From Methanofollis aquaemaris (GTDB lineage: Archaea > Halobacteriota > Methanomicrobia > Methanomicrobiales > Methanofollaceae): a stretch of 64,000 bases of DNA. The notes below the pieces were generated by a model. It saw only the letters and a list, made by a program, of their open reading frames with translations. It was not told the origin of the DNA and searched no databases. The DNA lies in contig NZ_CP036172.1 in NCBI RefSeq assembly GCF_017357525.1, positions 2,330,561 to 2,394,560 on the forward strand. Reading direction: 5' to 3'. The position numbers were made by a program, and so were the translations under genes. Below, in pieces: positions 1-64,000 of this stretch (position 1 is the stretch's first letter; each line of letters begins with the position of its first letter).

Positions 1-3000
1 GCATGGTGGGACGAGGTGATGGAGGGCCTGGGTGCCGGGACTCAGGTCGTCGCCTACGGCTACAACGACACCTACTGGAGCGTCTCGACAGTGTCGATGA
101 GAGTCGTCGCCGCGCTGAACGCATATTATCTCTACGGCGGGGCAGAGAACATCAAGAATCTGCTCGCATCTGCGGCAAACGAGGTGCTGGGATGTGAGAT
201 CCCTGTTGCCCCGCTCGAACCCACCCTCTGGGAGGGGATCTACCACCCCGACGCACCTGAGCCCTTTACATCCACCGCGGACTATCATGCATGGCGCCCC
301 GGGCGTCACCGGCATACGGTCGGCCTCCTCTTCTCGCGGACCGCCTGGCTCACGAGGGATCTGGCGGTGGTCGACGGGATGATCCGGGAGTTCGAGCGGG
401 ACTGCGATGTCATCCCGGTCTTCTGCTTCGGTACCGGCGACCGGGAGACCGGCGCCCTCTCCTCCGCCGCGGTCATCGAGACCTATCTTGCCGGTGAAGT
501 CGACGCCCTCGTCGAGGCGAGGTCTTTCATCCATGCCGCGGACGCCGCGGCCTATGAGGCGTCGCTGACCGCGCTCGGCCTCCCGGTCATCCATCCTCTC
601 GTCCTCTATCACACCACCGAAGAGGCATGGGCCTCGTCGCGCGACGGGATGGGGAGCAGCGAGTTGGGGTGGTGCGTCGCCCTCCCTGAGTTCCAGGGGA
701 TGATCGAGATGCTCCCGGTGGGTGTCGCTGCTGCGGGTGACGACGCCTCTCATGTTCCTCTTCCTGAGAGGATCGGGAGGGTGGCCGACCGTGCCAGGGC
801 CTGGATCGCCCTCCGGGATAAACCGCCAGCAGAGAGGAAGGTGGCGTTCATCCTCCACAACAAACCCTGCGCCTCGCTGGAAGGCGGCGTCGGCGCCGGC
901 GCACACCTCGACACGCTGGAGAGCGTGGCACGCGTTCTCCAGGCGATGGCCGGTGCCGGGTACCGGGTGGAGGCTCCCGTTGACGGTGAGGAATTGATCA
1001 AAACCATCCTCTCCAGAAAGGCGTTGTCAGAGTTCAGGTGGACCTCGGTCGCCGGGATCGTGCAGAACGGCGGCGCCCTGGATATGATCGAATTAGATCG
1101 CTATATGCGCTGGTTCTCCTCCTTCCCTGAGACTGTCAGGCGGGAGATCGTCGAGGCATGGGGGCCGCCCCCCGGTGGAAAAGATGGTGTCCCGCCAGCG
1201 ATGGTCTACGATGGAAAGATCGTCGTCACCGGCGTGCTCTTCGGGAACGCCGTCGTCTGTGTCCAGCCAAAGCGCGGGTGTGCCGGGAGTCGGTGCGACG
1301 GCGAGGTCTGCCGGATCCTCCACAACCCCGAGATCCCGCCGACCCACCAGTACCTCGCCACCTACCGCTGGCTCGAGGAAGAGTTCGGCGCCGACGCCGT
1401 CGTCCATGTCGGCACCCACGGGAACCTTGAGTTCCTGCCCGGCAAGAGCGTCGCCCTCTCGGAGTCGTGCTATCCCGACCTTGTGATCCGGCGGATGCCG
1501 CACCTCTACATCTACAATGCCGACAACCCCCCGGAGGGCACGACCGCAAAACGGCGGGCATGCGCCACCCTCGTCGACCACGCCCAGGCGGCGATGGTGG
1601 AGAGCGGGCTGTACGGGTCGCTCAAAGAACTCGAACGGCAGATCGACGACTACCGCCGCGCCGAAGGTACGGACGGGGCGCGGGCGCACGCGCTGACGCA
1701 CACGATCCGCGACCTCATCGACGAGTGCGGGCTCGCCGAAGAGATAGGGCTTCCCCGCATGGAGGCGGCGGGTGCGCCCTTCGAGGAGATCGTCGCCGCG
1801 GTCGAGGACGTCCTCACCGCGACCTACGATGCCCGGATCCCGGACGGGATGCACATCTTCGGGGAGATGCCCGCGGGAGAGAGGAAGGCGGCATACATTG
1901 CGGCCATCATGCACCATGAGGGTCATCTCAGGGATGTCGTCCTGAGGATGATGGGCGCTGATCTCGAAAATGCCGGTCCCCCCCTCCTTGAGGAGGCGGA
2001 CTCCTCTGCTGTGGCACTCGTCGCCGCGCTCCTTGAGGGGGCCGGGTCAGAGGATGCGGCCCGCCGTGCCCTTAACGGGCGTCTGAAGGATCTCGCTGTC
2101 CCCCTCGATCACATTGCGGCCGAGGTTGCCGACCTCTCCGGACGGATCGACGCCACCGATGAGATCGGGGCGCTCCTCCGGGCACTCGGCGGGGGGTTCG
2201 TCCCGCCCGGCCCCTCGGGCCTGATCACGCGGGGCAAACCCGAGGTACTCCCGACAGGGCGGAACTTCTACTCCCTCGATCCGTACCGCGTGCCCACGAA
2301 GGCGGCGTGGCGGGTCGGGAGCCGTCTCGCCGATCTGCTCCTTGCGAAGTACATCGAGGACGAGGGGGCGTACCCAGAGAACGTGGCGATGTACTGGATG
2401 GCCTCTGACATCATGTGGGCCGACGGGGAGCAGTGCGCCCAGGTGCTTGCTCTGCTCGGCTGCGAACCGGTCTGGAAGGAGGGGAAGGTGCGGTCGTTCC
2501 GTCTGCTCTCTCTCGAAGAACTCGGCCGTCCACGGATCGACGTCACCGTCAGGGTGAGCGGCATCCTGCGCGACAACTTCTACACCTGTATCGAGTTGAT
2601 CGACGACGCCGTCCGCGCCGTCGCCGCGCTCGACGAACCGCCGGAGATGAACTATGTCAGGAAGCACACCCTTGCGTCCGGGAGCGTCGCCCGGATCTTC
2701 GGGAGTCGGCCGGGGACGTACGGGAACGGCGTTTCCCTCGCGATCTATGCCTCGGCATGGGAGGACGAGGCAGACATCGCCGAGGTCTTTCTCAGGTGGA
2801 ACGGCTATGCGTACGGCCGGGGCAGTTTCGGGAATCTCTCGGATGACGGGCTCTCGGCGCAGCTGGCGTCGGTCGACCTCACCTTCAACAAGACCGCCAC
2901 CGACGAATACGATCTCCTTGGCTGCTGCTGTTATTTCGGGACGCATGGCGGCCTGACCGCGGCGGCGCGGAGCATCAGCGGCCATGACGTCCCGGCACTG

Positions 3001-3486
3001 TACGGCGACACCCGCGACGAGAACCGCCCGGCGGTCAGGACTCTCGCCGACGAGGTGCGGCGGGTGACGCGCACCAAACTGCTCAACCCGAAGTGGATCG
3101 AGGGGATGCGCCGCCACGGCTACAAGGGTGCGGGCGACATGTCGCGGAGGATAGGGACGGTCTATGGGTGGGAAGCGACGACACAGGAGGTCGACGACCG
3201 GATCTTCGACGAGATCACGCGGACGTACGTGCTCGATCCGGAGATGCGGGAGTTCTTTGAGAAGGAGAACCCCTGGGCATTCGAGGAGATCGGGCGGCGT
3301 CTACTTGAGGCGTACGGCCGCGGGCTCTGGGCACCATCTGAAGAGATCGCCGAAGGTTTGAAGGCTGCATACCTGGAGGCCGAGGGGTGGATGGAGGATG
3401 CGATGGATTCCGAGGGTGAGGTGCAGGGGGGGGCGATTCACGCGATGGCCCTCCGTGACCTGCCCGGCTGGAAGGAGAGGAAGTGA
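1..3486 (+). CDS. cobN: Cobaltochelatase subunit CobN, 5' partial
   Basis: Large subunit of the CobN/magnesium-chelatase-H family, which holds the tetrapyrrole while ATP-driven partner subunits push the metal (cobalt for CobN) into it. The frame is already open at base 1 (codons A-W-W-D-E precede the first possible start, GTG at 16), so the gene begins upstream. About 1,161 residues are visible; the family usually has 1,200-1,300. The diagnostic segment lies near visible residues 424-480: a cysteine-rich RGCAGSRCDGEVC stretch followed by HVGTHGNLEFLPGK. No ChlI/ChlD-type ATPase partner is in view. Fifty-eight bases downstream on the same strand is a CbiA/CobB-type amidase, which supports a corrinoid role. 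Methanogens often carry several CobN paralogues, so the exact tetrapyrrole substrate is inference. Confidence 0.93.
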   Translation, partial: AWWDEVMEGLGAGTQVVAYGYNDTYWSVSTVSMRVVAALNAYYLYGGAENIKNLLASAANEVLGCEIPVAPLEPTLWEGIYHPDAPEPFTSTADYHAWRPGRHRHTVGLLFSRTAWLTRDLAVVDGMIREFERDCDVIPVFCFGTGDRETGALSSAAVIETYLAGEVDALVEARSFIHAADAAAYEASLTALGLPVIHPLVLYHTTEEAWASSRDGMGSSELGWCVALPEFQGMIEMLPVGVAAAGDDASHVPLPERIGRVADRARAWIALRDKPPAERKVAFILHNKPCASLEGGVGAGAHLDTLESVARVLQAMAGAGYRVEAPVDGEELIKTILSRKALSEFRWTSVAGIVQNGGALDMIELDRYMRWFSSFPETVRREIVEAWGPPPGGKDGVPPAMVYDGKIVVTGVLFGNAVVCVQPKRGCAGSRCDGEVCRILHNPEIPPTHQYLATYRWLEEEFGADAVVHVGTHGNLEFLPGKSVALSESCYPDLVIRRMPHLYIYNADNPPEGTTAKRRACATLVDHAQAAMVESGLYGSLKELERQIDDYRRAEGTDGARAHALTHTIRDLIDECGLAEEIGLPRMEAAGAPFEEIVAAVEDVLTATYDARIPDGMHIFGEMPAGERKAAYIAAIMHHEGHLRDVVLRMMGADLENAGPPLLEEADSSAVALVAALLEGAGSEDAARRALNGRLKDLAVPLDHIAAEVADLSGRIDATDEIGALLRALGGGFVPPGPSGLITRGKPEVLPTGRNFYSLDPYRVPTKAAWRVGSRLADLLLAKYIEDEGAYPENVAMYWMASDIMWADGEQCAQVLALLGCEPVWKEGKVRSFRLLSLEELGRPRIDVTVRVSGILRDNFYTCIELIDDAVRAVAALDEPPEMNYVRKHTLASGSVARIFGSRPGTYGNGVSLAIYASAWEDEADIAEVFLRWNGYAYGRGSFGNLSDDGLSAQLASVDLTFNKTATDEYDLLGCCCYFGTHGGLTAAARSISGHDVPALYGDTRDENRPAVRTLADEVRRVTRTKLLNPKWIEGMRRHGYKGAGDMSRRIGTVYGWEATTQEVDDRIFDEITRTYVLDPEMREFFEKENPWAFEEIGRRLLEAYGRGLWAPSEEIAEGLKAAYLEAEGWMEDAMDSEGEVQGGAIHAMALRDLPGWKERK

Positions 3487-3544
3487 CGCCGGCCACCGGC
3501 ACTGGCCATATCTTCATTTCGTCTCCTCCCAAAGATCTTCCAGC

Positions 3545-4873
3545 ATGATCCCGGCAATCGTCATCGCAGGCACCCACTCGGGTTGCGGCAAGACCACCCT
3601 CGCCTCAGGCATCATGGCGGCCCTGCAGGCGAGAGGTCTGGAGGTCCAGCCCTTCAAGGTCGGCCCCGACTTCATCGACCCTTCGCACCACACCGCCATC
3701 TGCGGCCGCCCCTCGCGCAACCTCGACCCCTTTATGATGGGAGAGGACGGGGTGGTCAGAACCTTCAGGGCGGCCTCGGCAGGTGCGGACATCGCCGTCA
3801 TCGAGGGCGTGATGGGCATGTACGACGGACTCGAGGGTGGAGACCTCGGCTCCACGGCCCATGTCGCCCGCATCCTCGGCGCTCCGGTGGTGCTGGTCGT
3901 CGATGTCGGCGGGATGTCCAGGAGTGTCCATGCCCTGGTCCGAGGCTACACCGCCTACGACCCCTCGGTGCGGTTCGCCGGGGTGATCTTCAACCGCGTC
4001 GGGAGCCCGCGGCACCGGCAGATGATCGAGGAAGAACTCTCGGTCCCGGCCCTCGGGTGGGTGCCGACCGAGAAGGAGAAGGCTGTATCCAGCCGGCACC
4101 TCGGGCTCGCGATGGCCGGCGAGGCGAGCATGGCCGCCTTCGGCGAGGTCTGCGAGGCGTACTGTGATCTCGATGCCCTTCTCGTTGCGGCCGCTTCGGG
4201 TCCGGCGGCGGTGCCTATCCCAGGCCCGGCCGGTGCCGGTGCGCCCTCCCGCGTCCGTCTCGGGGTGGCACGCGACGCCGCCTTCTGTTTCTACTATCAG
4301 GACAACCTCGACCTCCTCCGCCGGGCCGGGGCCGAACTGGTCTACTTCTCCCCACTCACCGACCCCTTCCCCGAGGTCGACGGGCTCTACCTCGGCGGCG
4401 GCTACCCTGAACTTCATGCGGCCGCACTCTCGGCCGCTCCCTGCACCGATCAAGTCCGAGCGGCCGCAGAGGACGGGATGCCGGTCTATGCCGAGTGCGG
4501 CGGGTTGATCTATCTCTGTGAAGGCCTGGAAGCCGATGGGCAGGCGTACCGGATGGCCGGTGCCCTGCCGGCGAGGGCACAGATGCACGGGCGTTTCCAG
4601 GCCCTCGGCTATGTGGAGGCCGACGCCACCGGGGCCTCGCCCCTCCTCCCCGCGGGTGCGGGCTTCCGCGGGCACGAGTTCCATTACTCCTCGGTCGACC
4701 CGGCAGCGGACGCGCGTTTCGGTCTCTCTCTCAGGCGCGGGAAGGGGATCGCCGACGGCCGGGACGGACTCTGCGAGTATGCGGTCATGGCGGGCTACAG
4801 CCACGCCTATCTGAACGAGACCTTTGCCTCGGCATTTGTCGAGGCCATGGAGCGGCGGCAACGGAGCGGGTGA
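3545..4873 (+). CDS. cbiA: Cobyrinate a,c-diamide synthase family (CbiA/CobB; CfbB possible)
   Basis: Glutamine-dependent amidase that converts the a and c carboxylates of cobyrinate to amides; the methanogen paralogue CfbB does the same on Ni-sirohydrochlorin for coenzyme F430. The 442-residue product starts with MIPAIVIAGTHSGCGKTT, a P-loop dethiobiotin-synthetase-like ATPase domain, followed by the family's GVMGMYDGL motif near residue 90. The C-terminal half is a class I glutamine amidotransferase domain with YLGGGYPELHAAAL, the nucleophile Cys318 in AECGGL, and a terminal GYSHAYL histidine. The ATG at 3545 is chosen because the P-loop strand begins right there; the frame is open further upstream but that part would overlap the end of cobN. 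Position behind cobN favours a corrinoid role, but CbiA and CfbB cannot be separated with certainty by eye. Confidence 0.9.
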   Translation: MIPAIVIAGTHSGCGKTTLASGIMAALQARGLEVQPFKVGPDFIDPSHHTAICGRPSRNLDPFMMGEDGVVRTFRAASAGADIAVIEGVMGMYDGLEGGDLGSTAHVARILGAPVVLVVDVGGMSRSVHALVRGYTAYDPSVRFAGVIFNRVGSPRHRQMIEEELSVPALGWVPTEKEKAVSSRHLGLAMAGEASMAAFGEVCEAYCDLDALLVAAASGPAAVPIPGPAGAGAPSRVRLGVARDAAFCFYYQDNLDLLRRAGAELVYFSPLTDPFPEVDGLYLGGGYPELHAAALSAAPCTDQVRAAAEDGMPVYAECGGLIYLCEGLEADGQAYRMAGALPARAQMHGRFQALGYVEADATGASPLLPAGAGFRGHEFHYSSVDPAADARFGLSLRRGKGIADGRDGLCEYAVMAGYSHAYLNETFASAFVEAMERRQRSG

Positions 4874-4874
4874 T

Positions 4875-5831
4875 ATGGTCGAGGTCGCCCTCTCTCTTGG
4901 TATGGTCGTATCCTACCTCCTCAGGGCGACGGTCCTCATCACCATCGGCATCCTTATCGCGAGCATCATCACCGAGACCGGAATCTTCTCCCGTCTCGGC
5001 TTTCTTTCGCGGCCGATCTCGCGGCTCTCGGCGCTCTCGGAACCCTGCTCTTTTGTTCTCCTCACGATGGTCGCAAACGCCACCGCCGGCAAGTCGATGC
5101 TTGCCCAGTTCTTCAGGGAGGGGAAGGTGCGCAAGGAGGAGGTGGTCCCGACCCTCCTGATGGGCACTTTCCCGACGGTGCTGGGGGAGTCGCTCTTCAG
5201 GGTCCAGCTCCCGACAGCGGTGGTCCTCCTCGGCCCGGTCGTCGGTGTGACTTATACGCTGCTCAACCTTCTCTCCACCCTCATCCAGGTCGCCGGCGCG
5301 ATGATCTATATGCGGCTCTTTGTAGGCAGGGGAGACGGGGATACTCAGGTTCAGTCTCCTGAACCGACCCCGCTCAGGCTCGACCGGGCGACGTTCAAAG
5401 AAGGTGTCGCAAAGGCCCTCCCCTCCCTGCGCCGCATCGTCCCGGTCGCCGTCGTCGCCACCCTGGTATTTTTTGCACTCTATGCCGTCGGGGCGGTGAC
5501 GGCGGTCGCAGCGATCTTCGGACCAGTCCTCGGCCTGGTCGGTGTGCCCGGCGAGAGCATCGCCGCGATCGTCGCCCATGCCGCTCATTTTTCCGCAGGT
5601 TATGCGGTCGTCGGTTCGCTTCTTGCAGAAGGTACGCTCGATATCGAAGAGGCGCTTGTCACCCTTGTCATCGGTTCGATGGCGGTGATCACCCTCATCT
5701 ATCTCAAGTACTCCGCGCCCCTGTACCTCTCCCTCTTCGGGAGGGAAGGGGTCAAGGTCACGATAAAGACCTATGGTGCTAGCATGGCGGCCAAGGTCAT
5801 CACGATTGTGCTCATACTTCTTATCTTCTAA
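4875..5831 (+). CDS. GATE/nucleoside-recognition domain membrane protein
   Basis: Polytopic membrane protein of 318 residues built from hydrophobic segments with short loops, resembling the GATE (nucleoside recognition, SpmA/FeoB-C-like) domain family. The first membrane segment follows within about 10 residues of the start (VVSYLLRATVLITIGILIAS), and the FSRLGFLSRPISRL and NATAGKSMLAQFF segments fit the family. The ATG lies one base after the cbiA stop codon, so the two genes are almost certainly cotranscribed and translationally coupled. No substrate can be read from the sequence; because of the operon, transport of a metal, corrinoid precursor or related solute is a possibility, but that is inference only. 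A T-rich stretch just after the stop (about 5852-5862) may end the transcript. Confidence 0.75.
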   Translation: MVEVALSLGMVVSYLLRATVLITIGILIASIITETGIFSRLGFLSRPISRLSALSEPCSFVLLTMVANATAGKSMLAQFFREGKVRKEEVVPTLLMGTFPTVLGESLFRVQLPTAVVLLGPVVGVTYTLLNLLSTLIQVAGAMIYMRLFVGRGDGDTQVQSPEPTPLRLDRATFKEGVAKALPSLRRIVPVAVVATLVFFALYAVGAVTAVAAIFGPVLGLVGVPGESIAAIVAHAAHFSAGYAVVGSLLAEGTLDIEEALVTLVIGSMAVITLIYLKYSAPLYLSLFGREGVKVTIKTYGASMAAKVITIVLILLIF

Positions 5832-5966
5832 ATGGGGCCAAAGTGGCACAAGAATTATTTTTGGTAACTTTAGTTCATACTGATGGTAAGTTATTTAATA
5901 TTTGTAGACAATGATCCTGTATGCATCACCGGAAAGCAGGGCCGGTGGTGCGCGGGGGAGAATCGT

Positions 5967-6503
5967 ATGACTGGAGCAACGATGGAGCACTTCATTCCGG
6001 GGAAGGTGACCGGGACGCGGACGGTCAGGGTGCGCGACAGGGAGTACGAGCGGTTGCGTGCCCTGGGCACCGTGCGCGAGTCGTTCAGTGACGTCATCGA
6101 GCGTCTGCTCGATTTCTATGAAGCCTACAATGGCGGCGTCCACTCGAATGATCCCGGGGGGTTTGAGGGAGCAGACCTTCCCGAGAACCCGGTCTATCGC
6201 CGGGTCACCCTTGAACATTTTACCGGGACTCTGGCCCTGGGTGAGGATGTCTCCTTCACCATCGGCTTTGACCCACTCGCAAATCCGCTTGGGCGGCGCG
6301 GGAAGGGTCTGGTTGCCTTTTACAAGGACGGCAGGAGATTTTGTCTGTTTCGAGTTGGAAAGGAACACCTCTGGCTCTACTTCCCGACCGATCGGAGGGA
6401 CACCGAACTTGAAGGTTGGGAACTTGTGCAGAACGTGTTCCTCGACAACTATCTGGAAGACGGGGGGATGCACCTTATCAGGCGTCAGTATCAGACGATG
6501 TGA
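5967..6503 (+). CDS. Hypothetical protein with VapB/DUF217-like N-terminal segment
   Basis: Protein of 178 residues. Residues 15-50 (GTRTVRVRDREYERLRALGT followed by VRESFSDVIERLLDFYE) resemble archaeal VapB-type antitoxins of the DUF217 class, small DNA-binding proteins. The remaining 130 residues, rich in aromatic residues and ending in LIRRQYQTM, match nothing I recognise. The ATG at 5967 is preceded at a good distance by GGGGGAG (5953-5959); an in-frame ATG at 5883 lies upstream, but a TATA-like ATTTAATATTT at about 5891-5901 would place transcription start after it. No PIN-domain toxin is adjacent, so this is either an orphan regulator or a fusion with a different activity. Confidence 0.65.
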   Translation: MTGATMEHFIPGKVTGTRTVRVRDREYERLRALGTVRESFSDVIERLLDFYEAYNGGVHSNDPGGFEGADLPENPVYRRVTLEHFTGTLALGEDVSFTIGFDPLANPLGRRGKGLVAFYKDGRRFCLFRVGKEHLWLYFPTDRRDTELEGWELVQNVFLDNYLEDGGMHLIRRQYQTM

Positions 6504-6962
6504 TAGGTAGGCACGTCCACCAGGAGGGACGGGTATGCAAGCCCCCTCGCCTCATATTTTTTGTTCAGGGAACTGAAGAAAGATTTTTTTGAAAAAACGC
6601 TATGGCTGCTGGATTCTAGCGTCATGTCATCACTCAAATGTCTGGATAATTTTTTCGTAACCTTATGGTCCCGCACTATCTTCCCTTCTTGCGCCCGGGT
6701 GCATGGCCATAAAGATTGCCAGAAAGAGATTGTGATGTGCGTGGTGCCGCCTCCCATCTATCCTCGTCGTGGGGGATCCGGTCGTTCATGAAAAATTATG
6801 ATCTGACCCGGATGCAATGGAACCACCCGTTATGAGGAAAGGGTTTTGTTGGGCTTTGTAAAATTCCTCTTCTGGAGTGAACATCGGGGGCTGACCATGC
6901 CCCCGTCCCCATATGACGGATCGGCAGAGGACGAGATCACCCTCTGAACGATTCACCCCCTC
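6504..6962. other. Gene-free AT-rich spacer
   Basis: No convincing gene. The left part is AT-rich (a run of T followed by A at about 6584-6597) and the right part becomes GC-rich towards the repeat that follows. Short open frames exist on both strands but none has a ribosome-binding site with protein-like composition. Confidence 0.5.
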
Positions 6963-7056
6963 TGCCTTCCCGTCTCTCTCGCAATCCTGAGTTGCTCTCT
7001 CGCGCCGGGGGGAGACTCCCCGGATTCCCCCACGGTGAAGATAGGGGGAGGGCGGC
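6963..7056 (+). repeat. Nested-hairpin repeat unit (family B), diverged copy
   Basis: Begins TGCCTTCCC, contains the inner hairpin CGCGCCGGGG-gaga-CTCCCCGG and the family's GTGAAGATAGGGGGAGG tail. The outer stem is weaker than in other copies. It lies just upstream of a family A element in the opposite orientation. Confidence 0.6.
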
Positions 7057-7111
7057 GAGGTGTTCGGTTCCCGTCACCCTCCCGATCAGGAGGAGAGGGA
7101 TCGAGGGGTTA

Positions 7112-7178
7112 CCATGAAAAGAGTTTTCATGCGATATGCCTGAGGCGTGCTCCCGGCTCATGCCTGATTCGACACAGC
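7112..7178 (-). repeat. Family A (GGGCATGA-type) intergenic element
   Basis: Read on the minus strand it runs GTCGAATCAGGCATGAGCC, then AGGCATATCGCATGAAAAC, close to the other copies in this window. It starts directly behind the T-run that follows the gpmA stop codon and has the same orientation as gpmA. Confidence 0.65.
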
Positions 7179-7186
7179 AAAAAAAA
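7179..7186 (-). terminator. T8 run after gpmA
   Basis: Eight T residues on the minus strand directly abut the gpmA TAA stop. Archaeal RNA polymerase commonly terminates at oligo-T, so this is a likely transcript end. Confidence 0.6.
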
Positions 7187-7936
7187 TTATTTCTTCGCCG
7201 CGCCCTGCTTCTTCACGCCCTCGATCGCCGCCTTCACCCTCGCCTCGTCGGCAAGGTAGTAGTGGCGGATGGGCTTGAGATCGTCGTCGAGTTCGTAGAT
7301 GAGCGGGATGCCGGTCGGGATGTTGACCTGGGGGATCTCGTCGTCCGAAATCCCGTCCAGGTGCTTGACCAGGGCGCGGAGGCTGTTGCCGTGGGCGGCG
7401 ATGAGCACCCGCCTCCCTGCCTTCAGTTCAGGGACGATCTCCTCTTCCCAGAGCGGCAGGAAACGCTTCACCGTATCGGCCAGGCACTCGGTCGCCGGGA
7501 GTTCGTTGTCGGGCACGCCTGCATACCGGCGGTCGTGGCCGGGGAAGCGCGGGTCGTCGGCCTCCAGGGGCGGCGGCGGGGTGGTGTAACTCCGGCGCCA
7601 GACAAAGACCTGCTCGTCGCCGTATTTTTCCGCGGTCTCGGCCTTGTCCAGTCCCTGGAGCGCTCCGTAGTGCCGCTCGTTCAGCCGCCAGGAACGGCGG
7701 ACCGGGATCCACATCAGGTCCATCTCATCGAGCGTGATCCAGAGCGTGCGGATGGCCCGCTTCAGGACCGAGGTGTGGGCGAGGTCGAAGGTGAACCCGG
7801 CATCTTTGAGGGCCTTCCCTGCCTCATGGGCTTCGGCAACTCCTTTCTCGGAGAGGTCGACATCAGTCCACCCGGTGAACTTATTTTCCTTGTTCCAGAG
7901 GCTCTCGCCATGGCGTAAGAGGACGAGTTTGATCAT
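7187..7936 (-). CDS. gpmA: 2,3-bisphosphoglycerate-dependent phosphoglycerate mutase
   Basis: Interconverts 3- and 2-phosphoglycerate in glycolysis/gluconeogenesis through a phosphohistidine. The product has 249 residues, typical of the dPGM family. The phosphohistidine motif LLRHGES is at residues 6-12 (His9), followed by [30 protein letters not shown], and the second catalytic histidine in [17 protein letters not shown]. The ATG at 7936 is preferred over an upstream in-frame ATG because AAGGAG lies 6-7 bases before it and the histidine motif then sits at its usual distance from the N terminus. Many archaea use cofactor-independent PGM, so a bacterial-type dPGM here may have been acquired by transfer; that is inference. 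Confidence 0.95.
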
Positions 7937-8034
7937 GATATCTCCTTGTCTTGAATCGTTCGCCCGGATATCTCTTATGTCTGACGCCCCCTCTCTGAGC
8001 AACTCTTAACAGGTCTCCGGCCTAATCTCCTCCC

Positions 8035-9321
8035 ATGACACGCCCAAAGCTCCAGGTGGCCCTCGATATCCTCGAACTCCACCGTGCGGCCCAGATCGCC
8101 CGCGAGGCGGTTGCCGGCGGTGCCGACTGGATCGAGGTGGGGACGCCACTCATCAAGAGCGAGGGGATGGCGGCGGTGCGTGAACTCCGTGAGGCCTTCC
8201 CTGACCATGAGATCGTGGCCGACATGAAGATCGCCGACACCGGGACGATGGAAGTGGAGATGGCGGCCAGGGCCGGGGCAAGCATCGTCTGCGTCCTGGC
8301 CGACGCTGACGACACCGTCATCGCCGAATCGGTGCGGGCGGCCCGTCTCTATGGGGTGCGGATCATGGCCGACCTGATCAATGTGGCCGATCCGGTGAGA
8401 CGGGCACAGGAACTTGAGGGTCTGGGTGTGGACATCGTCAATGCCCATGTCGGGATCGACCAGCAGATGATCGGGAAGAGTTCGGTCGACCTCCTCCGCT
8501 CCATCGCCGGCGAGGTCTCCATCCCGCTCGCGGTCGCCGGTGGCCTCGATGCCTCGACCGCCGCCCAGGCCGTGGCGGCCGGAGCCGATATCGTCATCGT
8601 CGGCGGATGGATCGTCAAGGCGCGGGACGTCGAAGGCTCGGCACAGAAGATCAGGGCGGCCCTCGACGACCCGTCCCTGGTGCCGCCAGAGAAGAAAAGT
8701 CTGGACGAGGAGATCAGGGCGCTCCTGACGGCGGTCTCGGCGCCCAACGTCACCGATGCGATGCACCGGAAAGGAGCGATGAACGGTCTCTTCCCGCTCA
8801 CCATGGGGGTGAAGGCCGTCGGTCCTGCGGTGACGGTTCAGACCTTCGGTGGGGACTGGGCGAAGCCCGTAGAGGCGATCGACCTCTGCCGCCCCGGCGA
8901 TATCCTCGTGATCAACAACGACGGCAGGACAGAGATCGCCCCCTGGGGCGAACTCGCCACCCATTCGGCGAAGAACCAGGGCATCAGCGGGGTCGTCATC
9001 GACGGCGCCGTGCGGGACGTCGACGACATCAGGGCGATGAAGTACCCCCTCTTTGCCCGCGCCTGCGTTCCGAATGCCGGCGAGGCGAAGGGCTTCGGCG
9101 AGATCAATGCCGAGATCACCTGCTGCGGCCAGCAGGTCCGGCCCGGCGACTGGATCATCGCCGACGAGAGCGGCGCCGTCGTCATCCCGAAGGAACGGGC
9201 CTACGAGGTCGCCCGCCGCGCCCTTGAGGTGAAGAAGATGGAGGACCGCGTGCGAGAGGAGATCGAGCGCGGGAGCACCCTGGCGCAGGTGCAGGAACTG
9301 TATAAGTGGGAGAAGCGGTAG
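8035..9321 (+). CDS. hps: 3-Hexulose-6-phosphate synthase fused to RraA-like domain
   Basis: A 428-residue fusion. Residues 1-210 are 3-hexulose-6-phosphate synthase, a TIM barrel that links formaldehyde and ribulose 5-phosphate (reversibly), with the catalytic VADMKIADTGTMEVEMA segment and the phosphate-binding AVAGGLDAST and IVIVGGWIVKA loops. Residues 230-428 are an RraA/demethylmenaquinone-methyltransferase-like fold with GVVIDGAVRDVDDIRAMKYP and GDWIIADESGAVVIP. In archaea lacking the oxidative pentose phosphate pathway, HPS working backwards with an isomerase (PHI) is an accepted source of pentoses; no PHI gene is in view. The RraA half may act as an aldolase or decarboxylase, which the sequence does not settle. 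The gene is divergent from gpmA. Confidence 0.92.
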   Translation: MTRPKLQVALDILELHRAAQIAREAVAGGADWIEVGTPLIKSEGMAAVRELREAFPDHEIVADMKIADTGTMEVEMAARAGASIVCVLADADDTVIAESVRAARLYGVRIMADLINVADPVRRAQELEGLGVDIVNAHVGIDQQMIGKSSVDLLRSIAGEVSIPLAVAGGLDASTAAQAVAAGADIVIVGGWIVKARDVEGSAQKIRAALDDPSLVPPEKKSLDEEIRALLTAVSAPNVTDAMHRKGAMNGLFPLTMGVKAVGPAVTVQTFGGDWAKPVEAIDLCRPGDILVINNDGRTEIAPWGELATHSAKNQGISGVVIDGAVRDVDDIRAMKYPLFARACVPNAGEAKGFGEINAEITCCGQQVRPGDWIIADESGAVVIPKERAYEVARRALEVKKMEDRVREEIERGSTLAQVQELYKWEKR

Positions 9322-9335
9322 GGTGCCTGAAAAGT

Positions 9336-9440
9336 TCCCCTCTCCGGCTTTGTAGAATCAGGCATGAGCCGAGAGCATACCCCGGGCGCACCGCATGAAT
9401 ATTGTTCTGAGGAGATCTTCTGGGTGTTGAGGGATCCTTG
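9336..9440 (+). repeat. Family A (GGGCATGA-type) intergenic element
   Basis: Contains GTAGAATCAGGCATGAGCC, then CGCACCGCATGAATATTGTTC and a TGTTGAGGGATCCTTGCTC tail. It follows the HPS-RraA gene in the same orientation, 14 bases after its stop. Confidence 0.65.
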
Positions 9441-9505
9441 CTCTCTCTCCTCATGACAATTCCTCTCTTCACAACATAGCAGCGGGTGGGAACGCCGCTC
9501 AATAG

Positions 9506-9673
9506 CCCTCCACCTATGCTCATCCGGGGGGGGGTCCGGGGGGTTTCCTCCGGGCGCGAGAAAGCAGGTTTGCATTTCTCATTCTTTTTTTGGGCGGCCC
9601 CTCTGATCTCCCGCCTTCCCACCACTCGCGCCGGGGGCGCTGCCCCCGGGATGAAGAAAGAGACGGGAAGGCA
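9506..9673 (+). repeat. Composite palindromic repeat (B'-centre-B), copy 1
   Basis: Left half is an inverted version of unit B (about 9506-9560, ending in CGGGCGCGAGAAAGCAG); right half is unit B (CCGCCTTCCC, inner hairpin GCCGGGGGCGCTGCCCCCGG, closing GACGGGAAGGCA). The halves flank about 50 bases including GGGCGGCCCCTCTGATC. It is followed by a tail (to about 9760) that recurs after copy 4. Confidence 0.65.
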
Positions 9674-9881
9674 ACGGGGAGATCATGAAAAGGGTGGTTT
9701 CGTCCCCGACACGTTCTTCACGCAGAGGACCTGGGGGTTGGTCAGCCCCCTGCACAAAGAAGCGACCTTTTGTTCTTGAATCATTACTACCGGTATACCC
9801 GGAGGTGAACCGCCCAGACGGGAACTACCTGCTGCAGAGGGAGTCCCAGGCACCGGCCTTTTTTAGGCCAGGGTGGTTGAC
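9674..9881. other. Gene-free spacer with repeat tail
   Basis: The first 90 bases (GGGGAGATCATGAAAAGGG through CTGCACAAAG) resemble the stretch after the composite repeat at 40291-40467. The rest, up to the protease stop codon, shows no gene or clear structure. Confidence 0.4.
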
Positions 9882-12008
9882 TTACAGGTTTCCGGCCGGC
9901 ACTGTCGTGCCCACATAGCAATCGGAGATATACCTTGCATCGGCAAGGTCAACGATACCCCGGGGTTCGACATAATCGGCACGGAGGTCTGGTTCAGAGA
10001 GCGTGTTCCGGGCACAGTGATACACATACGCAACATCACCGATGTCGGCATCAATACCATTTTCATTGAGGTCCAGAGTCGTTCTCGCCTGCAAGGTCGA
10101 CCGTGCCATCAGTACCGCCCTGGACGCGTTGACTCTCCCGCCGGAGGACACTTTCTCTTCAAGAGAAGGGATTTTGTCCACCGAGTCGATCAGGATCTGC
10201 TTTGTCTCTTCCGCAGTCAGACTTCGGTTCACCGATTTTATCAGCCCTGCAACACCTGAGACCATGGGCGTCGCCATGGACGTGCCGCTGTAATACGCAT
10301 ACCCCTCTTCAGGTTCGGTATACCGCGTGATCGTGAAACTGTCAAGCCAGGCAAAGCTGTCCGGACTCTTGGAATAATACAGATATCCGATATAGAGGGG
10401 ATCTTCACCGAGCATGGTGCCATATCTGTCCAGATCGACGATCCTGGAAACGATCTCCCGGTGCGAACTCCCGGTGACGACGTCGGCAATGTAACAACTA
10501 TCGTTGTTGATCATATCGTTATAGGATGGATAGTTTCTGAAATCAGTGGTGGAAACAAGGATCTGAAGTCTGTCGGTCCCCTCCTTGAGGGTGTATGCGG
10601 TGACAAACTCCAGTATGGTGTCTTCCAGGTCGATGAACGGGGTGTCAGAGTAGGTCAACGACACATTCACACCGGAGACACCCAGTGCGTACCTCTCTGT
10701 CCCGCTCATGTAGTCCCCGCTCCAGTTCGCGCTCTCCAGATACGAGAGTGTCTTCCAGTCGTTCACCGACGACTCGGTGATCTCGTCCTGATATGCCGCG
10801 GACCAGATAGGGATCGTGGAAAGGATGCCGACACCAGGTGCCGTGACATGGACGCTGATCTTGCCGAAATTTGAGAAGATGGCGAATTTATCCTGATTGT
10901 CCAGTGCAGCGACAGACAGCACATTCGGGCTATTATAATTTGCCGGATACATGGGGAAGGCGTCGTTATTCGTGCCGTCATTGCCCGCGGCGCAGACCAC
11001 CAGCGCCGATGAGGCCCTGATCGCATCCCGGTATGCCTCGCTTCCTTCGCCACCGCCAAATGAGCAACTAATGACATCGGCTCCCATCGCAGTCGCGTAC
11101 TTGATGGCAGCAATGGAGTGATAGACCGTGCCATACCCCTGTGTGTCAAGGACACGGACAGGCATGATCTTCGCCGTCCACATCACGCCGGCAACACCGA
11201 CACTATCGTTCCCGACGCCGGCGATGGTACCTGCGCAGTGAGTCCCGTGCCCGTTGAAGTCCATCGGATTATTGTCTTCGCTAACAAAATCCCAGCCGTG
11301 GACATCGTCGACATACCCGTTGCCGTCGTCGTCGATGCCGTTATCAGGGATCTCCCTCGTGTTCGTCCAGATGTTGGCCGCAAGGTCGGTGTGGGTATAC
11401 ATGACCCCGGTGTCAACGACCGCGATGGTCACGTTGGACGAACCGGTGGTGATGTTCCATGCCCCGGGGATACTCATGTCGGCACCCGGCGTTCCGGCCT
11501 GACCATTGTAGTAGATCAACATGCCCTCGAAGCTCTGGCCGTCCTGCAGGATCTGGCCGGTGTTCTTCATGCCCCATAACTTCTCGAAGTAGGGGTCGTC
11601 GGGCTCTTTCAAGGCATGCACATAATAGTTCGGCTCGGCATATTCGACACTGGAAAGTCTGCTGTAGTAGTCGACCGCCTCTTCAACGGAGACTCCCTCT
11701 GGAAGTTCAACAACCTGCATGCCAGGTACAAGGTCGCTCAGGTCGTCGGCGACATCCGCCCCGAGTGCGGAGTGTGCGTTCACCGATGCCGAGCAGAGCG
11801 CGGGGCCGTCTCCTGTCGGGGCGGCAAACCGTACGATGACCGTGTTCGGTTCGTACAGGGATACGTCAGGCACGACCTCATCACTGAAGCCCGAGCCCTG
11901 CACCAGAGCGACCGTGGACAGCAGGAGGAGGATCTCCATAATGGCACGAAATGCCCTTAAATTTCTCTTTGAGGGTTTAAATATCATATTTGTGACATTA
12001 TAACTCAT
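9882..12008 (-). CDS. Secreted subtilisin-like serine protease (S8) with dockerin-like C terminus
   Basis: Extracellular endopeptidase of up to 708 residues. The subtilase triad is complete: Asp199 (VAVVDTGVMYTH), His254 (GHGTHCAGTIAG) and Ser577 (SGTSMATPMVSG). A hydrophobic signal segment (MEILLLLSTVALVQG) starts at residue 24, followed by an inhibitor-I9-like propeptide (VPGMQVVELPEGVSVEEAV). A beta-sandwich insert lies between His and Ser. Residues 645-708 hold two dockerin-like calcium loops (DLNENGIDADIGD and VDLADARYISD). The start is uncertain: ATGs at 12008, 11987 and 11939 are all in frame and none has a clear ribosome-binding site. It lacks a PGF-CTERM or other anchor, so it is either released or held through its dockerin. 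Confidence 0.88.
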   Translation of the reverse strand: MSYNVTNMIFKPSKRNLRAFRAIMEILLLLSTVALVQGSGFSDEVVPDVSLYEPNTVIVRFAAPTGDGPALCSASVNAHSALGADVADDLSDLVPGMQVVELPEGVSVEEAVDYYSRLSSVEYAEPNYYVHALKEPDDPYFEKLWGMKNTGQILQDGQSFEGMLIYYNGQAGTPGADMSIPGAWNITTGSSNVTIAVVDTGVMYTHTDLAANIWTNTREIPDNGIDDDGNGYVDDVHGWDFVSEDNNPMDFNGHGTHCAGTIAGVGNDSVGVAGVMWTAKIMPVRVLDTQGYGTVYHSIAAIKYATAMGADVISCSFGGGEGSEAYRDAIRASSALVVCAAGNDGTNNDAFPMYPANYNSPNVLSVAALDNQDKFAIFSNFGKISVHVTAPGVGILSTIPIWSAAYQDEITESSVNDWKTLSYLESANWSGDYMSGTERYALGVSGVNVSLTYSDTPFIDLEDTILEFVTAYTLKEGTDRLQILVSTTDFRNYPSYNDMINNDSCYIADVVTGSSHREIVSRIVDLDRYGTMLGEDPLYIGYLYYSKSPDSFAWLDSFTITRYTEPEEGYAYYSGTSMATPMVSGVAGLIKSVNRSLTAEETKQILIDSVDKIPSLEEKVSSGGRVNASRAVLMARSTLQARTTLDLNENGIDADIGDVAYVYHCARNTLSEPDLRADYVEPRGIVDLADARYISDCYVGTTVPAGNL

Positions 12009-12175
12009 AATACCGGTTAATTAGGTGAGCAGCCTTTGCATATAACTATTCTTTTTTTTCACACTGACTACTACTTAATGATAATCACGTATCACTCGGT
12101 GCTCTGCGGCTATTTGTCGTAAAAAGAGAATACCCGGAAAACTTGATGGGTCATACCTTCAAAAAATGAGATTGA

Positions 12176-12260
12176 GAAGACTTTTTGGCTCTGTTGAATC
12201 GGGCATGAACCCTGGGCTCAAGCATACGGGTTGAAAATTGTTCTAGAGATCTTCTGATCG
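12176..12260 (+). repeat. Family A (GGGCATGA-type) intergenic element
   Basis: One of the cleanest copies: CTGTTGAATCGGGCATGAAC, CTGGGCTCAAGCATACGGG, TTGAAAATTGTTCTAGAGAT, running straight into a unit B hairpin. It sits between divergent genes, so it is not behind a gene end on its own strand. Confidence 0.7.
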
Positions 12261-12322
12261 ACGTGCCTTCCCGCATGAATCGCGCCGGGGGCAGCGCCCC
12301 CGGCGTGAAGATGTGGGAAGGG
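12261..12322 (+). repeat. Nested-hairpin repeat unit (family B)
   Basis: Outer stem CCTTCCC pairs with GGGAAGG. The inner hairpin has perfect 10-bp arms, CGCCGGGGGC and GCCCCCGGCG, around a 3-base loop. It directly continues the family A element before it. Confidence 0.75.
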
Positions 12323-12439
12323 GTGATGATCAGGCGTGCCGCCCCCGACCACAGCATCTTCACCGCCGTCTCGCACCGGCGGGCGATCTCCCGGACCCCC
12401 ACGACGAAGATAGCCGAGGGGCGGCGATTGAACAGGGCC
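12323..12439. other. Spacer between inverted repeat elements
   Basis: GC-rich segment between the two family A elements of opposite orientation. It contains a fragment of the reversed B half (about 12385-12430: CACGACGAAGATAGCCGAG and GGGCGGCGATTGAACAG). No gene seen. Confidence 0.4.
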
Positions 12440-12575
12440 TCCACTGATCCTCATGTCCTGAAAAGAGGGATCAAACCCTTTCAACACCCGGAGATCGAGC
12501 GACGAGAAATTTTCATCCCGTATGCCTGAGGCGTGCCCCTCGCCTCATGAGCAATTCTAAAGAGCCAACTTTTTT
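12440..12575 (-). repeat. Family A (GGGCATGA-type) intergenic element, inverted
   Basis: On the minus strand: CTCTTTAGAATTGCTCATGA, then CCTCAGGCATACGGGATGA, AAATTTCTCGTCGCTCG. Together with the copy at 12176 it forms a head-on inverted pair between the divergent protease and beta-helix genes. Confidence 0.65.
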
Positions 12576-12786
12576 AACAAGGTCTTTTTTATGGTTATAT
12601 TTGTATTTTTTCTGTTTAAGATTCTCTTATGAGTTAAAGGGACTGTCTTATGCCCCTGAAAATGAATTTGAAACTATATCATATATATCTGATCAGGTGT
12701 TACCTTTATTTTGAAACATATCATCGCATTGCAACACTGTTCATTTGTGTAGCAAATGTGCGTTCTTTACACTGGATCGTGGTTTG

Positions 12787-15700
12787 ATGAGAAATATACG
12801 ATGGATTGTGCTGCTCATGGTAGCAGCGACGGTGCTGTGCTGTATGCCTGGTGCAGCGGCAGAAGGAACAGAGGGGACCGATATCGAAGAGAGATGTCCC
12901 GCTGCGGGAAGTGAACTTGGAACCGGAATCTCCGATGAACAGACTGATGCCTCCCCGGAAAGCGTCCATGACCTGGGATTGTTGTCGAAGGGCGACATAT
13001 CGGTTCTCGCCGTAACTCCGTCCGAGATCACCCAGAGTGTATTCGTGAACGGCATCTGCAAAATTACCGTCCCCGGCACATACACCCTGCAGGAGGACGT
13101 CTCAGGAACGGTCCTGATCACAGTTGATGGGAGTGTCGTGCTGAACGGCAACGGCCATATACTCAGGCCCGATCCGGACAATGCCGCGGATCAGAAGTAC
13201 GGTGTGCAGGTCACGGACGGCACAGCCTCTGCGACGATTGAAAACTTCGGCAACATCACCGGGTTTAGCGGCCCTGGTATTCACTCCAGGGCATTCAGGA
13301 CCACCACGATCCGCAACAACATCATTTACGGCTGCGGTGACGAACCCATCACCTCACTGAGGAGTACGAACTGCCAGGGCATCTACGCAGCCTCTCAGAA
13401 GATCGTCGTCACTTCAAACACCGTGACAGACTGCGGTACTCCTGAGACCAGCACGACTCCCGGGCCTGGAAGTTATGGGATACTGGTCATGGGCTATGAC
13501 GGTACTGTTTCGAACAACACCGTGACTGGATGTGGTAAGATCACAGAGAGCCGCGACGGGCGTACGGGATCGTACGGCATCTATGCGAAGACCGGTCTTC
13601 TCGTCTCCGATAACACCGTCACCGACTGCGGGAAGGTCACCACCTCAGGTGCCGAGGAGGTCTCAGGTACCGGCATCTTTGCCCAGGGCGGTATCATCTC
13701 AGGCAATACGGTCACCGACTGCGGGAAGACCGTCGGCGCTGGCGGTGAAAATATCGGGAACGGCATCTTCGGAATGTCGGGCACGACGATCGAGAAGAAC
13801 ATCGTCACCAACAGCGGTTTCAGCAACGGAGAGAGCGATCTCTCGTTCGGTTTCGGCATCAGGGCTGAAGACGGTTCGATCAGGGACAATGTCGTCAGCG
13901 GTTGCGGCCGGGAGAGTCCTATGGGCTACGGCATTCAGTCTGTCGCCGGTGCCGAGGTCACGGACAACCGCGTCTCTGATTCGGGCATCGACTGTGTCAA
14001 AGGCGGGTTCGGTATTTTCCTGAGCGGCGGATTTTCCGACCTGACGCTCGCCGACAACGAGGTCACCGGGTGTGGCGTCTCCCGGGCCGAGGGCTATGGC
14101 ATCGTTGCCATGAACGCCGGGTCGAGGACCGGTTCGAAGAGCGTTATCAGGAACAACACGATCACCGGCACGAGTGCCACCGCGTGCCTGAAACTGAACT
14201 CGGTTTCCGCCCTCACCATGACGGAGAACCGCATCAATGCCGACGGCCCGGCACTTTCCCTCACCGGCGGCCTGACCGGTGCGTCCAGGATCTACAACAA
14301 CGCCTTCAACACCTCGTCCTATGTCCACCCCGACGTCACGATGGCGGCAATCGAGAAATATGCATGGAATGCGGAGACCCCGGTCTTTGCGAGAAACATT
14401 ATCGGCGGGGAATGGACCGCCGGCAACTGGTGGGGTTCGACTGACGGCGCGAGCGGGTACTCTGATACCCACTCCTCGGTCAAGGGCTTCGGGAAGGAGG
14501 CATTCGAGGTCGTCGCCGGTTCAGGAGTGTATGATGCCATGCCCCTCTGCGGTCTCTCTGAGTCGGGCGGCGGCGAGTTGAAGATCACGGGAGGGGTCGG
14601 ATACACCTATGACCGGACCACCACGACCTATACGATCACCGCACCCGGTGAGTACTGGTTTACCGGGTTTGCCCACGTAAAACCGGTGATCATCGCGTCT
14701 GACGATGTCGCGCTCGACGGCGGGTACTTCTCTATCTCTGTTGGCACGAAGACGCCGGGCAAGACCGGCATCTTCGCCGAAGACCGTTCGAATATTGTCG
14801 TTAAAAACTGTCAGGTCAAAAATGGGGATATCGGCATCAATGTTACCGGGAGAGAGATCGTCATCACCGGCAACACGGTCACCGGCAGTGCCCTGTACGG
14901 TATCTACACCGGCGATGCGACCGTCACCGACAACTCGGTAACTGTGAAAGCGGTCGGTATCCATGGGAGCGGCATCGTCTCCCGCAATACGGTCGCCGCA
15001 CCGATCGGCATCGAGGTCACCCGTGAAGCGGAGGACGTCTTCATCAAGTCAAACACCGTGACCTCCACGACCACCGGCATTTCGGTTCCTTCGGAATGGG
15101 GAGGCAGGGCGACGCTCTCCGGCAACGTGGTCAAGTCCGATGCGACGGCACTAGAGGTCAACGGGGGAACCGGTTCGGTCTACAACAACCTCTTCAGGGC
15201 AGAGACCTATGTCGCCGGTACGGCGCCGGCCGATTATGCCTGGAACATCACCCCGACCGATATGGCGGGACGAAACATTGTCCTTGGAAAGTATATCGCA
15301 GGGAACTACTGGACAAACGCGGCAGGCAATGGGTGGTCAGACACCACCACCTCGGAGACGGGGTATTCAGAGACACCCTTCGAGGTGAAGACCGGCGTCT
15401 ATGATAAGACCCCACTGTGCAGCGTCGAACTGCCCCCGGTCAGCGGTGTGGAACTCACCGAGGCGGGAGGTTCAGGATATGCGTATGCCAGCGGCAAGTA
15501 CACCATCACGGTCCCCGGCTACTATTACTTCAAAACCCAGCCCCACATCGTCAGCATCGAGAGCGACGACGTCGTCATGGACGGACGCGATGTCCTGCTC
15601 ACCGCCGACACCAGAAGCACGGTCGTCTCGACAAAGCAGGGGAAACAGTACAGGAACGTAACCGTCAAAAACTGCTACATCGACGGCGGGTACATCGGCA

Positions 15701-18348
15701 TCAGGGTGGAGGGAACAGATGGGGCAGATGTTTCTGTCATCGACAACACGCTGAAGAATACGAAATCATACGGTGTCTATGTCAAGAAGGGCGTTGTGGA
15801 TGGGAACATCCTGACAAACTGTGCCTATGGCGGTATCGGGTATCACTCCATTGTCGTCTATGATTATGCCAGAGTGACAAACAACATCGTCTCCGGCGCC
15901 ACCAAAAACGGCATCTACTACTCCAATACCCTCTCCGACGGTGCAGGGGGCGCCGAGATCGCCGGCAACAGGGTGCAGGACGGCAGGGGAGACGGCATCT
16001 CAGTCACCGGGAAGGACGGCAACACCACCGTCACCGGCAATACCGTGACCACCATGCGGCACTCCGGTATCTTCATCACGCCCGGGAGAAACAACCCCGA
16101 CATCGACGGCGCCACGGTCCGTGTGCTCGACAATACCGTGACCGACTGCGAGGTCGGCATCGACTCCACGGTCAAGACCCTTGAACTGACCCGTGGCAAC
16201 GTTGTTACCGACTGCGACACCGGCATCTCCGGTGACGGCGAGATCACCGGGAACACGGTGCAGGAGTGCATGGTCGGCATCGCTGTTCCGGCCGGCGCCG
16301 CCACTCCCGCGACCATCACCGACAACAGGGTATCCGGCGCCGGAGGGTGTGCTGTCGAGGTCGATGGCAGCAGCGGTTCAGTCTACAACAATGTCTTCGC
16401 TACCCGGACCCACGTCCGCGGCAGCGCTGTAGATACGTATGCCTGGAACATCACCCCGACGAGGGGGGAGAATATTGTCGGCGGCGCCTATCGCGCCGGC
16501 AACTGGTGGGGCTCTCCTGACGGCACGGACGGATACTCCGAGATAAACCATGCAGTCAATGGGTATCTTGGGGAGAACCCGGCGAACTGCTACGAACCCG
16601 CGCCCGGGGTCTGTGATTATTACCCGCTGGTCAGGACCACAGACCTGACGCTTGACCCTGCCCTCCATGTGGCAGACGGGGACGTGGTCCTCGACATGCC
16701 GGCGGTCTTCGCCGCGCACTATACCGGCACCGCTATCGACCGGTGCGGTTCGTGGACCTGGACCTTTACCGACGCCACCGGCACCGATACGCAGAACTTT
16801 ACTTCTGCGACGATGGAGATCGAGCACACCTTCACATCTCCGGGCCCTGCGGTCGTCGCCCTGACAGTCGCCGACAGGGATGGCCAGACAGTCGGCACTT
16901 CACGATGGAAAGGGGTTGTGGCCCGTTCCGCCCTGAAGATCGGGATCGAGAATCTTGAAGACGGTGCGATCTTCACCGTCGACACCGGCGTCACCCTGAG
17001 GGCGGATGTCCCTGACCTGGACGAACCGGAAAATGCAACCTATGCCTGGGAGTGTGTCGGGGACGACGTCGCGACGTTCTCGTCCCCCGATGCCATGGAG
17101 ACGACCGTCACCTTCACCAGGCCCGGTATAAGCGGCATAAAACTCACTGTGACCCCGGGTGGCGCTGACGCGGAGAAGTATCCCGCCGGTTCTGTCGTCT
17201 GCACAGCAGTCGTGACCGCCACCCCCTCGGTCCCAACACCACCTGAGCCCCTAAACCCGGTGAAGCCGAAGATCGACTCAGGTTCGCCTGATGTCCCGAC
17301 TATCATCCCGGAGATCTCTGTCGACCGGCAGGATGTCGATGGGGATGCCGGGTTCACGGTGACCGTGGTGACGCCGGTAAGCGGAGAAGTCCCGAAATTT
17401 GCCGCAACCATGGGCCGTCCGTCAGATGCGTTCCTTACCCTCAACATCACGCCTGAGAACCTCAAGGACGAGAAGCATCTCCAGTACAGTGCGGTGTTCA
17501 CCGTCTGTATCCCGGCGAGCACGGTCCCGGAGAACGAGAAGTACAACGTGAGAGTGTATCGTTTCAACACCGTATCGGCGGCATGGGAGGCATTGCCGAC
17601 CACCTGGGTGAAGACTGAAGCAGGCGTTCATCATTACGAAGTGAAAACGCCAGGTTTCTCGGTGTTCACCGTGGTGCGTGCCGTCCCGAAGGGAGTTCCC
17701 GCCTCATCTTCCGGGAGTGACGGGTGGAGCGATCGGGAGACCGCCGTATGTAACGCCGACGGCGTTGCCCGTTTCAATGGTGTGATCAGGACGGTCTCCC
17801 TGGGCTCCGGTGCAGCAGGGGCGCTCGTCGTTCTCGATGGTGATATCGCGATCACGCCCGCACAGGAGTTCTACAGGGTGGTGGCGGTCACCGTGAGAGA
17901 CCCGTCTGTCACCGGCGGTGCGGATATCACCTTCTGCGTCCCGAACGGCGTGTACGAGAATGCGGGATACAGCAAGGACGACATCGCCCTTGCGCTCTAC
18001 ACCGGAGAGAAGTGGGAGGTCCAGTCTACCTGCTGTACGGGTGAGGAGAAGGGTATGACCTGCTACTCGGCACACATCCCCGCGCCGGGCACGGTCGCCG
18101 TCGTGTATGGGAAGGGGATCACCGCAAGCAGCGATTCGGCTGCCGGGAACACCACTGCCCCGACCGTCATGCCCACTCCGATACCGACCACCCCCACGGT
18201 GCCTGAGGTCGTGGAGACCACCGCACCGATTACCGCCGGTACGGCGACTGCGGCCCCGACCGGCCCTGCTTCGACGCCGGGCTTCGGCATCATCACCGCC
18301 CTCGCAGGGGCGGGTGCGGCAACCCTGCTTGCAGGCCGCAGGAACTGA
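12787..18348 (+). CDS. Giant beta-helix surface protein with PGF-CTERM anchor
   Basis: Cell-surface protein of 1,853 residues. A signal peptide (MRNIRWIVLLMVAATVLCCM, then PGAAA) starts at the chosen ATG; an in-frame ATG at 12745 would put 14 residues in front of it. Residues about 140-1290 form three right-handed parallel beta-helix blocks built on NNTVTDCG-like turns (NosD/PbH1 type). Each block ends in the same cap (YAWN...NI..G...AGNWW.S..G..GYS). Then come two Ig/PKD-like modules (about 1300-1475), a PGF-pre-PGF domain (about 1500-1630), a further beta-rich domain, a Thr/Pro linker, and the terminal PGF-CTERM signal (TPGFGIITALAGAGAATLLA, then GRRN). That signal is processed by archaeosortase A, which attaches proteins to membrane lipid. 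The ligand, possibly a polysaccharide, is unknown. Confidence 0.9.
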   Translation: MRNIRWIVLLMVAATVLCCMPGAAAEGTEGTDIEERCPAAGSELGTGISDEQTDASPESVHDLGLLSKGDISVLAVTPSEITQSVFVNGICKITVPGTYTLQEDVSGTVLITVDGSVVLNGNGHILRPDPDNAADQKYGVQVTDGTASATIENFGNITGFSGPGIHSRAFRTTTIRNNIIYGCGDEPITSLRSTNCQGIYAASQKIVVTSNTVTDCGTPETSTTPGPGSYGILVMGYDGTVSNNTVTGCGKITESRDGRTGSYGIYAKTGLLVSDNTVTDCGKVTTSGAEEVSGTGIFAQGGIISGNTVTDCGKTVGAGGENIGNGIFGMSGTTIEKNIVTNSGFSNGESDLSFGFGIRAEDGSIRDNVVSGCGRESPMGYGIQSVAGAEVTDNRVSDSGIDCVKGGFGIFLSGGFSDLTLADNEVTGCGVSRAEGYGIVAMNAGSRTGSKSVIRNNTITGTSATACLKLNSVSALTMTENRINADGPALSLTGGLTGASRIYNNAFNTSSYVHPDVTMAAIEKYAWNAETPVFARNIIGGEWTAGNWWGSTDGASGYSDTHSSVKGFGKEAFEVVAGSGVYDAMPLCGLSESGGGELKITGGVGYTYDRTTTTYTITAPGEYWFTGFAHVKPVIIASDDVALDGGYFSISVGTKTPGKTGIFAEDRSNIVVKNCQVKNGDIGINVTGREIVITGNTVTGSALYGIYTGDATVTDNSVTVKAVGIHGSGIVSRNTVAAPIGIEVTREAEDVFIKSNTVTSTTTGISVPSEWGGRATLSGNVVKSDATALEVNGGTGSVYNNLFRAETYVAGTAPADYAWNITPTDMAGRNIVLGKYIAGNYWTNAAGNGWSDTTTSETGYSETPFEVKTGVYDKTPLCSVELPPVSGVELTEAGGSGYAYASGKYTITVPGYYYFKTQPHIVSIESDDVVMDGRDVLLTADTRSTVVSTKQGKQYRNVTVKNCYIDGGYIGIRVEGTDGADVSVIDNTLKNTKSYGVYVKKGVVDGNILTNCAYGGIGYHSIVVYDYARVTNNIVSGATKNGIYYSNTLSDGAGGAEIAGNRVQDGRGDGISVTGKDGNTTVTGNTVTTMRHSGIFITPGRNNPDIDGATVRVLDNTVTDCEVGIDSTVKTLELTRGNVVTDCDTGISGDGEITGNTVQECMVGIAVPAGAATPATITDNRVSGAGGCAVEVDGSSGSVYNNVFATRTHVRGSAVDTYAWNITPTRGENIVGGAYRAGNWWGSPDGTDGYSEINHAVNGYLGENPANCYEPAPGVCDYYPLVRTTDLTLDPALHVADGDVVLDMPAVFAAHYTGTAIDRCGSWTWTFTDATGTDTQNFTSATMEIEHTFTSPGPAVVALTVADRDGQTVGTSRWKGVVARSALKIGIENLEDGAIFTVDTGVTLRADVPDLDEPENATYAWECVGDDVATFSSPDAMETTVTFTRPGISGIKLTVTPGGADAEKYPAGSVVCTAVVTATPSVPTPPEPLNPVKPKIDSGSPDVPTIIPEISVDRQDVDGDAGFTVTVVTPVSGEVPKFAATMGRPSDAFLTLNITPENLKDEKHLQYSAVFTVCIPASTVPENEKYNVRVYRFNTVSAAWEALPTTWVKTEAGVHHYEVKTPGFSVFTVVRAVPKGVPASSSGSDGWSDRETAVCNADGVARFNGVIRTVSLGSGAAGALVVLDGDIAITPAQEFYRVVAVTVRDPSVTGGADITFCVPNGVYENAGYSKDDIALALYTGEKWEVQSTCCTGEEKGMTCYSAHIPAPGTVAVVYGKGITASSDSAAGNTTAPTVMPTPIPTTPTVPEVVETTAPITAGTATAAPTGPASTPGFGIITALAGAGAATLLAGRRN

Positions 18349-18386
18349 TCCGGTGGGGCAGCATGACAACAAAACAGCATGACACC

Positions 18387-18419
18387 TGGTTTTCCTATCC
18401 GAAAACCAGCCCTCTTTTT
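18387..18419 (+). terminator. Hairpin plus T-run after beta-helix gene
   Basis: CTGGTTTT and AAAACCAG form an 8-bp stem around an 8-base loop, followed within a few bases by CCCTCTTTTT. It lies between the beta-helix gene and the next coding start. Confidence 0.55.
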
Positions 18420-18437
18420 GGTGAGGTGCAACAGCGA

Positions 18438-19367
18438 ATGTCAATGACAAAGATATGCCTGCTCTCGGTCTGCGTCCTGGCGATGGTCTGCGGAGCGGCA
18501 TGCGCGGCAGAGATCTCGGTACAGGGATCGTCGGCCGAGACCGGTCCCGGAGTGTTTACAGTCGCCGCCGGAGGTCTGGATGGAACCGAAGGGGTCGGCT
18601 TCAGGCTCTCGTACGACCCCGACTATCTCAACATCACCGGCGTCACGAACATCTCCGGTGGGGCTTTGAACTACCATCTGCACGATGGCAACCTCTCGGT
18701 GGCGCTCATCTTCCTGGAGACTGTGATGGCACCCGATGACGAACCCCTTGTCTCGGTCGCGTACACCACCCGGTCATCTGAACCAAGGTCTGTCCTGATG
18801 AGACTGCATGACTCCGAGTATAGCGTTGGCTATCAGAACCTGGCCTTTACCCATGAACAGAATGGCGTCCTCTCCTTCAGAAAGGTGGTGGCCGATACGA
18901 TGAAAGACGGCAACTGGAGCGCACGGACCCCTGCCAGGTACGGGTATGAGATGGTGCCCGGTGCGATGATCCGGGCCCCGTCTGTCTCCAATGGCGGGAA
19001 GACGATCTTCCTGGGTGACCTGGCGGTGAGAAAGTATGTCGGCGGCTCATGGGCCGATGTCTCCCCGTCAAATGTCAGCATCGCCGAAGACGGCAATGTC
19101 ACCATCTCCGGAGACCTGGGCGATGCCGCAAAACTCGACCTGGTCTTTACCGGGAGAGTCCTTGGAGACGTCAATGCCAACGGGATCACGAATTCCGCGG
19201 ATGCACGCGATATAGCAAAAAATGCAACGCACCTGTCGTCCGTCGATGAGCCCGGCGCGTTCTACGGGGACGTAAACGGCGACGGGATCCTGGACGGGGC
19301 AGATGCGAGGAACGTGACGGGATATGCTGTTGGTATACTGGATGAGCATTTCCACCAGAAATTCTGA
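18438..19367 (+). CDS. Secreted cohesin-like/dockerin protein
   Basis: Exported protein of 309 residues with no membrane anchor. A signal peptide (MSMTKICLLSVCVLAMVCGA, then ACA) starts at the chosen ATG; an in-frame ATG at 18363 would add a 25-residue hydrophilic extension. Residues about 25-150 form a cohesin-like beta-sandwich (GVGFRLSYDPDYLNITGVTN). A middle beta-rich domain follows. The C-terminal 70 residues are a type I dockerin: GDVNANGITNSADARDIAK and, 33 residues on, GDVNGDGILDGADARNVTG, with aspartate/asparagine spacing of EF-hand calcium loops. Having both module types, it could bind in either direction to neighbouring surface proteins. Partners are inferred from context. Confidence 0.82.
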   Translation: MSMTKICLLSVCVLAMVCGAACAAEISVQGSSAETGPGVFTVAAGGLDGTEGVGFRLSYDPDYLNITGVTNISGGALNYHLHDGNLSVALIFLETVMAPDDEPLVSVAYTTRSSEPRSVLMRLHDSEYSVGYQNLAFTHEQNGVLSFRKVVADTMKDGNWSARTPARYGYEMVPGAMIRAPSVSNGGKTIFLGDLAVRKYVGGSWADVSPSNVSIAEDGNVTISGDLGDAAKLDLVFTGRVLGDVNANGITNSADARDIAKNATHLSSVDEPGAFYGDVNGDGILDGADARNVTGYAVGILDEHFHQKF

Positions 19368-19381
19368 GTCAGAGGCAAACG

Positions 19382-21196
19382 ATGAGATTCCTGCGTTCTA
19401 TGATGTCGATCGCGCTGGCATTGCTTCTCCTGGGCAGTGCCGGTGCGGTCAGTGCCGCTGAAATTACGGTGAAGACGCCGGCGGGGCCGGTACCTGCCGG
19501 TGAGACCGTCGTGGTGCCGGTCGTTGTCGCTGGTGCAGAGAAACTCGATGCATGTGATATCAGGATCACCGCTGACGCATCAGATGTCACCATCGTTGCG
19601 AACACGACCAATCCTGTCGACGGGACGGTATTGACGGTGAATACTGTTGATAATGTCGCGAAGATCAGTTTCTACCACCTGACCGGCGTCACCGGCGACC
19701 TGACGCTCTGTTATGTGGACTGTGTCCCGAAGAAATCGGGCGCGTCCGCGCCCGTGAACCTGACGATCGAGTGCATCGCGGAGAACGGTTCTGCCGGCAC
19801 GCCCGGCGATGCTGTCTATGCGAAATATGCTGTCGTGAACGGCTCGCTCACCACCGAGAGAGACCCATCGGTCGTGACCACGCTTGAAATAAAGCCCACA
19901 ACAGTATCCACACTCTTCCCCGGGGATACCCGGCAGTTCGCTGCCACGGTCTACGACCAGTACGGCGACCCCATGAACACCCCGGTCGCATGGTCGAGTT
20001 CCAACACAACGGTCGGGACGGTCGACGCCTCCACTGGTCTCTTCACCGTGGTCTGTGCCGGCACCACCGGGATCACCGCGAGGGCGGGCGGGGTCATGTC
20101 CGGTGCGGTCATGATCACGGTCAGGGCCGTTCCGGCACCGGCGAGGATCGAGGTTGCGTCTCCTGCGCTCGTCTCCCCCCTGAACACGACACAGACCGTG
20201 CAGTTCACCGCCACGGTCTATGATCAGTACAACAGTGTGATGGAGATTCCACTCGCCTGGTCGAGTTCCAACCCGACGGTCGGAACGATCGACGCGTCCA
20301 CCGGCCTCTTCACGGCCCTCTGTGGCGGGACCACCAATGTCACCGCAGTGGCGGGGGAGATGGTGTCTGAGAATGTAATGGTTACCGTTTACCTTGCGCC
20401 GGTATCGGTGCCTCCGGCACCGAAGAGCCCGGTCAACCCGCAGGTCCGGTCGGATGCCGCCAGCGCCGTCCTGAAGATCGTGGTCGACCGGCAGGATGTC
20501 GATGGAGATGCCTGGTTCAATGCTACGACGGTGAACCCCGCAGGCGGAGAAATCCCGACCTTCGGCGCAGGCATGGGCCTGCCCGAGGACGCGTACCTCG
20601 CCCTCAACATCACGCCCGAGCACCTCAAGGACGAGAAGCACCTCCAGTACAGTGCGGTGTTGACCTTCCGTATCCCGGTTGCCGACCTTCCTGCAAGCGA
20701 GAAGCATAATGTGAGGGCGTACCGCTACAACACGCTCTCCGACGCATGGGAGGCGCTGCCGACCGCCTGGATGAAGACGGAGGCGGGCTATCACCACTAT
20801 GAGGTGAAGACGTCCGGGTTCTCCGTCTTCACCATGGTCCGCACCATCGGCGGAGCACCTGCGGTTACTCCACCCACGCCGCCGCCGACACCGACGCCGA
20901 AACCAGGTCACTCTGGTGGGGGTTCGTCCGGAGGCCACGGGGGGAACAGCGGTGTGAAGATGCCGGTCTCTGTCCCCACCCAGGTCGCGCCGGGCAGCGA
21001 ATCTCTGGCTGCCAATGAGACCGTCATCCCCACCCAGGCACCGGCGACCGTCGTCCCCACCGTCTCCGAGGCTGTGCAGACCGCCGTATCGACGAGCGCG
21101 ACCCCGACCGGACCGGCACCGAGTCCTGGCTTCGGCGTCGTCGCCGCCCTTGCGGGTGCGAGTGCGGCGTTCGTCCTGGCGGGCCGCAGGGACTGA
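19382..21196 (+). CDS. Ig-like surface protein with PGF-pre-PGF domain and PGF-CTERM anchor
   Basis: Surface protein of 604 residues. Order: signal peptide (residues 1-25), cohesin-like domain (about 26-155), two near-duplicate Big_2-type Ig domains (about 163-335, each with WSSSN.TVGT.DASTGLFT), PGF-pre-PGF domain (about 360-495), a low-complexity Pro/Thr/Gly linker (GHSGGGSSGGHGG), and a PGF-CTERM signal (SPGFGVVAALAGASAAFVLA, then GRRD). The PGF-pre-PGF domain is very similar to that of the giant beta-helix protein (NITPE.LKDEKHLQYSAV in both), pointing to duplication or exchange of that segment. It begins 14 bases after the cohesin/dockerin gene and is probably cotranscribed with it. Its cohesin-like domain is a candidate partner for local dockerins. 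Confidence 0.88.
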   Translation: MRFLRSMMSIALALLLLGSAGAVSAAEITVKTPAGPVPAGETVVVPVVVAGAEKLDACDIRITADASDVTIVANTTNPVDGTVLTVNTVDNVAKISFYHLTGVTGDLTLCYVDCVPKKSGASAPVNLTIECIAENGSAGTPGDAVYAKYAVVNGSLTTERDPSVVTTLEIKPTTVSTLFPGDTRQFAATVYDQYGDPMNTPVAWSSSNTTVGTVDASTGLFTVVCAGTTGITARAGGVMSGAVMITVRAVPAPARIEVASPALVSPLNTTQTVQFTATVYDQYNSVMEIPLAWSSSNPTVGTIDASTGLFTALCGGTTNVTAVAGEMVSENVMVTVYLAPVSVPPAPKSPVNPQVRSDAASAVLKIVVDRQDVDGDAWFNATTVNPAGGEIPTFGAGMGLPEDAYLALNITPEHLKDEKHLQYSAVLTFRIPVADLPASEKHNVRAYRYNTLSDAWEALPTAWMKTEAGYHHYEVKTSGFSVFTMVRTIGGAPAVTPPTPPPTPTPKPGHSGGGSSGGHGGNSGVKMPVSVPTQVAPGSESLAANETVIPTQAPATVVPTVSEAVQTAVSTSATPTGPAPSPGFGVVAALAGASAAFVLAGRRD

Positions 21197-21206
21197 TCTA
21201 TCTATC

Positions 21207-21213
21207 TTTTTTT
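21207..21213 (+). terminator. T7 run after Ig-like surface gene
   Basis: TCTATCTATC followed by seven T residues, starting 11 bases after the stop codon. No stem is evident; oligo-T alone can terminate archaeal transcripts. Confidence 0.5.
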
Positions 21214-21334
21214 GCTGTCGTCTTCGATTCGAGTGTGGGCCTGCAGAGATGCTGGCGAAAAAGAGAGAAGAGAGAAATTCTGGCTCCTTCGAATCCCTAT
21301 CCTGACGTGCCAATGTTGGGGGGCGGCGATTGAG

Positions 21335-21469
21335 CGGTATTCACGCTCATCACCCTGTCGAAGAAGAGGGATCAAAAATCCTTTCACACCACGGAGACCC
21401 GCTCTGAACAATTTTTATGTGGTATACCTGAGGTGCGCTTTCGCTTCATGACTTATTCTAAAGCGCCAG
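21335..21469 (-). repeat. Family A (GGGCATGA-type) intergenic element
   Basis: On the minus strand: GGCGCTTTAGAATAAGTCAT, GAAGCGAAAGCGCACCTCAG, GTATACCACATAAAAATTG, ending in GGATTTTTGATCCCTC. It begins at the T-run behind the ACT-domain gene and points the same way as that gene. Confidence 0.65.
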
Positions 21470-21478
21470 AAAAAAAAA
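21470..21478 (-). terminator. T9 run after ACT-domain gene
   Basis: Nine T residues on the minus strand 13 bases after the ACT-gene stop codon; the likely end of the paaK-paaK-ACT transcript. Confidence 0.55.
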
Positions 21479-21491
21479 GAAGAGATCAGAT

Positions 21492-21926
21492 TCACTGAAA
21501 CAGCGACACATCCAGGAGCGTCCCGCCGGCGGCGAGGATCTTCTCGACCCCCTCCTCCACCTGGTCGACCCGCAGGATGAGCACCGCCCCGTCCTTGCCA
21601 GAGTAGGCATACGAATACTCGATATTGATCCCGGCCTCGCCCAGGATCCTGGCGATCTCGAAGAGGCCGCCCGGTTCGTCGCGCATCGCCACGGCGATCA
21701 CGTCGGTGAAGGAGACCATGAACCCGAGGTCGGTGAGGGTCTTGTGGGCGAGGTCGGGTTTGTTCACGAGCGCCCGCACGACGCCGAACCCGTTCGCCTC
21801 CGCGATGGAGAAGGCCAGGATGTTCACGCCCGCCTCCTCGAGGGCGCTCGCGATGGCCGCCAGGCGGCCCGGTTTGTTCTCTGAAAAGATCGAGACCTGC
21901 TTGATGAGATACTTCTTCTCTGCCAT
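21492..21926 (-). CDS. Tandem ACT-domain protein
   Basis: Small regulatory protein of 144 residues made of two ACT folds: residues 5-70 (KQVSIFSENKPGRLAAIASA, LEEAGVNILAFSIAE) and 75-140 (AVAMRDEPGGLFEIARILGE, AGINIEYSYAYS). ACT pairs bind amino acids and usually control amino-acid enzymes. It is the last gene of a three-gene operon, two bases behind a PaaK ligase. Methanogens often place such ACT proteins next to phenylacetate-CoA ligases, so sensing of an aromatic amino acid to control aryl-acid use is a reasonable inference; the ligand cannot be read directly. Confidence 0.85.
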   Translation of the reverse strand: MAEKKYLIKQVSIFSENKPGRLAAIASALEEAGVNILAFSIAEANGFGVVRALVNKPDLAHKTLTDLGFMVSFTDVIAVAMRDEPGGLFEIARILGEAGINIEYSYAYSGKDGAVLILRVDQVEEGVEKILAAGGTLLDVSLFQ

Positions 21927-21928
21927 AA

Positions 21929-23227
21929 TCAGTACACTCTCCGGTCAATCACTCTCTGTGCCTTCCCTTCAAAGCGCGGGAGGGCGCCCGGCGCCATCAG
22001 TTCGACCTGCGCTGCGACATTGAGGGAACTCTTGAGGGTGTGGGCCACCTTCCCCCGGATCTGCATCAGGTCGGTGATCTTGTCTGAGAAGGCCTCCGGG
22101 CTCATCTCCACCCGCACGAGCATCGAGTCGAGAGCGCCCTTCCGGTCCACCACGATCTGGAAGGCGCTCCCGACCACCTCGGGGATCTCCATGAGGGTGT
22201 GCTCGACCTGCGATGGGAAGACATTGATCCCGCGCACGATGAGCATATCGTCGACCCGCCCCTGGATGCGCATGATCCGCGGAGCAGTCCGGCCGCAGGC
22301 ACAGGGCTCATCGTCAAGGACCGTCACGTCCCCGACACGGTACCGGATCATCGGGAGGGCCTCCTTCTTCAGGACCGTCATCACCAGTTCGCCCTTCTCG
22401 CCGGCAGGGAGCGACTCGCCGGTCTCGGGATCAATGATCTCAGGGTATGCGAGGTCGCCCCATATATGGATCCCGTTCTGTTCGGTGCACTCGGTGAACA
22501 TCGGCCCCGAGAGTTCGGAGGTGCCGTAGATGTCGTACACCCTGATCCCGAGGGAGTCCTGGAGGTTTGTCCGCATCGCCTCAGACCAGGGCTCCGCGCC
22601 CAGCACCCCGATGCGCAGGTCGGTGTCGTCCCTGATCGAAACGCCCATCCTCTCGGCTGTCTCGCCGATATGCACGAGGTACGACGGGGTGCAGGCGATG
22701 GCCGTCACATGCAGATCCTGCATCAACTCGATCTGCCGCTCGGTGTTGCCGGTGCTCGACGGGAGAACCGTCGCCCCGATCCGCTCGGCCCCATAATGCA
22801 TCCCGAGCCCTCCGGTGAAGAGCCCGTAGCCGTAACTCACCTGCATCACGTCGCCGCGCCCAAGGCCGCACGCCGTCAGCGATCGGGCGAGAGACGTCGT
22901 CCAGTTCTCCAGGTCGTTTGCCGTGTAGCCGACGACGGTGGGCTTCCCGGTCGTCCCTGAGGAGACATGGTACCGTACAAGTTCGTCCTGTGTGGCGGTG
23001 AAGAGGTGGTCGGGGTAGTTGTCGCGCAGGTCGCGCTTATACATGAACGGGAGCCTGGTGACGTCGTCGAGCGTCCTGATATCGTCGGGATGGACGTTCG
23101 CCTCCCGCATCCGCGCATGGTAGAAGTCGCTGAAACTGTACAGCCGGTAGACCAGCGTCTTGAGAAGGCGGTACTGGAGCCGCTTCAACTCCTCGACCGG
23201 CATCTCCTCTGCTCTCGGGTCCCACAT
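21929..23227 (-). CDS. paaK: Phenylacetate-CoA ligase family protein (second copy)
   Basis: AMP-forming ligase of 432 residues that activates an aryl acid to its CoA thioester. The adenylation signature YHVSSGTTGKPTVVGYTAND is near residue 90, followed by SYGYGLFTGGLGMHYGAERI, a DIYGTSELSGPMFTEC segment and a C-terminal domain with GRVDDMLIVRGINVFPSQVE. Archaea use this chemistry to recycle arylacetates such as phenylacetate or indoleacetate into amino acids with indolepyruvate:ferredoxin oxidoreductase. It starts five bases after the stop of the first PaaK gene. The two proteins are clearly paralogous but differ throughout, so they may have different substrates. Confidence 0.9.
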   Translation of the reverse strand: MWDPRAEEMPVEELKRLQYRLLKTLVYRLYSFSDFYHARMREANVHPDDIRTLDDVTRLPFMYKRDLRDNYPDHLFTATQDELVRYHVSSGTTGKPTVVGYTANDLENWTTSLARSLTACGLGRGDVMQVSYGYGLFTGGLGMHYGAERIGATVLPSSTGNTERQIELMQDLHVTAIACTPSYLVHIGETAERMGVSIRDDTDLRIGVLGAEPWSEAMRTNLQDSLGIRVYDIYGTSELSGPMFTECTEQNGIHIWGDLAYPEIIDPETGESLPAGEKGELVMTVLKKEALPMIRYRVGDVTVLDDEPCACGRTAPRIMRIQGRVDDMLIVRGINVFPSQVEHTLMEIPEVVGSAFQIVVDRKGALDSMLVRVEMSPEAFSDKITDLMQIRGKVAHTLKSSLNVAAQVELMAPGALPRFEGKAQRVIDRRVY

Positions 23228-23232
23228 CCGTC

Positions 23233-24525
23233 TTACCAGATCTCTCCCCTCCTGTCCACGACATGACGGGCCTTCCCCTCGAAGCGCGGGAGGGAACCCG
23301 GCTCGACGAGTCTCACCGTCGTTCTGAGGTTGAGGCTCTCCTTGATCGCCCCGGCAACCTTCCGCTGGAGGCCGGCAAGGTCGGCGAGTTCGCCGCTGAA
23401 ACTCTCGCGGTTCATCTCCACCTCGATCGTCATCTCGTCAAGATGGTTGATCCTGTCCACATATACCATGAACTGATCTCCGACCTCCGGGATGGAGAAG
23501 AGGGTGTGCTCGATCTGGGAGGGGAAGACGTTGATCCCCCTGATGACCAGCATATCGTCGGCCCGCCCGGAGATCCGTGCGAGACGCTTCCCCCGGCCGC
23601 ACGGGCAGGCATCCGGGATGATCCTGGTGATGTCGCCGGTCCGGTATCGCACCAGGGGCATCGCCTCCTTGACGAGCGGGGTGATGACAAGTTCGCCCTT
23701 CTCGCCGTCGGGCAGGCGTTCGCCGGTCTCGGGGTCGATGATCTCGGCAAAGTAGAAGTCGTGCCAGAGGTGGAGGCCGTCATGCCCGGGGCACTCGAAA
23801 GCGGCGCCGGGCCCGTACATCTCGCTCATGCCGTACGAGTCGAAGGCCTCGACCCCGAGCCGGGTCTCGAGTTCCTTTCTCATATTCTCCGACCAGGGTT
23901 CGGCGCCGAAGACCCCGATCCGCAGGGAGTCCAGGGACGCCCCCATCTCTTCTGCCACCTCGGCGAGGTGCATCCCGTAACTCGGGGTGCAGTGGATCGC
24001 CGTGACGCCGAAGTCGTCGATCATCTCGATCTGCCGTCTGGTGTTGCCGGTGGCGCTCGGGATCACCGTGGCCCCGATCTTCTCCGCCCCGTAGTGAAAG
24101 CCGAGCCCGCCGGTGAAGAGCCCGTAGTTCACAGCGTTCTGGAAGATGTCCTCGTCGGTGAGGCCGATCATGGTGAGGTTGCGGGCGATGAGTTCGGACC
24201 AGTTGTCCAGGTCCTGTCTGGTATACCCGACGACCGTCGGTTTTCCGGTGGTCCCTGAGGTGGTGTGGATCCGCACCACCTGCTTCATCGGCACGGCGAT
24301 GTTGCCGAAGGGATAACCGTCCCTGAGTTCCTTCTTGGTGGTGAAGGGGATCTTTTCGATGTCGTCGAGGCTCTGAATGTCGGCCGGGGTGACCCCGGCA
24401 TCTCTGAACTTTTTCTGGTAGAACTCGACATTCTGGACGTGGCTCACCGTCCACTTCAGCCTGGAGAGCTGCAGCGCTTCGAGGTCGGTCTGAGAGATCG
24501 TCTCCATTTCTTTGTTCCAGAACAT
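23233..24525 (-). CDS. paaK: Phenylacetate-CoA ligase family protein (first copy)
   Basis: First gene of the operon, 430 residues. It has the same fold and reaction as its downstream paralogue: adenylation motif RIHTTSGTTGKPTVVGYTRQ, NYGLFTGGLGFHYGAEKIGA, SYGMSEMYGPGAAFEC and GRADDMLVIRGINVFPSQIE. The ATG at 24525 gives MFWNKEMETISQTDLEAL, the usual PaaK start, with GAGGA upstream; the frame is open for a further 67 codons, but those lie in repeat-derived sequence and do not resemble the family. Aryl-acid specificity is not visible. Confidence 0.9.
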   Translation of the reverse strand: MFWNKEMETISQTDLEALQLSRLKWTVSHVQNVEFYQKKFRDAGVTPADIQSLDDIEKIPFTTKKELRDGYPFGNIAVPMKQVVRIHTTSGTTGKPTVVGYTRQDLDNWSELIARNLTMIGLTDEDIFQNAVNYGLFTGGLGFHYGAEKIGATVIPSATGNTRRQIEMIDDFGVTAIHCTPSYGMHLAEVAEEMGASLDSLRIGVFGAEPWSENMRKELETRLGVEAFDSYGMSEMYGPGAAFECPGHDGLHLWHDFYFAEIIDPETGERLPDGEKGELVITPLVKEAMPLVRYRTGDITRIIPDACPCGRGKRLARISGRADDMLVIRGINVFPSQIEHTLFSIPEVGDQFMVYVDRINHLDEMTIEVEMNRESFSGELADLAGLQRKVAGAIKESLNLRTTVRLVEPGSLPRFEGKARHVVDRRGEIW

Positions 24526-24650
24526 GTGTACCCTGTCCTCTGCCAGGCGGCCGCTCCGCCCTGAGATGGTATGGAAAATGTTGGTCGTCGGGCCCCAATA
24601 ACCTTGCCATGGTGTGACATGGCATACTGTTCCGGGGCGGCGGATCTGAT
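24526..24650. other. Promoter-side spacer of the paaK operon
   Basis: Holds the upstream region of the ligase operon; no clear TATA box was picked out. Its right end (GGGGCGGCGGATCTGATC) is the conserved lead-in to the unit B hairpin. Confidence 0.35.
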
Positions 24651-24724
24651 CGACGTGCCTTCCCCTACGCTCGCGCCGGGGGTGATTGCCGCCCTGACCC
24701 ACGGGCGATAGGGACGGGAAGGCC
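24651..24724 (+). repeat. Nested-hairpin repeat unit (family B)
   Basis: CGACGTGCCTTCCC opens and GGGACGGGAAGGCCA closes the outer stem. The inner hairpin is decayed here (CGCGCCGGGGGTGATTGCC), marking this as an older copy. Confidence 0.6.
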
Positions 24725-24780
24725 ACGCCGAAAACTTCACTCCATTCTGACGGAACAGCGAGCGGAGATCACGGACCTCG

Positions 24781-24952
24781 CCGCCCCCATCTATCCTCAC
24801 TTCGGCGGGGTCCGGGGGTGCAACCCCCGGCGCGAGATGCCGAAAAAGATTCGGTGATGAGGGGCGGCACGTTTGATCATCACGCCTTCCCCATCCCCTC
24901 GCCGGGGGCTCTGCCCCCCGTCCCCCGGGATGAAGATAGGGTCGGGAAGGCA
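24781..24952 (+). repeat. Composite palindromic repeat (B'-centre-B), copy 2
   Basis: The reversed half (CCGCCCCCATCTATCCTCAC ... GCAACCCCCGGCGCGAG) and the forward half (ACGCCTTCCCC ... GGTCGGGAAGGCAC) flank a short centre with GGGGCGGCACGTTTGATC. It ends about 55 bases before the TATA box of the HTH gene. Confidence 0.65.
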
Positions 24953-25007
24953 CTGACCATGATCATGAACCGTTCCCTCGCCTGGACAGGTATGCCTGTA
25001 TTCGAAA

Positions 25008-25017
25008 CCTATATATT
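25008..25017 (+). promoter_or_regulatory. TATA box of the HTH-regulator operon
   Basis: CCTATATATT centred about 27 bases before the ATG at 25040. The spacing implies a leaderless transcript, which fits the absence of a ribosome-binding site. Confidence 0.6.
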
Positions 25018-25037
25018 GTCAACATCAATATGTTGAC
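25018..25037 (+). promoter_or_regulatory. Operator-like palindrome GTCAACAT-N4-ATGTTGAC
   Basis: Perfect 8-bp arms around a 4-base spacer, wedged between the TATA box and the start codon of a helix-turn-helix gene. A protein bound here would block transcription initiation, so autorepression by the downstream HTH protein is the simplest reading (inference). Confidence 0.65.
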
Positions 25038-25039
25038 GC

Positions 25040-25486
25040 ATGTTCCTCAGGGTGGATGACCGACAGTTCGTGTTCTGGAACCTGAGACGGGGCGGCCTTT
25101 CGAACACTGCGATTGCAGATCATTTCACGATCTCCAGACAGGCGGTCTCCCGGGCTCTCCTCACGATGGATCGGAAGGTCGGCGATCTCCTCTGCAGCAT
25201 GGCGGAGGCAAACGGGATCGAGGTCCTGCGTCTTGATCCCGCTCTCGGCGTCCTGATCGGTCGGTCGGTGCCCCTCGGAGTCGATGCCGTCATCTTTGTC
25301 TCAGAGACGCATGGGGTGCAGGTATGGTACGAGCACGAGGGTGACTGCGCCGCCTGTGCACGTCATGATGAATGCATGATCCTTCTCCGTGACTTTGCAC
25401 GGGAAATGGATATCAGTCTCATTGAAAACGGGAACCCGACCGAGATGGCGGACGAGATCTTCAGAAAAGTGAAGGAGTTGGTCTGA
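25040..25486 (+). CDS. HTH-domain transcriptional regulator with cysteine-rich centre
   Basis: Protein of 148 residues. Residues 8-45 form a helix-turn-helix (RRGGLSNTAIADHFTISRQA, VSRALLTMD) like those in sigma-70-region-4-type regulators. The middle is a beta-rich domain, and a Cys motif DCAACARHDEC near residues 107-117 could bind metal or a redox ligand. An 8-bp-arm palindrome covers the likely transcription start, suggesting it represses itself. Its stop codon overlaps the start of an SdpI-like membrane protein (TGATG), an arrangement like the bacterial SdpR-SdpI pair, in which a repressor is coupled to a membrane immunity/sensor protein. That functional parallel is inference. Confidence 0.75.
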   Translation: MFLRVDDRQFVFWNLRRGGLSNTAIADHFTISRQAVSRALLTMDRKVGDLLCSMAEANGIEVLRLDPALGVLIGRSVPLGVDAVIFVSETHGVQVWYEHEGDCAACARHDECMILLRDFAREMDISLIENGNPTEMADEIFRKVKELV

Positions 25487-26274
25487 TGTATCGAATTACT
25501 GAGATGATAGGAAAACTGATGGGCTGGTGTCCATGTCAGGAGACGGTGTCGGCGGCACAACCAGGAAAATCTGATCATGATACCGGCAGCGGCGGCAGAA
25601 ACGGCCTGCTGATGATACGATGGTCTCGCCTCGCGATGATCGGGATCGTCGCCCTTGCATTTCTCATCGGGGTCACGGTTTATCCGACGATGCCCGACGA
25701 GATCCCTTCGCACTGGAACGCCGCCGGCGAGGTCGACGATTATCTCCCTGCATTCTGGGGAGTATTCCTGTTGCCGATTCTCCTTGCAGGCGTTGCCGTG
25801 CTCTTCCTCTTCGTGGTACCCGCCCTGGATGCGCGAGTGGAGGCGACGGCGGAGGCCGGGAAGCGGTACGACGCCTTCGGTCTGGTCACCACTCTCTTCC
25901 TCTTCGCCGTCTATGTCAGCACGATCCTGTGGGCGCAGGGGATCGAGGTCTCGATGTCTGCCTTTCTCGCGGTGAGTTTCGGCATCATGGAGATCGCCAT
26001 GGGTTTCCTCATGAAGAAGGGACTGGAACAGAATTCTTTTGTCGGGATCAGGACGCCGTGGACGCTTGCGGACGAGCGAGTCTGGCAGATCACGCATGAA
26101 CGGGCCGGGGTCGCCTTCCAGGTGGCGGGCATCCTCACGCTGCTCACCGCCGCGGCCCCTGAGGTGTACGGGTTCGTCCTGCTGGTCATGATCCTCGCCG
26201 TCGTCTGCATCTATCTGATCTGGTATTCCAGGCAGGTGTATCAGAGGGTCGTGCGTCGCTCGGAGATCAGGTAG
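25486..26274 (+). CDS. SdpI/DUF1648-family membrane protein
   Basis: Integral membrane protein of 262 residues. Residues 1-40 (MYRITEMIGKLMGWCP, then a hydrophilic linker) resemble the N terminus of DUF1673 proteins of methanogens. A DUF1648 module follows (YPTMPDEIPSHWNAAGEVDD) between membrane segments, then an SdpI module with NSFVGIRTPWTLADERVWQI and two final membrane helices. In Bacillus, SdpI gives immunity to the SdpC toxin and controls its repressor SdpR. Translation is coupled to the HTH gene before it by a one-base overlap. No toxin gene is adjacent, so the local role is unknown. Confidence 0.8.
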   Translation: MYRITEMIGKLMGWCPCQETVSAAQPGKSDHDTGSGGRNGLLMIRWSRLAMIGIVALAFLIGVTVYPTMPDEIPSHWNAAGEVDDYLPAFWGVFLLPILLAGVAVLFLFVVPALDARVEATAEAGKRYDAFGLVTTLFLFAVYVSTILWAQGIEVSMSAFLAVSFGIMEIAMGFLMKKGLEQNSFVGIRTPWTLADERVWQITHERAGVAFQVAGILTLLTAAAPEVYGFVLLVMILAVVCIYLIWYSRQVYQRVVRRSEIR

Positions 26275-26284
26275 GGCGGCGGCT

Positions 26285-27187
26285 TCAGAGATTTCTCTTC
26301 ACCCTGGGGTCGTCGGTCGCGAGGGCACGGGCGCGGAGGGCGCTCTGCTCCTTGTCCTTCACCTCGAGCATCAGGTCGAAGTCGTGGGGACGGGAGGCCG
26401 CGAGGAAGGCGGCGAAGTGTGCGGGATCGAGGGTGGGGGTGTGTCGGCCGCGCCGCGCATCCGGCGCCTGGGAGGAGTAGTCAACCATCGGAAGTCCGTC
26501 GGCATGATGGCTCCAGGTCGGCGCGCATGCCGCCAGCGCCCCGGCCACGTCCTCCCCCGAGGGATTGCACTCATGGTGGAGGGTGTCGAAGACGACCGGC
26601 ACGCCGCAGGCGCGGTGGAGGGAGAGGCAGTCTCTCGCCGTGTACAGGCGGTCGTCGTTCTCGACGACGAGTCGCCGCCTGATCCGATCGGGCAGGGTGC
26701 GGTAGCGCTCGACAAACCGCGCCATCGCCGCTTCCCGATCCCCATAGACCCCGCCGACATGGACCTGGACCTTTGCGGTGGTGTCCAGCCCCATCGCATC
26801 GAGGACCGCCGCATGGTATGTCAGTTCGGCGACGCTCCTCTCCCGGACTCCCTCGTCGGGAGAGTTGATGAGGGTGAACTGGTCCGGGTGCATCGAGATC
26901 CGCATCCTGTTCTCCCGCACCAATGCCCCGATCCCGGCGAACTCCTCCGTGAAGATCTCAGGCCAGTCGAGGGTGTTCACCGGATGGGAGGCGAAGGGAA
27001 CGAGGTCCGAGGTGACCCGGAAGAAGAGGAGACGATGCGCCGCGTTGTAGGCGAGGATCCTGGAGAGACAGGCGAGGTTTTCTGCGACCGTCGAGAGAAA
27101 CCGCTCCTCGCTCCAGGACTTCAGCCTGAATGTCCGGGCCGAGGTGCAGCCGATGCCGGTGTTCATGCACGGGTAGCCGATCCGCAT
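26285..27187 (-). CDS. uvsE: UV damage endonuclease UvsE/UvdE
   Basis: DNA repair nuclease that nicks 5' of UV photoproducts using a metal-bound TIM barrel; 300 residues, typical length. Family segments in order: RIGYPCMNTGIGC at the N terminus, FRVTSDLVPFASHPVN, RISMHPDQFTLINSP, VHVGGVYGDREAAM, LVVENDDRLYTARDC (metal-ligand Glu), FDTLHHECNP and a final DLMLEVKDKEQSAL. The ATG at 27187 is the natural family start. There is no ribosome-binding site, but a TATA box lies about 28 bases upstream, so the message is probably leaderless. It is convergent with the SdpI-like gene, only 10 bases apart. Confidence 0.93.
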   Translation of the reverse strand: MRIGYPCMNTGIGCTSARTFRLKSWSEERFLSTVAENLACLSRILAYNAAHRLLFFRVTSDLVPFASHPVNTLDWPEIFTEEFAGIGALVRENRMRISMHPDQFTLINSPDEGVRERSVAELTYHAAVLDAMGLDTTAKVQVHVGGVYGDREAAMARFVERYRTLPDRIRRRLVVENDDRLYTARDCLSLHRACGVPVVFDTLHHECNPSGEDVAGALAACAPTWSHHADGLPMVDYSSQAPDARRGRHTPTLDPAHFAAFLAASRPHDFDLMLEVKDKEQSALRARALATDDPRVKRNL

Positions 27188-27208
27188 CAGGAGGGGAGGG
27201 GACGGCGA

Positions 27209-27219
27209 CAGGATATATA
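27209..27219 (-). promoter_or_regulatory. TATA box of uvsE
   Basis: On the minus strand CTATATATCCT, centred about 28 bases upstream of the ATG; this predicts a leaderless uvsE transcript. Confidence 0.55.
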
Positions 27220-27375
27220 GCCTGCCCCGGGGGTACACGGTGGTTGGTGACGCAGTGCCGACCCGGCATGCTGGCAGGGATGATACCCTTAAGAACACAG
27301 GATAGAAAAAATATAAGCATGATTTCACCCGGACGCTCCCACGCGCCCGGGTGCCTGTACCCGGGATAGGTTACT

Positions 27376-28902
27376 ATGAGCGATTCACAGATCAGTTTTG
27401 ATGAGGCAAAACTCACCAAGTATCAGGAGCTCCAGGAGGCCGGTCTCCCCATGTACCCGGCCCGGTTCGAGCGAGAGGTGACCCTGGCGGAGGTCAGGGA
27501 GCGGTACGCCGAGATCGGCCACGACCCGAGCGAGGAGGAGGTCACGACCGCCGGGCGGATCTACAGTGTCCGCCGTCACGGCAAGACCATCTTCGTCGAT
27601 GTCGGCGACGAGTCCACGAGGCTCCAGCTCTATGTCCGGAAAGACGACATCGGTGACGAGCCTTTTGATGCATTCAAGAAGTTTGTCGATACCGGGGATA
27701 TTGTCGGGGTCACCGGTCGGGTATTCAGGACCAAGATGGGCGAGATCACGATCTGGGTCAGCACATACCAGCTCCTGACCAAGTCGGTCTGCGCCATGCC
27801 CGAGAAGTTCCACGGGCTCAAGAACACCGAGATGCGCTACCGCCACCGCTACCTCGACTTGATCATGAACGCCGAGACCAGGGAGACCTTCAGGCTCAGG
27901 AGCAGGGCTATCGCCGAGCTGCGCACGTTCCTCAACTCCCGGGACTTCCTGGAGTTCGAGACCCCCACAGTCCAGCCGGTCTATGGCGGCGCCAATGCCC
28001 GGCCTTTCATGACCTACCACAATGCCCTTGAGCAGAAACTCTTCCTGCGGATCGCCCCCGAGCTCTACCTCAAGCGGCTCGTCGTCGGTGGGTTCGAGAA
28101 GGTCTACGAGATCGCGAAGAACTTCCGCAACGAGGATATCGACACCCATCACAACCCCGAGTTCTCGATGGTCGAGATCTACGCCGCCTACCACGACTAC
28201 CATGACATGATGAATCTCACCGAGGAGATCATCACCCACCTCGTCATCGGCACCCTCGGCACGTCGACGGTCACCTTCGAGGGGAACGAGATCTCCTTTG
28301 AGCGGCCCTGGCGGCGGCTCACGATGGAGGACGCGGTGAGGGAGTACGGCGGGATCGACGTCTTCGCCACCCCGGTGGAGGAACTCGCGGCTATCGCCGA
28401 GAAGGAGAAGATGGAGAAATACGAGGCTGCCGAGACTCACGGAGACTACCTTGCGCTCTTCTTCGAGCACTTCTGCGAGGACAAACTCATCCAGCCGACC
28501 TTCATCTACGACTTCCCGATCGAGAACTCGCCGCTCGCCAAGCGCCACCGTTCCAAGCCCGGCTTTACCGAGCGCTTCGAGCTCTTCGTGAACGGCATGG
28601 AACTTGCAAACGGGTTCTCCGAACTGAACGATCCCCTCGACCAGAAGGAGCGCTTCGAGGCACAGGACCTGAAGCGCCGTCTCGGCGACCTGGAGGCGCA
28701 GATGATCGACTACGACTTCATCAACGCCCTCGGCTACGGCATGCCCCCGACCGGCGGTGTCGGGATCGGGATCGACCGGACGATCATGCTCATCACCGGC
28801 AACGACTCCATCAAGGAGGTCATCCTCTTCCCGTCGATGCGGCGGCTCTCGCAGAACGACGACGGCGAGGGTGACGACCCCGCCGAGGAAGAACAGGAAT
28901 AA
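27376..28902 (+). CDS. lysS: Lysyl-tRNA synthetase, class II
   Basis: Charges tRNA-Lys; 508 residues. An N-terminal OB-fold anticodon-binding domain (residues about 55-150, GRIYSVRRHGKTIFVDVGD) precedes the class II catalytic core: motif 1 near FLEFETPTVQPVYGGANARP, motif 2 in FEKVYEIAKNFRNEDIDTHH with NPEFSMVEIYAAYHDY, motif 3 in GGVGIGIDRTIML. Many archaea use a class I LysRS, so the class II form fits the methanogen lineages that have it. A TATA-like AAAAATATAAGC lies at 27306-27317, and CACCCGG/CCGGGTG arms (27326-27332 and 27347-27353) could form a hairpin at the start of the leader. It is divergent from uvsE. Confidence 0.95.
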   Translation: MSDSQISFDEAKLTKYQELQEAGLPMYPARFEREVTLAEVRERYAEIGHDPSEEEVTTAGRIYSVRRHGKTIFVDVGDESTRLQLYVRKDDIGDEPFDAFKKFVDTGDIVGVTGRVFRTKMGEITIWVSTYQLLTKSVCAMPEKFHGLKNTEMRYRHRYLDLIMNAETRETFRLRSRAIAELRTFLNSRDFLEFETPTVQPVYGGANARPFMTYHNALEQKLFLRIAPELYLKRLVVGGFEKVYEIAKNFRNEDIDTHHNPEFSMVEIYAAYHDYHDMMNLTEEIITHLVIGTLGTSTVTFEGNEISFERPWRRLTMEDAVREYGGIDVFATPVEELAAIAEKEKMEKYEAAETHGDYLALFFEHFCEDKLIQPTFIYDFPIENSPLAKRHRSKPGFTERFELFVNGMELANGFSELNDPLDQKERFEAQDLKRRLGDLEAQMIDYDFINALGYGMPPTGGVGIGIDRTIMLITGNDSIKEVILFPSMRRLSQNDDGEGDDPAEEEQE

Positions 28903-28905
28903 TTC

Positions 28906-28913
28906 TTTTTTTT
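28906..28913 (+). terminator. T8 run after lysS
   Basis: Eight T residues four bases after the lysS stop codon, immediately followed by a family A repeat. Confidence 0.6.
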
Positions 28914-29030
28914 CTCTGTTGAATCGGGCATGAACCCCTGGCTCAACAAGCATACGTGATGAAAATTTCTCGTTGCAGTTCTCCTGAGTGGGGAGGGAAA
29001 CTTGATTCCTCTCCTTGCAACAGGGCACCT
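28914..29030 (+). repeat. Family A (GGGCATGA-type) intergenic element
   Basis: CTCTGTTGAATCGGGCATGA, CCCCTGGCTCAACAAGCATA, CGTGATGAAAATTTCTCG, then AAACTTGATTCCTCTCC. Same orientation as lysS and directly behind its T-run. Confidence 0.7.
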
Positions 29031-29112
29031 GAAGGATACTGTTCAAATGCCGCCCCCCGGTGCGAGAGCGTGACATAAATTCTTCGTTTTTCTGTGGGGC
29101 GGGCGGTCTGAT

Positions 29113-29187
29113 CGATGTACCTTCCCCAACACTCTCGCCGGGGGCGCTGCCCCCGGACCCCGGGACGAAGATAGGGGTGGGAAGGCA
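29113..29187 (+). repeat. Nested-hairpin repeat unit (family B)
   Basis: TCGATGTACCTTCCCC ... GCCGGGGGCGCTGCCCCCGG ... GGGTGGGAAGGCA; inner hairpin intact. Its 5' side carries the GGGCGGTCTGATC lead-in shared with the composite copies. Confidence 0.7.
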
Positions 29188-29228
29188 GAAAGCCGGATCG
29201 TTCTGAGGGTGTTGTTCCAGAGATTATT

Positions 29229-29401
29229 GCCACCCCGCCCCTATCTTCGTCGTGGGGGGGGTCCGGGGGGTCTCCCCCCGGCAGGAGAGCGTGAGGGAAC
29301 ATACTCTATTTTCTCTGTGAGTGGCACGTCGGATCACTCACCTTCCTCTGTCAAATCGCGCCGGGGGCGCTGCCCCCGCCTCGGGATAGGGCGGGGAAGG
29401 C
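29229..29401 (+). repeat. Composite palindromic repeat (B'-centre-B), copy 3
   Basis: Reversed half CCGCCCCTATCTTCGTCGTG with a GGGGGGTCTCCCCCC hairpin, centre with AGTGGCACGTCGGATCAC, forward half CACCTTCC ... GCCGGGGGCGCTGCCCCCG ... GGGCGGGGAAGGC. The single unit 40 bases to its left makes this the densest cluster in the middle of the window. Confidence 0.7.
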
Positions 29402-29824
29402 TGAATGAAAGACCCTGAAAAGCGTGTTGCTGTTCTCGGTGCTATCCTGACGTGCGGAGTCGGGGGCCAGCCAAACCCCTGCAAAAAGCCCTGTTAGGAG
29501 GTTTTCAACAACGCCACATCCACATTCAATCGCGCCGAGATCCGTCCATTCTCCCTGCCCTTCAGCCCGTTGTATCAGAGGCCCCGGACACATCATATCT
29601 CTCACACTCATGTCGGCCCGCAGAAGTCGGATATAATGCCTGCTCTTTCCCGCATATTGTGAACGCGCTCTATTCTGCCGACATTCCTCAGTCTCCTCCA
29701 TATGGGCAGGGATCCGATCGCCCATCCCCGAATCCGGGGCAAATATGGGCATATCTGCCCCCCCAGGACCCGGCAGGCACCGCCGACCGGAAGGTCTATT
29801 CCCTCCCCTCTCCGAGGGAGGGGG
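29402..29824. other. Gene-free spacer upstream of carbamate kinase
   Basis: The first 70 bases (GTGTTGCTGTTCTCGGTGC, TATCCTGACGTGCGGAG) are the repeat tail also seen after the composites at 9506 and 40291. The rest is unremarkable; the carbamate kinase frame stays open back to 29702, but without protein-like sequence. Confidence 0.4.
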
Positions 29825-30760
29825 ATGAAGATCGTCGCGGCCCTCGGCGGGAACGCCATCATCAGATATCGTGAAAAGGGGACGGCGGAGGAGCAACTCG
29901 GCCACATCGATGCAGCGATCGCCCCCCTGGCCAGGATGATCGCCGCCGGCCACCAGGTTCTCGTCACCCATGGCAACGGTCCGCAGGTGGGGGACATCCT
30001 TCTCCAGAATGAGTGCGCAAAAGATGCGGTGCCGCGGATGCCCCTCGACATCTGCGGTGCGGAGAGTCAGGGGATGATCGGGTACATGATCCAGCAGTGC
30101 ATGCAGAACCGCCTGGAGAGCCTCGGAGTGGGGGCGCCGGTCGCGGCCGTGCTGACCAGAACCCTCGTCGACGGTGCCGACCCGGCCTTTGCCGTTCCTT
30201 CCAAGGCGATCGGGCCCTATTACACCGGGGCGGAGGCGCAATCTCTCGGCGAGGCCGAAGGTTGGACCGTGCGCGAGGAAGCAGGGAGGGGGTGGCGGCG
30301 CCTCGTCCCCTCCCCCGCGCCGTCTGAGATCCTTGAGGCCGGGGCGATCAGGACGTTCTTCGAAAGCGGGGCCGTCGTCATCGCCGGGGGCGGCGGCGGG
30401 GTTCCGGTCGTCAGGGAGGCGGACGGACTCCGGGGGGTCGAGGCCGTCGTCGACAAAGACCTTGCCGCGGAACGACTTGCCTCCGCCGTCGGTGCAGACC
30501 ACCTCCTCATGCTCACCGATGTCGGGGGTGCGTACCTGGACTTCGGCGGGGCAGAAGAGGAGATGATCCTGAGCATGGACGCACAAGACGCGCGACTGCT
30601 CCTCGCACGCGGTGAGTTCGGGGCCGGGACGATGGCCCCGAAGATCGAGGCCGCCGTCAGGTTTGTCGAGGGGGGCGGGGGGACCGCGGTCATCGCCCAC
30701 CTCGACGCCGCCGAAGAGGCACTCGCCGGCCGGGCCGGGACGCGGGTCACCCCCGCCTGA
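29825..30760 (+). CDS. arcC: Carbamate kinase
   Basis: Makes ATP and carbamate from carbamoyl phosphate and ADP (or the reverse); 311 residues, normal length. Motifs: N-terminal KIVAALGGNAII, the phosphate-binding THGNGPQVGDILLQNE, IGYMIQQCMQN, VIAGGGGGVPVV, VVDKDLAAERLA and MLTDVGGAYLDF. The ATG at 29825 follows a GGGAGGGGG stretch that serves as ribosome-binding site. Its 3' end overlaps by 14 bases the 3' end of a convergent arginine deiminase-like gene. Together they supply the first and last steps of the arginine deiminase pathway; the ornithine carbamoyltransferase that would link them is not here. Confidence 0.93.
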   Translation: MKIVAALGGNAIIRYREKGTAEEQLGHIDAAIAPLARMIAAGHQVLVTHGNGPQVGDILLQNECAKDAVPRMPLDICGAESQGMIGYMIQQCMQNRLESLGVGAPVAAVLTRTLVDGADPAFAVPSKAIGPYYTGAEAQSLGEAEGWTVREEAGRGWRRLVPSPAPSEILEAGAIRTFFESGAVVIAGGGGGVPVVREADGLRGVEAVVDKDLAAERLASAVGADHLLMLTDVGGAYLDFGGAEEEMILSMDAQDARLLLARGEFGAGTMAPKIEAAVRFVEGGGGTAVIAHLDAAEEALAGRAGTRVTPA

Positions 30761-31964
30761 CCGGGCAGGTCATGCAGTGCGCCCCGCCGTACCCCCCGGT
30801 GGCATGATGCAGGTCGATGGGGGTCATCTCCACCCCCTCGGCATAGACCTCCTTTTTGAACGGGAAAAATTCGGCATCCAGCCTGAGCTGCCGGTAGTCG
30901 GTCTCGGCCTGTGCGAGCAGACGGTCATAGACTCCGGGTTTCGCCGCCGCCCGCATCCGCAGCCTCTTGATCACCGCCCGAGCGACCTGCCCGGTGTCGA
31001 CGGCGACACACTCGCGTTCACGGACACAGAGGAAGTTCGCGGCATAGCAGAGTTGTTCGAGGGTGGTGACCGGAACGATGGAGAAGTCCTTCTCCTTCAG
31101 GAACCCGGCAAGACTCCCCTCCCAGCCGGTCGGGCGGTAGATCCCGGATTCGTTGGCGAGCACCTTCACCTCGGCCCGTTCGAGGAGTGCGGGATTTCCA
31201 ACGGCAACCCCGTCTCCGGCCAGGTTGCAGTAGGTATCCAGGTGCATGTTCACCATCGGGTCGGCACCCTCGATGAGGGGATGGACCGGTTCCCGGACCA
31301 CTGCCACCTCGTCGAAACTTGAACCCGCCCACAGAAGGGCGTCGGCGCCCTCGCGGTCGGTCCTGGAACCATATCCGAGAAGGGCGAACTTCCCGGCAGG
31401 GATGAAGTCCCCTCCCTCGAGATGGCCGCGCCTGATCAGCCCCACCGGCCCTGCGCCGATGGCGGAGAGAGCGATCCCGGTGAGCGCCCCCTCACGCTGC
31501 CGTTCGGTCGTTGCCATCCGCCCCATCACCATTCCCTGATCGGTGCAGACCTGCTGGTCACGCATAAAGTAGAGATTGTGCATCGTACCCCGCAGGGTGA
31601 CCTCTCCTCCGTTCTGGCAGGCGCCGAGAATGGCGCGGGCAAGAAGGTGCCGGTCGTCCCTTCCGGCGAGGGCCAGGTCCGTCTCTCCGGCCGGTTCTTC
31701 GGCAAGGTTCAGAAGTGTCTCACGGTGCCTTGGGTTCTGCACCCCCTCAAGGGCCGCGTCGGTCAGTCGGTGGACACGTACACCAAACTCATCCTTCAAT
31801 ACCTCACAGAGTCTCTGATGTTCTCTGTGGGCGGCATCCAGGTTGAAAAAACGTTCGTAGAGATGTTTTTTAGGAGATATGAGTGCAAAAAACACTTCTA
31901 TCCCCGGTTCGTGCATGAGAACGCCATGCAGCCTGTGCCATTCAGCTTGGGCTCTGGCACGCAT
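30747..31964 (-). CDS. Arginine deiminase-family amidinohydrolase
   Basis: Converts arginine (or a close guanidino substrate) to citrulline and ammonia; 405 residues, the length of bacterial ArcA. All pentein-fold catalytic positions are recognisable: Asp in HNLYFMRDQQV, Glu in GHLEGGDFIPAG, His and Asp in MHLDTYCNLAGDG, and the nucleophilic Cys in GGYGGAHCMTCPVRRG near the C terminus. A TATA-like TTATAAATATT lies about 29 bases upstream of the ATG, implying a leaderless transcript. Being next to carbamate kinase supports an arginine-catabolic role, but the sequence is divergent from bacterial ArcA, so related substrates cannot be excluded. Confidence 0.82.
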   Translation of the reverse strand: MRARAQAEWHRLHGVLMHEPGIEVFFALISPKKHLYERFFNLDAAHREHQRLCEVLKDEFGVRVHRLTDAALEGVQNPRHRETLLNLAEEPAGETDLALAGRDDRHLLARAILGACQNGGEVTLRGTMHNLYFMRDQQVCTDQGMVMGRMATTERQREGALTGIALSAIGAGPVGLIRRGHLEGGDFIPAGKFALLGYGSRTDREGADALLWAGSSFDEVAVVREPVHPLIEGADPMVNMHLDTYCNLAGDGVAVGNPALLERAEVKVLANESGIYRPTGWEGSLAGFLKEKDFSIVPVTTLEQLCYAANFLCVRERECVAVDTGQVARAVIKRLRMRAAAKPGVYDRLLAQAETDYRQLRLDAEFFPFKKEVYAEGVEMTPIDLHHATGGYGGAHCMTCPVRRG

Positions 31965-31987
31965 GATCTCTCAGACCCATATCACAA

Positions 31988-32000
31988 TATTTATAATTTC
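31988..32000 (-). promoter_or_regulatory. TATA box of the arginine deiminase-like gene
   Basis: AT-rich core TTATAAATATT on the minus strand, about 29 bases upstream of the ATG at 31964. Confidence 0.5.
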
Positions 32001-32124
32001 CTGCATTGCCTGGAAAGAGCGGCATATCATCCGAGGTTCCTTTTACCGATAAAAAAGATTTCCTGGACAATAATAGTCAACTGATGGCTCTGGTTCCGGA
32101 ATATAATCGATCCATTCATCTATA

Positions 32125-33117
32125 GTGAGATTCCAGATCAATCAAGACCACGACGTGTGGGAATGGTGTTTACGACATATGACTGAAAAGGCTCGTGCAT
32201 GGGTGACGGTCGCCGGTTTCGGTGGGCATATAAAGGCGACCAGGACAACCCTGACCGTGAGGAAGAAAAATGAGGAGAGGCAATACGACATCAGGGACGT
32301 CGGCCACCTCATCGTCGTCGGCGGACACACCATCCACACCTCGGCCGTCATCTCTCTGCTCAGGGCCGGTGCTTTCATCTCGATCTTCGATGCCGACGGT
32401 CAACCTGCCGGTCAACTCACCCCCCCCGGCATGGGCGACGCCGCCACCGCACTCAGAAGTGCACAGAACCGGGCTTTTGGTCATACCTACGCCCTGGCCT
32501 TTGCAGAAAAAGCGATGAACGAACGTCTCCTTGCCATCGAACGCTACGGCAATGCCTCCGGATGGGATCTCCTCTATGAAGGCGAACTTGAGTTTCTCCA
32601 TCGATCGCGCGAGGAATATCCTTTCCTCATCAAGATGGACGAACTCCGCCGGCTCCATCAGATGAGCACCGATATGTACTATGAAGTGATGGGCCGCACC
32701 CTGCCGGGAGGACTGGAATTTCAGCGGCGGACAAAGAGGCCACACCCCGACCCCGTCAATGCAATGCTCTCTTTTGGCTATGCCGTACTGTACAGTGCGG
32801 CAAATGTTGCCGTTATCGCTGCCGGCCTTGACCCGGACCACGGCGTCTTCAAGGAGGGCCCTGGCGGTCTGGTCTATGATGTCATCGACGGGTTCAAGCC
32901 GACCATGGTGGATGATCCGGTCTTCGCCCTCGCACGCGCCGGGCTCGGGCGGGGAGAATATGAAACCGGTATCGGGCGGTGTGTCCTCTCCGAATGCCTG
33001 GCCACTCGCCTCCTTTCGGTCCTCCATCGGACGATCCGGGAGGAGCGGGTGACCGCTGTTGTCAGGGATCTTGCTCACTCACTGAAGACCGGGGAGAATT
33101 TCTCTCCGGTCTATTGA
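32125..33117 (+). CDS. cas1: Solitary Cas1-like protein with substituted catalytic residues
   Basis: Homologue of the CRISPR integrase Cas1 (330 residues from GTG, 312 from the ATG at 32179). The N-terminal beta domain (LTVRKKNEERQYDIRDVGHL, IVVGG) and the C-terminal helical domain are clear: KRPHPDPVNAMLSFGYAVLY, AGLDPDHGVF, LVYDVIDGFKP. By eye alignment to the family pattern IEG.AA..YF ... GLDP.LGFLH ... L.LDLMEEFRP, the metal-binding Glu is His178, the His is Lys243, and only Asp252 remains. No cas2, effector gene, CRISPR array, DNA polymerase or terminal repeats are nearby, so it is neither part of a CRISPR locus nor an obvious casposon. A TATA-like AATATAAT at 32099 leaves both starts possible; GGTG precedes the ATG. 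Its 3' end overlaps the convergent acylphosphatase gene by 7 bases. Confidence 0.85.
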   Translation: MRFQINQDHDVWEWCLRHMTEKARAWVTVAGFGGHIKATRTTLTVRKKNEERQYDIRDVGHLIVVGGHTIHTSAVISLLRAGAFISIFDADGQPAGQLTPPGMGDAATALRSAQNRAFGHTYALAFAEKAMNERLLAIERYGNASGWDLLYEGELEFLHRSREEYPFLIKMDELRRLHQMSTDMYYEVMGRTLPGGLEFQRRTKRPHPDPVNAMLSFGYAVLYSAANVAVIAAGLDPDHGVFKEGPGGLVYDVIDGFKPTMVDDPVFALARAGLGRGEYETGIGRCVLSECLATRLLSVLHRTIREERVTAVVRDLAHSLKTGENFSPVY

Positions 33118-33389
33118 ACTGCCTCGCGCCCGACCGTGAAGTCGGCATAAAGTCGTGTTTCAAGAGGCTCGGTCTCGATCTCTTTGATCACCGCCCGTGG
33201 GCACTCATAGACCATGGCGACAAATTTTTCAAGAACTGCAGGGTCGCCGGTGGCAGTGATCTCGACGGTTCCATCGTTGCAGTTGACCACTTCCCCGCAG
33301 ACCCCGAGGTTCACGGCGATCTTTCTGGTACATGCCCGAAAACCGACGTGCTGAACTTTTCCCGAGACCAGGATCCGGACGGTCTTCAA
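33111..33389 (-). CDS. acyP: Acylphosphatase
   Basis: Hydrolyses acyl phosphates such as acetyl or carbamoyl phosphate; 92 residues, standard size. The signature LVSGKVQHVGFRACTRK at residues 7-23 contains the phosphate-binding loop and catalytic Arg, and NLGVCGEVVNCNDGTVEI supplies the catalytic Asn and second signature. Its start overlaps the stop of the large upstream gene by four bases (ATGA), so translation is coupled to the 1,192-residue protein. Confidence 0.92.
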   Translation of the reverse strand: MKTVRILVSGKVQHVGFRACTRKIAVNLGVCGEVVNCNDGTVEITATGDPAVLEKFVAMVYECPRAVIKEIETEPLETRLYADFTVGREAVQ

Positions 33390-36300
33390 ACCTCCCGCCC
33401 CTCCTGGAGGATCCGGATCACTACATCCAGTTCGTTGAAGACCTCGTCGCGCAGGTCGTCCTGCCTGATGTTCGTCGCTGCGTTCACGGCCATCCCGATG
33501 ATGTCTCTGCTCTTTTTCCGCTCGCCTGCCTCGTGAAGGGAGAGAGCAAGGTCGGAGAGTACATAGACCCGCCTGGAGAGCGGTCTGATGATACTCGCCT
33601 CGTCGAGACCGACGAGAAGGAGATTTTCGGCGGTCCGCCCCATCTCGGCGTCACGGAAGATGACAAAGAGCTCGAAGCAGTATCGTGCCCTCTGTGCACG
33701 GTCGGAGATGTTTTCAATGAGATATTCTATTGAGGAGGTGTCCGGATGAGTGGCATGAGCGACGATGACCTCCTGGCTTGCATCGATCAGGCGGTTGTAT
33801 GCCGGGTCTGTGATCTGCTCTTCCGGGCTGACTCCGAGTTGTTCGAAGATCCGATGCCTGATCACCTCGTTTTCAATGCCCTTGATCACGGCAAGTCCTT
33901 CTCGCCGCAGGTCTTCGTCTCCTTCTGCTGCGGCGAGCATAAGATACATGTGACTGACGCCCTTCTTCACCATGGCGGCGACGACCGGGATTTCGATCTC
34001 GGTGGTGAGATGATCGGCCTCCTGAAGAAGGGCCAGGGCATCGCCTTCTTCCCCGTATTTTTCTGCGAGTGGGACGACTGAAAGGAGCATGGAGGCCCGG
34101 TCGTAGGCGAGCGGAATCTCTTCGATGCCGCCGTAGATCTGTTTCATGACCTCATGCGTTTGCCCGCCCTCGGTGAGCATTCCGAAGGCGGCGACCAGCG
34201 AGTTGACGAAGTCGGCCGGGTCGATGATCTCGTTGATGAGGGCGATGACCTCGTCGACATTCTTCTCCTGGGGTTTGATGGCATGGAGGCTGACCAGTGA
34301 GAAGACAAGGTGCTTGCGTACGACCCCGCCCATCTCGAAATCTATGAGAGGCAGGAGTGATTTTGCTTCGTTAAAGCAGGTATATGCTTCATCTGTCTCC
34401 ACTTTTGCCATCAGGCCTGCGAGGTCTGAGAGTATGAGGGCCTTCTCGTATGGGAGATCCATTGCCCTGGTCCCCTCATGTACACTCCTGAGGAGGGCGC
34501 CCGCCCGTTCATGGTCATGGATCCGCAGGTAACTCTCAGAAAGAGTACACATCCCGGAATAGCGCGTATAAAGATTTGCGATATGGACGAAGAGGGCGCG
34601 CGTCAGTTCCATGACCTCGGGCGACTCTTTCGCGTATTCGAGACGCTGGAGAAGGAAGGCCATCATCTCATAGGGGTCGGTGGACGGCAGATCGTCGACA
34701 TATTCCTCGAACTCGGCTGAGACGCGTGTCACCATGGCGTCCTGCTCCGCCTCGCTCCGGATCTCCAGCAGGAGCATCGCCATCGGAATGGCAAAGTAGG
34801 GGCTCCTGTTCTTCTTCAGGTACTCGGTGATGATGTCGATCCCCCGGGCAAGCCTGATCGAGTACCGCCGCTCGCTGACCGTCTCCCGGAGGATCTCGGT
34901 GGAACGCCTGAAGACCGCCATCCTGTTCTCCAGGAGGGCCTGGTCGCCGGCGATGAGGGGTTCTGCCATCATCCGGCAGCCGACCCTGATGAAGCCCTCG
35001 GTGATCCCCTCGAGAAGTTGCTGGCGGAGCGAGGGATCCTCGATCTCCCTCGCGATATCGTAGGCGTTCTCCAGGGCATGGGGTGCCATCGTATCGATCC
35101 CGTACTTCACCATCCCCCTGACGATATTGCCGGTGGTGTACAGGCCGTACTCCCGTTCAAGGAGGGGGTCGGTCCAGCCGCGCATTCTCTTGAGGAGTGT
35201 GAGGTCGCCCTGGGCGACGGCGAGATCGGCGGCCCGGTCGATGACACTGCAGAGTGCCTCGGAACGGGCTTTTTGTCCTCGGATCTCACAGGTGAGCCCG
35301 ACTGCACGCTGGAGGACATCACGGTTCCGATGTACAAACCCGAAGTCGGCCATGTCGGCGACGATCCTGGCGACCGCCATGCTGGCGATGGTCGGGCTTC
35401 TGATCTGCCGGGCGATCTCGATGAGGTACGAGGGGTCGAGATGGTCGATGAACCGCCGCTCGATGAGTTGGTCGATCGCGCCGAGGAGTTGCTCGTCGCG
35501 GTGGCGGTGGAGGTTGGCGAGGGCCACGAGGGAGGAGATGTGATGGATAATCTCGTTGAGGTCTGTGTCTTTGCAGATGTGGGTGATGCTCCGCTGGATC
35601 AGGCTCTCCTTTGTGCTGGTGTCCATCCGCTCGAAGACCCTGGTCTGGACCTGGTCGACCCGGTCGCGCAGCACCCCGTTGCTCACCAGCATCACCGAGG
35701 TGTCCCAGAACTGCATGCCGATCTGGACGATCTCGCTGAACGAGGGGATCTTGGCATAGATATCGATGGCATGGGAGAACGCCCCGCGTTCCAGCAGGGT
35801 GTGGACCAGGGTCAGGTAGATGGTGAATGCCCGGTGGCCCGAGACCGCCTCTTCAACAATGGGGACGATCTCAATGATGAACCGCGCCTCGCCGGTCCGT
35901 TCGACGACGGCGATCCCGGCCTTGACAATCTCCTTGATCTGGACCTCTTCGTCGGGCCCCAGCATGGAGTTGAGCCTGAGCCCGGCCTCGAAGTAGTACG
36001 GGTCACCGAGGCGTTCGGCCGCGCCGAGCAGTTCCCCGATGATTGCCTGGAGGGTGAAGGGGTAGGTCTTCTCCACTTCTTCAAGGGTGGAGATGACTGC
36101 TCCCTTGTCATGGCCCCTCGCGATCATTTCATCGGTGAGAGATGCGGTGATCTCGGCGACCTCTTCGTTTTGCAGGTCGGAGAGTGTCCTGAGGACGGAC
36201 ATGATGTCGGAGATCTGGGTGCTGAGCGGTGACTTCCAGGCCTGACTGATGATGGAGGCGAAGCAGTTGGTCCGTCTGATCTTCTGTCTGATCTCGGCGG

Positions 36301-36964
36301 CGCTCCGCAGGGCGGTTATGATGAGGTCGAAGTCCCTCTTGATGACCCCGATCCTTCCGATCGCTTTTGTTACTTCACTCTGAAGGAGCGAGCGTTTGGA
36401 GATGTCACCGATGCCTTCGATGAGTCCGAGCGATTCGGTGAGAAGGGTGGTGTCTCTGGTTGTGATGCTCCAGACGATGTGCAGGGGAACGATATCCATC
36501 AGAATTGCGGATCTGTACTTCCTGAAACTGATCTGATGGAAGACCTCCATCCCGGCCTCGATCAGGTCGGAGTCGGCCTTGTCGACACCTGCTTCGATGA
36601 GGTTCTTGGTCACCTCAGAGAGGATCACCGACTGCGAACTCTTCCGGTCCAGTGAATTGGAGAGATCAAAGACGGCCTGAAGCCAGGTGCGGTCTTTGGT
36701 CTCGGTATAGATCTCGGCTGCATCTTTGACATATTTGAAGATTTTTTTTCGTGGAAGTTCCAGCGGCATCCTGGTCAATTCGGGGCGTTTTTCTCTGAAG
36801 GCGATCTCCAGGACGGTTGAATAGGTGGTATCCAGTAGTTCTTTTTTCTCTTTCCGCCTTGGAATCTGTGAGATATCGGTAAGTAATCCCTCGATCTCAG
36901 CCTGGTCCCCCTTCTCCACAACCAGGTGGATTCTCTTTAAAAGATCAGCATCTATTTCTGACAA
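33386..36964 (-). CDS. Large alpha-helical repeat protein, function unknown
   Basis: Soluble protein of 1,192 residues with no signal peptide or membrane segment. It is almost wholly predicted alpha-helical, with repeating helix pairs of roughly 35-40 residues (for example ATSDLIEAGMEVFHQI-like, ILMDIVPLHIVWSITTRDTT, AEIRQKIRRTNCFASIISQ), giving the look of a TPR/HEAT-type alpha-solenoid scaffold. No catalytic motif seen. It starts with TTG (MSEIDADLL), preceded by GGATGAG; the nearby ATG at 36971 is out of frame. A TATA-like GATTATATTTTC lies about 20 bases upstream. It is coupled to acylphosphatase and lies tail-to-tail with the solitary cas1. I do not recognise the family. Confidence 0.8.
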   Translation of the reverse strand: MSEIDADLLKRIHLVVEKGDQAEIEGLLTDISQIPRRKEKKELLDTTYSTVLEIAFREKRPELTRMPLELPRKKIFKYVKDAAEIYTETKDRTWLQAVFDLSNSLDRKSSQSVILSEVTKNLIEAGVDKADSDLIEAGMEVFHQISFRKYRSAILMDIVPLHIVWSITTRDTTLLTESLGLIEGIGDISKRSLLQSEVTKAIGRIGVIKRDFDLIITALRSAAEIRQKIRRTNCFASIISQAWKSPLSTQISDIMSVLRTLSDLQNEEVAEITASLTDEMIARGHDKGAVISTLEEVEKTYPFTLQAIIGELLGAAERLGDPYYFEAGLRLNSMLGPDEEVQIKEIVKAGIAVVERTGEARFIIEIVPIVEEAVSGHRAFTIYLTLVHTLLERGAFSHAIDIYAKIPSFSEIVQIGMQFWDTSVMLVSNGVLRDRVDQVQTRVFERMDTSTKESLIQRSITHICKDTDLNEIIHHISSLVALANLHRHRDEQLLGAIDQLIERRFIDHLDPSYLIEIARQIRSPTIASMAVARIVADMADFGFVHRNRDVLQRAVGLTCEIRGQKARSEALCSVIDRAADLAVAQGDLTLLKRMRGWTDPLLEREYGLYTTGNIVRGMVKYGIDTMAPHALENAYDIAREIEDPSLRQQLLEGITEGFIRVGCRMMAEPLIAGDQALLENRMAVFRRSTEILRETVSERRYSIRLARGIDIITEYLKKNRSPYFAIPMAMLLLEIRSEAEQDAMVTRVSAEFEEYVDDLPSTDPYEMMAFLLQRLEYAKESPEVMELTRALFVHIANLYTRYSGMCTLSESYLRIHDHERAGALLRSVHEGTRAMDLPYEKALILSDLAGLMAKVETDEAYTCFNEAKSLLPLIDFEMGGVVRKHLVFSLVSLHAIKPQEKNVDEVIALINEIIDPADFVNSLVAAFGMLTEGGQTHEVMKQIYGGIEEIPLAYDRASMLLSVVPLAEKYGEEGDALALLQEADHLTTEIEIPVVAAMVKKGVSHMYLMLAAAEGDEDLRREGLAVIKGIENEVIRHRIFEQLGVSPEEQITDPAYNRLIDASQEVIVAHATHPDTSSIEYLIENISDRAQRARYCFELFVIFRDAEMGRTAENLLLVGLDEASIIRPLSRRVYVLSDLALSLHEAGERKKSRDIIGMAVNAATNIRQDDLRDEVFNELDVVIRILQEGREV

Positions 36965-37160
36965 GGCTCATCCTACCAGAAAATATAATCCTGCAATACT
37001 TAAAAAAGTTACCCTATGGGGACTTCAGAGATAATATTAGATAAAACAAATCAAACTTTATTTCACCTATTGCAAGGGTGAGGTACTGGGGTTGGATGAG
37101 CCATACGATGATTTGGGGCAATTATCTGATCAAAAGGATAATAATTATTTTTGAATAATT

Positions 37161-38543
37161 TTACTCATTCCCAAGATCAGGGGCAGCAGCCCTTACGACC
37201 TCCATGATCTCGAAAAAGAGTTTTTCACAGCCTTTTTTCTCTCCTGCTTCCACGATCACTCGCATCATGGGTTCGGTCCCTGAGGGTCGGACAAGTGCCC
37301 AGGTTCCGGGCCGGTTGATCCTGATCCCGTCCCTGCAGTCGGGTTGTTCGTCTGCATACCTTTCTTTCAGGGCGGCGATGACGGCTTCCGCCTCCTGCGT
37401 CCTTACTTTCTCCTTGATGATCGAGCGTTCGGGCAGGCTGTCGACGAGGGCCGAGAGGGGCCTGTCGCTGGCATGGAGAAGGCCCACCATCATGGCCGCG
37501 GTCATCCCGCCGTCCCGGCAGAACTGATGCTCCGGGTAGATGAGCCCTCCATTCCCTTCCCCTCCAAAGATCACGTGCTCTCCACGCTGGATGAGGCTGC
37601 GCATCTCCCTGGCCACATAGATGCTCCCCACCGGGGTGTACTCGACCGAGCAGTTGTGTCTGGCGGCGATCTCCTCGCAGAGGAGAGAGGAGGAGACGGG
37701 AGTGACGACCAGGCCCTGGTCCTTCCGGCATACAAAGTCTTCGATGAGGGCGAATTCCTGATTCTCCTCGACGTACCTCCCGGTATCGTCGACAAAGACC
37801 GCGCGGTCGGCGTCGCCGTCGTGGGCTACTCCGAAGGCGGCGCCGGTCTCCCTGACCATCTCGGAGAGGGGGGCAAGCCCTTCCAGACTGGGTTCAGGCA
37901 GCCGTCCGGGGAATCTCCCGTCCATCTGGGCGTTGATGGTGTGGACGGTGCAACCCAGACGGGCGAGGATCTTCGGCGTGGTCGCGGCGGCCGGGCCTGA
38001 CCCGGGATCGACGACGACCGTCAGGCCCGCTCCGATGCCGGGGGGGAAGTGGGAGACGATGGCCTCGATGTACTCTTCCTTCAGGTCGGGCTCGCTCCGC
38101 TTTGAGCCGACGTCGTCCCATGCCGCATAGGTGAAGTTCTCGGAGAAGAGGATCTCTTCGAGTTTCAGGGTCTCTTCGTCGCCCATCTCGGTGCCGTCCG
38201 GTTCGATGATCTTGACGCCGTTGTATTCGGGGGGGTTGTGGGAGGCGGTGATCATCGCCCCGCCGTCGAAGTGATCGCGTACCAGGTACTGGAGGGCCGG
38301 GGTGGGGAGGACGCCGCAGTCGATCACCTTGCACCCGGTTGCCATCAACCCGGCCGAGACTGCGGCGGCAAGCGCCTCCCCCGAGGTCCTGGTGTCCTGT
38401 CCCACGGCGATGGTCCCTTTGCGCATGGTGCCGAGCGCCATGCCGATCCGCATCACGAGGTCCGGCGTCATCGCCTCGCCGACGATGCCCCGCACGCCGT
38501 TTGTCCCGAAGATCTGTTTCTGCACCCGTGTCTTATTTTCCAT
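37161..38543 (-). CDS. glmM: Phosphoglucosamine mutase/phosphomannomutase family (GlmM-like)
   Basis: Alpha-D-phosphohexomutase of 460 residues. In order: the N-terminal FGTNGVRGIVGE, the active-site serine loop AMITASHNPPEYNGVKI, the metal loop VAHDGDADRAVFVDD, the sugar loop GEGNGGLIYPEHQFCRDGG and the phosphate loop ALVRPSGTEPMMRVI. Loop sequences favour GlmM (glucosamine 6-phosphate to 1-phosphate, leading to UDP-GlcNAc), but archaeal members can act on several hexoses. It is the last gene of a three-gene operon, 13 bases behind the MobB-MoaE fusion; GAGAG before the ATG serves as ribosome-binding site. AATTATT/AATAATT arms just past the stop codon may form a weak terminator. Confidence 0.9.
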   Translation of the reverse strand: MENKTRVQKQIFGTNGVRGIVGEAMTPDLVMRIGMALGTMRKGTIAVGQDTRTSGEALAAAVSAGLMATGCKVIDCGVLPTPALQYLVRDHFDGGAMITASHNPPEYNGVKIIEPDGTEMGDEETLKLEEILFSENFTYAAWDDVGSKRSEPDLKEEYIEAIVSHFPPGIGAGLTVVVDPGSGPAAATTPKILARLGCTVHTINAQMDGRFPGRLPEPSLEGLAPLSEMVRETGAAFGVAHDGDADRAVFVDDTGRYVEENQEFALIEDFVCRKDQGLVVTPVSSSLLCEEIAARHNCSVEYTPVGSIYVAREMRSLIQRGEHVIFGGEGNGGLIYPEHQFCRDGGMTAAMMVGLLHASDRPLSALVDSLPERSIIKEKVRTQEAEAVIAALKERYADEQPDCRDGIRINRPGTWALVRPSGTEPMMRVIVEAGEKKGCEKLFFEIMEVVRAAAPDLGNE

Positions 38544-38556
38544 CTTCTCTCACCTC

Positions 38557-39312
38557 TCAATGGTTCTTGTCGTGGGCCTTGCTCTTGAGTTCATCGATCG
38601 CTCGGCTCATGGCGGCGAAGGCCTCCTGCCGGTGCTCGGCGAGGATCGCAAAATAGGTGATGTCTTCTCCGGCATAGAGTCGACCTTTCCGATGGTAAAA
38701 ACGTGCGCCGATGACGCCGGGGGTCTTTTCGGCCTCAACTCTGATCGCTTCGACGATGGCATCGATCTCAGGGCCGAAGTCCATGTGCTCGGTCCGCTCG
38801 TCGCCGGTCAGTTCTCTGACGATGCCGTTGAAGGTGAGGACGGCCCCGGCCCGTTCGAGGGGGTATGAGCGTCTCAGTTCTCTGACGATCCCCTGCATCG
38901 TATAAAATTCTTCAAACGCGTCGAGGTGGTCGGGCACCTCGTCGGGTGTCGGGTTCCTGAGGACAATGTCCTCGCTCTCAAGGTCGCCGATGACGATCCT
39001 GGGGAAGGGCACGGTCTTGAACCCTTCGATAATACAGTACTCTATCCCGGCATCGCAGAGTTCGCCGAGCACGGTGGCGAGGTCGGCGGCGTCCCTGATG
39101 ATCACTGCCTTCTCGTTGTCGATCCCGACCGAGAAGGCGGCGCCGGCCCCGGCATATTTGGTGGTGTCTTTCCCCTCTTCGACCGCGTACCGGTCGTGGG
39201 CGAGATGTTTGACTGCTGCAACGGTTCCGTGTTCTTTGAGGACGGGGACCAGCGCTTCGATGAAGGTGGTCTTGCCAGAGTTCGAACTGCCAACGATCTG
39301 AATTATTCTCAT
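38557..39312 (-). CDS. MobB-MoaE fusion, molybdopterin cofactor synthesis
   Basis: A 251-residue fusion. Residues 1-120 are MobB, a P-loop protein (IIQIVGSSNSGKTTFIEALV, later CIIEGFKTVPFPRIVIGD) that helps attach guanine nucleotide to molybdopterin. Residues 145-251 are MoaE, the catalytic subunit of molybdopterin synthase (GAVLTFNGIVRELT, GARFYHRKGRLYAGEDI, AEHRQEAFAAMSRAIDELKS). The end, AHDKNH, replaces the family's usual P-x-W-K-x-E, though a lysine is still close by. Methanogens need this cofactor for formylmethanofuran and formate dehydrogenases. It lies one base after the preceding gene. Confidence 0.9.
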   Translation of the reverse strand: MRIIQIVGSSNSGKTTFIEALVPVLKEHGTVAAVKHLAHDRYAVEEGKDTTKYAGAGAAFSVGIDNEKAVIIRDAADLATVLGELCDAGIEYCIIEGFKTVPFPRIVIGDLESEDIVLRNPTPDEVPDHLDAFEEFYTMQGIVRELRRSYPLERAGAVLTFNGIVRELTGDERTEHMDFGPEIDAIVEAIRVEAEKTPGVIGARFYHRKGRLYAGEDITYFAILAEHRQEAFAAMSRAIDELKSKAHDKNH

Positions 39313-39313
39313 C

Positions 39314-39853
39314 TTACTCTCCCTCTTCTTCTGCGTCTTCTGGTGTGCGACTTCGTTCCCGCAGGAGTCTGGCGGACTCTCTGGAGATGCTCTTCATTAC
39401 TTCGGATACCTTGTCCTCCCGTTCGATCTCGTCGTCGATATCGAGGGTGGTGCCTTCCACTTCCATCAAAAAGCGCGCCACTTCGCTCGCTTCAAAGAGG
39501 AGGTCGTCGAGTTCTTCGGGGGTGAAGAATCCGCACATCGCTCCGTACAGGAATGTCGCCCCGGCCATACTGACTTTCTTCTTGAAGGCGTTCCTTGCCT
39601 GGTTGACTGCCTGGGGGGTGTAGGGCTCGGTCATGAACGGAACAAGTTCGGGGAGGTTCGCACCGATGAAGGTCATCTCCGCGCCGCTCGTGGTCTGGAA
39701 ATCCGCACAGAGTCGCGCGATGGACCATTCGCGCGCGGTAAAGTAGGTGCGTCTGCGGAGAAACTGGTTGACCCGCCGGTAGGTCGAGCCTTCGACCTTC
39801 TTGAACTTATGATATTTGCTGATATCTTTGGTGCGGTCTTCAGGATCTCCCAT
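39314..39853 (-). CDS. Conserved archaeal protein, DUF5806-like
   Basis: Cytoplasmic protein of 179 residues, highly charged at both ends, helical in the middle (REWSIARLCADFQTTSGAEM, LPELVPFMTEPYTPQAVNQA). From memory it matches a family shared by haloarchaea and methanogens (DUF5806) with no known activity; that assignment should be treated as tentative. First gene of the operon with mobB-moaE and the GlmM-like mutase. The acidic C terminus (TPEDAEEEGE) overlaps nothing. Confidence 0.75.
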   Translation of the reverse strand: MGDPEDRTKDISKYHKFKKVEGSTYRRVNQFLRRRTYFTAREWSIARLCADFQTTSGAEMTFIGANLPELVPFMTEPYTPQAVNQARNAFKKKVSMAGATFLYGAMCGFFTPEELDDLLFEASEVARFLMEVEGTTLDIDDEIEREDKVSEVMKSISRESARLLRERSRTPEDAEEEGE

Positions 39854-40154
39854 TTTCTGTACCGCATTGGTTTGTGGGGGGTATCAAGATTACTGGTTGA
39901 TGTCCTCCGGAGGCATATTTTACATATAGCATCATACGGTTTATAGTCTGGAGAACACTTTCTCGCCGCACCCCTTCATATTATATACTTCCCGGCCTAT
40001 TCTCTGTCATGGGGCCCGGAACCGCCTCTGGGTGTCCCTTCTAAACCTTCAGAATGTGGTGGAGCATCTTTGCTCAATACTCCTTTTGGACAGGTGTGGG
40101 GTGGGGGCCTTGCCTTTGCCCCCTCTGTCGGGTCTTGCCGGCGGATGTTCTGTT
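39854..40154. other. Gene-free spacer, operon promoter side
   Basis: Upstream region of the DUF5806-like operon. AT-rich patches near 39915-39985 (TTTACATATAGCATCATACG, ATATTATATACTTCC) could hold promoter elements; no gene seen. Confidence 0.4.
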
Positions 40155-40225
40155 CTGTGTGCTCTGTTGGGTCGGGCATGAACTGGGGGCATGCCGTATG
40201 AAAACTTTTCATGGAGCAGATCCCC
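40155..40225 (+). repeat. Family A (GGGCATGA-type) intergenic element
   Basis: GCTCTGTTGGGTCGGGCATG, AACTGGGGGCATGCCGTATG, AAAACTTTTCATGGAGCAGA; shorter middle than other copies. Confidence 0.6.
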
Positions 40226-40290
40226 AAACTATCTGCCAGGATATACGCCTGGAAGATGTTTGCGAAGCACAGCGATGTTCAAGAGTTTGC

Positions 40291-40467
40291 TGCCGCCCTC
40301 CGCATCTTCGTCGTGGGGGGTTTGGGGGTCTCCCTCCGGCGCGAGAAAACAGTTAAGCATTCCTTAGCTTTCTAGTGGGCGGCACGTCTGATCGACATGC
40401 CTTCCCATCAAATCGCGCCGGGGGCGCTGCCCCCGGCTTCCAGGATGGCGATAGGGGCGGGAAGGCA
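40291..40467 (+). repeat. Composite palindromic repeat (B'-centre-B), copy 4
   Basis: Clearest composite: TGCCGCCCTCCGCATCTTCG, hairpin, CGGCGCGAGAAAACAG, centre with GGGCGGCACGTCTGATCGAC, ATGCCTTCCC, inner hairpin GCCGGGGGCGCTGCCCCCGG and GGGGCGGGAAGGCA. The tail to about 40555 matches that of copy 1. Confidence 0.72.
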
Positions 40468-40720
40468 GCGGGGAGATCATGGAAGGGGTGTTGTCGTTCT
40501 CGGCGCTCCCTTCTCGCGGGAAACTGGCGTGCGGTCGGCCCTCCGCACAAAGACCAGTACAGAGAATTTCTTCCCGGCAAAAAAATTGTATTCTGTTGGT
40601 GGCCTTTCGTTCTTGACTTGCCACCGGTCTCCCATGCATGGTGGGCGCTCCGCACCCGGGTCTGTTCTCTTCTCTGCCCTGGTTCCTTCCTCCCGCGCTC
40701 CAGGATTTATCTTCCGCGGG

Positions 40721-40791
40721 TTCTGTTGAATCGAGCATGAACCTCTGGTTCAAGCATACGCGATTGAACATTGTTCAAAAGATTTTCTGAT
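40721..40791 (+). repeat. Family A (GGGCATGA-type) intergenic element
   Basis: TTCTGTTGAATCGAGCATGA, CCTCTGGTTCAAGCATACGC, GATTGAACATTGTTC, then GATTTTCTGATCGACG leading straight into a unit B hairpin, as at 12176. Confidence 0.7.
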
Positions 40792-40867
40792 CGACGTGCC
40801 TTCCCGCATGCTTGCGCCCGGAGCTCTGCCCCCGGATCCCCGGAATGAAGATGGGGCCGGGAAGGCA
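40792..40867 (+). repeat. Nested-hairpin repeat unit (family B)
   Basis: CGACGTGCCTTCCC opens, GGGGCCGGGAAGGCA closes; the inner arms GCGCCCGGAG and CTCTGCCCCCGG are partly decayed. Confidence 0.65.
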
Positions 40868-40984
40868 GGGGGCCGGTCGTTCTGAAAGTGTTTCTGTCTT
40901 CTGTGTATCAAGGTCATACGGGGGAGCGGTGTGGTCAAATCCTCAGTCTTCCCTGCAGGGCCGATCTTCGGGATCATTTTCATG

Positions 40985-41058
40985 GTAATCGCTCATGAAG
41001 CGAAAGCACGCCACAAGCATGCCGGATGAAAATCTTTCATGGCAGATCTTTGGGGTGA
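40985..41058 (+). repeat. Family A (GGGCATGA-type) intergenic element
   Basis: GTAATCGCTCATGAAGCGAA, AGCACGCCACAAGCATGCC, GGATGAAAATCTTTCATGG. First of two tandem copies. Confidence 0.6.
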
Positions 41059-41065
41059 TTTTCAT

Positions 41066-41155
41066 GGTAATTTGGCATGAACTCCGGGCTCAAGCATACG
41101 CGGTTGAATATTGGTTCTGAGTAGCGTTTCGAGGTGTGGTGGGATCCTTGATCTC
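41066..41155 (+). repeat. Family A (GGGCATGA-type) intergenic element
   Basis: GGTAATTTGGCATGAACTCC, GGGCTCAAGCATACGCGG, TTGAATATTGGTTCTGAG, then GTGGGATCCTTGATCTCTC. Second of the tandem pair; it leads into composite copy 5. Confidence 0.65.
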
Positions 41156-41190
41156 TCTCAACAAAGGGGGCGAGGAGGGCACCACTCAAT

Positions 41191-41353
41191 TGCCGCCCCT
41201 CGGCTATCTTCATCGTGGGGGGTCTGGGGCAAGAGGCGGCAGGTTCAGATCGGTCTGGTGGGGCGGCCCTTCTGATCGACGTGCCTTCCCCCATCTTCAC
41301 GTCTGGGGCGTTGCCCCCGGATCCCCGGGACGAAGATGGAGGCGGGAAGGCGA
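41191..41353 (+). repeat. Composite palindromic repeat (B'-centre-B), copy 5
   Basis: TGCCGCCCCTCGGCTATCTT, GTGGGGGGTCTGGGGC, centre with GGGCGGCCCTTCTGATCGAC, GTGCCTTCCC, inner GTCTGGGGCGTTGCCCCCGG, closing GGAGGCGGGAAGGC. Confidence 0.68.
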
Positions 41354-41996
41354 AGAGGCAACCATTCTGAGTGTGTTCCCGTCCTCTGCCGATCCGGCAC
41401 GCAGGGACGCGGGTGTGGCCTCTCTTTCATTTGTTCTGCTCTGTTCGATCCTGTGCAATCTCCGGGGGGGTACGTCGGGGGGCAGGTTCAATTCAATGGC
41501 TTTTTGTGATGTTGGATTTCTCTGGATCTGTCGCGGGGTGTGTGGGGAGGTCTGATCGTACGGTCTGTCATCTGTGGGATCCTCCACTTGTGGATCGGTG
41601 GGTGTTGTCTGGTGGGTGCGGCAGATTTTCGCGCGCGTCCGGGAGTTGTTGTCTGTGTCGCCGATCCGGATCCCGGGTTCTGTCCCACATTTTGATTGGA
41701 TGTCGGGGTTGAAATCCGGTCGATTTCCTGCGGTTTTATCGGCACATGAATGGCCCCAATATTCATGGCATGATGGATGCCCTATCTTCACAGCAAAAAT
41801 GGATTTTCGGGGCGTTTATGCGGACCCTTTATATGTGGGCGGACCTCGCACCGGAGGATCGTCCATCCGGGGCTCTGTCGGTGCCGGGGATCGTACCGAT
41901 CTCATTGCTTGCGTGCGGTGGTCGAGGAACTCCGTCACCTGCTGTCCTCGCACATGGTGTCCCGTGGTTGTTGCATGATGATCCGGCTATGGGGCT
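41354..41996. other. Gene-free, G+T-biased stretch upstream of the dif-like site
   Basis: The + strand is strikingly rich in G and T between about 41390 and 41720 (for example GGATCGGTGGGTGTTGTCTG). Open frames of 90-135 codons exist on both strands but lack family-like sequence and ribosome-binding sites, so I annotate no gene. Confidence 0.4.
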
Positions 41997-42024
41997 CTGT
42001 CGCAGAATGTATATTCTGCGACAA
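41997..42024 (+). promoter_or_regulatory. dif: dif-like Xer recombination site (candidate)
   Basis: Two 11-base arms, CTGTCGCAGAA and TTCTGCGACAA, are inverted copies (10 of 11 positions pair) around the 6-base spacer TGTATA. This is the 11-6-11 layout of bacterial and archaeal dif, and the spacer is the same as in the E. coli site. It lies 30 bases upstream of a XerA-type recombinase gene. The alternative is an operator for that gene. Confidence 0.6.
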
Positions 42025-42025
42025 A

Positions 42026-42034
42026 ATTAAATAC
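42026..42034 (+). promoter_or_regulatory. TATA box of the xerA gene
   Basis: ATTAAATAC centred about 25 bases before the ATG at 42055, directly after the dif-like palindrome; this predicts a leaderless message. Confidence 0.5.
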
Positions 42035-42054
42035 GGTCGAAACAGAGAAAATAA

Positions 42055-42984
42055 ATGATGGAGAAGGGTTATTTTTCTGAGTGGCTGGATAGGTTCGAAA
42101 ACTACCTCCGAATGCGAAATTACTCGCCCAGGACCATCCGAAGTTATGGTGAGACGGTCCGGCACTTCGCCCACTATGTCTGGGCCTGCCGGCACACCTC
42201 TCCGGGCGAGTCGCCGCAGTGCGATGCGGAAGGCTTCACCCCGGCCTCCCTGCAGACCTCGGCCGGGGTGCCCACCTCGATGGTGACCGACTATTTCACC
42301 TGGCTTGCGGAGCAGCATGCCTATAAACCAAAAACTCTCCACCGCATGATCTCGTCGCTCTCGTCCTTCTATTCCTACCTCTATGCGCAGGGGGCGGTCG
42401 CCGCCGATCCGATGCCTGCGGTGGAGCGCCCACGGATCAAGAACCAGGAACTGAAATACCTGAAGCATAGCCAGGTGATGCGCCTCCTCCGGTCGATCGA
42501 CGACGAGCGCGACCGTCTTATTGTCAGGCTGATCTACGCGACCGGCGTCCGCGTCTCCGAACTCTGCACCATCGACATCGGCGATATCGACTTTGATGAG
42601 GGCACCATCAGGGTGCGGGGCAAGGGCGACAAGATCAGGACGGTGTTCGTGGACGACGAGACGCTTGCAGAGGTCGAGGATTATATCGGAAACAAAATTG
42701 TGGGGCCGCTTTTCGTGGGTCAGCAGGGCAAGGGCCTCTCCCCGAGAACAGTCCAGCGGATCTTCCGGCGGTACGCTCCCGAGGGGATCACGCCGCACAA
42801 GATCCGGCATTCCTACGCCTCCGAACTCTACCGGCGCTCGCACAACCTCCGTGTCGTCCAGGAGAATCTTGGCCACTCCTCCATCAAGACGACCGAGATC
42901 TATCTGCACACCGATATCGACGAACGCCGGCAGGTCTACCGGGAATATTTCCCGCTCTCCAACGGCGGCGACCGTCGTCAATAA
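42055..42984 (+). CDS. xerA: Tyrosine recombinase XerA (XerC/D family)
   Basis: Site-specific recombinase of 309 residues that in archaea resolves chromosome dimers at dif. The N-terminal SAM-like core-binding domain (residues about 8-120; FENYLRMRNYSPRTIRSYGE) precedes the catalytic domain with all key residues: Arg166 (ATGVRVSELC), His248 and Arg251 (PHKIRHSYASELY), His274 (LGHSSIKTT) and nucleophile Tyr283 (EIYLHTD). ATGs at 42055 and 42058 are both possible. No phage, plasmid or transposon genes surround it, and the length and motifs fit the housekeeping enzyme rather than a mobile-element integrase. A palindrome with dif architecture lies immediately upstream. Confidence 0.92.
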   Translation: MMEKGYFSEWLDRFENYLRMRNYSPRTIRSYGETVRHFAHYVWACRHTSPGESPQCDAEGFTPASLQTSAGVPTSMVTDYFTWLAEQHAYKPKTLHRMISSLSSFYSYLYAQGAVAADPMPAVERPRIKNQELKYLKHSQVMRLLRSIDDERDRLIVRLIYATGVRVSELCTIDIGDIDFDEGTIRVRGKGDKIRTVFVDDETLAEVEDYIGNKIVGPLFVGQQGKGLSPRTVQRIFRRYAPEGITPHKIRHSYASELYRRSHNLRVVQENLGHSSIKTTEIYLHTDIDERRQVYREYFPLSNGGDRRQ

Positions 42985-43284
42985 GTGGCGCTGTTCCGCG
43001 GGGCGGGGCCGGTCTGACTGCGGTTGCTCTGGCCCCGACGCCGATTTTTTCTGCTGAATTGATTGGTCGGGGCCATCCCTCGCGGGTCGACATGTGGTCT
43101 CGCCTCCATCCTTCAGAGGGAACATCCGATTTTTTGGACCCTTTTGAATTCCTTAATCGCCCCACTTTATAACAGAGCGGCGGGCAGTTACAGAGCACGT
43201 TGCCGCCCCCACACAGGGGCAAGGATGCGGTCAAACCCCGACCTGTAGAAAGCCTCACTTTTTCTAGGTTTGAGTACGATTCAA
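42985..43284. other. Gene-free spacer after xerA
   Basis: No gene seen. CACTTTATAACAGAG near 43160-43175 looks like a promoter element but no transcription unit follows it closely. Confidence 0.35.
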
Positions 43285-43356
43285 ACGCCTTCCCCCATGC
43301 TCACGCCGGGGGCTCCGCCCCCGGACCTCCGGGATTGCGATAGGGCCGGGAAGGCA
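43285..43356 (+). repeat. Nested-hairpin repeat unit (family B)
   Basis: ACGCCTTCCCCC opens, AGGGCCGGGAAGGCAC closes, inner GCCGGGGGC-tcc-GCCCCCGG perfect. A reversed half (TCTTCGCGCGGGGGGACCGG, about 43391-43435) follows, giving the opposite half order to the composites. Confidence 0.7.
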
Positions 43357-43638
43357 CTATCAATGACGATGAAGAGGGTATTGCCGTCCCCTGCCCATCT
43401 TCGCGCGGGGGGACCGGGGGGCGGCGAGCCCCCCGCAGAGATAACCGTCTTGAGGAATTCTACAGAGCCAAAAAATCGTTTCATCCCGGAAAAACTTCTG
43501 CAACTGCTCGCGGTGTCGCCTGAAATTGTGTCCTGCCTACACCGCGTCGATGCCAATAAACCGTATGTTGCTATATGGGTGATCCGCCACCGATACCTTC
43601 ATTCCGACGGAGGTTCACCGGTCACCGGGTGAGATCCA

Positions 43639-44169
43639 ATGGCGGTGATTGCAGTTCTCATCGGAGAGCGGTTTGAGGACTCCGAATATACTGAACCGGT
43701 GAAAGCCTTCCGTGCCGCGGGCCACGAGGTCGTCCACCTCGGGCTGAAGGCGGGGAGCACGGTCACCGGGAAGAGGGAGGGGACGAAGGTGCGGATTGAG
43801 CGGGGGGTCGCGGATGCCGTGCCCGACGACTACGACGCCCTCCTCATCCCGGGAGGATATTCTCCCGACCATCTGCGGGCGTACGACGCGCCTGTCAGGT
43901 TTGTCAGAATATTTGTGGAGAGTAAAAAACCGGTCTTCGCCATCTGCCACGGGCCGCAACTTCTCATCACGGCGCAGGTGATCGAGGGGCGGCGGGTGAC
44001 CGGGTGGCGGTCGATCGTGCAGGACATCAAGAACGCGCGGGCCGACTATGTCGACGCCGAGGTCGTCGTGGACGGAAACCTCGTCACGAGCAGACGGCCC
44101 TCAGACCTCCCGGCCTTCATCGACGCGTCGCTGAAAAAAATCGGGGTGATGATCAAACAATCTGCCTGA
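43639..44169 (+). CDS. DJ-1/PfpI family protein
   Basis: Protein of 176 residues with the PfpI/DJ-1 class I amidotransferase-like fold: N-terminal AVLIGERFEDSEYTEPVKAF, DYDALLIPGGYSPDHLR, and the nucleophile elbow PVFAICHGPQLLITAQVI with the reactive Cys and His. Family members act as deglycases, chaperones or intracellular peptidases in stress defence; which applies is not visible. Its last 17 bases overlap the end of the convergent Nudix gene. Confidence 0.9.
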   Translation: MAVIAVLIGERFEDSEYTEPVKAFRAAGHEVVHLGLKAGSTVTGKREGTKVRIERGVADAVPDDYDALLIPGGYSPDHLRAYDAPVRFVRIFVESKKPVFAICHGPQLLITAQVIEGRRVTGWRSIVQDIKNARADYVDAEVVVDGNLVTSRRPSDLPAFIDASLKKIGVMIKQSA

Positions 44170-44551
44170 CCGCTTCCATCAGCCAGGGGACCGCCCGGAA
44201 CATCTCGATCTCATCGAAACTCGCCCAGGTCGATGCCGTGTGTCCGGGTGCGAGACTGATCTCCTTCTGTTGCGGGTGCGCCACCCAGATCTGGTGGACC
44301 TCGGTCTTCCCCTCCCATATCGATTCGCAGGAGCCGGTGCATCCGCAGATATCGAGGGCCAGTCCGGTCTCCTCCAGGACGGTGCGTACCAGGCACCCGG
44401 GAAGAGATTCTCCTTCCTTCACCGTCCCGCCAGGGAGTTCCCAGAGGCCGGGATATTTTTTCAGGTCTTCTGCACGCCGGAGAAGAAGGACTCTTCCTTC
44501 CTCGTCGGTGATGATTGCCCGCACCGAGGCGGGTGTTTCGCTCTCTGTCAT
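44153..44551 (-). CDS. Nudix hydrolase (MutT-like)
   Basis: Hydrolyses a nucleoside diphosphate linked to another group; 132 residues. The Nudix box is GGTVKEGESLPGCLVRTVLE followed by ETGL, complete except that the first Glu after the Arg is Thr. The preceding KKYPGLWELPGG is typical of MutT/8-oxo-dGTPase-like members. The ATG at 44551 gives MTESETPASVRAIITDEEGR. It lies 28 bases after the UPF0282 gene on the same strand, probably one transcript. The substrate is unknown. Confidence 0.88.
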   Translation of the reverse strand: MTESETPASVRAIITDEEGRVLLLRRAEDLKKYPGLWELPGGTVKEGESLPGCLVRTVLEETGLALDICGCTGSCESIWEGKTEVHQIWVAHPQQKEISLAPGHTASTWASFDEIEMFRAVPWLMEAVRQIV

Positions 44552-44579
44552 CAGATCACCGCCGGAGTATTCACCGCGA

Positions 44580-45413
44580 TCAATAAATATCTGCGGGCGG
44601 TCGCTCCCAGAGTTCCCGGCGCCGCGCCTCCAGAAGCCCGGGCCGGGCACCCATGTAGGTCGCGGCCGAAACTCCGCCGGCGTCTTCGACCCACCGCAAC
44701 CCCCCGACGCCCCTGAGAATGTGGTGGTCGATGACGAGGGTCTTTGCAACTCCGGCGATGCGGGCGGCATGGGCAAGGGCGCGGTTGACCTCCTCCCAGG
44801 TAGTCGCAGAGAGGTACAGGGGCGGGCCCGAGGTGTAGACGATCGTCGGCCGCCACGCCAGGATCTTCGCGACCGCCTCAGCAGAGAGGAGCTGGGTGTC
44901 GGAGGCGTGGACAAAACACTCGTTTCCCTCTCTCACCGCGACGATCATCACCGGTCCGCTCCCCCCGCCGTGGGCGAAGGGCCCGGCGCAGGCGACGACC
45001 CCGTCGTCCTCCCCCTCGGCGGCCGGGAGGGTGCGGCCGAGGGCCCGGGCGAACGCCCGCCGCCGCGCTCGCGACTGTCCCGAATGCCCGCCCTCGCCCG
45101 GCACCAGGATCCGGCACCCTTTCGGCGGGGCGAAGGCGGCAAGGGGGATCTGGGATGGGTCGGCGTCGGCGAGGGGCATGTGGTCGCCGTGGAAGTGGGT
45201 GACGACGATGTCGGTCGCCCGCGGGAGCCATTCGAGCACCGCCTCCCTCGTCCGCTCGGCCGCCGCGGCTTCGAGGGGGTGGGGCGGGAGGCCGGAGCGT
45301 TTCGGGGCGAGGGCGACGCCGGGGTCGATGAGCACCGTCCGGTCCGCGGTCAGAACGACGGTCGCCATCGAGCGGGCACCCAGGGACTCGGCACCGAGGA
45401 AGAGGACCTGCAT
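44580..45413 (-). CDS. MBL-fold metallohydrolase, UPF0282 family
   Basis: Metallo-beta-lactamase-fold protein of 277 residues, starting MQVLFLGAESLGARSMATVV. The metal-binding HxHxDH motif is THFHGDHMPLAD; later ligands fall in FVHASDTQLLS and LVIDHHILRG. The overall pattern fits the archaeal UPF0282 family, whose substrate is unknown. An in-frame ATG at 45536 lies inside the tRNA-Gln gene and is rejected. A TATA-like CCTATTTATT on the minus strand (45442-45451) is about 33 bases upstream. Confidence 0.82.
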   Translation of the reverse strand: MQVLFLGAESLGARSMATVVLTADRTVLIDPGVALAPKRSGLPPHPLEAAAAERTREAVLEWLPRATDIVVTHFHGDHMPLADADPSQIPLAAFAPPKGCRILVPGEGGHSGQSRARRRAFARALGRTLPAAEGEDDGVVACAGPFAHGGGSGPVMIVAVREGNECFVHASDTQLLSAEAVAKILAWRPTIVYTSGPPLYLSATTWEEVNRALAHAARIAGVAKTLVIDHHILRGVGGLRWVEDAGGVSAATYMGARPGLLEARRRELWERPPADIY

Positions 45414-45441
45414 CGAAGTACATCCGTGGGGGATGAACGCG

Positions 45442-45451
45442 AATAAATAGG
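45442..45451 (-). promoter_or_regulatory. TATA box of the UPF0282 gene
   Basis: CCTATTTATT on the minus strand at the expected distance for a leaderless or nearly leaderless transcript starting at 45413. Confidence 0.5.
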
Positions 45452-45514
45452 ATTCTGTCCAATGAATAGAAGGTCGGTTCTCTGGGTGACAGGGACTGGT
45501 GCGCTCAAGAGCAG

Positions 45515-45587
45515 ACCCCCGTAGTGTAGTGGTCAATCATGCAGGACTTTGGATCCGGCGACGGCGGTTCGAATCCGCCCGGGGGTA
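45515..45587 (+). tRNA. tRNA-Gln (anticodon TTG)
   Basis: Cloverleaf: acceptor ACCCCCG pairs with CGGGGGT; the D arm contains GTGTAGTGGTCAATCATG, as in archaeal tRNA-Gln; anticodon loop CTTTGGA with TTG at 45549-45551; T arm GGCGG-TTCGAAT-CCGCC. The anticodon stem CAGGA/TCCGG has one A-G mismatch. No CCA is encoded and no intron is present. Confidence 0.92.
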
Positions 45588-45692
45588 TCGGGCTTTTCTT
45601 TTGTTGAGGATCTGGGCGGGTGCGTTGTCGCCCGGTTCGGTTGTCGTTGTCAGGAGGATCTTTGAATTTCAGGAGTGACGGCGGCGAAGATT

Positions 45693-45739
45693 ATGAACTC
45701 AGGAATTCATAATGGGCCGATATGAACTCTGGGGTTCAT
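45693..45739 (+). promoter_or_regulatory. Tandem 18-bp operator-like palindromes
   Basis: ATGAACTCAGGAATTCAT and, 29 bases on, ATGAACTCTGGGGTTCAT: two near-palindromes sharing 15 of 18 positions. Spacing of nearly three helical turns puts them on the same face of the DNA. They lie at the entry to an AT-rich island and may be binding sites of an unidentified regulator. Confidence 0.5.
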
Positions 45740-45997
45740 GAGTAATGATCGGGCTCCGGCACTCGCGAGGAGTCATGTTTTTTTCAACATTGCCTCAACG
45801 GAGTCACTGAAGGATTTTTCATCGATGGAAATCTCTGCGAGCTGCGCGATTTGTCTTTGTAGGACTCGTTTTGGTGGACTTTGGGAACGTCGAGTTGGTT
45901 TTTGGGGAGGTTCTGATTGTGACAATAGTGGTGTTGAACCCATTCAAATTTGTGGAGGCAAGCATGAAGGTTATGATGCCCTATTAAAAAATAGTGA

Positions 45998-46375
45998 TTA
46001 TATAAGAATTTCTGGAACTTTTGAATATAATGTATCTTCTATATCCAAGATGTATATATTGTAGAGACTAATGTAATCTCTTCTTTTTCGTGTATTGTAA
46101 GCATTGATAATCGCATGTATCGTTTTTTTATAAAATATCATTGCATCATTTTCTTTTTCGAATTTTTTGATAATTTGATGGTGATCTCCATCTTTCCAGT
46201 ATACGGCATATTTTGAATCAAGTCTGCCGTGTTCGATACAATTTATGTCTGGAACTTTTTTCATCAGGCCGCTCTGTTCTGATTGAACCTCTATGAATAG
46301 TTGCTCTAAGTACTTTTTGTCTAAGGTAGTTTCATCGATGATATACATATGATACATGCTATAAAATAAATTCAT
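45998..46375 (-). CDS. Orphan AT-rich hypothetical protein
   Basis: Protein of up to 125 residues with plausible composition (YIIDETTLDKKYLEQLFIEV, KYAVYWKDGDHHQIIKKFEK, NDAMIFYKKTIHAIINAYNT) but no family I recognise. ATGs at 46375, 46357 and 46348 are in frame; a TATA-like AAATATTT near 46384-46391 would favour 46357 or 46348 with a leaderless message. Codon use is strongly A/T-biased, unlike all neighbours, suggesting recent acquisition. It lies in the AT-rich island between tRNA-Gln and the FkbM gene. Confidence 0.5.
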   Translation of the reverse strand: MNLFYSMYHMYIIDETTLDKKYLEQLFIEVQSEQSGLMKKVPDINCIEHGRLDSKYAVYWKDGDHHQIIKKFEKENDAMIFYKKTIHAIINAYNTRKRRDYISLYNIYILDIEDTLYSKVPEILI

Positions 46376-46424
46376 GTTTAGAAATATTTTTGGTTTTCAA
46401 TGCACTTATGAAGATTATTATCTT

Positions 46425-46507
46425 AGGTAGGCTTCTCGACGCGAGAAAGCAGATTGAAATTTTCATATCATTGTTGGTCAGGCGACCTCTCTGATCGGTC
46501 TGCCTAC
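46425..46507 (+). repeat. Remnant of composite repeat centre
   Basis: GGTAGGC and GCCTACC at the ends pair; between them CGACGCGAGAAAGCAGATTG and TCAGGCGACCTCTCTGATCG match the centre of the B'-B composites, but the GC hairpins are missing. Confidence 0.5.
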
Positions 46508-46631
46508 CTCTCCCTCCTTTAACCTCGCCCCACCCCCCGCCACAATCTATATCCTCTCCCACGTCTCTCTCCCACGCGGGGGGATCGAAATCCCGGTACA
46601 AACCATTCAGCAGAGCCACACCGAGGCACTG

Positions 46632-47669
46632 GTGCGCCGGACCCTCGACGAGGTCTGGGAGCGAAAGCGGGCCGAGAACGGGAAGGGCAACCGCCTTGCC
46701 CGTGCGGCGGTCGAGAAGATCAACGGCCTCTTCCTCTGGGCCGGGACGCCGCTCGAACTCGGGTTCAGGGAACGCCACCCGGAAGTTTTCAAGGAATCGG
46801 TCGGGGTGCTCGCCGGGGCGGTCGGCGACCCGGCGAAATACGACCGCGTGCGGGCACTCCTCTCAGACGAGAGGTCGAAAGAGATCTTCGACTGGCTCGT
46901 CGGCTACCGCGTCGCCTACGCCCTCATCGGCAACGGGGCGCTCGAACTCCGCCCGCCGCCGATCGCACGCGACGAGTTCTGGCGACTGCAGCGGGAGACC
47001 GAACGCTACCGCTCGGGACACTATTACCGCTACGACGGGAGCACCGTCCACTCGGACGCCTACGTCTTCAACACCATCTGGCTCCAGGAACAATACCGCG
47101 TCGAAGGACTCTGCGAACCGCGGCCAGGCGACATCGTCGTCGACGCCGGGGCGTGCTGGGGGGAGACCGCGGTCTGGTTCTCCAGGTTCGTCGGCCCCTC
47201 GGGCCGGGTCCATGCCTTCGAACCGGCCGGGGCCAACCGGCGGGTGATCGAGCGGGTGGTCGAGAAGAACGATCTTACCTCATCGGTCGTCACCGTGCCC
47301 CTCGGACTCTGGGATCAGGAGACGACCCTCACCTTCTCAGGGACCGGGCGGATGTTCCGGCAGGGCGGCGGCGTAGGCGGGGCCGAGGTGCCGGTGACCA
47401 CCCTGGACCGCTATGTCGAAGAGACCGGGCTTGACCGCGTCGACTTCATCAAGATGGACATCGAGGGCGCCGAACTCCCCGCCCTCGCCGGCGCGGAGAA
47501 GAGCATCAGGGAGTTCCGGCCAGACCTCGCCATCTCGGTCTACCACCGGGCAGACGACCTCACCGAAGTCCCAATCTTTCTCGCCTCCCTGGTGCCTGAG
47601 TACCGGATGTACCTCCGCCACTACACCCCCGGCCCCGACGAGAGCGTCCTCTATGCGACGGTGCGGTGA
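46632..47669 (+). CDS. FkbM-family methyltransferase
   Basis: SAM-dependent methyltransferase of 345 residues. The N-terminal 150 residues (MRRTLDEVWERKRAENGKGN) are a helical extension of unknown role. The FkbM core follows: glycine-rich motif I VVDAGACWGETAVWFSRFVG, RVHAFEPAGANRRVIERVV, VTTLDRYVEETGLDRVDFIK and MDIEGAELPALAGAEKSI. FkbM enzymes O-methylate sugars or lipids, so glycan modification is likely but unproven. GTG is the most upstream start that looks usable; a TATA-like CTATATCC lies at 46547. The last bases overlap the possible GTG start of the CBS gene. Confidence 0.85.
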   Translation: MRRTLDEVWERKRAENGKGNRLARAAVEKINGLFLWAGTPLELGFRERHPEVFKESVGVLAGAVGDPAKYDRVRALLSDERSKEIFDWLVGYRVAYALIGNGALELRPPPIARDEFWRLQRETERYRSGHYYRYDGSTVHSDAYVFNTIWLQEQYRVEGLCEPRPGDIVVDAGACWGETAVWFSRFVGPSGRVHAFEPAGANRRVIERVVEKNDLTSSVVTVPLGLWDQETTLTFSGTGRMFRQGGGVGGAEVPVTTLDRYVEETGLDRVDFIKMDIEGAELPALAGAEKSIREFRPDLAISVYHRADDLTEVPIFLASLVPEYRMYLRHYTPGPDESVLYATVR

Positions 47670-47674
47670 CGAGC

Positions 47675-48121
47675 ATGGAACCCGCAGATATCCCGGTCAC
47701 CACCGTCATGGACGAAGAGGTCGTCTCCGTCCTCCCCGACACTCCCCTCCCCGAGGTCTTCGAGACCTTCTCCAGACTCGGCTGCACCGACCTCGTCGTC
47801 GCCGGGCCCGAGGACCACTTCCTCGGGTTCATCACCGCCCTCGACCTCCTCGCCTCCGTCGGCCCGGTGGTGGGCGTGCGGAGCAGGGAGCGGGAGCGCT
47901 GCATCGAGTGTCTTCTTAGACGGGAGACGGCGGTGGCCGCCGACATCATGACCCGCAGCCACATCTCGGTCCCGACCACCGCCACCCTCCGCCACGCGAT
48001 CGAGGCGATGGAACACTACCGATACCCGGCCCTCGTCGTCGTCGACGAGCGCGGCGTCGCCGTCGGCCGCCTCGAGGCCTGCATGGTCATCTCGCACCTG
48101 CGGGTGGCCGGCCATCTCTGA
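47675..48121 (+). CDS. Tandem CBS-domain protein
   Basis: Protein of 148 residues made of two CBS domains: residues about 5-65 (VTTVMDEEVVSVLPDTPLPE, GFITALDLLASVG) and 88-145 (ADIMTRSHISVPTTATLRHA, RYPALVVVDERGVAVGRLEA). CBS pairs bind adenosyl nucleotides and regulate partners. ATG at 47675 is chosen; a GTG at 47666 overlaps the FkbM stop. The 3' end overlaps the convergent antiporter gene by 35 bases. Whether it regulates the FkbM enzyme is unknown. Confidence 0.87.
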   Translation: MEPADIPVTTVMDEEVVSVLPDTPLPEVFETFSRLGCTDLVVAGPEDHFLGFITALDLLASVGPVVGVRSRERERCIECLLRRETAVAADIMTRSHISVPTTATLRHAIEAMEHYRYPALVVVDERGVAVGRLEACMVISHLRVAGHL

Positions 48122-49259
48122 GCGGCACCCGCCGGTATCCCCAGGCCATCAGGATGGGGGTGAGGAGGATCGAGACGACCACCATCACCGTGAAGGCCGA
48201 GAAGATGCTCTGGTCGATGATCCCGGCTGCGAGGGCGATCTGAGAGACGACCAGGGCGATCTCGCCCCGCGGGAAGAGCCCGATCCCCACCACCAGCGCC
48301 TCGGCACGGGTTGCCATGAAGGGTGCGGCGCCGAGGAACCCACCCGCCACCTTGCCCACGAAAGCGAGGAGGATGAGCGGGAGAACGAAGGGGGAGAGGA
48401 AGGTCTCGGGGGTCACCACCACTAGCAGCCCGATGGACGCAAAGAAGATGGTGACAAAGAACCCGAAGGCGAAATCGGCGATCCCGTCGAAGAGCGACCG
48501 GTCGCTCCTGATCTCCTCGCCCAGGATCATCCCGGCCAGGAACGCCCCGATGGAATAGTGAAGCCCGGCAAAATCGGCGAGCCAGGCCATCAGCAGGGCG
48601 GTGACGATCGCCGCCGTGTAGGTCAACTCATGGGTGCGGGCGCCCCGCGTCCTGGCAAGCGCCGCCGGTAAAACCCGCCGCCCGACCACGACACTTCCCG
48701 CGATGAAGACACTTCCCCCGACGATGGTGTACACCAGCGAGCCCTCGCTCCCCGAGGCGACGGCGGTGAGGGCGGCGAGGAGAACGATCCCGAGCACATC
48801 GTCGATGACCGCCGCCCCCACGATCGTCGCCCCCGAGGGCGTCTCCAGTTTGCGCAGGTCGATGAGGCTCCTGACCGAGATCCCGATCGAGGTGATGGAG
48901 AGAGCGATCCCGATGAAGAACCGCTCCAGAAAAGAAAAACCCATCAGCACCCCGAAGGCCCACCCGAGGGCGAACGGAAGGACGACACCGGTGAAGGCCG
49001 TCGAGACCGCCGCCTTCTCAGACGCAACAAAAGACTTCAGGCTCAGCCTGATCCCGCTGACAAAGAGGAGGGCGATGATCCCGATCTCGGAGAGAAAGAC
49101 GAGCGGTTCGTCGAAGGTCACGAGCCCGAGCACCGAGGGGCCGAGGAGGATCCCGGCCGCGATCTCCCCGACCTGCGCCGGATAACCCATCCGTTCGAGG
49201 AGTTCGCCTCCGACCTTCGCGGCGACGAGGATGAGGATGACCTGGGCCAGCGGGTCCAT
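48087..49259 (-). CDS. Cation:proton antiporter (Kef/CPA2 family)
   Basis: Integral membrane transporter of 390 residues with about 12 hydrophobic segments; CPA2 members exchange Na+ or K+ for protons. Family signs: N-terminal YPAQVGEIAAGILLGPSVLG, IGIIALLFVSGIRLSLKSFV, SITSIGISVRSLIDLRKLE and the ion-binding AAVIDDVLGIVLLAALTAV with its aspartate pair. It lacks the C-terminal TrkA-N domain of full KefB. It lies 27 bases after a histidine kinase on the same strand and is likely cotranscribed with it. Confidence 0.9.
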   Translation of the reverse strand: MDPLAQVILILVAAKVGGELLERMGYPAQVGEIAAGILLGPSVLGLVTFDEPLVFLSEIGIIALLFVSGIRLSLKSFVASEKAAVSTAFTGVVLPFALGWAFGVLMGFSFLERFFIGIALSITSIGISVRSLIDLRKLETPSGATIVGAAVIDDVLGIVLLAALTAVASGSEGSLVYTIVGGSVFIAGSVVVGRRVLPAALARTRGARTHELTYTAAIVTALLMAWLADFAGLHYSIGAFLAGMILGEEIRSDRSLFDGIADFAFGFFVTIFFASIGLLVVVTPETFLSPFVLPLILLAFVGKVAGGFLGAAPFMATRAEALVVGIGLFPRGEIALVVSQIALAAGIIDQSIFSAFTVMVVVSILLTPILMAWGYRRVPLRDGRPPAGAR

Positions 49260-49286
49260 CGCGTCAGGGGATCGCCGTACCCCCCC

Positions 49287-51194
49287 TTATGCCTGCCGCC
49301 GCTCTCCCTCGTCCGGGATCTTCAGGAGGGTGAACCGGATCGCCGCCCCCTCCTCGGGGGCGCCCTCGACCCGGTCGTCGGCCCGGACCGTTCCGCCGTA
49401 CCGCTCCACCAACGACCTGACGATATAGAGCCCGAGCCCCTTCCCGCTCTGCTTGTTCTTCCCCTTCTTGAACCGGTTGAAGATCGTCTCCTTCATGGCG
49501 TCGGGGATGCCAGGCCCGGTGTCCTCCACCGAGACCAGCACCTCCTCGCCCCGGTCTTCCACCCTGATGCAGACCTTGCCCTCCTCTTCCATGAACTTGA
49601 GGGCGTTCCCGATGAGGTTGGAGAAGACCTCGGGAAGGAGGGCGTCGGCCCTGACCAGCACCCTCTCCCCATCATAGTTGACCCGGCCATCGGGGTGGTG
49701 GGCCACCTCCTCTCTGATCACCCTGTCCAGGTCCACCGTCCTGAGCGGGAGGGCCTCCTGGCGGATCTTCCTGATAGTCGCGACATTCTGGGTGATCCCC
49801 GAACTTCTGAGAATGCTCTGCCGGATCCGGTCGACCTCGCCTCTCTCCTTCTCGGGAAGGTTCATGAGCAGGAGCTGGGTATAGCCCAGGGAGACGGCAT
49901 TGGCATTGTTGATGTCATGGGACATGATGTCCAGGTAGAGGTTTGCCTCTTCGTTTGCCTCTTTGAGTTCGGCCGTCCTCTTATCGACGATCACTTCCAG
50001 ATTCTCGGAATATTGTTTCAACGCCTCTTCGGAGACCTGGGCGCGCCTGATATTCTCTTTGAGCGTTCGAACCATCGCGTTGATCGCGTTCTCCATTCTC
50101 GAAAATTCGATCCCCTTCGTGTGCCGGATCGTGTGGTCGAGATCGCCCCGTGCGATCCGGTCGATGTCCTCGACCACCTCTGAGATCGGGCGGGAGATGT
50201 GGCGGCTCCCGACATAGGTGAAGATGATGCTGAGGAGGATGGCGAGAAGGGAGATCGTCAGTTGCGAGATGAAGAGGGTGTTGAGTTTCTTCTGTATCGG
50301 AGCGGTCGTGTAGGTGAGTTCGGTCACCACGCTCATATCTGAGGCATAGTCAGGGTCACGGAGGTCGAGATAGAGGAAGTGGACCTCGCTCCTCTTCGCA
50401 GGGTCGGTGTAAACGGCGCCTTCCCGTTGTGCAAGCGCCCGTTCCACCCGTTCTTTCTCGATGACGGGCATCTGGTAACTCTTGTTCCCGATGATATTGC
50501 CCATCGAGTCAAAGAACCTGATCTCGGTCAGGTCGGGATTGAGGGTCTTGAGGTTCTCGCCGGTCTCGACATAGGAGAGATCGAGACTGCGGTCCTTGAG
50601 CAGGTCGGTGACCAGGCCGAGTTCGAAGAGGTAGCGGTGGTCCGGGGTGGGCATGTAAGCGTACTTTCTCACCTTCCTGGTGGACTGCTCGCGCACCACC
50701 CGGTCGGCCGAGAAGGTGTCCCCCTCCCGCAGGGCGGTGATATACTCGTAGAAATACGGAACCTTCTTGAAGTCCAGACCGACCTCTTTTTCGTAGGTGG
50801 AATACTCGATGACCCCCTCGGCATTGATGACATAGAGGTCCATCTCTCCACCGAGATCTTCCTTCAGTCTCCGGAGGTCCATCGCGGACGGGTCTCGCCC
50901 GGACCGTTCGTACTCCTCCAGAAAATTCTTGAAGCCATGTCTCATCTTATCGTTGAGACTGTCGTCGTACTTTTTCAGGCCGGCATCGACGAGGGCCATC
51001 CACTGGAGGATACTCTTCTCGGTCTCGTCCTGGAGGAGAAGGTTCTTCTCGACGAGTTCGTCTCTGGCCTCGATATAGGAGAGCGAGGAGAGGACGGAGA
51101 TGACGACGACGATGAGGAGGATGAAGAACGTCATCAGGTACTGGTTGAAAGAGCGTTCTTTGCGACACGTCAAGGACTGAAAAGATCTCCTCAT
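49287..51194 (-). CDS. Membrane-bound sensor histidine kinase
   Basis: Two-component sensor of 635 residues. Layout: membrane helix 1 (residues about 20-40, LMTFFILLIVVVISVLSSLS), an extracellular Cache-like sensor domain (to about 290), helix 2 (TISLLAILLSIIFTYVGS), HAMP (ISEVVEDIDRIARGDLDHTI), coiled coil, phosphoacceptor His426 in YLDIMSHDINNANAVSLGYT, and an ATPase domain with N box NLIGNALKFMEEE, DTGPGIPDAM and GKGLGLYIVR. The HDINN-type H box is common in methanogen kinases. The frame is open upstream, but ATG 51194 starts the natural membrane segment. No response regulator is adjacent. Confidence 0.9.
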   Translation of the reverse strand: MRRSFQSLTCRKERSFNQYLMTFFILLIVVVISVLSSLSYIEARDELVEKNLLLQDETEKSILQWMALVDAGLKKYDDSLNDKMRHGFKNFLEEYERSGRDPSAMDLRRLKEDLGGEMDLYVINAEGVIEYSTYEKEVGLDFKKVPYFYEYITALREGDTFSADRVVREQSTRKVRKYAYMPTPDHRYLFELGLVTDLLKDRSLDLSYVETGENLKTLNPDLTEIRFFDSMGNIIGNKSYQMPVIEKERVERALAQREGAVYTDPAKRSEVHFLYLDLRDPDYASDMSVVTELTYTTAPIQKKLNTLFISQLTISLLAILLSIIFTYVGSRHISRPISEVVEDIDRIARGDLDHTIRHTKGIEFSRMENAINAMVRTLKENIRRAQVSEEALKQYSENLEVIVDKRTAELKEANEEANLYLDIMSHDINNANAVSLGYTQLLLMNLPEKERGEVDRIRQSILRSSGITQNVATIRKIRQEALPLRTVDLDRVIREEVAHHPDGRVNYDGERVLVRADALLPEVFSNLIGNALKFMEEEGKVCIRVEDRGEEVLVSVEDTGPGIPDAMKETIFNRFKKGKNKQSGKGLGLYIVRSLVERYGGTVRADDRVEGAPEEGAAIRFTLLKIPDEGERRQA

Positions 51195-51336
51195 CAGAAC
51201 ATCAGGCTCTCTGCAGGTTCTGCCTCCGGGCCTGATCGGCGAACCTGCACTTCTGGAAGAAGGTACGATATCTGATGATAAATCTGTTCTTAAATGAAAT
51301 GGGGATCCGGGGATCCTTTTTTCTGGAAAAAGAGGT

Positions 51337-52479
51337 CTATGGTTTGTCTGCCATCTTGCTGGAACTCTGGGAAAATGCGTTCGATCTCGGACGCATCGCC
51401 AGGTCAAGGTTTTTTGCCGAGAAACACGGCGCTTTGCAGAGAAGTTGCGTCCCGCAGGAGGTGACCAGTTCCCTGAAGCGACGCGCGCGTTCCCCGGTCC
51501 AGGCTTCCATGAATCCTTCGGAGGCGACATTCCCGAGCACCACATGCGGCATCGAGGAGCACGGGAGCACCTCTCCGTACGGCGAGACATATGCCGTCGC
51601 AAACCCTGCCCCGCAGTTCTCTCCCTCGTCAAATCTGAGTTTATGATCTTTTGCCTCTCTGGGCGTGAGCGGGAAGTCGTCGGAGGAGAGCTGGACCTCG
51701 ATGCCGAAGAGTGCCCCGAGTTGCTGGAGACGCTGTGCACTCTCCAGGTCTGCGGTGTAGCCGAGCAGATCGGCGTTCTCCGGGTCGGCGGCCCGTCCCA
51801 CCTCTTTGATCGCCGACGCCTTCACCTCATGCACGCCGCAGGCGGCCAGGTCGGTGAAGAGGTCTTCGAGATGCTCCTCGCTCCTGCCCGAGAGGGTGAG
51901 TCTGACCACCGTGTGGTTTCCGGTCTCGATCAGGTTGTTCACGGCGCGTAGCGCCTTCTGGTACGTTCCTTTCCCCCTCACACTGTCGTTGATCTTCTCC
52001 GCTCCTTCGAAACTGACCCGTACATCGAGGACGCCGAGCCTTGCCAGTCTGGCCGCGGCCTCCTTTGAGACAAGCAGCCCGTTGGTCGAGATCATCACGT
52101 TCATCCCGCAGGCGCGGGCATGGGCGATCAAGGGAAAGATGTGCCGGTAGATGAACGGCTCTCCACCGGTCAGGGCAACATCCAGGATGCCGGCCCGTGC
52201 GCATTCTGAGAGAAGCGTACAGGCTCGTTCGAAACTGAGTTCTCCTGAGGTGTCCGCCGTCGGCGCCGACCGTGTGATACAGTGTCGGCATGAGAGGTTG
52301 CACCGATACGTCGGGTCGTAGTACAGACGGAGCGGGGCGAGCGGATGACCTTCCGGCGGCACCCAGACCTCGTCTCCACCCGCGTCATGGGGCGGAAAGG
52401 TGTGGATGGCCCCGGACGTCCGGTCATAGTAAATCTCAGACCTCCCCACCGTTCTTTTGATCCATCGTTTCTGAACCAT
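51337..52479 (-). CDS. Radical SAM/SPASM-domain protein
   Basis: Iron-sulfur enzyme of 380 residues. The radical SAM motif is CNLSCRHC near residues 62-69, followed by DVALTGGEPFIYRHI and ISTNGLLVSKEAA. The C-terminal region has a SPASM-like cysteine set (ENCGAGFATAYVSPYGEVLP-C, then GTQLLCKAPC), as in PqqE and peptide-maturing enzymes or tetrapyrrole-modifying AhbC/AhbD. The N-terminal 55 residues (IYYDRTSGAIHTFPPHDAGG) are an unfamiliar extension. The ribosome-binding site GGAGG overlaps the stop codon of a possible 38-codon frame just upstream. Substrate unknown. Confidence 0.88.
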   Translation of the reverse strand: MVQKRWIKRTVGRSEIYYDRTSGAIHTFPPHDAGGDEVWVPPEGHPLAPLRLYYDPTYRCNLSCRHCITRSAPTADTSGELSFERACTLLSECARAGILDVALTGGEPFIYRHIFPLIAHARACGMNVMISTNGLLVSKEAAARLARLGVLDVRVSFEGAEKINDSVRGKGTYQKALRAVNNLIETGNHTVVRLTLSGRSEEHLEDLFTDLAACGVHEVKASAIKEVGRAADPENADLLGYTADLESAQRLQQLGALFGIEVQLSSDDFPLTPREAKDHKLRFDEGENCGAGFATAYVSPYGEVLPCSSMPHVVLGNVASEGFMEAWTGERARRFRELVTSCGTQLLCKAPCFSAKNLDLAMRPRSNAFSQSSSKMADKP

Positions 52480-52644
52480 TTTTCCTATCCTCCTTTTTTC
52501 ATGGTCGATGGTCTCAGCCCCAGGCCCGCACCAGGCGGACGGACGATATCCTGCAGCCCTGGTGCAGGTCTCCGATGGCCCTGGCCGTTGTGTCCCCCCA
52601 TCTCTCCGGCAATTTTCCCTGTGCTCCGGAAAAAATGGTGGTGT

Positions 52645-53848
52645 TTAGACCATCATGGCAAGTGTCACGACATCGTCGTAGTCGATTTCGCCGTTGTTGT
52701 TGAAGTCGAAGAGTGCAACCAGGTTGTTCTCCTCGATCCACTGCATGTTTGCGAAGAAGGCGACGACGTCGTCATAGTCGATGATACCGTTCCCGTTGAT
52801 GTCCTCGTACTTCCCGTCGCCGTTCGGGTCGGTCGGTGAATTCTCGTAACCCGGGAACGGCGGCGGCGGTGTGATGGTGATGCTGGCCGGCGTGGTCGGC
52901 GGGTCGAATGCCGCACCGCCGTCCGCGTCCATCACCCGCACTTCAACCTGAAGTTCGGCAGTCCCTGCTCCCATCCCCTCGATGGTCACCGTCCCGAGCG
53001 TCACGTTGGTGGCGCCGGCCTGGACCGTGTCGTTGAGGTCGACGGCACTCATCCATGCCGTGGAGTTCGGGAGCAGCGATGTCTCGTTGAAAAGCGCCCA
53101 TTCGGGGAAGGTGATCGCGGTGATGTTTGCGGTGGCCGGGTCGCTGACTGTCAGGTTCAGGGAGTACCCGGCCAGTCCCTCGTCCGCCGAGGCGAGGACA
53201 AGGTCGAGGGTCGTGACGTTCCCGACCGGGACCGAGATGACGGACGGCCTGAACGAGAGACCGACGAGCGGTACCTCGCCGACGGTGATGTAGGCCTCTT
53301 TGACCATGGTGTCGGTCTCATTCATCTCGTCGGAGACGGTGAGGCTGACGGTGTAAGTCCCGGCATTCTCGTAGGTGTGGGCCGGGTTCTGCTCGGTCGA
53401 GTTGGTGCCGTCGCCGAAGTCCCACTCCCACGCAGTCACGTTCCCGGTCGAGAGATCGGTGAAGGTGACGGCAAGGGGTGCGTCCCCGCTGGTCATGTCG
53501 GCCTCGAACTCTGCGGTCGGTCCGACCGGCGGCGGTGCTACGCCTGAGACGTTGATGTAGTCCTCCTTGACCATGGTGTCGGTCTCATTTGCCTCGTCCG
53601 TGACGGTGAGACTGACGGTGTAGAGTCCCGCCTCCTCAAAGGTGTGGACCGGATCCTGCTCGGTTGAGTTGGTGCCGTCACCGAAGTCCCACTCCCATGC
53701 GGTCACGTTCCCGGTCGAGAGATCAGCGAAGGTGACGGCAAGGGGTGCGTCCCCGCTGGTCATGTCGGCCTCGAACTCTGCGGTCGGTCCGACCGGCGGC
53801 GGTGCTACGCCTGAGACGTTGATGTAGTCCTCCTTGACCATGGTGTCG
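52645..53848 (-). CDS. C-terminal fragment: PKD repeats, cohesin-like domain, dockerin
   Basis: In-frame remainder of the split gene after the extra base. It resumes at ETDTMVKEDYINVSG, then has two complete PKD domains with the FGDGTNSTEQ loop, a cohesin-like domain (EGLAGYSLNLTVSDPATANI, TFPEWALFNETS) and a terminal pair of calcium loops (DPNGDGKYEDINGNGIIDYD and FDFNNNGEIDYDDVVTLA). An apparent N terminus further upstream (to 53949) is out-of-frame sequence and not part of the natural protein. No start codon with a ribosome-binding site is seen, so it may not be translated on its own. Confidence 0.5.
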
Positions 53849-53851
53849 GTC

Positions 53852-54823
53852 TCAATTTGTCTCGTCCGTGACGGTGAGACTGACGGTGTAGAGTCCCGCC
53901 TCCTCAAAGGTGTGGGCCGGATCCTGTTCGGTCGAGTTGGTGCCGTCACCGAAGTCCCACTCCCATGCGGTCACGTTCCCGGTCGAGAGATCGGTGAAGG
54001 TGACGTCGAGCGGTGCCTCACCCTCGGTCATGTCGGCCTCGAACTCTGCCGCAGGTCCGGGTGCCGGCCCGCCGCTCACCATGATGTAGTCCTCTTTCAC
54101 CAGGGTGTCGGTCTCATTCATCTCGTCCGAGACAGTGAGGCTGACCGTGTAGATCCCGCCCTCCTCGTAGGTGTGGACCGGATCCTGCTCGGTCGAGTTG
54201 GTGCCGTCGCCGAAGTCCCACTCCCACGCGGTCACGTTCCCGGTCGAGAGATCGGTGAACGTGACGTTGAGCGGCACGACGCCGACCGTCACGTCGGCCT
54301 CGAAGTCGGCGGCAAGTCCGGCCGGCGGCATCTCACCGGTGACATTCAGTTCGCCCGGCACCACGGTGGCGTTGTACAGCGTCCCGTTGACGTCTTCGAT
54401 CGCCTCAGGGGTGACATTGATCGCGCTCATCCCTTCGGCGTCACCGCGTACGGTGACGGTGCAGAGCGTGATGTTCGTCTCACCTGCGAGTTCCTCGGGA
54501 TCGAATGCCTGCGCCCAGACGGTGTCTGCAGGCAATGATCCGTTCTCGGGCTCAAAGGCCCAGTCCGAGAAGTTCAGATCTACGATCTCGCCTATCTCCG
54601 GGTCGTCGATACTGATGGTGATGTTGAAACCTGCCAGCCCCTGTGGGGCCGCGTCCAGAATTACTGCAATGTCTGTGGTCTCGTTGAGCATCACCTCAGC
54701 CGATTCGGGCATGAGCATGATGGAGACTGTCTCATTCCCCTGGTCCTGTGCCAGGGCCCCCTGTGTCCCGAAGACACAGAGGATAACGATGCCGAGAAGC
54801 GGCATAATACGCTTCACGTTCAT
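53852..54823 (-). CDS. N-terminal fragment: signal peptide, cohesin-like domain, PKD repeats
   Basis: A 323-residue product ends prematurely at the frameshift. Signal peptide MNVKRIMPLLGIVILCVFGT (cleavage near GALAQ), cohesin-like domain (residues 30-160; GLAGFNITISIDDPEIGEIV, DLNFSDWAFEPENGSLPADT), then one complete PKD domain and most of a second that stops at VTDETN. It would be secreted but lacks the dockerin that the full protein carries. It begins eight bases after the stop of the anchored cohesin gene. Confidence 0.7.
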   Translation of the reverse strand: MNVKRIMPLLGIVILCVFGTQGALAQDQGNETVSIMLMPESAEVMLNETTDIAVILDAAPQGLAGFNITISIDDPEIGEIVDLNFSDWAFEPENGSLPADTVWAQAFDPEELAGETNITLCTVTVRGDAEGMSAINVTPEAIEDVNGTLYNATVVPGELNVTGEMPPAGLAADFEADVTVGVVPLNVTFTDLSTGNVTAWEWDFGDGTNSTEQDPVHTYEEGGIYTVSLTVSDEMNETDTLVKEDYIMVSGGPAPGPAAEFEADMTEGEAPLDVTFTDLSTGNVTAWEWDFGDGTNSTEQDPAHTFEEAGLYTVSLTVTDETN

Positions 54824-54830
54824 CTTTTCT

Positions 54831-55553
54831 TCACTCCTTCTTCTCCCTCGTTATGAATCCGAATATCAGGGCCGCTATCATGAGGACGATCAGGAAAGGC
54901 GAGGCCCCCTGGGCCGGAGTCGTCTCTTCCGGAGTCCCGGTCGCGGTGGACGGCACTTCAGACGTCGTCACGGTCTGGGTGCTCTCCTCGGTCGGCGTCG
55001 GTTGCGGCGTGGTCACGGCCGCGGCCGGCACGCTGCTGCTGCCCGAACTCCCGGAGTTCCCGGAACTTCCAGATTGAGATTCCGACGCAGACCCGATCAT
55101 AAGGCCGGTCTTCACCTCGGAGATCTGATAACTCGTGCCTGTATCGTCCTGGACTCTGACCGGGGCGATCACCAGGTCGGTCGGTCCTCCCCTGATCCCT
55201 CTGAGCGTGATCGTGCCGAGGGCGACGCTTGTACCGTTCCCCTCGGCTCGATCTCCAAGGTCGACTCCCTCGATCCAGGTCGCTCCGGCCGGGACCGCCC
55301 CTCCGCGGTGGAGGGGGGCCCAGGCGGGGAACGAGACCGCCGAGATCTCGGCGCAGGCGGGGTCGGAGAGCGTGACGGTGAGGTTGTACCCGGAAAGTCC
55401 GTTCTCGGCCCCTTCCAGGGTGATGGGAATTTCAATGCTCCCTCCCACCGGCACGTTTCCAGGGTCCCCTACCCTGAGTTCGGGAGCGGCCTGGCAGGCC
55501 GCAACAAGGCCGACGATGGCGATCAGCCAGATGACATATCCAAGACCCTTCAT
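54831..55553 (-). CDS. Membrane-anchored single cohesin-like domain protein
   Basis: Protein of 240 residues: N-terminal signal (MKGLGYVIWLIAIVGLVAAC, possibly a lipobox with Cys20), one cohesin-like beta-sandwich (residues about 25-160; GLSGYNLTVTLSDPACAEIS, AVSFPAWAP), a Ser/Gly/Thr/Pro linker of about 55 residues, and a C-terminal membrane helix followed by REKKE. The tail resembles archaeal sorting signals but has ASPF rather than PGF. It overlaps by four bases the end of the protease gene before it. Neighbours on both sides end in dockerin-like loops, so it looks like a minimal anchoring scaffold; binding is inferred. Confidence 0.8.
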   Translation of the reverse strand: MKGLGYVIWLIAIVGLVAACQAAPELRVGDPGNVPVGGSIEIPITLEGAENGLSGYNLTVTLSDPACAEISAVSFPAWAPLHRGGAVPAGATWIEGVDLGDRAEGNGTSVALGTITLRGIRGGPTDLVIAPVRVQDDTGTSYQISEVKTGLMIGSASESQSGSSGNSGSSGSSSVPAAAVTTPQPTPTEESTQTVTTSEVPSTATGTPEETTPAQGASPFLIVLMIAALIFGFITREKKE

Positions 55554-58021
55554 TGTTGCACCATTCTGTAGAGCGTGTTCACGTCACTGAACCCGATCCT
55601 GCCGTTTTTGTCGAAGTCAAACACTTCGAGCGGCTGATTGTCCCTGATGAACACCAGGTTTCCGGCGTAGACGGTGACGTCCTCCATCGTGAGGACGCCG
55701 TCTCCGTCGACGTCCTCGTAGAGGCCGTCGCCGTCCGGATCGGTGGGCGGAGGATAGGTGCCCCCGTCAGGCCGCGGGAAGGGCCTGACCGGAGCGGACA
55801 TCACCATGAGACGTGCAGGAGTGATCTCCAGCACGTACTCTCCTTCGCCCGGGCCGGTCACCCGGGACTCAGGGCCGGCCGCGACATCGGTCGTCCCGGC
55901 CGCATCGCCCCGCACCGTCAGGGTGCAGAGGGCGACGCCGTCGGGCTGCGAGCGCGGCGGTTGGCCGGTCGCGTTGATCCTGACCGTGTCGGCAGGCAGG
56001 GCCGTGTGCTCCTCTTCCTGTACCCATCCGGGGAACGAAACCCCGGTGATCTCCCCGACCGCCGGGTCGGAGAGGGTGGCCGTGATGCTGTACCCCAGGA
56101 GCGCGGCGGGTGTGCGGTCCATCGTCAGCCCGACCTCCGCCTCCTCCCCTGCCCGGACCTCGGCCGCGGCAGGGACAAAGAAGAGCGAGAGGTTGGTCGG
56201 CGATGCAGAGAGGGCATCGAACATCGAGAGCGCATCCGCCCTCCCATGCCCATAGACCGGATCCCATCCGGGTTCTCCCAGGTCGACGGCCGTCTCGTAG
56301 AGGGCCTCGCGCACCCCGGCAGGGGACGTGTCCCTCCTGATGCCCCACACCGTCGCGATGACCCCCGCGACCGCCGGGGCTGCTGCGCTCGTACCATAGA
56401 ACTGTTTCCCGAAGCCGCCGGCACCGGTGATCTGCGTCCTGTCGAGGCCGCAGATGTCGGGTTTCGGCCGCACCTCGAGGGCGGGCCGGGTGATCGTCGC
56501 CGGCCCTTCCGAGGAGAAGATCTCGATCTCGGTCGGGTCGTCGGCCCTGACCGCCCCTACGGCGACCACGCCGGGCACCGCCGGGTGGCCGAAGACGGCG
56601 TCCCCAGGCGTGGCGGCCGGATCGTCGAAGAAACCGCCGGTCGGGATGAAAATTTCGAGCGTGTGCGGCTCACCGTCCTGGAGGGCGACCGACAGGTAGA
56701 CCACACCCGGTTCGTCGCCGAAATACTCGACTGCGATCTCCTCCATCGGGACATCGTCGCCGTCCTGGACCATTGAACTGTTCGCAATCTCGACAAAACG
56801 GTTTCCTTCCTCGGTGAGCAGGAACAGGTCGTAGTCGCTCGACGCCCTCCCCCAGGGTTCGTCCCACTGGAGGAAGATCTGCAACAGCCTGCTCTGCGTT
56901 CCCTCGGCAGGAGGCTCGACCACGGCCCTGATGAGGTTGCTCCCTTCGCTGAAGAGGTGGGAACCCCGGCCGTCGTCCCTGAAGACTCCTTCGTAGTGCC
57001 CCAGGGCATCGTTCCCTGCGGCTGAGACATAGATGAGATCCTCGGTCTCCACGACGTCGTGCACGTACGAAGCGACGTACCCGTCCTCGAAGTACGGCTC
57101 GTCGAACCACCCGATGTCGTCGCAGACAATGTCGCACCCGGCCTCGACCAGGGCTGAGATCGCCGTGACAAAGGTGAGTTTGTTGGGCAGGCCGCTGTGG
57201 AAATAGAGGTCTGCTCCGGGCGCCGTGTCATGGACGACCTCGAGCATGGCCGTGCCCTCGTCTATGCCTTCGATGTCGTACAGCACCCGGACGGTGGGCG
57301 GCAGGTCGCCCGAGGCCACCGCCTCCCGCCACTGGTCGGCACTGTCCGAGACGATCCCGACCTTCATCCCTTCGCCGCCGTAACCGGTCTCGGCACGCAC
57401 GGCTGCGGTTTTGAGGATCACATCGCTCTCACTTGCGATCGAGCCCGCATAGACCACCGGAGAAGTCACGCTCTCGATCCGCCTGACGTCCGTAAGGGAC
57501 GCAAGATCGCAGAGCCGGTCTATCCTCACCCATGCCGCCGCGACATGGCGCTCCTCGTCCCGGTCGGTGACCCCGGCATAGGGGTCGACGACACGGGTCG
57601 ACACCCCATCCTTGAGCCAGACATAGACATAGACCTGGAGCGCTCCATCGCTCGTATGGGCGGTCGAAGGTTCAGGGAGTGCAGGGACGAACTCTGCCGC
57701 GGGCCCGGCGGGCGGTGCGGCGCGCGTCGTCACGGCCGACCCGTGTTCCTGACCTGCCCGTGCGAGCCGCACGAGTTCGGTCGGGAGTTTCTCCTCTGCG
57801 GCTGAGAGTCCGGACTTGAACGTCCTGCTCTCGTTTCTCATCGAGATCGAGAGATCCGGACCTGTGTCTGCGGCCGGAGCCAGCGCGGCCCCTCCTGCAG
57901 TTTCGTCCTGAAGACCCGCGCCATGGGCCAGAGCCGGGCAGCAGAGGAGCACCATCGCTACGGCGAGCAGCGCTGGAACTCGTACAAACCCGACGGTCAC
58001 AGGACCCCCCCTTTCCTTCAT
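55550..58021 (-). CDS. S8-like protease with Glu in place of catalytic His, cohesin-like and dockerin modules
   Basis: Secreted protein of 823 residues. Signal segment VPALLAVAMVLLCCPALAHG near residues 15-35; subtilase-like domain about 190-610 with Asp226 (GIVSDSADQW), Ser545 (YGTSAAAPAVAGV), and Glu255 in DEGTAMLEVVHDTAPGADLY where classic subtilases read HGT. Aligned on the APGA segment, Glu255 falls where sedolisins carry their catalytic Glu, but their nearby Asp is Met here. A cohesin-like domain (about 620-760; LLGYSITATLSDPAVGEITG) and dockerin-like loops (DPDGDGLYEDVDGDGVLTME, FDFDKNGRIGFSD) follow. First gene of the operon; a TATA-like AGTTTAAATAG lies at about 58177-58188. Activity is uncertain. 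Confidence 0.82.
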   Translation of the reverse strand: MKERGGPVTVGFVRVPALLAVAMVLLCCPALAHGAGLQDETAGGAALAPAADTGPDLSISMRNESRTFKSGLSAAEEKLPTELVRLARAGQEHGSAVTTRAAPPAGPAAEFVPALPEPSTAHTSDGALQVYVYVWLKDGVSTRVVDPYAGVTDRDEERHVAAAWVRIDRLCDLASLTDVRRIESVTSPVVYAGSIASESDVILKTAAVRAETGYGGEGMKVGIVSDSADQWREAVASGDLPPTVRVLYDIEGIDEGTAMLEVVHDTAPGADLYFHSGLPNKLTFVTAISALVEAGCDIVCDDIGWFDEPYFEDGYVASYVHDVVETEDLIYVSAAGNDALGHYEGVFRDDGRGSHLFSEGSNLIRAVVEPPAEGTQSRLLQIFLQWDEPWGRASSDYDLFLLTEEGNRFVEIANSSMVQDGDDVPMEEIAVEYFGDEPGVVYLSVALQDGEPHTLEIFIPTGGFFDDPAATPGDAVFGHPAVPGVVAVGAVRADDPTEIEIFSSEGPATITRPALEVRPKPDICGLDRTQITGAGGFGKQFYGTSAAAPAVAGVIATVWGIRRDTSPAGVREALYETAVDLGEPGWDPVYGHGRADALSMFDALSASPTNLSLFFVPAAAEVRAGEEAEVGLTMDRTPAALLGYSITATLSDPAVGEITGVSFPGWVQEEEHTALPADTVRINATGQPPRSQPDGVALCTLTVRGDAAGTTDVAAGPESRVTGPGEGEYVLEITPARLMVMSAPVRPFPRPDGGTYPPPTDPDGDGLYEDVDGDGVLTMEDVTVYAGNLVFIRDNQPLEVFDFDKNGRIGFSDVNTLYRMVQQ

Positions 58022-58303
58022 GACCTCTCCGTGGACTGGAAGGCAGCCTCTGGTCTCTCAGGTCTGCTGGCGGGTGATCACCTCGATGCGGCGTCTGTGC
58101 AGCCGTGTGATTCCCATGTCGGTTGAATAGGCGTTGTGCTCGGGCCTACCATCCAGTGTGCTGTATACCTGAGGAAATACTATTTAAACTTTGTCTACCC
58201 GCAGGAGGGGAGACGAAGCGGTATTTGGCCGGAAATATCGGGACAGCGAGGGACAGAGAGATTTCTCTCTCTATATGGACCTGCAGAATGTTCGGTCTTT
58301 CTG
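58022..58303. other. Spacer between thrS and the surface-protein operon
   Basis: Upstream region of the protease operon on the minus strand, with a TATA-like TTTAAATA at about 58180-58187, implying a leader of about 130 bases. AGAGAGA-TT-TCTCTCT at 58255-58270 is a small perfect palindrome of unknown role. No gene seen. Confidence 0.45.
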
Positions 58304-58309
58304 AAAAAA
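58304..58309 (-). terminator. T6 run after thrS
   Basis: Six T residues on the minus strand about 40 bases after the thrS stop codon; a plausible end of the topA-GGGPS-trmJ-dcd-thrS transcript. Confidence 0.45.
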
Positions 58310-58350
58310 GTATGAGATCTGGCCGATCCCTCCTGAAGAGAGATAAGCCT

Positions 58351-60183
58351 TCAGATGAAGCGCGGTCTCCGGGTGAGGTTTTTCGGGGTGTAGATCGGCC
58401 TGACCGGCTTGCCGGCACACTCGTCCTGCACCGCGGCGACGAGTTCTTCCGCGGTCATCTCCTCTTTGTGCGGCTTCTTCGGCTCGGAGAGTTTCCTGAC
58501 CGTGACGGTGAGTTTTCCTTCCTCCATCTCGCGGTCGCCGATGACGGCCACGTAGGGCACCCACTCGGTCCCGGCGGCACGGACCTTCTTGTTCATCGAC
58601 TCGTCGCGGTCGTCGACGTCGGCCCTGACGCCGGCGGCGGTGAGTTTCCGGCAGAGTTCCTCGGCATAGGCCACATGACGCTCGGCCACCGGCACAAAGC
58701 GGACCTGGGTCGGGGAGAGCCAGGTCGGGAGGCGGGGCACTGCCTGGTAGGCGGTGTTCTCGAGCATCGCGCAGATGACGCGCTCGATCGAGCCGGTCGG
58801 GGAGCAGTGAAGGATCGGCGGGTGGACATCTTCGTTGTCGGCACGGTACGAGATCTCGAAACGCCTGGAACTCTCGACATCGATCTGTACGGTCGGGTTC
58901 TCGATCGGCCGGCCCTGCCCGTCGATCGCGGCGAGGTCGATCTTGGCGATCCAGTAGTGGACGCGGTCGGAGAGGATCTCGACGAACAGCGGGACGCCCG
59001 ACTCCTTCACGATCTTCTTGACCCAGTCCTCGTGCTCGTTCCAGAAGTCCTGGGTGCAGCGGAAGGCGCCGACGAGCGGGGTCTCCAGGTCGCGACCGGT
59101 CTGCCAGCCCATCCGGAGCTGCTCCTCGAAGCATGTGAGGGCGTTGTCCATGTCCAGACAGAGGGTGTGCATGTCGGGCATCGTGAAGGCCCGCAGCCTC
59201 TTGAGCCCGATCACCTCGCCGCGCTGCTCGTGCCTGAACGAGTAGGTGGAGAGTTCGTACATCTTCATCGGGAGGGTGTTGGGGGAGATGTGCATGTCCC
59301 GCATGAAGGAGAACATCCCGAAGCAGGCGGCAAAGCGGAGCATCATGTTCCGGTTCCCGCTCTTGAAGCGGTACTGCCGCTCGCCGAACTTCGCGGCATG
59401 CTCGGAGATCGCCGGGTCGGCGAGGTCGTACATCACCGGGGTCTCGACCGGCATCCCGCCATAGTCGAGGACCAGACCCAGGACATAGTCCTCCAGAAGG
59501 TCGCGGACGAGCCTGCCTTTCGGCATCCAGCGGAGGTGACCGACATCCGAGGCGGGCTCGTAGTCGACGAGTTCCTTGGAGCGCATCAGGTCGACGTGCA
59601 CCGGTTCGCCGCCTGCCGAGGTGGGCTTGCCGAGTTCTTTCCTGACGAGCGCACCGAAGGCGGTCTCGTCACAGCAGGCCTCGGCGTCCAGACGCTCACC
59701 CTCGGGGGTGAGGACGAAGAAGGTGTGGGTGACCTCTTTCTTGGCCGGTTTTGCCTCCTCGCTCCCGCCGGGCACGATGGTCCTGGAGAGTTCTGAGAGA
59801 GGGTGGCCCTTGCACGAGAGGGTGAAGGCCTTGTACCAGCCGAAGGGCGCGCGCTTCACGGTGAGACCGATGGTCTTGAGCCCTTCCTCGATCTCCTGGA
59901 GAGCCTTCCTGGCGGTCTCCGGTTTCGAGAGGTCCGCGCTCAGATGAGCGTATGGATAGACGAGCACCCGCTCGGTCTTGAGCTGCTCGGCGGTCTTTGC
60001 GATCTCCGCGACCGCCTGGCCGATGACGTCCTCGATGTCCTCTTCGTCGATTGATTCAACAGCACAGAAGGCGACGAGGGCCTCGTCGAAGGCGTCCTCA
60101 AGGACCGCGCCCTCTTCCGCGACCGGCGTCTTTTTCTGCGCCTGGTAGTCGATATGGTTAGAATGAATTAAGAGAAGCCGCAT
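58351..60183 (-). CDS. thrS: Threonyl-tRNA synthetase, archaeal type
   Basis: Charges tRNA-Thr; 610 residues. The N-terminal archaeal editing domain (D-aminoacyl-tRNA-deacylase-like; [38 protein letters not shown]) is followed by the class II catalytic core ([78 protein letters not shown]) and a C-terminal anticodon-binding domain ([20 protein letters not shown]). ATG 60183 matches the family start and has AAGGGG upstream; an in-frame ATG at 60252 is rejected. Last of five same-strand genes. Confidence 0.95.
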
Positions 60184-60252
60184 GGAATACCCCTTTTCGT
60201 TTCTGGATCTCCGTAGATATTTTTCCGTCCCTCTATTTATGCCTTCGAACAC

Positions 60253-60807
60253 TCAGTCGCGCTCGTTCTCGTGATAGCGCGAGAGGGTCGCCTGACGCTG
60301 GCCCATGTACTTGGCGTCCTTCTTGAGATTGTACGGCTGGTCGGCCCGTTCGGTGGTGTAGAAGACGAGTTGCCCGACCGGCATCCCGGCGTACATCCTG
60401 ACCGGCCGCTGGTTCACGTTGCACATCTCGAGGGTGATCGTCCCCATGAACCCGGCGTCGATCCAGCCGCCGGTCTGGTGGAGTTCGATCCCGAGGCGAG
60501 CAATGGAACTCTTGCCCTCGATGCTTGCGACCACGTTGTCGGGGAGGGTGATCGCTTCGAGGGTCTCGGCAAGGATGAAGGCGCCGGGCTGCATGACAAT
60601 CGACTCCGCGTGTTTTTCCTGAACCCGCGCGGTGACGCTCTCCTTCTCGTAGGGATCGATGACGTCGTCTCCGGGTTCGTACCAGACAAAATGGTCCCCG
60701 AGCCTGATGTCCAGGGAGTTGGGCTGGATGAGGGTGGGGTCATAGGGGTCGATCCCGATCTGCCCCCGTCTGATCCGGTCCTCGATCTGCCAGTCGACAA
60801 GAATCAT
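60253..60807 (-). CDS. dcd: dCTP deaminase
   Basis: Deaminates dCTP to dUTP (bifunctional archaeal forms also give dUMP); 184 residues. Trimeric dUTPase-fold motifs: [20 protein letters not shown], the nucleotide-binding [39 protein letters not shown] and [28 protein letters not shown] and GWIDAGF are shared with both mono- and bifunctional enzymes, so dUTPase activity cannot be ruled out. It lies 18 bases behind the methyltransferase gene. Confidence 0.94.
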
Positions 60808-60825
60808 TGGGTAGAGTTTTTGCGC

Positions 60826-61548
60826 TCAGGGAGAATTAAGATGTTCCTCGGGCATGTCATGCTCGATGTGCCACTCGGCCCGACGGAGGATGCCGTGGAG
60901 GGTCGAGACCTCCCGCGTCGTCAGCGCCGTCCGTCCGAGGATCCGGCGGAGCATCAGCAGGGTGTTCTCCCGTTTGTGGTCCGGGTGGTCGATCTGCGCC
61001 AGAAACGTCCCGAAATGGCCGATGAGCGCCTCGCGCTCCGTCTTCCCGGCGATCCGGTAGGTGCCGCGGGGGAGGTGGGCGAGTTCATAGCAGACGATGG
61101 CCACCGCATGGGAGAGGTTCATGATCGGGTATATCTCGGAGGTCGGGATGGTGCAGATGAGGTCGCAGCGCGAGACCTCCTCGTTGTTCAGTCCCCAGTT
61201 CTCCCGACCAAAGATTATGCTCACCCGCCCGTCGACCTTGCCGACGATCTCGCGCAGTTCGCCGGGGGTGTAGTAAGGCATCCGCATCGAGGTGCAGACC
61301 GACTTGGAGAGTTCGCCGGTCGTGGCCACGACCAGGTCGCTCTCGGCGAAGACCTCGTCCAGACTCTTTCGTTCGGCGTTTTCCAGGACGTCGAGTGCGT
61401 GCGAGGAGCGGGCGACGGCGTCGTTCCCGATCTCGCAGGGGTCGACGAGGACGAGGCGGGTGAACCCGAAGTTCTTCATCACCCGCGCCGCAAAACCGAC
61501 GTTCCCTTCGTACAGGGGTTGGACCAGAACGATCTCGACCTCAGGCAT
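60826..61548 (-). CDS. SpoU-family RNA 2'-O-methyltransferase (TrmJ-like)
   Basis: SAM-dependent methyltransferase of 240 residues with the SPOUT knot: N-terminal VEIVLVQPLYEGNVGFAARV, then MKNFGFTRLVLVDPCEI, VSIIFGRENWGLNNEEVSRC, and SEIYPIMNLSHAVAIVCYEL. This pattern fits TrmJ, which methylates the 2'-hydroxyl of nucleotide 32 in the tRNA anticodon loop. A 70-residue C-terminal helical tail (REALIGHFGTFLAQIDHPDH) is also as in TrmJ. Target position is inferred from the family. Confidence 0.9.
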   Translation of the reverse strand: MPEVEIVLVQPLYEGNVGFAARVMKNFGFTRLVLVDPCEIGNDAVARSSHALDVLENAERKSLDEVFAESDLVVATTGELSKSVCTSMRMPYYTPGELREIVGKVDGRVSIIFGRENWGLNNEEVSRCDLICTIPTSEIYPIMNLSHAVAIVCYELAHLPRGTYRIAGKTEREALIGHFGTFLAQIDHPDHKRENTLLMLRRILGRTALTTREVSTLHGILRRAEWHIEHDMPEEHLNSP

Positions 61549-61557
61549 GGGTCACCC

Positions 61558-62256
61558 CTACTGAACGGCCTTCACCGTCGCCTTCAGGGTATCGACGCCC
61601 TTCTCGTAGACGGCGTTGCCGATGACGATGGTGTCGGCATACTGCCCCATCTCCGCGGCCCGCTCGGCCGAGTTGATCCCGCCGCCATAGTAGAGGACGG
61701 CGTCTTCGACCGTCTCGGAGACCGCCCGCACGATCGCCGGGTCGCCGTAGGTGCCCGAGTATTCGATGTACACGATCGGGAAATGGAAGTAGCGCTCCGC
61801 GCAGCCGGCATAGGCCGCCACCTCTGCAGGGGAGAGATCGCAGACCGCCCTGGTCACCCGCCCGACGGAGGAGGCCGGGTTGAGGACGATGTAGGCCTCG
61901 GGCACGACCTTCTCCCAGGGGATCGCGGGGTCGTTGAGGAACCACTGCTGGTGTTTGCCGACGACCCACCTGGCGTCCGGGGTGTTGAGGACGCTGGGGA
62001 CAAAGAGCATATCGACGCCGTCGAAGACCGCGCCCGAGGGGTCGGCGGGTTCGACGACGAGGGGGACACCGTAACCCTGCACCTGCTCGCGGAGTTCGGC
62101 GAGGTTCTCGCGGGTCACGTTGAGGGTGCCCGAGAGGAGGATGGCGTCGGTCCCTGAGGTCGCCACCTCATCGACGATCGCCTGGTCGAGGTGTTTGTCC
62201 GGATCGAGTTTGGTTACGTGTCTCCAGTTTTTCCAGTCCATCTGCATGCCGTTCAC
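61558..62256 (-). CDS. Geranylgeranylglyceryl phosphate synthase
   Basis: Joins geranylgeranyl diphosphate to glycerol 1-phosphate, the first committed step of archaeal ether lipids; up to 232 residues, TIM barrel. Motifs: [74 protein letters not shown] and [23 protein letters not shown] at 62256 and ATGs at 62247 and 62241 are all possible starts; none has a clear ribosome-binding site. It begins three bases after the topA stop codon. Confidence 0.93.
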
Positions 62257-62259
62257 GTC

Positions 62260-64000
62260 TTACTTCTTTGTTTTGCGTTCTGTCGATATAGATGCCACGT
62301 AGGCCCGGATCTTCTCGACGGCGATCCCCGACTTTGCGGCGGCCTCTTTGGGGTCGGCGGCGGCGAGGGAGGCGGCGTCGGTGATCCCGGCGAGGTAGAG
62401 TCTCTCGATCGTCGCCTCGCCGATGCCCGACACCTGGAGAAGTTCCTTCTTCCCGCTTTCGAGTTTCTTCTGGGTGATCTTCTCAGGGGGCTCACGGCCG
62501 AGCGCTTCGCAGGCGGTCTGGGCGTGCTTCCAGACCGTCTCCACCCGCACCCCGCTGACCGCGCTGATGTAGGCCGGGTGGAGAGCGGCAAAGTCCTCGG
62601 GGCCCGAGATCCCGGCGGCGACATACTTCTTGACGCTGACCGCCGGCAGACCGGCCTCTTTCAGCCGTTTTTCGCTGTTGACCTCCCGCGCCCTGGTCAG
62701 GAGGTGTTCGGTCTCCTCGTCGGAGAGCCCGGCTTTTTTCAGGAGTCCGGGTTTCGCCCCGCCGAGGCTCTGGATGTCGTCGATGCCTGCTTCGATCAAC
62801 TGCTTTGCGATCTTCGCATGGCTCCGTCGGCGGCGCGGCGGAACCTCGGCGCGGATGAACTTCTTCATCTCCGAACGTCGGCGGAGGAGGTCGAGGACGT
62901 CGTTCGCCTCGGCGACCAGGGTTGCCGCTGTCTTTGTCCCGATCCCGAGCCGTCCGGCCAGGTCTTCGGGGGTCATCCTGGCGATCTCGGGCACGGTGTA
63001 GATGTGGCGGGCCTGGAGTTCGGCGAGGAGACCGGGGCTCATCGAGGGCATCATGCGCAACGTCTCCGCATTGGACTCGATATGCGAGCAGAGGGGACAG
63101 CCGATGTCCCAGGGGCGCGCCCCCTTCCTGATCAGCCTGACATGGCTGAGGCCATGCTCTTCGCAGACCTTCTCGACGCGGATGGCCTTGCCCCACATGA
63201 CGCCGGGGAGGCTGATGTTGAAGGTGCACTCAGGGTACCCCGAGCAACCGATGAACTGCGAGGCCCCGTGGGCCTGGCGGAGCTGGAGGTCTTTGCCGCA
63301 GACCGGACAGGGGCCGATGGTACGCTCCGCGACCGTCCGGTCGATGATGCCTTCCCCGATCTGATCCTCGTGTGCTTCGAGCCCTTCGAAGACCGAGTGG
63401 AGCATCCCTCTGGACTCGTTGACGACATCTTCCCCGCTCTTTTTGCGCTCCTTGATCAACTGCATGTGGGCTTCGAGCGTCCGGGTCATGTCAGGCCTGG
63501 TGATGGTGTCGGCATGGGCTTCCAGCGACTCGATCACCGCCCGGCCCACCAGGGTGGGGCGCAGGGGGCCGTCCTGCACGTACCGCCGGGAGATGAGTTT
63601 CTGGATCACCTCGTGGCGGGTGCTCTTCGTGCCGAGGCCGAGTTCTTCCATTGTCTGGATGAGCCGGCTCTGGGTGTAGCGCGGTGGGGGCTGGGTCTCC
63701 TTCTCTTCGAGGTCGACCGAGAGGATGGGGAGACGTTCGCCGACCGTGCAGACCGGAATGATCCGCTCGGCCGCCCTGCTGTATGGGTAGACCCGCCGCC
63801 ACCCCTCCTCTTTCAGCCGTCCGCCGGTGGCGGTGTACGGCTCGCCGCCGGCGTCGAAGTTCACCTTCATGGTGGCCCACTCGGCGTCGGGGGAGAGGGT
63901 GGCAAGGAACCTTCTTACCACGAGTTCGTAGAGTTTCCACCGGTCTTCGCCGAGTTGTTCCCTTGTCGCCGGGCCGGTCGGGTGGATTGGCGGGTGGTCG
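62260..64000 (-). CDS. topA: DNA topoisomerase I (TopA), 5' partial, with HhH-rich C terminus
   Basis: Type IA topoisomerase; only the C-terminal part is in the window, and the frame stays open to the right edge (HPPIHPTG, then LYELVVRRFLATLSPDAEW). It continues through the gate domain (LGTKSTRHEVIQKLISRRYV) to two zinc-finger segments, CPVCGKDLQLRQAHGASQF-IGCSGYPEC and a second spanning CEEHGLSHVRLIRKGA to CPLC. The last 270 residues hold about five helix-hairpin-helix motifs, for example ARMTPEDLAGRLGIGTKTAA and VSGIGEATIERLYLAGITDA. Such an HhH extension should help DNA binding. The catalytic Tyr lies outside the window. Confidence 0.94.
   Translation of the reverse strand, partial: DHPPIHPTGPATREQLGEDRWKLYELVVRRFLATLSPDAEWATMKVNFDAGGEPYTATGGRLKEEGWRRVYPYSRAAERIIPVCTVGERLPILSVDLEEKETQPPPRYTQSRLIQTMEELGLGTKSTRHEVIQKLISRRYVQDGPLRPTLVGRAVIESLEAHADTITRPDMTRTLEAHMQLIKERKKSGEDVVNESRGMLHSVFEGLEAHEDQIGEGIIDRTVAERTIGPCPVCGKDLQLRQAHGASQFIGCSGYPECTFNISLPGVMWGKAIRVEKVCEEHGLSHVRLIRKGARPWDIGCPLCSHIESNAETLRMMPSMSPGLLAELQARHIYTVPEIARMTPEDLAGRLGIGTKTAATLVAEANDVLDLLRRRSEMKKFIRAEVPPRRRRSHAKIAKQLIEAGIDDIQSLGGAKPGLLKKAGLSDEETEHLLTRAREVNSEKRLKEAGLPAVSVKKYVAAGISGPEDFAALHPAYISAVSGVRVETVWKHAQTACEALGREPPEKITQKKLESGKKELLQVSGIGEATIERLYLAGITDAASLAAADPKEAAAKSGIAVEKIRAYVASISTERKTKK

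Follow-up and report, generated by a model that had tools for sequence, protein, structure and literature searches.

In Methanofollis aquaemaris (genus Methanofollis, order Methanomicrobiales), the minus-strand ORF 58021-55550 encodes an 823-aa protein that is probably a secreted, subtilisin-fold serine peptidase acting through a predicted Ser545-Glu255-Asp302 triad. Positions are those of the window, the whole 64,000-nucleotide stretch of DNA that was analysed, and the features are collected in Table 1. An initial annotation had placed a subtilase-like protein with a Glu in place of the catalytic His at 55550-58021, and both points are borne out by the PF00082 match and by the alignments described below. 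Its suggestion of an alternative triad is also supported, with the acid at Asp302 and not at the Asp226 that had been named.

Table 1. Features of the protease gene and its neighbour, in window coordinates
Feature	Position	Strand	Basis
Whole gene: secreted subtilase-cohesin-dockerin protein, 823 aa	55550..58021	-	ORF
Propeptide-like domain, residues about 120-186, beta-alpha-beta-beta-alpha-beta (putative role)	57464..57664	-	AlphaFold2 secondary structure, pLDDT
Subtilase catalytic domain, residues about 195-606	56204..57439	-	PF00082 53.1 bits (cut-off 21.8); fold match Z 35
Ser225, aligned with subtilisin Asp32	57347..57349	-	alignments, codon
Glu255, aligned with subtilisin His64; predicted general base	57257..57259	-	conservation, alignments, codon
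Asp302, aligned with subtilisin Ser125; predicted triad acid	57116..57118	-	112/112, alignments, codon
Asn337, oxyanion-hole residue (subtilisin Asn155)	57011..57013	-	110/112, codon
All-beta insert of ~130 aa, lying between Asn337 and Ser545 and containing the invariant Trp386	56597..56986	-	conservation, model
Ser545, nucleophile (subtilisin Ser221)	56387..56389	-	112/112, codon
Cohesin-fold domain, residues 608-750	55772..56200	-	AlphaFold2 pLDDT 83.9; cohesins top the fold list, Z 13.9
Dockerin-like EF-hand pair, residues 768-820	55562..55720	-	PF00404 15.3 bits, under the cut-off of 22.9
Next gene, 4-bp overlap: cohesin-like domain and C-terminal hydrophobic segment (possible anchor partner)	54831..55553	-	

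The protein opens with a hydrophobic segment, a signal peptide by inspection, followed by the propeptide-like domain, the subtilase domain with its long insert, the cohesin-fold domain and a weak dockerin. In the AlphaFold2 model residues 187-194 form a low-confidence linker at the junction between the propeptide-like and catalytic domains, the region in which self-cleavage would be anticipated. A sequence search found no PDB relative for the cohesin-like domain and a profile gave weak matches only, unlike the fold search, which detected cohesin relatives of residues 608-750. The six further matches to the whole protein in the genome (one contig of 2,746,416 bases) all correspond to the C-terminal part, residues 607-821. 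The nearest named relative, among the best 80 of 433 loci, is Methanofollis sp. STE_20, at 81% over the catalytic domain.

The assignment of the active-site residues was made with two independent alignments. A profile of 78 sequences was searched against PDB sequences, aligning Tk-SP, mirolase and BPN', and a second alignment of 64 rows included 13 classical S8 and 11 S53 sequences. In the profile alignment ‘viSDg’ falls opposite ‘IIDTG’ in Tk-SP and ‘VIDDG’ in mirolase, and the His-Gly-Thr box in BPN' is matched by ‘dEGtA’; Ser225, and not Asp226, therefore occupies the place of the catalytic Asp and Glu255 that of the catalytic His. Similarly, ‘vIvDDvg’ aligns with ‘VINMSLG’, which puts Asp301 at subtilisin residue 124 and Asp302 at Ser125, and the 64-row alignment agrees. 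The codons verify Ser225, Asp226, Glu255, Met259, His264, Asp301, Asp302, Asn337 and Ser545; Glu255 lies within DEGTAMLE, and Ser545 within GTSAAAP, the normal motif that the initial annotation had recognized. Membership of S8 is indicated by the PF00082 score and by all 78 aligned members matching at E<=0.01. Both Asp32 and His64 of S8 enzymes are absent, and the equivalents of Ser221 and Asn155 are present. Two comparisons with sedolisins made in the initial annotation also hold: Glu255 stands in the Glu column of the 11 S53 rows, and the column of the second sedolisin acid, four residues further along the Glu helix, is occupied by Met259 (M 99, L 7 and I 6 of 112 homologues).

Conservation was counted over 112 distinct homologues (124 before duplicates were removed), leaving out domains that cover fewer than 300 profile positions (e.g. 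L006, L033/L093, L081 and L034-L037). Ser545 and Asp302 are each present in 112/112, Glu255 in 111/112, and Asn337 and Asp265 each in 110/112, while position 225 is Ser in 106 of 109. Glu255 is thus not a chance change, given its retention in all but one distinct homologue; Asp302 and Asn337 are additions to the residues that the initial annotation had named. Most loci were collected by scanning with peptide patterns, which spanned residues 259-267 and 541-550 and so included Ser545 in one pattern, with residues 255, 302 and 337 outside both. Among members found by an HMMER-scored search, Glu255, Asp302, Asn337 and Ser545 are found in 43/43, and among those found by pattern, Asp302 and Ser545 in 77/77, Glu255 in 76/77 and Asn337 in 75/77. 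The best 80 of 433 confirmed relatives represent 17 named phyla. Two members depart from this pattern at 255 or 337, namely L099, with Tyr337, and L109, with Ala255 and Asp337; these may be inactive copies or misaligned.

Relatives outside the family were drawn from weaker profile matches at 17 archaeal places and from a search of 119 genomes belonging to one bacterial phylum. With three short ORFs of L163, L171 and L172 left out (a longer L163 ORF was retained), 26 were usable. His stands at position 255 in all 26 and Asp302 in none; Asp32 is kept in 21, and Trp386 of the inserted domain in 26/26. At the three positions 18 relatives read Asp/His/Ser (19 with L145 realigned) and two read Asp/His/Pro, and in five Asp32 is lost or unaligned with the His retained. 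L145 had first appeared to be a mixed state with Glu at 255, but realignment reads Glu-Val-His-Gly, with the His present, and the first reading was an alignment artefact. Across 146 rows the Glu state and the Asp302 state coincide, the sole exception being L109, in which Ala255 accompanies Asp302. The nearest His-bearing S8 relatives (e.g. L137, L138 and L162) have the fold, the insert, Trp386 and the equivalents of Asn155 and Ser221 in common with the family, but carry Asp32, His64 and Ser125 where the family carries Ser225, Glu255 and Asp302. Comparison of the two patterns therefore links the changes Asp32 to Ser, His64 to Glu and Ser125 to Asp, with Ser221 and Asn155 unchanged. Separately, four relatives that are haloarchaeal-type as judged by sequence (L148, L149, L152 and L153) have Gly or Ser for Asp32 with His64 retained, show an Asp that is conserved where subtilisin has residue 124 (VVVDAGSYF, VIVDSGSYF), and are possibly a further triad variant.

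Trees were built with columns 225, 255, 259, 301, 302 and 337 masked, from 24 family rows (thinned from 62 representatives), all 16 representatives of the relatives, 13 S8 rows (2 of 15 removed as near-duplicates) and 11 S53 rows (2 of 13 removed likewise, the 13 being those of 20 loci that passed a motif filter). Both the family and S53 form single clades with support of 100/100, so it is well supported that the Glu/Asp state arose once within the family. In the best tree the family joins the insert-bearing His relatives with support of 93/94. An origin as a true S53 offshoot whose acid has moved is conceivable but unlikely; being a claim about ancestry, it is compatible with the Ser545-Glu255-Asp302 triad. 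The Glu base would fit such an origin, as would the AU tests, which do not reject a joint clade with S53: they gave p 0.442 for the careful tree (a difference of 1.7 log units) and p 0.742 for the quick tree, where the constrained tree led by 12 log units. The short spacing after the base is shared too: 13 residues separate the base from the AP motif in 24/24 family rows (57221-57259, minus strand, in the window), 16/16 relatives and 8/11 S53 rows, compared with 18-31 in the 13 classical S8 rows, and may hint at sedolisin kinship. Against this, the long insert and Trp386 are common to the family and its His-bearing relatives, the best tree unites these two groups, the oxyanion residue is the subtilase-like Asn and not the sedolisin Asp, and no match to the Pro-kumamolisin activation domain (PF09286) was found in the protein at E<=1. 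The spacing between the Asn155 and Ser221 equivalents is 195-274 residues in the family (median 210), 167-224 in the His-bearing relatives (median 189), 62-194 in classical S8 and 117-153 in S53 (median 134). Independence from the sedolisins rests on the shared insert, the oxyanion Asn and the position of the acid rather than on the tree. The proposal of the initial annotation that the protein is intermediate between S8 and S53 peptidases is not supported, since the acid lies at neither family's place, the residue in the oxyanion hole is the S8 one, and in the trees the 93/94 grouping with the relatives stands beside an AU test that does not reject a joint clade with S53.

The AlphaFold2 model of residues 112-606 has a mean pLDDT of 93.0 and a pTM of 0.83, and places Ser225 at the end of a strand, Glu255 at the start of a helix, Asp302 directly after a strand and Ser545 at the start of a helix. 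The top VIA match was Tk-SP (Z 35.5, rmsd 2.0 over 265 residues); the top 50 VIA-align matches were all subtilases with no sedolisin among them, a ranking that excludes nothing. The top Foldseek match was CspB, and Csp proteins, including the pseudoprotease CspC, were among the best matches. According to PMC3567191, CspB carries an N-terminal prodomain and, within the protease domain, a jellyroll insertion of ~130 aa, in both of which the present protein resembles it, but its triad is classical and superimposes on those of other subtilases, in contrast to the one predicted here. The presence of CspC in this company, together with the loss of both Asp32 and His64, is what would recommend an inactive, peptide-binding scaffold of the CspC kind, which the initial annotation had also considered. 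Such a scaffold is quite unlikely because almost no variation is seen, over many phyla, in the nucleophile, the oxyanion Asn, Glu255 or Asp302; the new acid is fixed, and decay would not fix three new residues together.

A Ser545-Glu255-Asp302 peptidase thus remains the preferred reading, and on the alignments the likeliest triad acid is Asp302, which lies on a different strand from the Asp32 place. In savinase, as tabulated in PMC11593635, the Ser125 O is 3.2 Å from His64 CE1 and the Ser125 OG is 2.8 Å from Ser221 O; because Ser125 makes these contacts, an Asp at its place would be within reach and is a plausible new partner. Section 2.4 of the same source puts the triad acid on its own segment in S8 and on the segment of the base in S53, and Asp302 would lie on a third, ‘CHO’, segment. 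Use of the adjacent Asp301 instead is very improbable: it is conserved as D in 107 and E in 4 of 112, but one member has Ser, and it corresponds to subtilisin residue 124, whereas it is the neighbouring 125 that adjoins His64 in the tables of PMC11593635. An Asp-Glu-Ser triad whose acid is Asp226 or another Asp close to it is scarcely credible, for although Asp226 adjoins the Asp32 position and is D in 91 of 109, it is N in 16 and T in 2, and the alignments place Ser225 at Asp32, so the normal catalytic Asp motif read here by the initial annotation does not stand. A hidden triad His at His264 (VVHDTAP), which the initial annotation had named as a possible refutation, was also rejected, as this position is Tyr, Gln or Phe in 10/112 members and His in 9/26 relatives alongside their own catalytic His.

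In the proposed mechanism, the propeptide would guide folding and then be removed, probably by self-cleavage. Glu255 would act as the general base and take the proton of Ser545, and the resulting oxyanion would be stabilized by Asn337. In sedolisins two acids share a proton; here the pair would be Glu255 and Asp302, the latter standing in for the lost Asp32. Because Asn donates hydrogen bonds without acid pH, the enzyme may depend less on acid conditions than the sedolisins do, which is offered as a prediction only. It is quite possible, though we would stop short of calling it probable, that a His-bearing subtilase with the insert became a Ser-Glu-Asp enzyme in one ancient change, through coupled replacement of Asp32 by Ser, His64 by Glu and Ser125 by Asp, independently of the sedolisins, giving a third working layout of the subtilisin fold that keeps the oxyanion Asn and may be active close to neutral pH.

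The cohesin and dockerin modules would tether the enzyme in a cell-surface complex with neighbouring proteins. Beyond the overlapping cohesin-like gene lies one encoding a PKD/cohesin-like/dockerin protein, and the order threonyl-tRNA synthetase, protease, cohesin protein, PKD protein (54831-60252 of the window, minus strand) is conserved in L038, and in L010 and L011 as far as their stretches extend; in L009 both genes downstream of the protease are present within the stretch compared. Given the overlap with the cohesin-like gene, the adjacent PKD/dockerin protein and the conserved order, the protease is likely part of a surface complex with these neighbours, held by a putative cohesin-dockerin pairing. 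The PKD/cohesin-like/dockerin gene (52645-54823, minus strand) reads as two overlapping ORFs in different frames with a break near 53853, either in the organism or in the sequence.

The abstract of the 2007 survey by Siezen, Renckens and Boekhorst (Proteins 67:681) reportedly describes a sedolisin-like subset of subtilases in which a beta strand, and not the Glu helix, bears the catalytic Asp at a topologically similar place, a proposal said to come from homology modelling only. The present family is most likely this E-D-S subset, whose Glu, as in sedolisins, and strand Asp, as reported, would fit Glu255 and Asp302; because of the fit of the strand Asp, the active-site group was probably predicted before. 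In the papers searched, no experiment on a subtilase with a Glu base and a strand Asp was recognized, and a search for the CDD name cd05562 found no paper. The 2007 survey, which deals with subtilase subfamilies whose catalytic residues differ, is cited by several papers. A member of another of its variant subsets (E-H-S), SprP of Pseudomonas aeruginosa, is active and Ser-dependent according to PMC3937732; there the acid alone is changed (Glu for Asp) and the His kept, whereas here both are changed. The S53 sedolisins and kumamolisins resemble the family in having Glu at the His64 place, a lost Asp32 and a Ser nucleophile, but according to PMC11593635 their acid lies at +4 on the same helix and their oxyanion residue is Asp, at which places Met259 and Asn337 are found here.

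Annotation of such proteins needs correction, as the S8 model matches them despite the missing Asp32 and His64. If the enzyme is active, the subtilisin fold has a third site available for the triad acid, and the family together with its insert-bearing, His-bearing relatives would form a natural before-and-after pair for the replacement of a triad without loss of function.
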